DNA of 35,974 bases, from contig CAIZXS010000019.1 in the NCBI GenBank assembly GCA_903937035.1, positions 1-35,974 of the forward strand. The letters are read 5' to 3'. Made by a program: the position numbers and the translations under genes. The notes under the pieces are model-generated. The model was not told where the DNA came from. It saw nothing but the letters and a program-made list of their open reading frames with translations, and searched no databases. Position 1 is the stretch's first letter. Every line of letters begins with the position of its first letter. This DNA comes from an uncultured bacterium. GTDB taxonomy: Bacteria; Patescibacteriota; Minisyncoccia; Moranbacterales; UBA2206. Shown one piece after another: positions 1 through 35,974 of the stretch.

Positions 1-3
1 ATT

Positions 4-435
4 ATGGAATATTTTTACGCAGCACTTTTGCTTTTGGCTAGCACCTTCGTGGCCTATGCGGTCACGACCTATTTCGTCCAGAAGGAAAAACCACTAGTGC
101 AGTTGACCCCGCTGAAGTCGGTGGTGGCCTTCTTCCTTAATCACTTCGTATTTATGGGGTGGTTGACATCTGCAGCTTGCACTGCTGTGCTTGTGGTAGT
201 ATTCAGGCCCATGATTATTTTCAGGGCGCTTAGAAGAACATGCTCAGGGCAGTGTCGTAAATTGGGTTTTTTTTGCAAGCTAATGATCGTATGCCCCCTT
301 GTTATCGTAGTTGGCATTGTCGTGGTGGTTTCGATTATTTTGGCTTGTGCGCTTTTCGCAATAATTCGCCCGGAGGGTGTCCTAAGGTTTGTCAGAGGTA
401 AATCTGTGGAAATTTTCCGGCACAGTTATTCATAG
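4..435 (+). CDS. Small multi-pass membrane protein, unknown function
   Basis: I do not recognise this 143-residue protein. It has about three hydrophobic stretches: residues 4-22, roughly 45-70, and 92-120, the last very rich in Val and Ile. Basic, Cys-containing segments lie between them (around residues 75-90), so an inner-membrane protein is likely. The ATG is only three bases from the window edge, so neither a ribosome site nor an upstream start can be judged and the true N-terminus may lie outside. A strong terminator follows 24 bases after the stop, so this is the last gene of its transcript. Confidence 0.55.
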   Translation: MEYFYAALLLLASTFVAYAVTTYFVQKEKPLVQLTPLKSVVAFFLNHFVFMGWLTSAACTAVLVVVFRPMIIFRALRRTCSGQCRKLGFFCKLMIVCPLVIVVGIVVVVSIILACALFAIIRPEGVLRFVRGKSVEIFRHSYS

Positions 436-458
436 TGCCGTTGAGTATTGGAAAAATG

Positions 459-494
459 AGGCCCTTGGAATTATTCATTCCGAGGGCCTTTTTA
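459..494 (+). terminator. Rho-independent terminator
   Basis: A 12-bp stem (459-470 with 478-489, one G-T pair) closes a 7-base loop and runs into a T-tract. It ends the transcript of the membrane protein at 4-435 and insulates the next gene. Confidence 0.9.
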
Positions 495-508
495 TGTGTC
501 TTTTACTC

Positions 509-536
509 TTGACAAATCTCACAGTTGTGCTATGCT
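509..536 (+). promoter_or_regulatory. Sigma70-type promoter for the beta-helix protein
   Basis: TTGACA at 509-514, a 16-base spacer, and TATGCT at 531-536 preceded by TGC (extended -10). It sits directly after the previous terminator and about 60 bases before the ATG at 597. Confidence 0.75.
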
Positions 537-596
537 TTTTGGTTGCTGATTTCATTTACCAGCGTAATAAATAGCTTAAATAAGGGGAATATTGAT

Positions 597-3500
597 ATGT
601 TTAAAAAACGATTAAATAGGTTGATTATTTTGGTGGCATTTTTGAGCTGTTTTGTGCTTGGAAAAAATGCTTTTGCTGCTAATTATTACGTTGATTCTTC
701 CTTGGGAGATGATGCGAATGTGGGAACTGACGCCGCTCAGCCCTGGAAAACAATTGAAAAGATTAATGCGTCCACTTTTTTGGCTGGCGATAATGTTCTT
801 TTCAAAAAAGGCAGTGTTTGGAATGGAGAGACTTTGACGGTTCCCAATTCTGGCGCGGCTGGTAATCCGATTAACTTTGGTGCTTATGGTAGCGGTAGCA
901 ATCCAATTCTTGACGGTGGCGGGACGCAAAATTTTGGGATATATGTGGGTGGAAAAAGTTATGTAGATATCACCGCTCTTGACTTTCGAAACTTCACTGC
1001 GAATAATGCACATTGTATCGGTCTTTCGGATTTGACGCATCATGTGAATATTTCTGATGTGACTTTGACCAACAGTTATGGCGGGGTCAGTCTTTGGAAT
1101 GGGCCACATGATATTTCAATTAGTAATATTGATATATCGGGAATGAACTATTCCGGAATCCTTTGGTATAATACCGGTTCAAATGACGCGTATAATATTG
1201 AAATTAAAAATTTTCGTTTGCATGATTTCAACCCGCTCTATAATTTTTATCATGGGATAAGCTTCTATTGGGGCGTGGGCGGTGCGACTGGGAAGCCATA
1301 TAACATCACAATCAAAGATGGCTCGATTTATAATCTAAAAGGAGCTGGCCAGATCAACGCTGGAATTCTTTTGACGTCGGAAGATTACCGGATAACAGGA
1401 CATAGCGTGACGATTGATAATTTGGATATTTATGAAGTTGACGGTGGCGGAATTTCTTTTGGGAATATTGATGACAGTGGGCAAGTGAAGAGTGTGATTA
1501 AAAATTCTCGCGTTCATGACAATTCGTATAAGGCGCCAATCGGTGGAATTTGGATTGCTGGTTGCATTGGTTTGGTTGTGGAGGATAATACGATTTACAA
1601 TAATCATACCAATACACGCTGGGAGGGGAACGGGCTGTATTTTGACTGGGGTGGTGGGACAGGTTCAACTGTATCGCATGATTGCATCGCGCGGAGAAAC
1701 ACAATCTATGGACATGATGATATCCATAATTTCAGTCCATTGGGTAGCGATTATGGGGCAAATTCTACTGGTATTGCTTTTACCCAAGGTGTGCATGATA
1801 TTGATGTGTATCAAAATATTGTTTATGGTAACACAGAAGGTATCAGTGCTTATTATGACAAGAGTCCAAGTACAAGCAATCCTCCCGGGCTTGATTCTCC
1901 GCATAATTTGAATATCTATAACAATGTTGTTACGGACAATGTGGTCGGTATCGCTAAGGCAGGCAGTGGAGAGAATGTTAAGTTGAGAAATAATATCGTG
2001 GCTTTTAACGCTTCCTATGGAATTGTTAATACGATCCTTTGGAATAATACCAGCACACCAATTAGTAGTGACTATAACGATGTTCATAGTAACGGAACCA
2101 ATTTTGTTAATGTTACCGAGGGGGCACATTCTGTCACAGGAGATCCTTTGTTTAAAAATAGAGGTAATCATGACTATCATCTAGAGGGAAGTTCACCATG
2201 TATAAATGTCGGAGAATCGACCAGTCTTTTTACGACTGATTATGATGGAGAATCAATTGTTGGTCAGGTGGATATGGGAGCCTTTGAATATCAAGGCTCG
2301 CTTAGCTCGACTAAATCAATTACCGCTTTCACTATTCCTGGCCAAGTTGAATCAACTACGATTAATGAAAGTGCACATACAATTGCACTGACCATGCCTC
2401 ATGGCACTGCAACTACTGCTTTAGTAGCTTCTTTTACTGCTACAGGCACTTCAGTTTTGGTGAATGGAGTTATTCAAATCAGCGGTACAACACCAAATGA
2501 TTTCACAGATCCATTGACATATTCTGTGACTGCTGCGGATGCTTCAACTCAGGCTTATGTTGTGACTGTGACGGTTGCTCCTAGTCCATCTTCAGCCAAG
2601 GCTATCACCGCATTCACGATTCCCAATCAAATTGGAGCAACCTCAATCAATGAAAGCGCACATACTATTTCTCTCACCATGCCAGTTGGCACTGATGTGA
2701 CTACACTAATTCCGACAATCACAATCACTGGAACATCCGTCAATCCTGCGAGTGGTGTCGCACAAAACTTTACAAGCCCGGTCAGCTATACCGTTACAGC
2801 GGCGGATGCTTCGACGCAAGTTTATGTCGTGACCGTAGCAGTGGCAACTTCTTCAGCTACGAAAGATATTACAGGTTTTTCTTTCGATGGACTCAACCCG
2901 GCTGTGCATGGAGTTATTGATAATGGCGCTCAAACTATCGCAATTACGGTTCCCTTTGGCACGAATGTGACTGCGTTAGTTCCGACAATTATTCACAGCG
3001 GTGCGTCTGTCAGTCCTATTTCGGGCGTGGCACAAGATTTTACTTTGCCTGTCACGTATACGGTTACCGCCCAAGATAATTCAACGAAAGCTTATGTAGT
3101 GAGCGTGAGCATATCCACTGCGCCCATTCCTACGCCTACGCCGACACCGGACAATAAGGATTATTTTGAGCACCTAAAACTTAGTTTTGATAGTAAGGAT
3201 GTCCATGATGGAAAAACATCAAAAGATGAAGTAACTTTGAAGTTTAAGAATATCTCAGGCATCAAGCGCTATAAAGTCTCACATTTTGCTCATTTCGAAA
3301 AAGCGGATTGGAAAAAAATGGAGAAAGACATTGAGCTTAAGATTAATCAGGAAGAAAGGGATGAGCAGCAATTCTTTTTCAAGTTTAAAGATAAAAATGG
3401 CAACACTTCCGATACTTACAAAAAAGAGGTTGCGTTTGAGCCTGCGCCGTATTCAATCTTTAATCTTCCAAAGAGAGGGCATAAGGGAGAGATCATGCAT

Positions 3501-3716
3501 CAATCAGGGGAGAAATTTTCTGCAAATAGTGAAGTTGCGCTATATTTTTCTGGTGCTTGGGGCGGCTATTATGCTCCAGTATATGTCAAAACAGATATGG
3601 ATGGGAATTTTTTAGTGGATTACAAAATTCGCAAAATATTTGGTTGGTATCATTGGTACGCAGTTGACTTGAAAACCGGAACCAAGACTGACACGATCTC
3701 GTATCTCATATTTTAG
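597..3716 (+). CDS. Secreted right-handed beta-helix protein with three Ig-like repeats
   Basis: This is a 1039-residue exported protein. Residues 1-27 form a signal peptide (basic MFKKR, hydrophobic core, AFA before the mature AN). Residues about 28-560 carry repeated short beta-coil motifs (runs such as NIVIYN, NNHT, YNNVV) typical of pectate-lyase/NosD-type parallel beta-helices, closing with a VDMGAFEYQG motif seen at the end of such domains. Three cadherin/Ig-like repeats of about 90 residues follow (about 570-840), each ending in a TYSVTAADAST-like strand; the first two are close copies. A PTPTPTP linker leads to a Lys-rich C-terminal domain (about 850-1039). No sortase motif or C-terminal membrane anchor is visible. 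I chose the ATG at 597 because it follows AAGGGG at 582-587 and opens directly into the signal peptide; upstream in-frame starts run through the promoter. Likely role: surface or secreted polysaccharide binding or cleavage; the substrate is unknown. Confidence 0.85.
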   Translation: MFKKRLNRLIILVAFLSCFVLGKNAFAANYYVDSSLGDDANVGTDAAQPWKTIEKINASTFLAGDNVLFKKGSVWNGETLTVPNSGAAGNPINFGAYGSGSNPILDGGGTQNFGIYVGGKSYVDITALDFRNFTANNAHCIGLSDLTHHVNISDVTLTNSYGGVSLWNGPHDISISNIDISGMNYSGILWYNTGSNDAYNIEIKNFRLHDFNPLYNFYHGISFYWGVGGATGKPYNITIKDGSIYNLKGAGQINAGILLTSEDYRITGHSVTIDNLDIYEVDGGGISFGNIDDSGQVKSVIKNSRVHDNSYKAPIGGIWIAGCIGLVVEDNTIYNNHTNTRWEGNGLYFDWGGGTGSTVSHDCIARRNTIYGHDDIHNFSPLGSDYGANSTGIAFTQGVHDIDVYQNIVYGNTEGISAYYDKSPSTSNPPGLDSPHNLNIYNNVVTDNVVGIAKAGSGENVKLRNNIVAFNASYGIVNTILWNNTSTPISSDYNDVHSNGTNFVNVTEGAHSVTGDPLFKNRGNHDYHLEGSSPCINVGESTSLFTTDYDGESIVGQVDMGAFEYQGSLSSTKSITAFTIPGQVESTTINESAHTIALTMPHGTATTALVASFTATGTSVLVNGVIQISGTTPNDFTDPLTYSVTAADASTQAYVVTVTVAPSPSSAKAITAFTIPNQIGATSINESAHTISLTMPVGTDVTTLIPTITITGTSVNPASGVAQNFTSPVSYTVTAADASTQVYVVTVAVATSSATKDITGFSFDGLNPAVHGVIDNGAQTIAITVPFGTNVTALVPTIIHSGASVSPISGVAQDFTLPVTYTVTAQDNSTKAYVVSVSISTAPIPTPTPTPDNKDYFEHLKLSFDSKDVHDGKTSKDEVTLKFKNISGIKRYKVSHFAHFEKADWKKMEKDIELKINQEERDEQQFFFKFKDKNGNTSDTYKKEVAFEPAPYSIFNLPKRGHKGEIMHQSGEKFSANSEVALYFSGAWGGYYAPVYVKTDMDGNFLVDYKIRKIFGWYHWYAVDLKTGTKTDTISYLIF

Positions 3717-3731
3717 CAATTATGGCAGATC

Positions 3732-3768
3732 AAAAAAACACTTCGACGGAAAGTTGAAGTGTTTTTTT
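3732..3768 (+). terminator. Rho-independent terminator
   Basis: Stem CACTTCGAC (3739-3747) with GTTGAAGTG (3753-3761), loop GGAAA, flanked by an A-run on the left and seven T on the right. It ends the beta-helix gene. Confidence 0.92.
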
Positions 3769-3874
3769 GTATTATTCTGATTGGGAATATTTTTTATGGT
3801 GCTTGATACTCCTGAGAATAGGATTCCAGTAAAAACTTGATTTTTCAAGTATTTCCAGCTAGTGTTTGGTTAGC

Positions 3875-3916
3875 ATTGGCAGCGGAGAGCAGCCAATAAG
3901 GAGGCTGTTCTTTTTA
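3875..3916 (+). promoter_or_regulatory. Attenuator-like leader with mutually exclusive hairpins, upstream of the purM-like gene
   Basis: Two hairpins compete for the same bases. Hairpin A pairs ATTGGC (3875-3880) with GCCAAT (3892-3897), with an inner GC/GC pair. Hairpin B pairs GAGCAGCC (3887-3894) with GGCTGTTC (3903-3910) and runs into TCTTTTTAT, which is a terminator shape. Bases 3889-3894 cannot be in both. A further small hairpin, ACTTGA/TCAAGT, lies upstream around 3835-3851. The region follows a strong terminator, so it belongs to the next transcript; a possible weak promoter (TTGGGA at 3781, GATACT at 3805) would place it in the 5' leader. This matches a transcription attenuator or riboswitch; the ligand is unknown and I recognise no known class. 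Confidence 0.5.
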
Positions 3917-3974
3917 TATTTAAAAGATTGAAGTTTGGCAAAAATTAATAACTGAGATGAGAGGAGGATTTTCA

Positions 3975-5192
3975 ATGAAGACAGACCCGTATCAGGAAAG
4001 AGTGATTAAACCAGGAAACAGGGCTTCGGCAATGGCCTTCCGGACGAATGGAGAAAGCTTCGGGAATTGCAATGCAATTGAGATTGTTTTGGATAGTCGT
4101 CCGGAGTGGCAGAGTGAGGTGGGAGTAGTCTTCTTACCTCATATTAATAGCCTGATGAATGAGAGAGTGGAAACGCCCGGGGGCAGAAAGCCTGTTATGT
4201 GGCAAATCCCGACGACCGATGGCGGTGGACATAAGCCTGGAATTATTGGAGCACTTGGAACCGTAGATGCATTCAAAGGGCTGGGCCATGACCTGGTTGT
4301 TATGCAAGATCATGATATCCTCCGTCGTGGTGGCCTGCCATGCTATATGACCAATTTTTATGACACGAAGGCAATTACGGAAAATAATATCCACTTGCTT
4401 GATGCATACCTTCAGGGTCTTGGCAATGCTTATCGGGAAGCTGGCGTCGCTAATGTCACAGGAGAATCAGCCGTCGTTTACTACGCGGTGACTGCCTTTT
4501 GTGATCAAAATCAGGGTAGTCAATTACTTATGAACGTGGCCGGAACGTGTGTCGGATTGGCACACGTGGATAAGTATCTGGATGGATCAGGTATTCGTCC
4601 TGACATGCCTATCGTGGGTTGCAGTGAGCGTGGTGGACGTTGCAATGGATTTACTCTTGATATTGACATCATTCTTGCTTATTATGGCCAGGATTTTTAT
4701 AGACATCCTGAGGCAATGGAGTTGCTGCGTCTTTTGGCAGTTCCTTCTCTGAGCTATTCAAAGACAATTCGGCGGGTTCACGGCTGGAATCCTGATGGTA
4801 CTATTCGTGAAGCTTTAGCGAAAATTGTCGCTATGTTTCACATTACTGGAGGGGGTGTATGGGACAAGCTCCGACTGCCAGAGGGTATCGGCGCAGTTCT
4901 CGATAATATGCCTGAGCCAACAAAAGTTTTACGCATGGTTCAAGATCTTTCATGGCATATTCCCAGGCTTAAGTTGTCTGATTATCGAGCTCATGGGACT
5001 TTCAATGGATCAATTGGCTATGCCGTTATTCTTGAAGCTGATGCAGATGCCGAAATTTTTATCGAAGAATCGATGAAAGACGGTAATCACGCTCAAGTGA
5101 TTGGCAGAACGACGGCTTTTGAAAAGGGCGAGATAATCATTCATTCTCGTTTCAAAGAAGGCAAAGAGCTTTCCTCTCTCAGGCCAGAGTGA
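3975..5192 (+). CDS. AIR synthase (PurM)-family protein
   Basis: PurM converts formylglycinamidine ribonucleotide plus ATP to aminoimidazole ribonucleotide in purine synthesis. This 405-residue protein shows the family landmarks in order: a TTDGGGHK segment equivalent to TDGVGTK; GHDLVVMQDHDIL, equivalent to the DLVAMCVND loop but with His in place of the usual Asn; an LPCYMTNFYDT segment; NVTGESA (GGETA); MFHITGGGVWDKL, very close to the PurM AHITGGG motif; and a C-terminal AHGTFNGSIG (YRTFNMGIG). It is about 60 residues longer than typical PurM (about 345). The start at 3975 rather than 3957 is set by the strong SD GAGGAGG at 3961-3967, seven bases upstream. No other de novo purine gene is visible nearby, so it may be a stand-alone or repurposed enzyme. 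Its own leader and terminator make it monocistronic. Confidence 0.8.
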   Translation: MKTDPYQERVIKPGNRASAMAFRTNGESFGNCNAIEIVLDSRPEWQSEVGVVFLPHINSLMNERVETPGGRKPVMWQIPTTDGGGHKPGIIGALGTVDAFKGLGHDLVVMQDHDILRRGGLPCYMTNFYDTKAITENNIHLLDAYLQGLGNAYREAGVANVTGESAVVYYAVTAFCDQNQGSQLLMNVAGTCVGLAHVDKYLDGSGIRPDMPIVGCSERGGRCNGFTLDIDIILAYYGQDFYRHPEAMELLRLLAVPSLSYSKTIRRVHGWNPDGTIREALAKIVAMFHITGGGVWDKLRLPEGIGAVLDNMPEPTKVLRMVQDLSWHIPRLKLSDYRAHGTFNGSIGYAVILEADADAEIFIEESMKDGNHAQVIGRTTAFEKGEIIIHSRFKEGKELSSLRPE

Positions 5193-5227
5193 ATTACCCC
5201 TGATTTAAATCTCTAGTCTTATAACAT

Positions 5228-5265
5228 GCCCTGCTGGTCGCTTTCGCGATAGGTGGGGTTTTATT
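5228..5265 (+). terminator. Rho-independent terminator
   Basis: A 14-step hairpin with a TTTC loop (5242-5245), one G-A mismatch and several G-T pairs, followed by TTTATTAT. It ends the purM-like transcript. Confidence 0.8.
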
Positions 5266-5283
5266 ATACAAAATAAAAAGTTA

Positions 5284-5312
5284 TTTATATTGACGCATAT
5301 AAATGACATAAT
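5284..5312 (+). promoter_or_regulatory. Possible promoter for the coiled-coil protein
   Basis: TTTATA (5284-5289), 17 bases, CATAAT (5307-5312). A TTGACG at 5290 lacks a well-placed -10. The match is weak, but a promoter is expected because a terminator lies just upstream. Confidence 0.35.
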
Positions 5313-5365
5313 GCGAAAAATGTGGCAAACTGGATTTATATGAATAATTTAAGATATTTCAAAAA

Positions 5366-6703
5366 ATGAAAGATGAGAAAGAGAAAGTGAATAAGCCTGA
5401 AATGGTAGATCGTGACATGGCGAAAGTTGATATTTCGAAAAAAAATCCTGTCGATAAAAGGCTAGAAAGGTTAGCAGAGCTCAATCGAGAAATTGCTAAT
5501 TTTCAATATGAGGCAGAAAGTGCGGAAGAAAAAGAAATACTGGAGAAAAAGCGGAAAGAGGAATATTTACGCAAAAAAAGCGAGTTAGAAGAAAAGCTTG
5601 GTCCTTTGGGAGTCGCGGCTAATGAATTGATTCATAAAAATATTGTTGAAGACGTGCTGGAATCAGCTGGTCAAGAGAATGAGCAGTTTGATCGACTAGC
5701 GCTAGAAAGGCAGAAGCTGTTAAATATTGGATTAGCTGAGGATTTAATTAATAAACTTGATGCTCTTGGCGTTGTTCCTCGAGAAGAGGATCGAGTTGAG
5801 CTTTTGGATGTGTTGACTTCGACAAGGTTTATTGATTATGAGCGGCGTAAGCTCATAGAGCTTATGGGGATAGATATGAATAATAAGGAGCATGTGGATA
5901 AATTGTCAAACAATAAGGATTTAAACGAGTCTTTTAACCGGGTTTTGCGTGGGCAATTAATATCATCCGAATATCGTGAACTACTCTTGGCTCACGAAGT
6001 GGCTTTTGTTGGTAGAGAGGACTTTGAAAAAAGCGGAGCAAATGAGCTGGCAAAATATTTTGAAAATGAAATTAATGATTCTGAATTAACCGAACTAGGC
6101 ATAGAAAAAATTAAACAAATTGTACGCAAAATTCTCAATGATAAAGAATGCAACGCAGGTCAAGGAGAATTTTGGAATGTTTTAGTGCCCAAGGAAATTG
6201 CATATGTTCTGAAAGCAGAAAGACAAAAAGAAGATAAGAGTAAACAGGAATACCAAAAAAGATCACTATTTTATTATCCAGTGATTAGAGATGTTGTTGG
6301 GAAGGAATTTTTGCCTAGGCAGGTCATTTTAAAATCAGAAAACTCGAGCCGACTATTCGTACTTCAGGAAAAACAGGAAGTTGATGCAATGGTAAAAGTG
6401 AAACTTTCCACAATAGATTTGTTTGTAGACGGTAGTTTTGGGCAAGAGATAATTACGGCATTAGCAGTGGAAGATAACAGGATGGTGCTAAGGCGTTTTG
6501 TCGATGGCGTGAGAAAATTGCTTAGTGGCAAGAAATTGATGATTGATATGATTGGTGATAATCTTTTTTTTCAAGTAACGGAAGGAAAATTAGAAATTAA
6601 ATTAGTTGATTATGGCTGCTTTGAGGCCAAATGGGAAAATCGGAGACAAGAAATAGCTGAAGGATTAGAAATGTTGGAAAAATTAGAAGGTTTGGTTAAG
6701 TAA
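5366..6703 (+). CDS. Charged coiled-coil protein with possible degenerate kinase-like C-terminus
   Basis: I cannot assign this 445-residue cytoplasmic protein to a family with certainty. Residues 1-110 are highly charged (Glu/Lys) and predicted coiled coil. The middle, about 110-290, is helical. The last 150 residues contain a beta-rich segment (PRQVILKSENSSRLFVLQEKQ) that could be a kinase N-lobe and hinge, then MIDMIGDNLFF and, 13 residues on, KLVDYGCFE. The order xxD-xxxxN-...-hVDYG resembles the catalytic loop and DFG region of aminoglycoside-phosphotransferase or ABC1-like kinases, but the HxD histidine is absent. That makes a pseudokinase or a very divergent kinase possible; this is inference. 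There is no signal peptide or SD. It is followed after 65 bases by another small gene with its own promoter. Confidence 0.55.
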   Translation: MKDEKEKVNKPEMVDRDMAKVDISKKNPVDKRLERLAELNREIANFQYEAESAEEKEILEKKRKEEYLRKKSELEEKLGPLGVAANELIHKNIVEDVLESAGQENEQFDRLALERQKLLNIGLAEDLINKLDALGVVPREEDRVELLDVLTSTRFIDYERRKLIELMGIDMNNKEHVDKLSNNKDLNESFNRVLRGQLISSEYRELLLAHEVAFVGREDFEKSGANELAKYFENEINDSELTELGIEKIKQIVRKILNDKECNAGQGEFWNVLVPKEIAYVLKAERQKEDKSKQEYQKRSLFYYPVIRDVVGKEFLPRQVILKSENSSRLFVLQEKQEVDAMVKVKLSTIDLFVDGSFGQEIITALAVEDNRMVLRRFVDGVRKLLSGKKLMIDMIGDNLFFQVTEGKLEIKLVDYGCFEAKWENRRQEIAEGLEMLEKLEGLVK

Positions 6704-6731
6704 TCCTTTATTTTCTTGGTTTATTAAAAAA

Positions 6732-6740
6732 TGCTATAAT
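6732..6740 (+). promoter_or_regulatory. Extended -10 promoter
   Basis: TGC followed by a perfect TATAAT (6735-6740). The -35 at 6712-6717 is poor, as is usual with extended -10 promoters. Predicted start about 6747, giving a leader of some 22 A-rich bases before the ATG at 6769. Confidence 0.7.
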
Positions 6741-6768
6741 TCAATAGTAAATATTAATTACAAAAAAA

Positions 6769-7182
6769 ATGAGTGAGAAATTTGGTGAAATGTTAGGTGG
6801 CGTAACTAAGCCTGAAAAGGAGACTGATGAAAAGAAAAAACTTTGGTCAAAATTTAGAAAAGTTCTGGCTAGACTTGGATTGGCGGCAATGTTTCTGGCT
6901 CCATCTAGTGATGCTATCGCGGGAGCGGTAACTGGAAAAACAATTATTGACGGGAAAGATAGGTCTCAAATTGGAGCGACGGATGCTGGCATAGAAAGGC
7001 CAAAAAATATTGGAAGTATGCCTGCGCCTGATACTAACTCGGGTGGAGAGTTAATCGGTAATGACGAAAAAGATCCGAAAGACAGAATTTATCAGAATTC
7101 GGAGGATATGGCAAAAAGCATTGGTGGAGTTGTTTTTAGTGATAAAGATATGTTGGAAAAGAATAAAACTGGGATAAGATGA
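6769..7182 (+). CDS. Small anchored or exported protein, unknown
   Basis: I do not recognise this 137-residue protein. It has a charged N-terminus (residues 1-30, rich in Lys and Glu) and one hydrophobic stretch, LGLAAMFLAPSSDAIAGA (about residues 36-54), that could act as a late signal peptide or membrane anchor. A polar Gly/Asp/Lys-rich tail with no cysteines follows. The stop overlaps the start of the next gene as ATGA, so the two are probably translated together. No SD precedes the ATG, only a run of A. Confidence 0.6.
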   Translation: MSEKFGEMLGGVTKPEKETDEKKKLWSKFRKVLARLGLAAMFLAPSSDAIAGAVTGKTIIDGKDRSQIGATDAGIERPKNIGSMPAPDTNSGGELIGNDEKDPKDRIYQNSEDMAKSIGGVVFSDKDMLEKNKTGIR

Positions 7183-8012
7183 TCAATAAAAAGATTATGT
7201 CGTCAGCTATTATTGGAGCAGGATTTTTGGGTGGAGAAATTAGGCGGCAACTTCTGGCGAGTGGCTCTTCTGCTTTGGTCACACATAATACAAATCCAAA
7301 ACATCCCAATTCGGTTAAGTTTGATTTTTTTTCAGATGATATTTTCGAAGTTCTAAAAAACCACAAAATCGATGTGGTTTTTTTGTCGGCAAAAATTGAA
7401 TTTATCGAAGATCAGAAATTATTGGCAGAATCTATGCGTCGATTCATTTCCGGTTGCGCCGGTATGCGCTTGGTTTATTTTTCTAGTGATGGCATATTTT
7501 CTGGTGAGCAGGGGATGTATGGCGAAAAAGATGTGCCTAAGCCTGTTACGAATTATGGACGGAATTTGGAATTATGCGAAAGTTTGATCAAAAAATACGC
7601 CAAAAATTATTGCATCATCCGCCCGAGTTATATCTATGGATTTTCTGGAACGCGTCTTGATTCGCGATTGTGGCAAGCATCAGAAGTCCTTAAGAGAGGG
7701 GAGAAGCTGGAGCGTTTCTCTGATATGTATAAATCGCCCATGAGTGTTTTTCAGGTGGCGGAGGTGTCAATAAAATTAGGTTTATCTGAATTTCAAGGAG
7801 TGGTGCATGTGGCCGGTCCAAGAATGAGTATTTATGATTTTCACAAAGAGGCCTTGGAAAAACTTAATGTTTCGACGAATAATTTGATCGCAACGAAAAT
7901 GCCCAAAGAGCGGCCAGTGGATTTTTTAGCGGATACTTCTTTGGATTATACGCTCATGATAAAATTGACCGGTATTGAGCCAGATAATGTCAAGAATTCT
8001 TTGAATAGATAG
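7179..8012 (+). CDS. RmlD-like NAD(P)-dependent SDR reductase, atypical active site
   Basis: This 277-residue extended short-chain dehydrogenase resembles RmlD (dTDP-4-dehydrorhamnose reductase). It has the Rossmann motif IIGAGFLGG (residues 11-19), the strand and serine motif VYFSSDGIFSG (99-109; RmlD has STDYVFDG), a catalytic-type Tyr at 126 and a C-terminal substrate region including YKSPMSVFQVAEV. The canonical YxxxK is not kept: the sequence is YGRNL, so Leu130 replaces the catalytic Lys. It may therefore have lost or altered reductase activity, or act as a binding subunit as MAT2B-type SDRs do. The start at 7179 overlaps the previous stop (ATGA); an in-frame ATG at 7197 is also possible. 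It is convergent with the next gene, two bases away, with no visible terminator. Confidence 0.8.
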   Translation: MINKKIMSSAIIGAGFLGGEIRRQLLASGSSALVTHNTNPKHPNSVKFDFFSDDIFEVLKNHKIDVVFLSAKIEFIEDQKLLAESMRRFISGCAGMRLVYFSSDGIFSGEQGMYGEKDVPKPVTNYGRNLELCESLIKKYAKNYCIIRPSYIYGFSGTRLDSRLWQASEVLKRGEKLERFSDMYKSPMSVFQVAEVSIKLGLSEFQGVVHVAGPRMSIYDFHKEALEKLNVSTNNLIATKMPKERPVDFLADTSLDYTLMIKLTGIEPDNVKNSLNR

Positions 8013-8014
8013 AA

Positions 8015-9454
8015 TTAGCCTTGCTTTTCTTTTCTCCTGCGCATTTCCATGTGCTTTTTTTGGAGTACATCAAGCAGTTTTGTTTCGTTAACAAACTGAT
8101 GCCGGCGATCTTTGACGATGATTTTTCCATTGATCATGAGATCGCGAACCATTCTTCCTCCATGCGTGATGAGATTTCCGATGAGCGTGGTCGGGTTATT
8201 TTCGTCGAAAGGGATGAATCCGCGATCGCGCAATTTCCAAAAAACAATGTCAGCTTTCATGCCAGGGATAATTTTCCCGCGATCCGTGAGATTGAGAACG
8301 CGCGCGCCGTTTGCGGTCATCATTTTGAAAAGTGTACCATATTTGATTGGGCGGGAGTAAAGGTGGGTAATACGAGCCTGGTAGGCTTCAGTGAGAAGAT
8401 CTAGTTTATTTTTACTCACAACACTATCGGTGCCAAGTGAGATATTTCTGTAGCCATTAGTATTATTGAATTGCCAAAAAGGGAATACGCCACTTTTATG
8501 CAGGGCGTTCGAAGTGGGCAAATGAACGATTCCGACTTGGTTTTCAGCGAGTTCAACGATTTCTTTTGGCTTGATGTAGATGGCGTGCGATGCAATGGTG
8601 TGGGAGTTTAAGAGTTTGAATTTTTTCAAAACTTCTACTTCGCTCATACCATGTTTTCGTAGTGTATTTTCCGCCACATTCAGACTTTCTGCAAGGTGCA
8701 CCGTTAGGAGTGTTTGGTATTTATCAATAATTTTTTTTACTTTGCGTAGAGTCGAAAAAGGAGTTTTATAGAGATAATGAAGGGCAATTGCAGGCGTTGA
8801 ATGGAATTGATCTTTGCGCTCAAGTAATTTTTCTACCATCTCAGGAGAATTGCTTGGGCGAGAATTGCTCACAGCACTTACGGCGTTAATTAGGTTGTGC
8901 TTTGTGATGCTCGCTGCAATTTCACCCGATTCAAAGCTGGGTCCATGGGTGAGTGTGGTAGTGATGCCGTTTTTTTGTTGTTCAGTCAGGTCGCCGACTG
9001 ATGCGTAAAACAGAGATTCTTCTGTTTCGAATTTTTGCCAAGCGGCCATGTTGGAAATTGTTTCGTCAACACTCTTTTCTTCATCTAGGATCATTGCGCT
9101 TCGCAACAGATACATATGGATGTGGGCGTGGGCATTGATAAGCCCAGGCGTAACAACTGTGCCACCACGCTTTCCTGCGTCATAGATCAAGTCAAATTTA
9201 AGCGCCTTGATTTTTTCTAGTGGCTCAACTTGTGTGATGATATCATCTTTGATTGCGATGGAGTGATTTTTGAGAATGACTAACTTGTCTTTCTCGTCGC
9301 AAGTGAAGATGAAGGGAATATTTTTGACCAGCACGGTGCGGTAATTTTTTTTATTTACTTGGTAGCGGCTGTGAGTATTATTTGAGTCATGCAAGATGTC
9401 AATCTTTGCCCCGACTTCTTTTTGGACTTCTTTGAGGATATTTTTCTCTGACAT
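8015..9454 (-). CDS. Amidohydrolase, MTA/SAH deaminase or ATZ/TRZ type
   Basis: A 479-residue metal-dependent hydrolase of the subfamily that includes 5-methylthioadenosine/S-adenosylhomocysteine deaminase, guanine deaminase and SsnA. All expected metal ligands are present: HAHIH (His109, His111), HLAES (His253, Glu256), His290 in IASHAIYI and Asp343 in LGTDSV. The VTPGLINAHAH entry and the C-terminal GMKADIVFWKL segment, which refolds with the N-terminal beta domain, are typical. The first 40 residues, before TVLVKNIPF, are an unusual charged extension. It lies 46 bases after guaA on the same strand and is probably cotranscribed, suggesting a purine-ring substrate. The exact substrate cannot be told from sequence. 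Confidence 0.8.
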   Translation of the reverse strand: MSEKNILKEVQKEVGAKIDILHDSNNTHSRYQVNKKNYRTVLVKNIPFIFTCDEKDKLVILKNHSIAIKDDIITQVEPLEKIKALKFDLIYDAGKRGGTVVTPGLINAHAHIHMYLLRSAMILDEEKSVDETISNMAAWQKFETEESLFYASVGDLTEQQKNGITTTLTHGPSFESGEIAASITKHNLINAVSAVSNSRPSNSPEMVEKLLERKDQFHSTPAIALHYLYKTPFSTLRKVKKIIDKYQTLLTVHLAESLNVAENTLRKHGMSEVEVLKKFKLLNSHTIASHAIYIKPKEIVELAENQVGIVHLPTSNALHKSGVFPFWQFNNTNGYRNISLGTDSVVSKNKLDLLTEAYQARITHLYSRPIKYGTLFKMMTANGARVLNLTDRGKIIPGMKADIVFWKLRDRGFIPFDENNPTTLIGNLITHGGRMVRDLMINGKIIVKDRRHQFVNETKLLDVLQKKHMEMRRRKEKQG

Positions 9455-9500
9455 ATTTTTTTAAAATTTTAGGCTTAGACGCAAGTCCTTATTCTGAAAC

Positions 9501-11354
9501 TTATTCCCACTCCGTCGTTCCCGGTGGTTTGTTGGTGATGTCATAAAAGACGTAGGAGATTTTCCCAGTGGCCAGAATGGCTTTGGTCATTTTTTTGAGA
9601 ACCCTTTTTTCCATTGGGTAAAAGTTCAGAGTCATGAGATCTCTCGTGTTGATTGGTCGAAGCACAATCGATTCTTTGTTACTCTCATTGGAAATAGGAA
9701 TAAGCACGACCGGAAACTGCCAAATTTTGTCGTATATTTTTTCTTCGATAATTATTTTTGTCACAATCGCATCGACTTCGCGAAGTATTTCTATTCTTTC
9801 CTTTGTGACAAATAAATCTGTGTTAGGAACTTGGAATTTTATTTTTTTTGTTGGGTTTAATAAAAGAATGACGCGATTTAGCTCTCGGATAGAGTTTGTC
9901 ACTCCGGAAGAAATCCGGTCTAGTTTTTTCCAGTTAACTTCTTTCCAAATAGCGAGCGGATGGGCATAGGTGCGGTTATCGCCTTGCACGCCGACTGAGC
10001 GAATTGGTAGAACCGCGGTAGCAAGTTTGGGATAAATTTTTTGACAGAATTTTTTTATTTTATTTTCCGTTTTTCCTGTAGAGGCGAATCCGCCGGCTGG
10101 CGGACTCGCCTTTGTTTTGCCTATTGGTTCTAGACATAAAACGCGAATAGCCAATCCTGGTCCGGGATAGGGATGTCTTTCTATGAGATTTTTGGGAAGT
10201 TTCAAGAGGCGGCCGATTTCGCGCACTTCGTATTTATAGAAATCAACCAAGGGCTCAACTACAAGTCCAAGGTCAATGATTTTTTGAATTGCGTCGACGC
10301 GGTTGTGGTGCGTTTTGATTTTATCGGCATTTTTCGTTCCACCCGATTCGATGATGTCAGGATAGATCGTGCCTTGGCCCAAGAGCCATTCTTTCTCATT
10401 CAGTTTTAGTTTTTTGCTGACTGCGTCTTTGACGTCCAAAAAGGTTTGACCAATAATTTTTCTCTTACTTTCCGGCTCATAGATGCCTTCGAGATTTTTG
10501 AAGAAAGTAGCGCTCGCATCAATCACTTCTAGATTATCAAAGTCGATCTTTTGGAAATTTTTAATAATTTCACGTGATTCATTTTGGCGCATAAAGCCTG
10601 TATTAATATATAATCCCTTGACACGTGCTTTTCCCAACGCTTTTGTGAGGAGAGCAAAAACGACATTAGAGTCTACGCCGCCACTTACTAAAACAAGAAC
10701 TTTTTTCTTGCCAACTTGTGCTCGAATTTTTTCTACCAAATGTGCAACTAAATCTTTTATTTCCCAATTCTTTTGGGCCTTGGCAATTCTAAAAACAAAA
10801 TTTTCTAGCATCTTTCTGCCTTCGAGCGTATGATCAACTTCTGGGTGGAATTGCACGCCGTATATTTGATTTTTTTCATCAGCCATCGCTGTCACAGGGC
10901 AATCATTTGTAGTGGCTGTAATGGAAAAATTTTTAGGTACCATGGAAACTGAATCGCCGTGACTCATCCAAACTTCTGTTATTTTTTTGACATCAGCAAA
11001 GAGAGCTGTCTTGTTTTGCAATTTGAGTTTGGCGCGGCCATATTCTCTCACGCGTCCTGGTCTTACTTTCCCGCCAAGCATATGAGCAAGTAATTGATGT
11101 CCATAGCAAAGTCCGAGGATTGGTATTTTTAATTCAAGAATTTTTGGATCAACAATGAGGGAATTTTTGTCATAGACTGATTGTGGTCCACCAGAAAAAA
11201 TAATCCCGCTGGCGTTTTTTAGCTCTTGGGCTGAGACGTCGTGTGGATAGATTTTTGCCAGCACATTCATCTCGCGAATGTTACGCGCAATGAGGTGCAT
11301 ATACTGCGAACCAAAATCCAAAATAGCAATATGGTCTTTCATACTTTTGTGCAT
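9501..11354 (-). CDS. guaA: GMP synthase (glutamine-hydrolysing), long form
   Basis: Amidates XMP to GMP using glutamine and ATP. Residues 7-190 are a class I glutamine amidotransferase with the triad Cys83 (GLCYGHQ), His170 and Glu172 (QFHPEVD). Residues about 200-400 are the ATP-pyrophosphatase domain with SGGVDS (224-229), GQGTIYPD and the HPYPGPGLA motif. The C-terminal dimerisation domain ends in KPPGTTEWE. At 617 residues it is about 100 longer than typical bacterial GuaA. The additional C-terminal segment (NRVILLLNP, WQFPVVLIPI, SIVLRPINTRDLMTLNF) matches the organisation of the long eukaryotic-type enzyme. A Pro/Gly-rich insert near residue 420 is encoded by a palindromic DNA repeat. 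Start choice between 11354 and 11342 is open; neither has an SD. Divergent from guaB. Confidence 0.95.
   Translation of the reverse strand: MHKSMKDHIAILDFGSQYMHLIARNIREMNVLAKIYPHDVSAQELKNASGIIFSGGPQSVYDKNSLIVDPKILELKIPILGLCYGHQLLAHMLGGKVRPGRVREYGRAKLKLQNKTALFADVKKITEVWMSHGDSVSMVPKNFSITATTNDCPVTAMADEKNQIYGVQFHPEVDHTLEGRKMLENFVFRIAKAQKNWEIKDLVAHLVEKIRAQVGKKKVLVLVSGGVDSNVVFALLTKALGKARVKGLYINTGFMRQNESREIIKNFQKIDFDNLEVIDASATFFKNLEGIYEPESKRKIIGQTFLDVKDAVSKKLKLNEKEWLLGQGTIYPDIIESGGTKNADKIKTHHNRVDAIQKIIDLGLVVEPLVDFYKYEVREIGRLLKLPKNLIERHPYPGPGLAIRVLCLEPIGKTKASPPAGGFASTGKTENKIKKFCQKIYPKLATAVLPIRSVGVQGDNRTYAHPLAIWKEVNWKKLDRISSGVTNSIRELNRVILLLNPTKKIKFQVPNTDLFVTKERIEILREVDAIVTKIIIEEKIYDKIWQFPVVLIPISNESNKESIVLRPINTRDLMTLNFYPMEKRVLKKMTKAILATGKISYVFYDITNKPPGTTEWE
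10083..10110. repeat. Palindromic mini-repeat inside guaA
   Basis: GGCGAATCCGCC (10083-10094) pairs with GGCGGACTCGCC (10099-10110) around a GGCT loop, one mismatch. Its core TCCGCC-NGCT-GGCGGA recurs at 26471-26486. The insertion is in frame and encodes a Pro/Gly/Ala-rich loop. Confidence 0.8.
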
Positions 11355-11403
11355 TTTTATAAAAATGTAACTTATGAATTTTCTAAAAAAACAAAACAGC
11401 TTT

Positions 11404-11540
11404 GTAATCTTGAGCGTAGCGCAGTGGAGTCGAAGGATCTGCTTTCCATTATCGTTGGCGTTACTATAAATAGTAAAATTACGATTATTATGGGTAGATC
11501 CTTCGACTGCGTTCGGGTACGGACTTTACTCAGGATGACA
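11404..11540. repeat. 137-bp inverted-repeat element, copy 1
   Basis: The ends form inverted arms: CTTGAGCGTAGC on the left and ACTCAGGATGAC on the right, with GAAGGATCTGC / GTAGATCCTTC further in. A second 137-bp copy is at 34642-34778. Bases 11428-11454 (27 nt) are identical to the reverse complement of 34721-34747. No coding potential; it behaves like a MITE or other non-autonomous mobile palindrome. It fills most of the guaA-guaB intergenic gap. Confidence 0.85.
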
Positions 11541-11595
11541 TTTTGATTTAAAGGCGTAAGTCGTGAAAATAAAAAAATACGCTCTGGAGAAATCG

Positions 11596-13115
<1,520 letters not shown>

Positions 13116-13140
13116 GGGTGTTTTGTTTGTATTGAAATTG

Positions 13141-13171
13141 AAAAAGGAACAATCATATTGTTCCTTTTTTT
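13141..13171. terminator. Bidirectional Rho-independent terminator
   Basis: AAAAAGGAACAA (13141-13152) pairs with TTGTTCCTTTTT around loop TCATA. A-run and T-run on either side let it stop guaB from the left and the GH28 gene from the right. Confidence 0.92.
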
Positions 13172-13215
13172 AATCACGTAAGAGTCAAATTTTTCACAGC
13201 TTGTTGTGATGAGGC

Positions 13216-14688
13216 TTACTTTATCTTTACGCAGTTCGTATCAGTTTTTTTGCAAGAAGAGTTGGTGATGTTTAATTCTTCGACGTTAGTAAATGTGGAG
13301 TATGGTTTTTTTTCGGCGGAGAAAGCGACATTTTCCAGATTAACTTTTTTGGCATTGCCAATCATAATACCTTTTTTCGATGAACCAGTAATATTTGATA
13401 AGGTTATATTTTCCAGTGGCTGTTTCGGGAGCCCATCAATTTTTATTAAATATTTCGGCAGGTTGCCGGCAGTCTTGATGTTAGAGACATTGATGTCTTT
13501 AATCTTTGGCAGTACGCTCGTCGTTGGTTCGTTTGTAGAAGAATCATAGGCCATATCAAATTGTAAAGCGGCATTTTCGATGTTGTTCATCTGAACATCT
13601 CTCGTCCAAACATTTTCCACATAACCACCGCGACCAGGCATTGATTTCACGCGAACCCCTTGTCCTGAATCGGAAAAAATACAATCTTGGATGTAGATGT
13701 TTCTAATCCCACCTGACATTTCGCTGCCTATCGCAATGCCAGTATGTCCCATTCTCATGCGAGAATTTTTAATAACAATATTTTCAGAAGGTCGATTGAC
13801 TCTCCATCCGTCTTTATCCGCGCCAGATTTAATTGAGATGGAGTCGTCTCCAGTTTCAAGATCGACATTGTCAACTAGGATATATCGCGAAGAGTCAATT
13901 ACGATGCCATCAGTATTATGTCCGGTTGTTATTATTTTGATACCACGAATAAGTACGTTTTCGCTGTAAAGCGGATGAACTGACCACATGGGACTATTTT
14001 TGAGTGTAAAGTCGAGCAAACGTACATTTTTGCAATTAACGAATTCCACAAAAAATGGCCTAAGGGCATCGCCTTTTTTGGCAAAAATTCTTTCTGCTGG
14101 TGGCACATTTTCATCTGCCATTTTGTATAGTCTTTGGGCATCACCCTTCTGAATAGCTTTCCATTCGAGCCAGTCTTCTCCTTGTCCGTCTAAGGTGCCT
14201 TTGCCGCTAATGGAAACATTCTCACAATTATTAGCATAGATGAAGGGAGAATAATTCATCAGTTCGATGCCTTCAAAGCGCGTGAAAACAACTGGAAGAT
14301 AATCCTCAGGTTTTTTACTAAAGAGAATTGTGGCATCTTTTTCCAAATAAAGATTGATATTGCTCCTGAGGTGGATCGCTCCAGTGAGCCATGTTCCATT
14401 GGAGACAATAACGGATCCGCCGCCGGAATTTGCACACTCAGTGATTGCCGCCTCAAAGGCCTTGGTATTAAGTGTTTTTCCATCATTCTTGGCGCCAAAG
14501 TGCTCAATATTACATTTTTTTTCGGGAAATTCCAGTTCAGGAAAGGCCGGCATTTCAAATGGCGGGTCTTGAGGAAAGGCGCTAGATATTGGGTGAAAGC
14601 GGGAATAAATTTTTTGTCCCAAAAGAGTTCCCAGGAAGATACCAAGGGCAACTATTATTATGGATGCAAAAAAAATTATTTTTTTCAT
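13216..14688 (-). CDS. Membrane-anchored glycoside hydrolase family 28 (polygalacturonase-like)
   Basis: GH28 enzymes hydrolyse galacturonan-type linkages using three Asp residues on a right-handed beta-helix. In this 490-residue protein, residues 5-24 are a membrane anchor or uncleaved signal. The GH28 entry FGAKNDGKTLNTKAFEAAI is at about 64-82. The catalytic set is present: NTD (258-260), GDD (280-282), GHTGIAIGSE with His315, and RVK (346-348), matching the family RIK motif. The family GHG motif reads GHT here. The protein is likely outside the cell membrane, acting on its own or a host or partner organism's polysaccharide. It is divergent from the glycosyltransferase pair and ends at a shared terminator. 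No SD is seen. Confidence 0.9.
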   Translation of the reverse strand: MKKIIFFASIIIVALGIFLGTLLGQKIYSRFHPISSAFPQDPPFEMPAFPELEFPEKKCNIEHFGAKNDGKTLNTKAFEAAITECANSGGGSVIVSNGTWLTGAIHLRSNINLYLEKDATILFSKKPEDYLPVVFTRFEGIELMNYSPFIYANNCENVSISGKGTLDGQGEDWLEWKAIQKGDAQRLYKMADENVPPAERIFAKKGDALRPFFVEFVNCKNVRLLDFTLKNSPMWSVHPLYSENVLIRGIKIITTGHNTDGIVIDSSRYILVDNVDLETGDDSISIKSGADKDGWRVNRPSENIVIKNSRMRMGHTGIAIGSEMSGGIRNIYIQDCIFSDSGQGVRVKSMPGRGGYVENVWTRDVQMNNIENAALQFDMAYDSSTNEPTTSVLPKIKDINVSNIKTAGNLPKYLIKIDGLPKQPLENITLSNITGSSKKGIMIGNAKKVNLENVAFSAEKKPYSTFTNVEELNITNSSCKKTDTNCVKIK

Positions 14689-14732
14689 AGAGTGTATGTG
14701 CCGATATTAATCAAGCTTTTAGCTCATAGACT

Positions 14733-14750
14733 AGTATACACTAATTAGTG
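14733..14750. promoter_or_regulatory. Perfect 12-bp palindrome at the GH28 promoter, possible operator
   Basis: CACTAATTAGTG (14739-14750) is a perfect palindrome directly abutting TATACT on the minus strand (AGTATA at 14733-14738), which is the best -10 for the GH28 gene. It lies between divergent GH28 and glycosyltransferase genes. A repressor site is inferred, not shown. Confidence 0.4.
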
Positions 14751-14784
14751 ATAAAGATGAAATTTAGCTAGTAATGATTCCAGT

Positions 14785-14813
14785 GGACTATTGAAAAAAA
14801 ATAATATATGATG
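14785..14813 (+). promoter_or_regulatory. Promoter for the glycosyltransferase pair
   Basis: TGGACT (14785-14790), 17 bases, TATGAT (14808-14813). Predicted start about 14820, 38 bases before the ATG. Confidence 0.55.
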
Positions 14814-14857
14814 CAAATAGTGTCGGCGGGCTTTTGTAATAATGTGTTTTTGTAAAT

Positions 14858-16711
14858 ATGGCCAAAATGACCAAGAGAATGCAGTTAACCTTTTTTTTGC
14901 TAGTGGCTTTTTTAGTCTATCTTTCTTTTGGACTCTATCATCTAGCTAAGTTTGAGACGGCAGATGAACGCTATTGGATGTATGAGGACCCAGAAAATGG
15001 TCGTATTCATTCTTATTGGAATGCGATTGGTGATGCGAGATGGAAAGATACGTATATCAATGATAAGCCAGGGGTGTCTCTTGCGTATGTTTCTGGGATT
15101 GCTTTGTTATTCAAGGATAAGCCTGCGGAAAATTTATTTTCTCGGGACGCATTACAGCGAAAATATAATCCACAAGAAGTCGATCGCGTACATTTTCTAT
15201 TTCGCTTGCCACTTTTGATTTTCAATGGACTTCTTTGTCTTTCATTTTTTTGGCTTATTGGGAAATTTTCAGAAAATCGATGGATTGCGCTTTGGTCAAC
15301 TATTTTTATTTTACTTTCGCCGATTCTATTGGGAATTTCTCAAATTGTCAATCCCGATTCCTTGCTCTGGTCATTTTCTGCTGGTGCAATTTTTTCTTTT
15401 CTTAGTTATTTGAAAGTTCGAGAAAAAAAGTTTATCTTTCTGACTGCCATCTTTTTAGGTTTTTCACTACTCAGTAAATATAGTGCGATTATTTTTATTC
15501 CTTTTTTCTTGGTTGCGATATTAGTCGAGATGTTTTTTTCGCATGTTGAGAAAAAGACCAGCATCTCTTCCGAGGTGGGCAGTATGCTTAAAGCATATCT
15601 GGCGGTAATTGCTGGAGCAGTGGTGGTCTTTTCCATTTTTCTCCCGGCGGTATTTGTGCATCCTACATATCTATATCAGGCGTTTGTGGCGCTAGATGGT
15701 TTTCGATATGTTATCATGGCCATTGGTGGATGCGTGGTTATGTTATTATTTGATTTAATACTTTTTAAGAGCAGAGTGCTTGGCTGGTTTTTTGAAAAAC
15801 TAAAATTTCTAATTAAGTTTGCTCCAAAATTGATTTCAGCTCTGTTTTTTTTGCTTTTTGCGTTTGTGATTTTTTCTTGGATGGCGGATGTTAAATATAG
15901 CGAGGTCATTATGCGTTATGTTCCTTTTGATATGGAAAGGGGATTGGCATTTCAGGAGCGGACATTTCCTGTCCGAGCAATTTTAGAGTTCGTGCCGCTT
16001 CTTTTTTCTCTGACACCCTTGACGCTTTTTTTTGCATTGTTTATTTTGGGAAAATCAAGCATAAGCAAATTAGCCCATTCAAAAGAAATTCTTATAATAC
16101 TTTTGTTCCTAGTTGCCTTTTATTCAGCAGTATTGCTGCAAGGTTTACTTGTTACTATCCGGTACAGTATTGTTATGTATCCGATGATGCTCGTGCTGGC
16201 TGGTATCGGACTTTGGGAATTATTTTCTTGGGGAAAGTTGCAGATGATTAGCAAGGCTTGGGTGACTTTGGGTGTTTTAGCGATTAGTGTTGCAAGTCTT
16301 TATTTGGTTAGGCCCTTTTATTTTAATTATACAAGTTCCTTGTTACCAAAGAGTAGGATCATTGCTGACGCATGGGGTTATGGTGGTTTTGAGGCGGCAG
16401 AATTTCTGAATGAATTGCCGAATGCCCAAGATTTGCTTATCTGGACAGACTATAATGGTTATTGTCCCTTCTTGAAGGGGAGGTGTATTATTGGGAAAAG
16501 CAATGGCAAATTTAAATTTAAGAATGATGATGTGATACCTGATTATTTTATAAAAACTCGTCGCGGAACCATTATGTATCGGGATATGTGGGACACCATT
16601 AACGCTAGGTATTTGTACGAAAAAAAGGATCCTGTTTGGGAGTTAGTGATAAATGGAAGGGCCAAAAATTATGTCAAAGTATATAAATATGTGCCAGGGA
16701 ATGTTCAATAG
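14858..16711 (+). CDS. GT-C glycosyltransferase, PMT/ArnT-like, paralogue 1
   Basis: A 617-residue polytopic membrane protein with about 10-12 hydrophobic segments. GT-C enzymes move a sugar from a lipid-phosphate donor to an acceptor outside the membrane, using an acidic motif in the first external loop. Here TM1 (residues 9-27) is followed by KFETADERYW, holding the acidic pair, then DKPGVSLAYVSG. The LLSPILLGISQIVNPDSLLW and GFSLLSKYSAIIF segments match PMT-type proteins. The final 100 residues form a soluble domain with several cysteines. It is followed by a paralogue of identical length (11-base overlap). There is no SD; the ATG follows an AT-rich leader. The sugar and acceptor are unknown. 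Confidence 0.85.
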   Translation: MAKMTKRMQLTFFLLVAFLVYLSFGLYHLAKFETADERYWMYEDPENGRIHSYWNAIGDARWKDTYINDKPGVSLAYVSGIALLFKDKPAENLFSRDALQRKYNPQEVDRVHFLFRLPLLIFNGLLCLSFFWLIGKFSENRWIALWSTIFILLSPILLGISQIVNPDSLLWSFSAGAIFSFLSYLKVREKKFIFLTAIFLGFSLLSKYSAIIFIPFFLVAILVEMFFSHVEKKTSISSEVGSMLKAYLAVIAGAVVVFSIFLPAVFVHPTYLYQAFVALDGFRYVIMAIGGCVVMLLFDLILFKSRVLGWFFEKLKFLIKFAPKLISALFFLLFAFVIFSWMADVKYSEVIMRYVPFDMERGLAFQERTFPVRAILEFVPLLFSLTPLTLFFALFILGKSSISKLAHSKEILIILLFLVAFYSAVLLQGLLVTIRYSIVMYPMMLVLAGIGLWELFSWGKLQMISKAWVTLGVLAISVASLYLVRPFYFNYTSSLLPKSRIIADAWGYGGFEAAEFLNELPNAQDLLIWTDYNGYCPFLKGRCIIGKSNGKFKFKNDDVIPDYFIKTRRGTIMYRDMWDTINARYLYEKKDPVWELVINGRAKNYVKVYKYVPGNVQ

Positions 16712-18554
16712 GGCTGGAGTTATTGACTTGAAAAAAAGGAGTGGCCAGATATGGATTGCTCTAATTTATCTCTTGGCATTGTTATTATATTTTTCTTTTG
16801 GAGTTTATCATTTAACTAAGTTTGATACAGCTGACGAACATTTTTGGGTTGGTGAAGATCGTATTTCGCAGTATTGGCGAGCGATGGGGGATCGAAAATG
16901 GAAAGAAACGAGAATAAATAATAAGCCAGGCATAACTCTGGCCTACATTTCCGGAATCGGCCTGCTTTTTGACAGAAACCATGAAGAGCATATTAGAGAA
17001 AAGGATGATGCTTTTACGAGGTACGATTCCAAGAAATTTCAGTGGATAAACTTTTGCTATCGCTTTCCCCTGCTAATTTTTAATGGGCTTTTTTCGCTTT
17101 TCTTCTTTTGGATCATAAGAAAGTTGACAGAAAATATTTGGATTGGTCTTTGGTCTGCAACTCTCATACTGCTCTCTCCTATACTCTTGGGAGTTTCTCA
17201 AATCGTTAATCCCGATGCTCTTTCTTGGGTTTTTTGTAGTGCGACCATTTTTGCTTTTTTATTATTTTTAAAAGACGGGTCAAGAAAAATTGCAGTACTT
17301 ACCGCGGTATTCTTGGGTTTGGCGTTAGCAACAAAATATATTGCGCTTATTTTAGTATATTTTTTATTTTTTATTTTTATTGCGCATCTTCTGTTTTACG
17401 TCAAAACAAAGAAAGAGAAGTCGGAGACGCTTTATCGCGAAAGCTTGAAAGTTGCTAGCGCTTATTTGGTAATTGTTATTGGAGGTTTTTTCGTGTTTTC
17501 TTTTTTGATGCCAGCTGTCTTCGTAAAGAGTAAATATCTTTTTGATGATGTGATTAATTTTGATCACAAGGGATTTATTTTTTGGACTACGCTTTGCATC
17601 GATGTCTTGATTATTGCTGATGCATTTTTTTGGAAGAGTAGGATGGTTTTATTTTTCTTGGAGTGCTTTCTGCGTTATGCTCGGATTATTTTCAAGAGTA
17701 TTGTTGCGATTGTCCTGGGGCTTTGCTTGTTCACTCTGGCGAATTGGACGCTGGGGGTGGATTTTTTCAATCTTGAGTCTGTTCCTTTTGATTCTCGCCA
17801 GAGTGATTTATTTATCAGTCTTCCATTTTGGAAAAAAATGATTCTACAAGTGCGTCCGTTAGTTTTTTCACTGACACCGTTTGTGCTCGGAGCGTTGTTT
17901 TTTGTTTGGTTGAAAAGTATTTTCAAAAAAACTAAATACGATTTTTATATCCATACACTATCCGCTTTTATCATATTATATTGGTCAATTGTTACAATGC
18001 AGGGACTGCTTGTAAATGTTCGTTACGGAATTATTTTGCAGCCACTAGCTATTTTTATGGCAGCACTGGGAATTTGGGAGCTGACGCAATATGGAATATT
18101 CGCAAAAATAAACAAGATTCTTATTTCGCTCATTATTATCATAGTCAGTGTAATGAGTCTTTGGACCGTGAAGCCGTTTTATTTTAATTATGCAAATGCT
18201 TTACTTCCTCAAGAAAATCTAATTGCTGGTGCGTGGGGATATGGGGGGTACGAGGCAGGTCAATTCATAAACTCTTTGGCGAGTGAGAATGAAATTTTTG
18301 TTATCGCGGATTACCCGGGGGTATGTCCCTTTGTTAACAGTAAATGTGTGGATATTAGTAATGACAATAAGAAAAGAGTGGTGGAGGTGTTGAATCAAAA
18401 TCGCGACGACATTTATTTTGTATTAACGCGACGCGGACAAGTCCGCTGGGGTTATATCGGACAATTTATTGAAGCAAAGAAAAAGCCCCCACTTTGGGAG
18501 CTGAATATTGATAATCGTCCAGGAAATTTTATACGAGCGTATAAACAAGAATAA
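16701..18554 (+). CDS. GT-C glycosyltransferase, PMT/ArnT-like, paralogue 2
   Basis: Tandem paralogue of the preceding gene, sharing the same landmarks: KFDTADEHFW after TM1, NNKPGITLAYISG, LLSPILLGVSQIVNPDALSW, an LATKYIAL segment and the C-terminal LIAGAWGYGGYEAGQF stretch (paralogue 1 has IIADAWGYGGFEAAEF). I start it at 16701, overlapping the previous stop by 11 bases. This gives 617 residues, the same length as paralogue 1, and the same short N-terminal tail before TM1. Earlier in-frame ATGs at 16653, 16671 and 16689 would add residues from within the upstream gene. The pair probably acts on successive sugars or related lipid-linked donors. It is convergent with the next gene, 11 bases away, without a visible terminator. 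Confidence 0.83.
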   Translation: MFNRAGVIDLKKRSGQIWIALIYLLALLLYFSFGVYHLTKFDTADEHFWVGEDRISQYWRAMGDRKWKETRINNKPGITLAYISGIGLLFDRNHEEHIREKDDAFTRYDSKKFQWINFCYRFPLLIFNGLFSLFFFWIIRKLTENIWIGLWSATLILLSPILLGVSQIVNPDALSWVFCSATIFAFLLFLKDGSRKIAVLTAVFLGLALATKYIALILVYFLFFIFIAHLLFYVKTKKEKSETLYRESLKVASAYLVIVIGGFFVFSFLMPAVFVKSKYLFDDVINFDHKGFIFWTTLCIDVLIIADAFFWKSRMVLFFLECFLRYARIIFKSIVAIVLGLCLFTLANWTLGVDFFNLESVPFDSRQSDLFISLPFWKKMILQVRPLVFSLTPFVLGALFFVWLKSIFKKTKYDFYIHTLSAFIILYWSIVTMQGLLVNVRYGIILQPLAIFMAALGIWELTQYGIFAKINKILISLIIIIVSVMSLWTVKPFYFNYANALLPQENLIAGAWGYGGYEAGQFINSLASENEIFVIADYPGVCPFVNSKCVDISNDNKKRVVEVLNQNRDDIYFVLTRRGQVRWGYIGQFIEAKKKPPLWELNIDNRPGNFIRAYKQE

Positions 18555-18565
18555 ACCGATAGAGT

Positions 18566-19741
18566 TCAGTATTTTTCGATTTCAATTTCTTCGTTCCGAT
18601 AAAAGCTTTGACCATTGAATTTCTTTCTATGCATGGTCATGTGTATAAAGTAATCAACAAAAAGATTGAGACCGCTCAAAAAAGCTAAGCGGTCAAAAAT
18701 TTTGGCGATACGAAAAAAAACGGTCCAAAATGTTAGTGTCAAGATTTTTGGTGGAATATATGGGGTGAGGAACGTATCCCAAATTAGTGGGCGCATTTTC
18801 TTCTTGTAGGTTTTTTTGAGATTTTTTCGGTTATGAGAAAGCGCGAGACCAGCAATTTTTCCACTGCACATCGCATAGTATATTCCTTCTCCAGTGAGAA
18901 TTTTCACAAGGCCCATTGCATCGCCACAGAGCAAGACATCATCAGTACAGTAGGTTTTGACGACTTTCAATGGCAATGCTCCGCCAAAAGTTCTTTTGAT
19001 TTCGTGACGCACTGGTAATATTTTTTTTTCAATCGTCCATTCTATGAAATTGTCTAGGTAATATTGCAAATTGTGTTTCGGTTTTCGCACGATCCCAACT
19101 CCGACTTGATAGCCTGAAGCGGTCGGAAAAATCCAACCGTAACCGATTTCCTTTAGGTGCCCTGCAACAGCGTGTACGTAGAGATCATTTTTTTCACAAA
19201 CAATGTCGCATTCTAAACAGTAGCCGACCTGGTGTCTCTTTGGCGGGGGATTGCCAAGAAATTTTGAAACCTTGCTATGTATTCCGTCTGCCCCAATGAG
19301 ACAGGTGGTAAAAATACTATCTTGCCCATCAGATATGACATAGCCACCTTTTCCTTCAAGGGTGGTTTTCTCAATTTTTTGCAAATCAAATTTCCGAAAA
19401 GTAATATTGTCCTTCTTTAATGCTTCTTCGAGGAGTAAATTGTCAAATTCATAGCGACTGATTTGATCAAAGAGATGTTTGAAGCGGCGGTTTGCGATAT
19501 ACTCACAGTCCCAGTAAATTTTAATGGCTTCACAAGAAAAGGTAGTTAATCTATCTTTTATTTTGGCATAATTTTCTAGTTCCAAATGCCAATCTCGACT
19601 ACTCATAAGACCACCACCACAAGCTTTGTGTCTGGGAAAGTCTGCTTTGTCAATAAGCAAAACCCTGAGGCCTGAAGTGTAATAAGCAGCTGTGCTTCCT
19701 GCTGGTCCTGCGCCGACAATTATAACGTCATATTTTTCCAT
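18566..19741 (-). CDS. Geranylgeranyl reductase-family flavoprotein
   Basis: A FAD-dependent oxidoreductase of 391 residues. It opens with the dinucleotide fold VIIVGAGPAGSTAA (residues 6-19), then an FPRHKACGGGL motif resembling the CGGG of geranylgeranyl reductases, a YGWIFPTASGYQVGVGIV segment, and the FAD-closing motif LCGDAMGLVKILTGEGIYYA. Family members saturate isoprenoid chains of lipids, quinones or chlorophyll. The ATG at 19741 fits the FAD motif best; a TTG at 19780 overlapping the upstream stop would add 13 residues and suggest translational coupling. It is cotranscribed with the lysozyme-like gene. The substrate is unknown: a polyprenyl lipid carrier for the nearby glycosyltransferases is possible but only an inference. 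Confidence 0.82.
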   Translation of the reverse strand: MEKYDVIIVGAGPAGSTAAYYTSGLRVLLIDKADFPRHKACGGGLMSSRDWHLELENYAKIKDRLTTFSCEAIKIYWDCEYIANRRFKHLFDQISRYEFDNLLLEEALKKDNITFRKFDLQKIEKTTLEGKGGYVISDGQDSIFTTCLIGADGIHSKVSKFLGNPPPKRHQVGYCLECDIVCEKNDLYVHAVAGHLKEIGYGWIFPTASGYQVGVGIVRKPKHNLQYYLDNFIEWTIEKKILPVRHEIKRTFGGALPLKVVKTYCTDDVLLCGDAMGLVKILTGEGIYYAMCSGKIAGLALSHNRKNLKKTYKKKMRPLIWDTFLTPYIPPKILTLTFWTVFFRIAKIFDRLAFLSGLNLFVDYFIHMTMHRKKFNGQSFYRNEEIEIEKY

Positions 19742-19776
19742 AAATGTTTGAGAGCGACTTGCGTCTGAGTTATCTA

Positions 19777-20952
19777 TCAATTTGTTTTATATGGGAATTC
19801 TTTTACTAGTTCTCCAGAATAGTAAAACTCATAAGCAAGTGAGCCGAAGCTATATTCTTTTTCTCCAACTTTAATGTGCGATCCACCCACCTTTGGATCG
19901 GGGTTTGGTTTGGATTGAGGAAAGCCAACATTGAAAAGCGTGCCTACTATTTCTGGTCGGTATTGGATGTCATATCCAGCCTTTTTCCATTGATTCATGA
20001 ATTGCTTGAGATAAAGCGCGCCATAGAGATAGGAATAATAATGATCTTTTTCGGAGGCGAGGCGATCATAGCGCTCTTGACTGACATTACTCGTTCCGAA
20101 ATCTAGAATATTTTCAAAATCTTTTCCCAGATAATAATTGCAGGTCGGATCTTTTAGGTGGTTTTCAATCGTAATGGCCGTTTGCTCTTTGATACCCATA
20201 ACTCCGAGGGAAATTTTATTGGCGCTACAGAGAATTTTCAGTGGTTCAAAAAACTTTTTAAAGACTTCTCTTTCTGAATTGAAAAGGCGTAGTTGCTCGA
20301 CGATCATTCCAGAGACAATTAATCTCGATTCAACACCAGTTAGTTGGCTAACTTGATCAATAATGGGCTTGTCTTTTACTGTGGCTTCTTTGATTGCTTG
20401 CCATTCTGGTGTATTGACCCAATAGAAAGCATTATTGCTTTCGGCAGCATTGAATTTCTGTTCAAGACTAGGAAAATCTGCTCCTAAAACTAAACTGTTA
20501 TTGTTGGCGCAATTAGAAAGCTGGTTTTTTAGCGGACTATTTTCGTCTAGCCCTAATTCCAAAGCGGTCAGTGTTTTTGCGACAACTTGATCAGATTTTG
20601 AATCTTGCGCTATCTCTATGATGCGTCTTGAGTTTATGGGAAAATATTCGCCAACTGCTTGGATTTTACAGTAATTATTTGCTCTAACTGTTCTTATTTC
20701 TTGCAGGCGTTTTATTTCTTGCTCAATCGTGGAAACTGTCAGATCTCCAGGTATTTGGGGTTGGGGTGTTGCAATACTACTAGCTACCTTGAGCTTTTGC
20801 GCATTGGCGGAGAAGTGGGAATTCTTGCTGTCAATTTCTCCTGAGACATTTGTGAGGCCCAAGCGGATAGCAAAGAAACCAGTAATTAAGATGAAGCCTG
20901 AGAGGGCAAATGCATATATCAAAACATTGAATATTTTTTTTAATAGTATCAT
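19777..20952 (-). CDS. Membrane-anchored lysozyme-like protein, uncertain
   Basis: A 391-residue protein with one N-terminal membrane segment (about residues 8-30) and a large extracytoplasmic part. The C-terminal half has GVESRLIVSGMIVEQLR, then ISLGVMGIKEQTA, then ALYLKQFMNQW and EIVGTLFNVGF. This order resembles lytic transglycosylase/DUF1402-type folds, with a Glu on a helix followed by a GLMQI-like turn, but identity is low and this is inference. The start at 20952 is chosen because the in-frame extension to 21081 is read entirely through a repeat element. No SD. It is first in a two-gene unit with the flavoprotein. Confidence 0.6.
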   Translation of the reverse strand: MILLKKIFNVLIYAFALSGFILITGFFAIRLGLTNVSGEIDSKNSHFSANAQKLKVASSIATPQPQIPGDLTVSTIEQEIKRLQEIRTVRANNYCKIQAVGEYFPINSRRIIEIAQDSKSDQVVAKTLTALELGLDENSPLKNQLSNCANNNSLVLGADFPSLEQKFNAAESNNAFYWVNTPEWQAIKEATVKDKPIIDQVSQLTGVESRLIVSGMIVEQLRLFNSEREVFKKFFEPLKILCSANKISLGVMGIKEQTAITIENHLKDPTCNYYLGKDFENILDFGTSNVSQERYDRLASEKDHYYSYLYGALYLKQFMNQWKKAGYDIQYRPEIVGTLFNVGFPQSKPNPDPKVGGSHIKVGEKEYSFGSLAYEFYYSGELVKEFPYKTN

Positions 20953-20987
20953 TTTTTTGTGTCTTTTTTTGTCTTTAACTAGCTCAG

Positions 20988-21132
20988 GACTTACGCGTTT
21001 GCCAAAAATAAACTTTTCTATCGCTAGGGTTGATCCGGAAAAGTTTTGGTGGTTTTGGGGGTTAAAATAAACAAAAAACAAGCCTTAAGTAATCCCTCGC
21101 TTTAAAGGTTGTTTTTGGTAAATGTGTAAGTC
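20988..21132 (-). repeat. About 145-bp inverted-terminal repeat element, copy 1
   Basis: It begins GACTTACGCG and ends GTGTAAGTC, imperfect terminal inverted repeats. Reverse-complemented, it aligns with 26276-26413 over its whole length, roughly three quarters identical by eye, sharing TTTGTTTATTTTAACCCCC and TTTTCCGGATCAACC. It sits 35 bases upstream of the lysozyme-like gene's start and has no coding potential. Probably a MITE-like element. Confidence 0.8.
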
Positions 21133-21183
21133 ATATAAGTATAGTTTAAAGAATGAAAAGGCTTTGGTCAAGCAAGAAATGAC

Positions 21184-21213
21184 AACAAAAAACACCTCGT
21201 TTTTTGCGAGGTG
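21184..21213 (-). terminator. Rho-independent terminator of the helicase gene
   Basis: On the minus strand CACCTCG (21213-21207) pairs with CGAGGTG (21199-21193), followed by TTTTTTGTTG. Confidence 0.9.
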
Positions 21214-21235
21214 CCCTTTATCTTTGAAATGAAAT

Positions 21236-22456
21236 CTACGAAACAAAAGTCAATGCAATTCCGGTTTTGTCTGCGCGGCCTGTGCGACCGATGCGGTGGA
21301 TATAATCTTCATATGTAGCAGGGACATCAAAGTTGATAACGTGACTGACATTGGGAATGTCGAGGCCTCTGGCAGCAATGTCAGTGGCCACAAGAATTTC
21401 CACTCGGTCTTCCTTGAACATTTGGAGTGCCTGTTGGCGTTTACCGTGGGATTTGTTGCCATGGATTGATTCAGCTTTGAAGCCACGACTGAAAAGAATT
21501 TTGGATAGTTTTTCTGTGCTGCTCTTGGTCCTAGCAAAAATGAGCACTTTTTGAAAAGCGGCTTCCTTGAGTAAGTTATGCAGAATTTCAATCTTATCTT
21601 CACCTTGCTTTACCCGCACAACATCTTGATCAATCTGAGCTGGTGTTGCTTGTCTTCTAATGGAGATTCTTACTGGGTCGACAAGAAAATCTTTAATCAA
21701 ATGCTCAATGGCTGGCGGTAGGGTAGCAGAGAAAAATAAAGTTTGTTTCTTCTGAGTTAGAAATGATAGTAGAAATTTGATGTCATTAATGAACCCCATG
21801 TCGAGCATTTGGTCGGCCTCATCAAGAACTACGTTTGAAAAACGAGATAGGTCGAGTTTTCTTTGTTGTACCAAGTCTTTTAATCGTCCTGGTGTTCCAA
21901 CAACAATATTGGGTCTTGAGCGAAGTTGGGAAACTTGACGGTGCATATTGGCACCACCAATAATAACCACGGAAAACAGATTGAGGCCACGCGAGAGGGC
22001 AATGAATTCTTCTTGAATTTGAGTTGCTAGCTCACGAGTAGGCACGACAACTAACAGTTTTTCATCTCGGTTACCAATCATTTTATTGATCATTGGAACG
22101 AGAAAGGCAGCGGTTTTGCCAGTTCCAGTATTCGCAAGACCAATCAAGTCTTTTCCTTCAAGGATATGCGGAATGGTTTGATCTTGGATTGGAGTTGGCA
22201 ACTTATATCCACGTTGAGCGATGATTGTTTTTAGGCGATCATTGATCTTGAAATCAGAAAAAGATGCCTGTGGAACATATTCATCCCCAGGGGTTTTTAT
22301 AACCGGCACAGCTTTATTGATAAACTTATCAATACTAATGAAGCTTCCTCGGAAACCTCGACCGCCACGACTTGGGCCGGCACTCCGTCCAGCGGGACGG
22401 GAAAAATTTCTGCGCGAAGAACTAGCAGTCCCGCGACTTTGGCGTTGTTGATACAT
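21236..22456 (-). CDS. DEAD-box ATP-dependent RNA helicase, RhlE-like
   Basis: Unwinds RNA in ribosome assembly or mRNA turnover. The 406 residues start with an Arg/Gly/Ser-rich tail (1-38), which is more usual at the C-terminus in this family. The Q motif (LPTPIQDQTIP), motif I ANTGTGKT (108-115), Ia PTRELA, Ib TPGRL, II DEAD, III SAT, V TDIAARGLD and VI HRIGRTGR are all intact. It ends soon after motif VI, so no C-terminal RNA-binding extension is present. Its transcript begins at a strong promoter about 105 bases upstream and has a structured leader, as in cold-induced helicase genes. It is monocistronic, with its own terminator. No SD. Confidence 0.95.
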   Translation of the reverse strand: MYQQRQSRGTASSSRRNFSRPAGRSAGPSRGGRGFRGSFISIDKFINKAVPVIKTPGDEYVPQASFSDFKINDRLKTIIAQRGYKLPTPIQDQTIPHILEGKDLIGLANTGTGKTAAFLVPMINKMIGNRDEKLLVVVPTRELATQIQEEFIALSRGLNLFSVVIIGGANMHRQVSQLRSRPNIVVGTPGRLKDLVQQRKLDLSRFSNVVLDEADQMLDMGFINDIKFLLSFLTQKKQTLFFSATLPPAIEHLIKDFLVDPVRISIRRQATPAQIDQDVVRVKQGEDKIEILHNLLKEAAFQKVLIFARTKSSTEKLSKILFSRGFKAESIHGNKSHGKRQQALQMFKEDRVEILVATDIAARGLDIPNVSHVINFDVPATYEDYIHRIGRTGRADKTGIALTFVS

Positions 22457-22488
22457 GTTTTTTGGAGAGACTCTCAGAAAAGAAAGGC

Positions 22489-22522
22489 TCTAAACATAAA
22501 AATTAAATGTTTTATGTTTAGA
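22489..22522 (-). promoter_or_regulatory. Hairpin in the helicase 5' leader
   Basis: TCTAAACATAAA (22489-22500) pairs perfectly with TTTATGTTTAGA (22511-22522) around a 10-base AT loop. It lies in the untranslated leader, 33 bases before the start codon. No T-run follows on the minus strand, so it is not a terminator. Confidence 0.6.
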
Positions 22523-22567
22523 TACCTCTGCAAGCAGTTACATACGAAAGTATTAACATAAAAGTCA

Positions 22568-22596
22568 ATTGTAGCACTGATTAGGGGGTTTGTCAA
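22568..22596 (-). promoter_or_regulatory. Helicase promoter, near-consensus
   Basis: Minus strand TTGACA (22596-22591), 17 bases, TACAAT (22573-22568) with TGC in front. Predicted start about 22561. Confidence 0.85.
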
Positions 22597-22618
22597 GCAC
22601 ACAGGTGAGCCAGGATTA

Positions 22619-23056
22619 CTAATGGGCATAATTACCAAACTTAATTCCAAAAGCATTAGCCCAAACGTCAATATTAATCCATTGGTTACCAACTTTTACT
22701 TGCAAATATTGATGTGGAGAAATATGCCACACAAAAGTCCATTTCAAGCGAATGTCAGAATTTTGGAAAAAGCCACTATCAACAAGGAGTATTTTTGCTA
22801 CATAATTGATGTTGGTACAATGTAAATAGCCATTTCGACTCCAAAGCCAAAAAATATCTTTTCTGAATAATTGAAACAACTTTGTGTAAGTTTTGAGTCG
22901 TTCGCCGTGATATTTGGCGGTCAAAAGTGCATAGACTTTTTCCAGGCATTCTTTTTGGTCATGCGATTTTTTCAATTCCAAAATGACCTCTTGCATTTTG
23001 TCTGGCAGGACGCTTGGAAGTGGGGTTTTTGAAAATAAGTCGATGGGCATGGGCAT
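22619..23056 (-). CDS. Transglutaminase-like small protein
   Basis: A 145-residue protein with a possible Cys-His-Asp triad in the order of the transglutaminase/papain-like fold: Cys80 in YLHCTNINYVAKILL (start of a helix), His115 in SPHQYLQVKV (a strand) and Asp130 in QWINIDVW (next strand). The spacing and the H-strand-W-D pattern match transglutaminase-core proteins. The N-terminal 70 residues are helical. No signal peptide, so cytoplasmic. Function unknown; the assignment rests on the triad only. The gene has its own promoter (23071-23097), interlaced with that of secE, and is divergent from it. Confidence 0.6.
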   Translation of the reverse strand: MPMPIDLFSKTPLPSVLPDKMQEVILELKKSHDQKECLEKVYALLTAKYHGERLKTYTKLFQLFRKDIFWLWSRNGYLHCTNINYVAKILLVDSGFFQNSDIRLKWTFVWHISPHQYLQVKVGNQWINIDVWANAFGIKFGNYAH

Positions 23057-23070
23057 GTTAATTTGAATTC

Positions 23071-23097
23071 ATTATAGCCCATTTGACAAAAAATCAA
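23071..23097 (-). promoter_or_regulatory. Promoter for the transglutaminase-like gene
   Basis: Minus strand TATAAT (23076-23071) preceded by GGC; TTGATT (23097-23092) lies 15 bases upstream. It overlaps the secE promoter region. Confidence 0.65.
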
Positions 23098-23111
23098 AAA
23101 TAATATATCCT
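23083..23111 (+). promoter_or_regulatory. secE-nusG promoter
   Basis: TTGACA (23083-23088), 17 bases, TATCCT (23106-23111). Predicted start about 23118. Confidence 0.7.
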
Positions 23112-23124
23112 GCATATATTACAA

Positions 23125-23144
23125 AAAAGCCCCAAAGGGCTTTT
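23125..23144. promoter_or_regulatory. Terminator-shaped hairpin in the secE leader
   Basis: AAAAGCCC (23125-23132) with GGGCTTTT (23137-23144), loop CAAA. On the plus strand only four T follow before a run of A, so termination would be weak. On the minus strand it is followed by six T. It lies 21 bases before the secE ATG, so it is either a weak attenuator or a block on antisense transcription. Confidence 0.5.
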
Positions 23145-23165
23145 AAAAAAGCTTAAAAAATCGTT

Positions 23166-23351
23166 ATGAACAAAATTGTCCAATTTTTAAAAGAAGCTAG
23201 ATCGGAACTGCAGAAAGTCAATTGGCCCACCAAAAAACAAACCATTAACTATACCTTGACAGTTATTGGGATTAGCTTGGTTTTATCGTTTTTTCTCGGT
23301 GGACTTGATTTTATTTTTGAGTATCTCCTGAAAACATTTATTTTAAAATAG
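23166..23351 (+). CDS. secE: Preprotein translocase subunit SecE
   Basis: Essential small subunit that clamps SecY. The 61 residues contain the conserved FLKEARSELQKVNWPTKKQ amphipathic helix, then a single membrane helix (about 32-52). Position before nusG, rplK and rplA is the classical bacterial order. No SD. Confidence 0.95.
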   Translation: MNKIVQFLKEARSELQKVNWPTKKQTINYTLTVIGISLVLSFFLGGLDFIFEYLLKTFILK

Positions 23352-23384
23352 ATAATATTTAATTAGTTTTAGTTTTCAAAAACA

Positions 23385-23930
23385 ATGGCAAAACAATCAC
23401 AACATCACGGAAGATCTTGGTATGTGTTACATACTTATTCCGGATACGAGGACAATGTATCACGTAATTTGAAGCAAAGAATCGAATCAATGGATATGCA
23501 AGAATTTATCTTCGATGTGATGGTACCGATCGAAAAAAAGATTAAAATCAAAGCAGGAAAGCGCACTGTGATTGAGGAACGGATTTATCCAGGATATGTA
23601 CTGGTGGACATGATTGTGACTGACGCTTCATGGTATGTTGTGAGAAATACTCCAAATGTGACGGGCTTTATTGGTCTCGGCACTACTCCAACACCAGTTG
23701 ATCCGAAAGAAATCGAAATGCTCAAAAAGCGTATGGGAGTGGATGAACCTAAATATAAGATTGATGTGAAAGTGGGGGATATGGTTAAGATTAATGACGG
23801 ACCATTTAAAGAGTTTGATGGAAAGGTTAATGAGGTAGACGAGGAAAAAGGACGAGTAAAGGTGTTGGTTTCTATTTTTGGACGCGAAACACCGGTAGAA
23901 CTCGACTTTTTGCAGATTCATAAATTATAA
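23385..23930 (+). CDS. nusG: Transcription elongation/antitermination factor NusG
   Basis: Binds RNA polymerase and couples transcription to translation or Rho. 181 residues: an NGN domain from WYVLHTYSGYEDNV through YPGYVLVDM, and a C-terminal KOW domain around GDMVKINDGPFKEFDGKV. The length is standard. It lies 33 bases after secE, with no SD. Confidence 0.97.
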   Translation: MAKQSQHHGRSWYVLHTYSGYEDNVSRNLKQRIESMDMQEFIFDVMVPIEKKIKIKAGKRTVIEERIYPGYVLVDMIVTDASWYVVRNTPNVTGFIGLGTTPTPVDPKEIEMLKKRMGVDEPKYKIDVKVGDMVKINDGPFKEFDGKVNEVDEEKGRVKVLVSIFGRETPVELDFLQIHKL

Positions 23931-23968
23931 TCACGTAACATATAGCATAAAGCATGTAACAAATAATT

Positions 23969-24028
23969 CAATCGTTTAGCGCTTCTGGCGAAATACTCGA
24001 TTGTTAAATGTTTCATGTTTCATGTTTC
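23969..24028 (+). repeat. Palindrome plus ATGTTTC triplication before rplK
   Basis: CAATCG (23969-23974) pairs with CGATTG (23998-24003), with an inner CGC/GCG hairpin. Three direct copies of ATGTTTC follow (24008-24028). A direct repeat GTAACA frames the left side. This could be an r-protein leader structure or an intergenic repeat remnant. Confidence 0.45.
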
Positions 24029-24037
24029 ATGATAAAT

Positions 24038-24463
24038 ATGGCGAAGAAAATTAAGACAGTTGTTAAATTGCAAATTCAAGCGGGAAAAGCGAATCCAGCG
24101 CCTCCAGTCGGACCAGCTTTGGGTCAGCACGGAATTAATATTGGTGATTTTTGTGCCAAATTTAATGACGCAACGAAGGACAAGATGGGTGACATTATTC
24201 CAGCAGAGATCACAATCTATGAAGATCGCAGCTTTGACTTTGTCCTGAAAACTCCTCCAGCATCTGATCTTTTGAGAAAAGCGGCTGGCGTGGAAAAAGG
24301 AGCAGGAAATCCCTTGAAAGATAAAGTAGGAAAAATCACTGCCGCAAAATTGCGGGAGATTGCAGAGAAAAAGATGAGCGATCTAAACGCCAACGACGTG
24401 GAAGCGGCAGAAAAAATTATTGCCGGCACTGCACGTTCAATGGGTGTTAAGATTGAAGGGTAA
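24038..24463 (+). CDS. rplK: Large ribosomal subunit protein uL11
   Basis: Part of the GTPase-associated centre on 23S rRNA. 141 residues, the standard length, with the conserved [32 protein letters not shown] and C-terminal GTARSMGV. The start at 24038 is preferred because upstream codons are read through the ATGTTTC repeats. No SD. Confidence 0.97.
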
Positions 24464-24504
24464 TTTTCAGTATTTTTACATCAAAAAAAGGAGGGCGTAC
24501 ACAC

Positions 24505-24783
24505 ATGGGCTTGAAATCAATATTTTGGGTTTCGTCAGGATTGATTGTGGGTGTTGGTGCATATGGGATATGGCTTTCTCTGTCTTTTTTCAGCGGAGTC
24601 AAGAGCATCTTATTTGTCTCGATAGCTCCTATCATTATTGGCGGAGGTGTCGTGAGTTCTATATGGTATTTAGCAGGCTTTTTCCGCGGACAATTCGGAT
24701 ATTATCCTTGGAGTAGAAAGAAGCCTTCCGCTATTGATGCTTGGCCATGCGACTGTTCTGACATCGATTGTGGTGATGACTAA
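24505..24783 (+). CDS. Small two-helix membrane protein inserted between rplK and rplA
   Basis: I do not recognise this 92-residue protein. It has two membrane segments (about residues 5-27 and 35-58), a basic/aromatic stretch (YYPWSRKK) and an acidic cysteine-containing tail (WPCDCSDIDCGDD) that could bind metal. A strong SD, AAGGAGG at 24488-24494, lies 10 bases before the ATG, unlike the SD-less ribosomal genes on both sides. It interrupts the usually adjacent rplK-rplA pair, which suggests a later insertion. A stable hairpin follows it. Confidence 0.65.
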   Translation: MGLKSIFWVSSGLIVGVGAYGIWLSLSFFSGVKSILFVSIAPIIIGGGVVSSIWYLAGFFRGQFGYYPWSRKKPSAIDAWPCDCSDIDCGDD

Positions 24784-24809
24784 AAAATAGTCGCCATAGG
24801 CCTAAAGCC

Positions 24810-24838
24810 GGGTGGAAGTTAAAAAAAGCTTTCCACCC
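24810..24838 (+). promoter_or_regulatory. Hairpin after the inserted membrane gene
   Basis: GGGTGGAA (24810-24817) with TTCCACCC (24831-24838), loop 13 bases. No T-run follows, so it is not a classical terminator. It may protect or process the mRNA upstream of rplA. Confidence 0.5.
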
Positions 24839-24879
24839 ACAACTATAAAATTATTTTATAATTTATTAATATTTAATCA

Positions 24880-24908
24880 GTGGGAGACCGAAAGGTCGTT
24901 TGAACCAC
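24880..24908 (+). promoter_or_regulatory. Ribosomal-protein leader hairpin before rplA
   Basis: GTGG (24880-24883) pairs with CCAC (24905-24908); GACC (24886-24889) with GGTC (24894-24897) capped by a GAAA tetraloop; an asymmetric internal loop GA / GTTTGAA lies between. It ends eight bases before the rplA ATG. L1 is known to repress its own mRNA in many bacteria by binding such a looped helix; the match here is inference. Confidence 0.5.
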
Positions 24909-24916
24909 AAAAATAT

Positions 24917-25606
24917 ATGACACACGGAAAAAAGTATCGCGCAGTAGCAGAGAAATTAGACAGAGAAAAAAGCTATTCTTTGGAAGAGGCACTGCAGCTC
25001 GTGCGAGACAACAAGATTGCCAAATTTGACGAATCAGTTGAGGTACACATTAAAACTGGAATTGACCCGAAAAAAACTGATCAACAAATCCGCTCAGCTG
25101 TTTCTTTGCCACATGGCACAGGCAAGAATAAGCGCGTAGCCGTTATCACATCAACTAGTCTCGAAGATGCCAAGAAAGCGGGAGCAGAAATTGTTGGTGG
25201 TGAGGAATTGATCGAAAGAATCAAAAGTGGTAAGATTTTTTCCGAGGATGGAGGGTTCGATGTTCTTGTGGCAACACCTGAAATGATGCCAAAACTGGCT
25301 GTGGTGGCGAAAATTCTTGGACCCAAGGGGCTTATGCCAAATCCAAAGACTGAAACGGTGACAACTAAGATTAAAGAAACTGTGGACGCTTTAAAAAAAG
25401 GTCGCGCAGCCTATAAAACTGATAATTCCGGCAATATTCATCAGGTAGTGGGAAAACTATCCTTTACTGATGAAAAACTTTTGGAAAATATTAAAGCCTT
25501 TTTGGAAAGCGTAGAAAAGGTTAAGCCTGCTAGTCTTAAAGGAAAGCTGGTGAGAACCATTTCTCTTTGTTCGACAATGGGCGTTGGCTTTAAAATCACA
25601 GTCTAG
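24917..25606 (+). CDS. rplA: Large ribosomal subunit protein uL1
   Basis: Forms the L1 stalk at the E site. 229 residues, the standard length, with the GKKYR start, VAVITSTSLEDAKKAGAE, the signature KLAVVAKILGPKGLMPNPK and the C-terminal SLKGKLVRTISLCSTMG. The start at 24917 is chosen because the in-frame extension to 24812 runs through the leader hairpins. No SD; the start region lies just after a candidate autoregulatory hairpin. Confidence 0.97.
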   Translation: MTHGKKYRAVAEKLDREKSYSLEEALQLVRDNKIAKFDESVEVHIKTGIDPKKTDQQIRSAVSLPHGTGKNKRVAVITSTSLEDAKKAGAEIVGGEELIERIKSGKIFSEDGGFDVLVATPEMMPKLAVVAKILGPKGLMPNPKTETVTTKIKETVDALKKGRAAYKTDNSGNIHQVVGKLSFTDEKLLENIKAFLESVEKVKPASLKGKLVRTISLCSTMGVGFKITV

Positions 25607-25618
25607 TTTATTTTTGAC

Positions 25619-25659
25619 AAAAATCTTCCAGTTATATCGGCTGGAAGATTTTGTTTTTT
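25619..25659 (+). terminator. Rho-independent terminator after rplA
   Basis: AAAATCTTCCAG with CTGGAAGATTTT, 9-base loop (25632-25640), then GTTTTTT. It ends the secE-nusG-rplK-rplA operon. Confidence 0.93.
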
Positions 25660-25684
25660 GGATAAGTATTAAATAAAAAGTAGT

Positions 25685-26248
25685 ATGAAAAGAAAATTAA
25701 TCATTGGTCTTATCGGCGAAAAAGGAGCGGGCAAAGGAACCGTCTCGGATTATTTATTGGAAAAATATGGCGCAGTGCACTTTGGCACTTCCAAAATTTT
25801 GCGTCGGACATTGGAAGATTTACATTTGCCTGTGACTCGCGACAATTTAGTGAAATTAGCCTTGGTGCTCAAAGAGGGTTACGGACCATCGGTTATCATT
25901 GATTCCTTGATTCAAGATATGGAGAAAAGCGATGCAGATTTGATTATTGCTGACGGAATTCGGATGCATGGTGATGTCGAGCCATTTCAAAAAAAATATC
26001 AGGAAAATTTCTACCTCGTCTATGTAACAGCTGATCTCCGATTGCGTTATGAGCGAACTAAGGCGCGCAAAGAAAAAGAGGGTGAAGAGAATGCGACACT
26101 TGAGCAATTTCTGGAAGAAGAAGGTAAATTAACCGAAATTTCAATCCATGAAATCGGTCGACGCGCTGAGTTTAAGATGAATAATAATGGTACGGCGGAA
26201 GAGTTGAAAAAGCAGACCGATGAAATGATGGATAAACTTTTGAAATAA
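25685..26248 (+). CDS. P-loop NMP/dephospho-CoA kinase-like protein
   Basis: 187 residues with Walker A GEKGAGKGT (11-19), near-identical to the GxxGAGKGT of adenylate and nucleotide kinases. A DLIIADGIRM segment resembles the substrate-binding region of archaeal-type dephospho-CoA and other small-molecule kinases. RLRYERTKARKEKEGE looks like the mobile lid with catalytic Arg residues. The exact substrate cannot be told. It stands alone behind the rplA terminator, with no SD. Confidence 0.65.
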   Translation: MKRKLIIGLIGEKGAGKGTVSDYLLEKYGAVHFGTSKILRRTLEDLHLPVTRDNLVKLALVLKEGYGPSVIIDSLIQDMEKSDADLIIADGIRMHGDVEPFQKKYQENFYLVYVTADLRLRYERTKARKEKEGEENATLEQFLEEEGKLTEISIHEIGRRAEFKMNNNGTAEELKKQTDEMMDKLLK

Positions 26249-26275
26249 ATTATTGAAATCATTATGACTTACGCC

Positions 26276-26413
26276 TAACCCAAAAACAATCTTTAAAGCG
26301 TGTGGCTACTTAGAGTTTATCTTTTGTTTATTTTAACCCCCCCTAAAATCATTAAAGCTTTTCCGGATCAACCTTGGCTATAGAAAAGCTTGCTTCTGGC
26401 AAACGCGTAAGTT
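26276..26413 (+). repeat. About 140-bp inverted-terminal repeat element, copy 2
   Basis: Begins GACTTACGC and ends GCGTAAGTTC. It is the opposite-orientation relative of 20988-21132, sharing the same internal blocks in the same order. It follows the kinase gene by 27 bases. Confidence 0.8.
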
Positions 26414-26426
26414 CTGGTTATAGCAA

Positions 26427-26459
26427 AAACCCACCAAACGAGAGTTTGGTGGGTTTTTT
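26427..26459 (+). terminator. Rho-independent terminator
   Basis: AAACCCACCAAAC (26427-26439) pairs with GTTTGGTGGGTTT (26444-26456), loop GAGA, then T. Thirteen perfect pairs. It lies beyond the repeat element and probably serves the kinase transcript. Confidence 0.92.
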
Positions 26460-26469
26460 AATCCTCCTA

Positions 26470-26556
26470 CTCCGCCAGCTGGCGGATTCGGCGGACGAGC
26501 TAATTTGGAATAAATTATCCGTGGCTTGCCACGAATAGGGTCAGGGGACTTCCCTG
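26470..26556. repeat. Cluster of three tight palindromes
   Basis: TCCGCC-AGCT-GGCGGA (26471-26486), CGTGGC-TT-GCCACG (26520-26533) and CAGGG-GACTT-CCCTG (26542-26556). The first shares its core with the repeat inside guaA. Confidence 0.7.
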
Positions 26557-26820
26557 GGGTTCATGTCTTTGATTGAAAAATTTAGCCTTCTTTAAGCCAC
26601 ATTGTCCAATATATTTTGACATAAACTATGTTTTGCGCTAGGGTGTAGGGTCAGCGTAGTTTTGGAAATATGATCAAAGGAGCTTGTTTTTTAGAGTTTT
26701 GTGCGTAAGTTTGAAAGCGAAAACACCCTCCTTAGTTTTTGCGAGTAAGTCAAAAGTATTTTTCCAGGATAATTCCGAGAAAGATGCAAATCTTACGTGC
26801 GAAACTTTGAAAATCAAGTC
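26557..26820. other. Non-coding remainder of the 26249-26820 gap
   Basis: No convincing gene. There is a TTGACA at about 26617 with a poor -10 (TAGGGT) 17 bases on. A degraded pair of ends (GTGCGTAAG near 26700, CTTACGTGC near 26794) may be the remnant of a third element of the GACTTACGC family. Confidence 0.4.
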
Positions 26821-27369
26821 CTAGACAATGATTTTTTCCACTTCCCCAAGCACAGCTTTTTCTATGCTGGTTATTTTTTCTAATTCGGTGATTTCCAATT
26901 TGCCTAAGACGAAATCACTAACTTCCAGTTGAACTTCTTTTTCGTTTTCCTCTGCTTCTTTTTTAACCCCAATTCGCAAGCGAGCGAATTTTTTCGTGCC
27001 TAGATTGTCGATGATATTTTGGACGCCATTGTGGCCGGCCGATGATGAATCGGTCGCAAGCTTATATTTGCCACAGGAAATATCGATATCATCATGGATA
27101 ATTAGCAAATTATCAACACTTATCTTATAAAAAGTCATGATTTTTTTTACTGTTTCTCCAGACAGGTTCATGAAATTTTGTGGTTTTGCGAGAATGATTT
27201 TTTCGCCAGCGATTTCTCCCTGAGAAATTTCGGCATTGAATTTTTTCTCTTCACTAAAATTTGGAAATGACCATTTGTCACGCAATTTATTGAGAAAAAT
27301 AAAACCGAGATTGTGTCTCGTTAGCTCGTATTTTTGACCAGGATTACCTAGTCCGATGACTAATTTCAT
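26821..27369 (-). CDS. pth: Peptidyl-tRNA hydrolase
   Basis: Releases tRNA from peptidyl-tRNA dropped by ribosomes. 182 residues with MKLVIGLGNPGQKYELTRHNLGF containing the catalytic His20, a KPQNFMNLSGE segment, DDIDISCGKYKL and the GHNGVQNI motif. The length is standard. It starts four bases after the LCP gene ends on the same strand, so the two are cotranscribed. No SD. Confidence 0.96.
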   Translation of the reverse strand: MKLVIGLGNPGQKYELTRHNLGFIFLNKLRDKWSFPNFSEEKKFNAEISQGEIAGEKIILAKPQNFMNLSGETVKKIMTFYKISVDNLLIIHDDIDISCGKYKLATDSSSAGHNGVQNIIDNLGTKKFARLRIGVKKEAEENEKEVQLEVSDFVLGKLEITELEKITSIEKAVLGEVEKIIV

Positions 27370-27373
27370 ATGA

Positions 27374-28852
27374 TTAGTTTGGTTTATTTTGCATATTTAA
27401 ATAATCTTGATCATCTTGTGCTTTTTTGAGATCTTCAATTGTATCTTCTGGCATATTGTATTTTCCAATCGAATCTTTTCCAATGACCAGAACGATATCT
27501 GGCGCAGCTTTTTCGGTTACCTTTTTGAATTTATCAGGCAGGGTGTAATAGACATTGGCGGGAAGACGAGTTGCAATTTCATCAAGGGTGAATGGTTTTG
27601 TGCCGGAATTTGAGTCATAGACATTTGTGATATCTTCCAGGTCCTTGCTACTTGGGTCTGGGATGATTATTACATTTTTATAGACCAGATTTTCGTTGAG
27701 TAATTTTTTTATTTTTGTGATAACATCATTATCTCCGCTTTTATTGATAAGTGCAACAGTGGCATTTTCCTTGGATATTTCTTCGCGCCGCCTCTTGAGC
27801 TTATTTAGATCGAAAATATTTTGAGCTAAATCGTGTATTTCACTGAAGTTTCCTACTCTTGGAATGAGAATGAAAGCTGGGGTTTCTCCATAAAAAACGT
27901 GGGAAACTTTGAGTAGACTATCTTTGTTCCAAGCGTCAACATTGGCATTGACGATGTTGTTTGTGTCCAATTTTTTGCTTAATTCGAAAAAACTTTCCAG
28001 TTCGCGCGAGGTCACGTCGGTTCTGACATTTTCTCCCAGAGCATTGAAAAGCTTGTTTACTGAAAAAATGTCAAATAGTGTCTTTGTGGAAAATAACTTA
28101 TTTTTTGTTGATTGAAGTATCTGCTGCTGTCTCTTGGCTCTACCAAAGTCTCCCTCTGGATCATCGTGGCGTTCTCTTGCATATTTGAGTGCAGTTTCGC
28201 CGTCCAGATGTTGAAAGCCCTTTTTGAGATCAAAAGTTTCATAGCTGTAGTTTGGTCCAGGGTATCGCGCGTCATAAATATCTCTTTCGTTGGCGACATT
28301 AACGCCTCCTAAGGCATCAATCACTTGCTTGAAGCCATCAAAATTGAGCACGGTATAATAATGGATATCAAGAGAAGTGACACTTTTAATAGTTTTTAAT
28401 AATGGTTCAATTGCCCTTTCTTCCTCGTTGGCGCTATTGAGGCCGGATTGATAGATAGCGTTAATTTTTGTTTGCCAGCCTGAATTAGGGACAGCAACAT
28501 ACAGATCCCTAGGAAGAGAGAGGAGTGCGACCTGGTTGGTCTTGAGGTTGATGTTGGCAATCATGATTGTATCAGTCAGATTTTGTCCTGGTTTGCCTTT
28601 TCCTGCTACGCCCAATAAAAGAATGTTGATTCTTTCACCGTCAGTATTTTTTAATTCCGAGGAGCTATTTTTGGCTAACTGAGCCACTGAGCTGATTGTG
28701 TCGAGGAGATTTTCTGGTTTTTGATAAATGTTAACTTTATTGGTAAGTGAGTTTAATCTATGCAAAAAATAGGCTCCATAGCCAATTGCACCGAGAAGGG
28801 TGAGGATGATTAACCAAAGAATTAGTTTTACCAGTATTTTTTTTATTTGCAT
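27374..28852 (-). CDS. LytR-CpsA-Psr (LCP) family cell-wall ligase
   Basis: LCP proteins attach glycopolymers from lipid carriers to peptidoglycan. 492 residues: one N-terminal membrane segment (about 7-29), an LCP domain at about 70-250 with ILLLGVAGKG, LTDTIMIANI, LLSLPRDLYV (Arg-Asp at the phosphate site) and YARERHDDPEGDFGRAKRQQ, then a C-terminal LytR_C-type domain (about 360-470). It likely works with the glycosyltransferases of the same window on surface polymers. Promoter at 28881-28909. No SD. Confidence 0.93.
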   Translation of the reverse strand: MQIKKILVKLILWLIILTLLGAIGYGAYFLHRLNSLTNKVNIYQKPENLLDTISSVAQLAKNSSSELKNTDGERINILLLGVAGKGKPGQNLTDTIMIANINLKTNQVALLSLPRDLYVAVPNSGWQTKINAIYQSGLNSANEEERAIEPLLKTIKSVTSLDIHYYTVLNFDGFKQVIDALGGVNVANERDIYDARYPGPNYSYETFDLKKGFQHLDGETALKYARERHDDPEGDFGRAKRQQQILQSTKNKLFSTKTLFDIFSVNKLFNALGENVRTDVTSRELESFFELSKKLDTNNIVNANVDAWNKDSLLKVSHVFYGETPAFILIPRVGNFSEIHDLAQNIFDLNKLKRRREEISKENATVALINKSGDNDVITKIKKLLNENLVYKNVIIIPDPSSKDLEDITNVYDSNSGTKPFTLDEIATRLPANVYYTLPDKFKKVTEKAAPDIVLVIGKDSIGKYNMPEDTIEDLKKAQDDQDYLNMQNKPN

Positions 28853-28880
28853 TGATTGATGCCGATAATGAGTTTATTCA

Positions 28881-28909
28881 ATCATAGCCCGATAATGGCT
28901 TGTCGTCAA
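28881..28909 (-). promoter_or_regulatory. Promoter for the LCP-pth unit
   Basis: Minus strand TTGACG (28909-28904), 17 bases, TATGAT (28886-28881). Predicted leader is about 20 bases. Confidence 0.82.
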
Positions 28910-28939
28910 ATTATGGCTTCATAGAAGGAAAAAATGGTC

Positions 28940-28968
28940 TTGCCAAATATATATATTTCTGCTATGCT
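28940..28968 (+). promoter_or_regulatory. Promoter for the lepB unit
   Basis: TTGCCA (28940-28945), 17 bases, TATGCT (28963-28968), preceded by TGC. Divergent from the LCP promoter. Confidence 0.75.
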
Positions 28969-29012
28969 TATAACTATTCGGGGTTTGGTCTAATTCATTT
29001 AACCATTTTTTT

Positions 29013-29666
29013 ATGCAAGATAGGGAACATGACGTGACTAGTGAGGTTCTCCATGAAAAGCAAGCATCTTCTCAGGGGGGATATGTCGGAGTTGGTGGTT
29101 TTATTCTTGAAATTATAAAGATTATTTTTTTGGCTTTTGTGATTATTGTTCCGATTCGGGTTTTTTTGTTTCAGCCATTTTTTGTTCAGGGAGCCAGTAT
29201 GGAGCCAAATTTTGAAGACGGGCAGTACCTTATTGTGAATGAATTTGGCTATAAGAAAACTACGGTTGCACTAAGCGATATTAAATTTTTTTCAGTAGGA
29301 GCGTTTCGAGACATTACAAGGCAAAAGGTGGTGGTTTTTCGTTATCCGAAAGATCCTAATAAATTTTTTATCAAAAGAATTATCGGCCTGCCAGGAGAAA
29401 AAATTGAGGTAAAGGATGGTAGCTATAAAATTTTTAATAAAGAGTTTCCCGATGGATTTTATCCTGACGAAAGCTCCTATCTGGCAAAAGGTGTGAAAAC
29501 AACTGGAGATCAAGTGACTACACTTAAGGATAATGAATATTTCGTGATGGGAGATAATCGGGCGTTTAGTTCAGATTCACGGGTCTGGGGACCTGTCGCT
29601 GACGATGATATTATTGGTGAGGTACTTTTGCGAGCCTGGCCACTCACTGAAATATCTGTTTTTTAA
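29013..29666 (+). CDS. lepB: Signal peptidase I
   Basis: Cleaves signal peptides of exported proteins, such as the beta-helix protein here. 217 residues: one N-terminal membrane helix (about 29-53), the nucleophile Ser62 in GASMEPNF, the general base Lys121 in KRIIGLPGEK and the box E motif MGDNRAFSSDSRVWG. The length is standard for the short Gram-positive-type form. It leads the lepB-hisS-hinT-rpsU gene row; no SD. Confidence 0.95.
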   Translation: MQDREHDVTSEVLHEKQASSQGGYVGVGGFILEIIKIIFLAFVIIVPIRVFLFQPFFVQGASMEPNFEDGQYLIVNEFGYKKTTVALSDIKFFSVGAFRDITRQKVVVFRYPKDPNKFFIKRIIGLPGEKIEVKDGSYKIFNKEFPDGFYPDESSYLAKGVKTTGDQVTTLKDNEYFVMGDNRAFSSDSRVWGPVADDDIIGEVLLRAWPLTEISVF

Positions 29667-29710
29667 TTCCGCATTTGTATTTTTTAATCTAATTTTTATT
29701 TCTATTTCCT

Positions 29711-31114
29711 ATGCCTAAAGCAAAAAAGATTGTTGACAAAGAAAAGAATGTCTCAAAAAAAGTTGTTAAGAAAATAAAAATAGAAAAACAAAAAGATGAA
29801 CCGTTAGTCTTGCAAAATTTGCGTGGCATGAAAGATGTCTTACCTCAGGATCAGGCATATTGGGAGCAGGCCAGAAGAGTGGCAGAGCGATTGGCTCGTG
29901 ATTATGGATTTTCTCGGATTGATGTACCTCTCTTGGAATTTTCTAATCTATTTACAAGAAATATTGGAGGTGGAACGGATATTGTGGAGAAGGAGATGTA
30001 TTCTTTCGTCACTCGGGGAGGGGATAAGGTTTCACTTCGACCGGAAATGACTGCTGGGATTTGTCGCAGTTTCATCCAACATGGCATGCACACTTTGTCT
30101 CGCCCGGTAAAGCTTTTTTCAATCGGTCCGGTATATCGCTATGATCGACCGCAAGAGGGACGATATCGGGAGCATTATCAAGCTAATTTTGACGCATTTG
30201 GAGAGGATGATCCGATTTTGGATGCTCAAATGATTCAAATGGCTCACCGTTTGACTCATTGTCTTGGTTTGAAATCAATTCAAATTCAGGTAAATTCTAT
30301 TGGTTGTGGCGTTTGCAAAAAAGATTATAATAATTTATTAGTAAGTTATTTAGAATCAAAAAAAACTAAGCTTTGCCAGGATTGCAAAAGAAGGTTGGAA
30401 ATCAATCCACTTCGTGTTTTGGATTGCAAGGAGGATAAATGCTCCCAAGTTGCTGCGACAGCCCCTCAGGCAGTTGATCATCTCTGTGAAGATTGTCGAG
30501 TTCATTTTAAGACGCTTTTGGAGTATTTGGATGAGCTTGATTTGCCATATACCATCAATCCTCGTTTAGTTCGCGGTCTGGACTATTATACAAAAACTGT
30601 TTTTGAAATCTGGTCAGGTTCTGAAGAAGGAAAGAAATATTCTCTTGGTGGTGGTGGGCGGTATGATAAGTTGGTAAAGATTATGGGAGGTGAAGATACG
30701 CCAGCAATTGGTTTTGCTGTTGGCTTGGAGCGTGTAATTGCTGAAATGAAAAGAGTGCAGGCGAAGTCATATAAGCCGATGAAGCCACGTGTGTTTTTGG
30801 CACAGCTGGGAGGACTTGCGAAAAAGAAAAGCTTGAGATTGTTTTCAGAGTTGGAAAAGAATGGAATTCTCACAGCTGAAAGTTTTGGTCGCGGAAGTTT
30901 GAAATCTCAGCTGAAAATTGCAAATCGTCTTGGTGTTGAGTTGACTCTAATTTTGGGTCAAAAAGAAACTTTGGACGGAACTGTGATTATTAAAAATATG
31001 ACGACAGGTGTTCAGGAGACTGTTAGTATGGAAAAATTAGTAGATATAATCAAGAAAAAATTGAAAACTGACAATGTGATTGTCTACCATAACCACGAGG
31101 AGTCGCTAATTTAA
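29711..31114 (+). CDS. hisS: Histidyl-tRNA synthetase
   Basis: Charges tRNA-His. 467 residues: a Lys-rich N-terminal extension (1-30), then motif 1 onward from LRGMKDVLPQDQAYWEQ, motif 2 GPVYRYDRPQEGRYREHYQ, the His-binding RGLDYYTKTVFE, motif 3 GFAVGLERV and an anticodon-binding domain. A cysteine-rich insertion (CGVCKK, LCQDCKRR, DCKEDKC, LCEDC) is common in this family. The basic tail before residue 30 is unusual and could contact RNA. It lies 44 bases after lepB; no SD. Confidence 0.96.
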   Translation: MPKAKKIVDKEKNVSKKVVKKIKIEKQKDEPLVLQNLRGMKDVLPQDQAYWEQARRVAERLARDYGFSRIDVPLLEFSNLFTRNIGGGTDIVEKEMYSFVTRGGDKVSLRPEMTAGICRSFIQHGMHTLSRPVKLFSIGPVYRYDRPQEGRYREHYQANFDAFGEDDPILDAQMIQMAHRLTHCLGLKSIQIQVNSIGCGVCKKDYNNLLVSYLESKKTKLCQDCKRRLEINPLRVLDCKEDKCSQVAATAPQAVDHLCEDCRVHFKTLLEYLDELDLPYTINPRLVRGLDYYTKTVFEIWSGSEEGKKYSLGGGGRYDKLVKIMGGEDTPAIGFAVGLERVIAEMKRVQAKSYKPMKPRVFLAQLGGLAKKKSLRLFSELEKNGILTAESFGRGSLKSQLKIANRLGVELTLILGQKETLDGTVIIKNMTTGVQETVSMEKLVDIIKKKLKTDNVIVYHNHEESLI

Positions 31115-31135
31115 AAAATAAAAAATAAAAAAGGT

Positions 31136-31492
31136 ATGGATTGTATATTTTGTAAAATCATAAAAAAAGAAGTACCCGCAGTTATCATCTATGAAGATGA
31201 TGATGTTTTGGCTTTCAATGATGTGCGTCCACTTGCGCCTGTGCATGTGCTGATTATTCCCAAAAAGCACATTGAAAGCTTGAATGACATCACAGAAGAG
31301 AATTCTGCGCTTATTGGAAAAATGGCTCTTGCAGCGAATAAAATTGCTGTCGACTTTGACATTTCGCCAAAAGGGTATAAACTATTAACTCGGGTCGGAG
31401 AGTGGGGAGGGCAAGAGGTTCCGCATCTGCATATGCATCTTATTGGCGGAGTGAAGCTCTATGAGAACATTCGTCCTTGGGAGAATCAATAA
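31136..31492 (+). CDS. hinT: HIT-family purine nucleotide phosphoramidase (HinT)
   Basis: Hydrolyses nucleotide phosphoramidates. 118 residues, the standard length, with the N-terminal CIFCKIIKKEVPA, the substrate loop FNDVRPLAPVHVLIIPKKH and the HIT triad HLHMHLIGG. It follows hisS by 21 bases. Confidence 0.94.
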   Translation: MDCIFCKIIKKEVPAVIIYEDDDVLAFNDVRPLAPVHVLIIPKKHIESLNDITEENSALIGKMALAANKIAVDFDISPKGYKLLTRVGEWGGQEVPHLHMHLIGGVKLYENIRPWENQ

Positions 31493-31531
31493 ATTAGACA
31501 ATTTCCTGTTTCGTAATTAGGGTAAATTTAG

Positions 31532-31540
31532 AAAGGAGGT
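31532..31540 (+). promoter_or_regulatory. Strong Shine-Dalgarno of rpsU
   Basis: AAAGGAGGT, near-perfect complement to the 16S 3' end, four bases from the ATG. The neighbouring core genes lepB, hisS and yqeY have none. Confidence 0.9.
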
Positions 31541-31544
31541 TTTT

Positions 31545-31799
31545 ATGATTGAGGTAAAAAGAAAAGAACGTGAGTCACCAGAGAGTCTTATAAGACGTTT
31601 CAGTCGTCGCATTCAACAGAGTGGAGTTTTGATGCGTGCCAGAAAAGTGCGCTTCAGGCAAGATGAAAAAAGCAAGAGCGAAATGCGCGCCGGTGCGATG
31701 TATAAGGTTAAGGTGCGTAAAGTTGTAAATAAGCTTAAGAAAATGGGCAAATTTGATGATCAAAACTTTAAAAACGTCAAAAAGAAATTAATTAAGTAA
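31545..31799 (+). CDS. rpsU: Small ribosomal subunit protein bS21
   Basis: bS21 sits beside the 16S anti-Shine-Dalgarno on the platform and affects start-site selection. 84 residues, longer than the usual 58-71. The conserved core is ESPESLIRRFSRRIQQSGVLMRARKVRF; a basic tail with two further Lys-rich segments follows. It is preceded by AAAGGAGGT. It lies 52 bases after hinT, with no clear own promoter. Confidence 0.92.
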   Translation: MIEVKRKERESPESLIRRFSRRIQQSGVLMRARKVRFRQDEKSKSEMRAGAMYKVKVRKVVNKLKKMGKFDDQNFKNVKKKLIK

Positions 31800-31803
31800 T
31801 ATG

Positions 31804-31905
31804 ATACGAATGATGCGAATTTCATGCTAATTCGCAAATACGCGAATAATGCGAAAAGCTGATTCGCGTATTAGTAGCATTCGCATTCATTTGCAAATTT
31901 GTATT
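31804..31905. repeat. About 100-bp imperfect palindrome built from GCGAAT/ATTCGC units
   Basis: Perfect 11-bp core stem AATACGCGAAT (31837-31847) with ATTCGCGTATT (31862-31872); weaker outer pairing between the ATACGAATGATGCGAAT arm and the ATTCGCATTCATTTG arm. It fills the rpsU-yqeY gap. Confidence 0.75.
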
Positions 31906-32358
31906 ATGTTAAAAAAACAAATTTTAGAGGATCTAAAAACTGCTATGAAAGTAGGGGATACAGCGAAGCGAGATACACTGCGCATGCTTGATTCGATGGT
32001 GAAAAACGTCGAAATTGAAAAGCAAAAACGAGAAACTGGCCTCACTGACGAAGAGGTTTTGGAAGTGATTGGAAAAGCGGTGAAACAAAGACGAGACGCT
32101 TCTGCGCAGTATCTTGCTGGAGGACGAGCGGATCTCGTAGAAAAAGAAAATCAAGAAATTGAAATATTGATGGCCTATATGCCAGCCCAACTTGACGAAG
32201 CAGTTGTGCGTGAAACTGTGAAAGCGGTTATTGCTCAGACTGGCGCAACTGGAATGGCAGACATTGGTAAGGTGATGGGACAAGCTATGGGGAAGCTGAA
32301 AGGTCAGGCTGATGGTAATTTGGTAAAAAAACTGGCAGAAGAAGAGTTGGGAAAATAA
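31906..32358 (+). CDS. GatB/YqeY-domain protein
   Basis: 150 residues matching the YqeY family, a helical domain shared with the tail of the tRNA amidotransferase subunit GatB. It shows ILEDLKTAMKVGDTAKRDTLRML at the N-terminus, an IGKAVKQRRDA segment, YMPAQLDEA and the C-terminal GMADIGKVMGQAMGKLKGQADG. The start at 31906 is chosen because the extension to 31849 is read through the palindromic repeat. The biochemical role is not settled in the family. Confidence 0.92.
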   Translation: MLKKQILEDLKTAMKVGDTAKRDTLRMLDSMVKNVEIEKQKRETGLTDEEVLEVIGKAVKQRRDASAQYLAGGRADLVEKENQEIEILMAYMPAQLDEAVVRETVKAVIAQTGATGMADIGKVMGQAMGKLKGQADGNLVKKLAEEELGK

Positions 32359-32381
32359 AGGTTTCTTAAATTGGTTATCTT

Positions 32382-32415
32382 AAAAAAGAGCCTCGCCTCG
32401 GCGAAGCTCTTTTTT
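32382..32415 (+). terminator. Rho-independent terminator after yqeY
   Basis: AAAAGAGC / GCTCTTTT outer stem, one mismatch, TCGCC / GGCGA inner stem, two-base loop, then T-run. Confidence 0.92.
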
Positions 32416-32417
32416 GA

Positions 32418-32444
32418 TTGACAGAATGCTGATTAATTTATAAT
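32418..32444 (+). promoter_or_regulatory. Promoter for the orphan gene at 32598
   Basis: TTGACA (32418-32423), 15 bases, TATAAT (32439-32444). Both hexamers are perfect but the spacing is short. A second TTGACA is at 32452. Confidence 0.6.
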
Positions 32445-32484
32445 GTTCTAATTGACAGTTCTTTATTATGCCCAAGGCTTATTA

Positions 32485-32538
32485 TTTGGTCACAGCCAAA
32501 AGAGACTGATGCTTTCAGGATTTTTGGCTGTGACCAAA
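32485..32538 (+). promoter_or_regulatory. 17-bp perfect hairpin in a long leader
   Basis: TTTGGTCACAGCCAAAA (32485-32501) pairs without mismatch with 32522-32538. The 20-base loop holds its own CTGA/TCAG mini-stem. It sits between promoter and start codon in a roughly 145-base leader. It is followed by AAAACGG, not by T, so it is not a terminator. Confidence 0.7.
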
Positions 32539-32597
32539 ACGGTTCATGGTTCTTCCTCGGACAAGAGGCGGTTAAACATTATTAAATGGAGGTAACT

Positions 32598-33128
32598 ATG
32601 AGCAGTATCTCAAATTTGAATAACTCGACGCAAAAGCGAACTTGGCATGAAGATGGAGGGGTGATATTTGTACCTCTTCCGCCAACTGACGGGACAACCG
32701 GCCGTGAATGGATTGAAAGATCGAAGAGGGATGGCACTGTGAGCCCGCTTGCCATAAGTACTCTATGGTCAAAATTTTTCCATCCAACTACTGGTGGCAT
32801 GAGCAATATCGTCATTATCAGAGGAGCGTTTTTTGTGGATGATAATCGAAAAACAAGTATTATTCGAGCCGAAGGAAAAAGGCGTGGCTATTTAGAGCCA
32901 GGACCAGAAGATGGTTGTCTCCTTCGCGAAGTGCTCACGGATGCGGATGTTTTGGAGATGGGATTGTTGCGAATTGTTACAATGCACGAACCCCTTGCGG
33001 ACGGTGATGGTGTTTTGCGTCTTCTCACCGCTTGTGGTGATGAAAAAATGCGCCAGCTATGCGCTCACAGGGGCGATCCGACTTATTGGTGGGAGGAATT
33101 TTTTGGGTTTGCCTTTCGGGCGCCCTAA
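32598..33128 (+). CDS. Orphan soluble protein, unknown
   Basis: I do not recognise this 176-residue protein. It has no signal peptide or membrane segment. Notable stretches are WHEDGGVIFVPLPPTDGTTG near the start, a GGMSNIVIIRGAFFVDD beta-rich segment and a Trp/Phe-rich C-terminus (YWWEEFFGFAF). The start at 32598 follows the SD TGGAGGT at 32587-32593; the ATG at 32586 is part of that SD. The gene stands alone between terminators, with a structured leader, and its base composition looks richer in G and C than its neighbours', hinting at acquisition. Confidence 0.65.
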   Translation: MSSISNLNNSTQKRTWHEDGGVIFVPLPPTDGTTGREWIERSKRDGTVSPLAISTLWSKFFHPTTGGMSNIVIIRGAFFVDDNRKTSIIRAEGKRRGYLEPGPEDGCLLREVLTDADVLEMGLLRIVTMHEPLADGDGVLRLLTACGDEKMRQLCAHRGDPTYWWEEFFGFAFRAP

Positions 33129-33158
33129 TGGAGAACAGGGATAAGATTGCTTATTTCG

Positions 33159-33200
33159 AAAAGCGGGAAACTTGAATTATCAGAAATCCCGCTTTTTTTG
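33159..33200 (+). terminator. Rho-independent terminator
   Basis: AAAAGCGGGA (33159-33168) with TCCCGCTTTT (33187-33196), 18-base loop, then TTT. Confidence 0.88.
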
Positions 33201-33202
33201 TA

Positions 33203-33231
33203 TTGACAAATCTTTTTTTCTGTGCTAGTCT
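33203..33231 (+). promoter_or_regulatory. Promoter for the small membrane protein at 33314
   Basis: TTGACA (33203-33208), 17 bases, TAGTCT (33226-33231) with TGC in front. The -10 is weak, compensated by the extended element. Confidence 0.65.
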
Positions 33232-33313
33232 CTAGGGCTAGTATGGATTAATAATTTAATATTAAAAGCCATGCAAAGTAAAATTATCGGTAAAAACTAA
33301 TAGCAATACTAGG

Positions 33314-33628
33314 ATGCGAGCCTGGCGCTCAGTTCTCGGAATGCTCTTAACAGTGATTCAGCTGATGATAGCGGTAGTTTTTCTTATTCAAGCGGTTGTG
33401 TCTGATAGTGTTGTTAGATGGATTATGGATTTATCTGGACTGACCTATTCAAATACAAACTATTATCAGGTCAATGGGTTGGATCTGAGTGCTAATATCC
33501 GCTTCTTAGGCTCCATCCTTATCGCCTTGCTATTTGGATACATCCTTATTGTGTTCGTTCCTGGCTGGGTGAGAAGGAAAGAGCTAGAGCCAGAGGAAAT
33601 GAATGAATTAAACCTTTTTGAAGATTAG
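33314..33628 (+). CDS. Small two-helix membrane protein, unknown
   Basis: 104 residues with membrane segments at about 8-29 and 64-84, a polar external loop (YSNTNYYQVNGLDLSAN) and an acidic cytoplasmic tail after RRKELEPEEMNELN. Not recognised. There is no usable SD (AGG touches the ATG). A leader of about 75 bases contains a possible nine-codon reading frame at 33270-33299. It ends at a bidirectional terminator shared with tRNA-Leu. Confidence 0.6.
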   Translation: MRAWRSVLGMLLTVIQLMIAVVFLIQAVVSDSVVRWIMDLSGLTYSNTNYYQVNGLDLSANIRFLGSILIALLFGYILIVFVPGWVRRKELEPEEMNELNLFED

Positions 33629-33649
33629 ATTTGCAGAAGACGCGTCAGA

Positions 33650-33681
33650 AGCAAAAAACTCCCGAAAGGGAGTTTTTTGCT
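33650..33681. terminator. Perfect bidirectional terminator
   Basis: AGCAAAAAACTCCC (33650-33663) and GGGAGTTTTTTGCT (33668-33681), loop GAAA: 14 perfect pairs with A and T runs on both sides. It stops the membrane gene from the left and the tRNA from the right. Confidence 0.95.
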
Positions 33682-33685
33682 GTAT

Positions 33686-33772
33686 TGGTGCCAAAGGAGA
33701 GAATCGAACTCTCATGGGATTACTCCCGCACGATTTTGAGTCGTGTGCGTCTACCAGTTCCGCCACTTCGGC
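33686..33772 (-). tRNA. tRNA-Leu (anticodon CAA), CCA encoded
   Basis: Read on the minus strand: acceptor GCCGAAG with CTTTGGC, D-arm with GGTAGACGC, anticodon stem CACGA/TCGTG around loop CTCAAAA (anticodon CAA), a long variable arm CGGGAGTAATCCC typical of Leu, T-arm GAGAG-TTCGATT-CTCTC, discriminator A and templated CCA. 87 bases. Confidence 0.95.
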
Positions 33773-33785
33773 ATATATCTACCAT

Positions 33786-33814
33786 TTGGAGATGTCCCAA
33801 ACTTGTAGTATAAT
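33786..33814 (+). promoter_or_regulatory. parA promoter
   Basis: TTGGAG (33786-33791), 17 bases, TATAAT (33809-33814). Predicted start about 33821, so the mRNA is nearly leaderless (ATG at 33828). Confidence 0.75.
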
Positions 33815-33834
33815 TCACTTATTGATTATGGCAA
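33807..33834 (-). promoter_or_regulatory. tRNA-Leu promoter, overlapping that of parA
   Basis: Minus strand TTGCCA (33834-33829), 16 bases, TATACT (33812-33807). It uses four of the same six base pairs as the parA -10, and its -35 covers the parA start codon. Confidence 0.65.
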
Positions 33835-34616
33835 AAATTATTTCATTAGTCAACCAGAAGGGCGGAGTGGGCAAAACCACCTCTGCCATTAACCTTGCGA
33901 CCTATTTAGCGTCAGCAGGGAAGTTTGTGCTCCTTGTTGATCTTGATCCTCAGGGCAATGCATCATCTGGATTGGGTTTCGACATCCGCACGATTGACAA
34001 AAGTCTCTATCATTCCATGATTTTAGGTGAGCATCCGTCAAAGATTATTATGCGCACGGAAACTCTCGGACATGACCTAATTCCTTCCTCGCAAGACTTG
34101 GCGGGAGCTGGAATCGAGCTTGTGCACATGGATAATCGTGAATTTCGATTATATAACGTTCTGCGAGAAATCCGTACAAATTATGACTATATCATTATTG
34201 ATTCCCCGCCAAGCCTGGGCCTACTGACGATTAATGGTCTTGTGGCGAGTGATGAAATAATCATTCCGGTGCAAACGGAGTATTTTGCGTTGGAGGGGCT
34301 TAGTCAGCTTTTGAATACAATAACGCTTGTAAAAGAGAATTTGCAGCCAAAATTGAAAATAATGGGAGCGCTACTCACAATGTATGACCGGAGAAATCGC
34401 CTAGCGCGGCAAGTAGTAAAAGAGGTGCAAGATCATTTTCCTGGACATGTTTTTGACAGTGTGATTCCACGTTCAGTGCGTCTCGCTGAGGCGCCTGGTT
34501 TTGGAAAATCCATTCTTGGTTTTGATGCTTTTTCGCGTGGCGCACGGTCGTATAAAAATTTTGCCAAGGAAGTGATTGGTCTTGAGAAGAAAGACGTTAA
34601 AAAGTTTTCAGTGTAG
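33828..34616 (+). CDS. parA: Chromosome-partitioning ATPase ParA/Soj
   Basis: 262-residue deviant-Walker ATPase that moves ParB-bound origins. QKGGVGKTTSAINLA (10-24) holds both Lys of the deviant P-loop; DLDPQGNASSG and IIDSPPSLGLLT are the A' and B motifs. The start at 33828 is firm because the in-frame extension to 33618 crosses the tRNA and terminator. No SD. Separated from parB by a mobile repeat. Confidence 0.95.
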   Translation: MAKIISLVNQKGGVGKTTSAINLATYLASAGKFVLLVDLDPQGNASSGLGFDIRTIDKSLYHSMILGEHPSKIIMRTETLGHDLIPSSQDLAGAGIELVHMDNREFRLYNVLREIRTNYDYIIIDSPPSLGLLTINGLVASDEIIIPVQTEYFALEGLSQLLNTITLVKENLQPKLKIMGALLTMYDRRNRLARQVVKEVQDHFPGHVFDSVIPRSVRLAEAPGFGKSILGFDAFSRGARSYKNFAKEVIGLEKKDVKKFSV

Positions 34617-34641
34617 GAATTTTTTGTAAACAAAAAATCCT

Positions 34642-34778
34642 GTCATCCTGAGCGTAGCGTAGCGAATCCGAAGGATCTGCTGGCAATAATCTGTAGTTTT
34701 CCTATAAATCATTAAGCTGGCGATAATGGAAAGCAGATCCTTCGACTGCGTTCGAGTGCGAACTCCGCTCAGGATGAC
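34642..34778. repeat. 137-bp inverted-repeat element, copy 2
   Basis: GTCATCCTGAGCG at the left end, CGCTCAGGATGAC at the right: perfect 13-base terminal inverted repeat, with inner GAAGGATCTGC / GCAGATCCTTC. It is the same length as the copy at 11404-11540. It splits parA from parB. Confidence 0.9.
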
Positions 34779-34808
34779 AAAATTTAAGTTTTAGTAAAAA
34801 TAAAAAAT

Positions 34809-35768
34809 ATGGCTCAGAATTATGGTTTAGGGAGAGGACTTTCATCGCTCATCCCACAACGAAAACCAACTAGCGTCAGTACCGATGAGGGGGAGAAAAA
34901 AATAGATAAACCTGAAGCAGATTTCAATTATTTTGGTTCTCAGGTTGAGAAGGTGGCGAGTGGTGCGATTGCGCCTGTTGCCACGAAGCTACTCGAGGAT
35001 CATGAGATTGAAATTAATAAAATTGTTCCCAATCCACATCAGCCTCGTTTTCATTTTGATGAAATAAGGTTGCAAGAACTTTCTAGTTCAATCAAGGAAC
35101 ACGGGATTATCCAACCAATCGTGGTTAGTCGCAATGGTGAGCAGTATGAGATCATTGCCGGTGAGCGACGTTTTCAGGCAGCAAAACTAGCAGGACTTCT
35201 TAAGGTGCCCGTGGTAGTGCGTGATGTGACTGAGCAACAAAAATTGGAACTCGCGATTATTGAAAATATTCAGCGGCATGATTTGAACCCTATTGAGGAA
35301 GCGCGCTCGTATCAAAAACTGATGGATGATTTTGACATGGGGCAAGAAGAAGTTGCGCAAAAATTGGGGAAAAGTCGCAGTACGGTGGCGAACAAATTGC
35401 GCATATTGAATCTGTCTGTTGAAATTCAGAAGGCGCTTATGGAAGGAAAAATTACTGAGGGACACGCCAAAGCAATTTTGGCCATTGAAAATCCGGAAAA
35501 ACAAAAAGCCCTTTTTGACCTGATCATAAAAAGCGGACTCACTGTTCGTCAGACAGAAAGCAAAACTAAAGAAATTTCCGTACGTACCCACAGTCGTCAC
35601 GTGAGTGTTGACCCAGAGCAAAAAGCGCTTGAGGATAATTTGTCTCAAGCTCTTAATACTAAGGTTAAATTGCAAAAATCTGGCACTGGCGGAAAAATTG
35701 TGATTGAATTTTATTCCGAAGAGGAGCTAAAAAATATCGCGGAGAATATTGAGCGGATTGGGAGGTAG
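34809..35768 (+). CDS. parB: Chromosome-partitioning protein ParB
   Basis: 319-residue CTPase/DNA-binding protein that loads at parS. It has the N-terminal ParA-contact motif GLGRGLSSLIPQ, the ParB nuclease-like/CTP region NPHQPRFHFD, IKEHGIIQPIVV and the GERRFQAAKLAG motif, a helix-turn-helix (QEEVAQKLGKSRSTVANKLRIL), and a C-terminal dimerisation domain ending in an IVIEFYSEEEL stretch. The length is typical. No SD; ATG follows an A-rich leader. I found no perfect parS site in the window. Confidence 0.95.
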   Translation: MAQNYGLGRGLSSLIPQRKPTSVSTDEGEKKIDKPEADFNYFGSQVEKVASGAIAPVATKLLEDHEIEINKIVPNPHQPRFHFDEIRLQELSSSIKEHGIIQPIVVSRNGEQYEIIAGERRFQAAKLAGLLKVPVVVRDVTEQQKLELAIIENIQRHDLNPIEEARSYQKLMDDFDMGQEEVAQKLGKSRSTVANKLRILNLSVEIQKALMEGKITEGHAKAILAIENPEKQKALFDLIIKSGLTVRQTESKTKEISVRTHSRHVSVDPEQKALEDNLSQALNTKVKLQKSGTGGKIVIEFYSEEELKNIAENIERIGR

Positions 35769-35776
35769 GATGCGCT

Positions 35777-35896
35777 ATTCGCAAACTTAGCAATATTAAG
35801 CACAATATCCGAAAACACTTCGGATATAAACGAGTTGTGGCGAAATGTCACGCGCTCCGCTTGTTCCATTTCACCACAATGCGAAGCTCTGCGAAT
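35777..35896. other. Structured non-coding tail, unknown
   Basis: Nested pairing: ATTCGCA (35777-35783) with TGCGAAT (35890-35896) encloses two hairpins. One is ATATCCGAA/TTCGGATAT (35805-35813 with 35819-35827). The other is TTGTGG-c-GAAATG with CATTTC-a-CCACAA (35835-35847 with 35867-35879), with an inner GCG/CGC. The layout is that of a three-way junction RNA or a palindromic element. The last 60 bases of the window are visibly more GC-rich. No gene is visible between 35769 and the end. Confidence 0.5.
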
Positions 35897-35974
35897 GGGC
35901 TATCATTTCAAAACAGAACTGTCCGCAACCTCCGCGCCTGCCACATCGCACAACTCCCGCTATACGGCGCAACG

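Follow-up and report, generated by a model that had tools for sequence, protein, structure and literature searches.

Why should rpsU, the gene for ribosomal protein bS21, carry a strong Shine-Dalgarno (SD) sequence when the core genes of the same genome have none? The question is raised by a stretch of 35,974 nucleotides (the window) that makes up contig C19 of a bacterial genome of 1.22 Mb in 26 contigs, whose closest named kin by bS21 are Candidatus Moranbacteria/Moraniibacteriota, on the Paceibacteria/Parcubacteria side of the Patescibacteria. An earlier note on this DNA proposed that bS21 helps to hide the anti-SD (ASD) of the 16S rRNA, as in Bacteroidia, that rpsU senses this through its SD, and that four SD-bearing accessory genes of the window belong to the same bS21-sensitive set. 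The rpsU locus reads as follows.

31136..31492, plus strand: HIT-domain protein gene upstream of rpsU, SD-less (Pfam HIT, 3e-26; leader at +1.6 kcal/mol)
31529..31540, plus strand: extended SD of rpsU, TAGAAAGGAGGT, a perfect complement of the 16S tail ACCTCCTTTCTA
31545..31799, plus strand: rpsU, ribosomal protein bS21, 84 aa (phmmer matches to PDB bS21 chains; Pfam S21 at 19.6 bits, under the cut-off of 27)
31906..32358, plus strand: YqeY-like gene downstream of rpsU, SD-less (Pfam YqeY, 3e-46 from 31906)

The start of the YqeY-like gene was placed at 31906 and not at 31849, in line with the Pfam match obtained from 31906. The gap between rpsU and this gene (31795-31910) holds a long imperfect hairpin (-40 kcal/mol, z -4.3 versus shuffles) that could be a terminator-like or processing element. 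Further downstream, a tRNA-Leu(caa) (33686-33772, minus strand) lies inside the 5' part of an ORF listed from a TTG start (33618-34616), which makes it likely that translation of this ORF really begins at a later position.

The 16S 3' end, read from the same genome, is GGATCACCTCCTTTCTA, and the ASD on which the earlier proposal depends is intact. TAGAAAGGAGGT forms 12 consecutive pairs with the tail CACCTCCTTTCTA (-18.7 kcal/mol) and is separated by four bases from the rpsU ATG at 31545. In a gene call that ignored SDs and covered 1.0 Mb of the genome's 1.22 Mb, 759 genes reached 80 aa or more, and the rpsU leader had the strongest pairing of them all. Scanning all 33,462 possible starts showed that it is not the single strongest SD of the genome: the gene for the DNA-binding protein HU (94 aa, missed by the gene caller) reaches -19.9 kcal/mol, and two small unverified ORFs, at L068 6600 (minus strand, 57 aa) and L032 14557 (52 aa), also exceed rpsU (-22.2 and -20.1 kcal/mol). 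Among translation genes, rpsU nevertheless stands apart, as the earlier note had seen by eye: none of the 27 translation or core genes located with E. coli queries goes beyond -6.8 kcal/mol (rpsD), and the scatter of strong SDs over core genes that would speak against the proposal was not found among them. The gene rpsR, the other one with frequent SDs in Bacteroidia, is at +0.1 kcal/mol. The S10 operon lies outside the sampled part of this genome and was scored instead in G026, a genome from another family of the order, in which rpsU (-18.2 kcal/mol) ranks first of 273 genes and the best other of 27 core genes reaches -7.4 kcal/mol. Across the window's own genome, the core SD motif occurs in 7.6% of leaders versus 3.7% at control positions, and leaders tend to have A at positions -4 to -6 and -11/-12 and U at -1. 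These data support SD-less initiation as the norm in this organism.

The accessory genes of the window tell a different story from the one the earlier note had given them.

597..3716, plus strand: Beta-helix/DUF5018 protein, AAGGGG at best a weak SD (-7.3 kcal/mol); G+C 0.41
3975..5192, plus strand: AIR-synthase-related accessory gene (Pfam AIRS), SD GAGGAGG (-15.7 kcal/mol), probably foreign; no same-genus homologue; G+C 0.47
24505..24783, plus strand: small membrane protein ORF between rplK and rplA, no Pfam family, SD AAGGAGG (-12.7 kcal/mol); G+C 0.44
32598..33128, plus strand: accessory ORF, no Pfam family, SD TGGAGGT (-10.7 kcal/mol), probably foreign or patchy; G+C 0.48

Three of the four SDs are real, and that of 597 is near background. 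None of 3975, 24505 and 32598 has a homologue in any of six same-genus genomes; 24505 has none among 28 relatives, and homologues of 32598 occur only in G008, G011 and G012. Their G+C content (0.44-0.48) is raised relative to that of the genome (0.40). Genome-wide, genes with a pairing energy of -9 kcal/mol or stronger are shorter, richer in G+C (0.433 versus 0.399, p = 1e-14) and clustered, with 26 adjacent pairs versus 8.2 expected (maximum of 21 in 2000 shuffles). The missing same-genus homologues, the raised G+C and the clustering led us to reject the idea that the accessory genes of the window form a conserved set under common regulation. Since they lack same-genus homologues, and since both their own G+C and the location of SD genes in higher-G+C islands point the same way, the simplest reading is that 3975, 24505 and 32598 were acquired from SD-using donors, and the pattern would fit a recent event. 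Clustered SD-bearing genes resembling those of purine/NAD salvage and synthesis (purF, purB, purC, purE, NAMPT and AIRS-like) were seen at L031 6345-12196, at L039 5622-7027 and in the window at 3975-5192, which suggests that these genes were acquired.

The rpsU leader, for its part, is conserved. All Moranbacteria relatives whose leader could be read have the extended SD, while the flanking leader sequence varies freely, so the loss of the SD in relatives that would have counted against the earlier note was not seen there. In 37 aligned leaders, five G positions and one A are invariant; half of the substitutions are A-to-G, which keeps the pair with U, and most of the others lie at the helix ends. 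To place this in the class, 112 Paceibacteria genomes were sampled, of which 108 have bS21 and 90 allowed the rpsU pairing energy to be read (the leader of G028, masked by N, was left out). The energies are bimodal: about a third reach -10 kcal/mol or lower, in most cases at least as low as -14, all others lie above -6.2, and none falls between -6.1 and -10.0.

This division follows the state of the ASD. Among the 61 genomes with both an rpsU leader and a 16S tail, 27 combine a strong SD with an intact ASD, one a strong SD with a changed ASD, three no SD with an intact ASD, and 30 no SD with a changed ASD (Fisher p = 7e-13, ancestry ignored). One apparent exception, L126, was rejected: its intact 16S comes from another organism and the genuine tail has no ASD. 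With this contaminant replaced, the extended rpsU SD is found in 27 of 29 genomes with an intact ASD versus 1 of 32 with an altered one. The two remaining intact-ASD genomes without an rpsU SD, G119 and G074, have a strong SD before HU (-16.5 and -16.4 kcal/mol), and no ASD-intact genome without any extended-SD gene was seen, HU having been checked in a sample of genomes. A 16S tree covering 47 genomes needs only five changes of ASD state, of which well-supported branches force three, and lineages with an intact ASD sit within groups of changed ones. Shared ancestry thus inflates the association, and a sign test on the independent contrasts, which are few, cannot reach significance. The rpsU leaders of Uhrbacteria (TAGAAAGGAAGGTG) had hinted at a changed ASD, an idea ruled out by their canonical 16S tails, which make these leaders bulged pairings. 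The 16S genes of G040 and G036 (L151, L152) have apparent intron-like insertions near their 3' ends, immediately ahead of the ASD region. Two bins contain foreign rRNA through contamination, a eukaryote-like SSU tail in G022 (L163, G022:C160) and another bacterium's 16S in G043 (L135, G043:C18).

That the ASD has been lost from a few genomes of candidate phyla was known before. In a study of SD-scarce organisms, Wolfebacteria, Campbellbacteria, Absconditabacteria and Peribacter were found to lack CCUCC and to make little use of SDs (PMC10783764), in line with what we see here. In the passages of that study drawn on here, rpsU comes up for Flavobacterium alone, and ASD loss in candidate phyla is not connected with the leaders of rpsU or HU; a connection with the rpsU leader is what we see here over 61 genomes. 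In the portion of the literature covered we found no published link between rpsU leaders and ASD status in Patescibacteria, although priority is not certain.

Further evidence for pairing comes from G070, a genome of another family of the class, whose 16S tail has changed to GATTATCTCTTTTCAAA. The rpsU leader of G070 contains TTTGAAAAGAGATAAT, which complements this changed tail (ATTATCTCTTTTCAAA) perfectly over 16 nt and pairs at -19.0 kcal/mol with its own tail (z -7.2 versus shuffles) versus -6.1 kcal/mol with a canonical one. With at most one mismatch allowed, the 15-mer has exactly two occurrences in the genome, one at rpsU and the other at the 16S tail. This is compensatory covariation, in a single case: none of the other 26 changed tails tested pairs with its own rpsU leader beyond chance, and G142, considered as a second case, was dropped as the pairing with its own tail is no better than that of shuffles. 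Covariation of the same kind has served as evidence for Chryseobacteria (PMC9976891). As the rpsU SD both tracks an intact ASD and has changed together with an altered tail in G070, we conclude that the pairing is real, and we have little doubt that it is functional.

A small number of other genes share the leader type and, unlike the accessory genes of the window, are conserved; a companion set does exist, with members other than those named in the earlier note.

L180 12573 (own contig C11; relatives L385-L409): main HU gene, extended SD
L183 18498-19133 (own contig C21; relatives L355-L384): X, a conserved single-pass membrane protein with weak SpoIIIAH similarity, below cut-off
L063 4841 and 5304, L083 14996, L088 15233: type IV pilin genes (GFTLIELLIVIAIIG); SDs extended and in most cases bulged

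The main HU gene has a strong extended SD in 25 of 25 Moranbacteria orthologues (-16 to -21 kcal/mol) and in 8 of 14 ASD-intact genomes outside Moranbacteria. In ASD-changed genomes, none of 14 has an SD at the true start of HU, a single value of -12.3 kcal/mol belonging to an upstream alternative start. A second HU paralogue has no SD (0 of 3). The leader of X is strong in 24 of 24 Moranbacteria orthologues and always has an extra base in its middle (TAGAAAGGNAGGTGA type), which enables the whole 14-nt tail to pair around a bulge; the bulged form is also found in Uhrbacteria rpsU and in HU of many genomes. An X-like protein with the same leader occurs in G061, from another family, and type IV pilin genes with a strong leader were found in the window's own genome and two relatives. 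The leader of rpsU, HU and X is kept across about 20 genera with differing flanks. The sole, or nearly sole, extended-SD gene is thus not what rpsU is, and since HU, X and the pilins also carry the leader type, bS21 feedback alone does not explain the whole set.

In Flavobacterium johnsoniae, bS21, bS18 and bS6 sequester the 16S tail, and ribosomes without bS21 translate rpsU via its extended SD, which restores bS21; Tyr54 of bS21, which redirects the tail, stacks on A1534 (McNutt et al., 2023; PMC9976891). The Moranbacteria case has the genomic features published for that system: an SD-poor genome with an intact ASD, an extended SD of 9-13 bp, and pairing of rpsU that lies below -13 kcal/mol and far exceeds that of any other ribosomal protein gene scored. 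The two also share a natural case in which the rpsU SD has changed along with the ASD, provided by Chryseobacteria in the one (PMC9976891) and by G070 in the other. The genes for bS18 and bS6 were located. Tyr53 of the window's bS21 aligns with F. johnsoniae Tyr54, and a Tyr is found at the aligned position in Moranbacteria sequences. Class-wide, Tyr at this position is present in 11 of 33 SD-bearing versus 4 of 57 SD-less bS21s, which rules it out as a marker of the mechanism for the class, and the Uhrbacteria-type bS21 has an Arg there yet a strong SD. The two cases also differ in phylum, in the Tyr not being general among SD-bearing Paceibacteria, and in the many sister lineages that have lost the ASD together with the rpsU SD. 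In Flavobacteriales, moreover, rpsU is typically alone (PMC9976891), whereas HU, X and the pilins also have extended SDs here. Because rpsU is not alone, we describe the Moranbacteria case as one that would work like the Bacteroidota system and not as an established member of it.

The mechanism that we propose is the following. Most messages in these Patescibacteria start without an SD, the 16S tail keeps its ASD, and the rpsU SD, which pairs with nearly the whole tail, would act as a ribosome-sensing element. In the complete 30S subunit, bS21, with bS18 and bS6, would hinder the tail; in a 30S subunit without bS21 the tail would be free and initiation on the extended SD of rpsU preferred, so that bS21 would be made until subunits are complete. 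HU, X and the pilins, with the same kind of leader, may answer to the same switch. We infer, by carrying the logic of bS21 over to Moranbacteria as the earlier note did, that bS21 itself gates the ASD, and we consider a Bacteroidota-type feedback in which bS21 occupancy is the switch the best explanation of the rpsU leader, and on balance a probable one.

HU and pilins are typically abundant proteins, which is what the main rival explanation builds on. It counts bS21 among the abundant proteins too and takes the extended SD as the mark of a handful of genes in need of very high initiation rates, on ribosomes whose ASD is always accessible and in which there is no feedback. The shared leader of HU, the pilins and X would suit it, as would the boost that a strong SD can give to initiation wherever a bacterium's ASD is accessible. 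We consider it unlikely, however, as the abundant rpsD, rplA, rplK and tuf, and the S10-operon genes scored in G026, do without an SD, as does the second HU gene, and bS21 is, of the ribosomal proteins found, the only one whose gene has an SD, just as in the Bacteroidota feedback (PMC9976891).

The ASD might also have been kept for some other reason, such as 16S 3' end maturation or assembly factors, with the SDs of rpsU and HU merely exploiting it. The ASD stretch is an assembly-factor site in other bacteria, where Era recognises GAUCACCUCC; most CPR bacteria lack Era (PMC10582724). Since SDs need an ASD, retention for another reason would yield the same correlation between the two. About half of the sampled genomes have nonetheless lost the ASD and survive, and rpsU of G070 matches the changed tail of that genome, as expected under selection for pairing, which leaves this explanation doubtful. 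That all SD genes, rpsU included, are functionless relics of SD use in an ancestor or a foreign source is highly improbable. The clustering, higher G+C and shortness of the accessory SD genes and their want of same-genus homologues in the window are what such relics would show, and for the window's accessory genes this is the best reading. It is refuted for rpsU, HU and X, whose leader persists over some 20 genera amid different flanks, vanishes where the ASD is lost and tracks the altered ASD in G070.

Feedback through bS21 occupancy, the reading that we prefer, would extend a ribosome-based regulatory signature known from Bacteroidota to the Patescibacteria, a radiation of its own and of vast diversity, and would add HU, pilin and membrane protein genes as its conserved partners. 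The compensatory mutation pair of G070 is a natural one and could be tested in a cell-free system. The ASD of SD-poor Paceibacteria may persist chiefly for the small set of extended-SD genes, which offers a possible explanation of why some SD-poor bacteria keep the ASD and others lose it. We tentatively raise the broader possibility that the Paceibacteria ASD no longer serves general translation and survives for a tiny bS21-gated regulon of rpsU, HU, a membrane protein and type IV pilins, such that lineages losing the leaders would lose the ASD, one lineage having instead rewritten both sides of the pairing.
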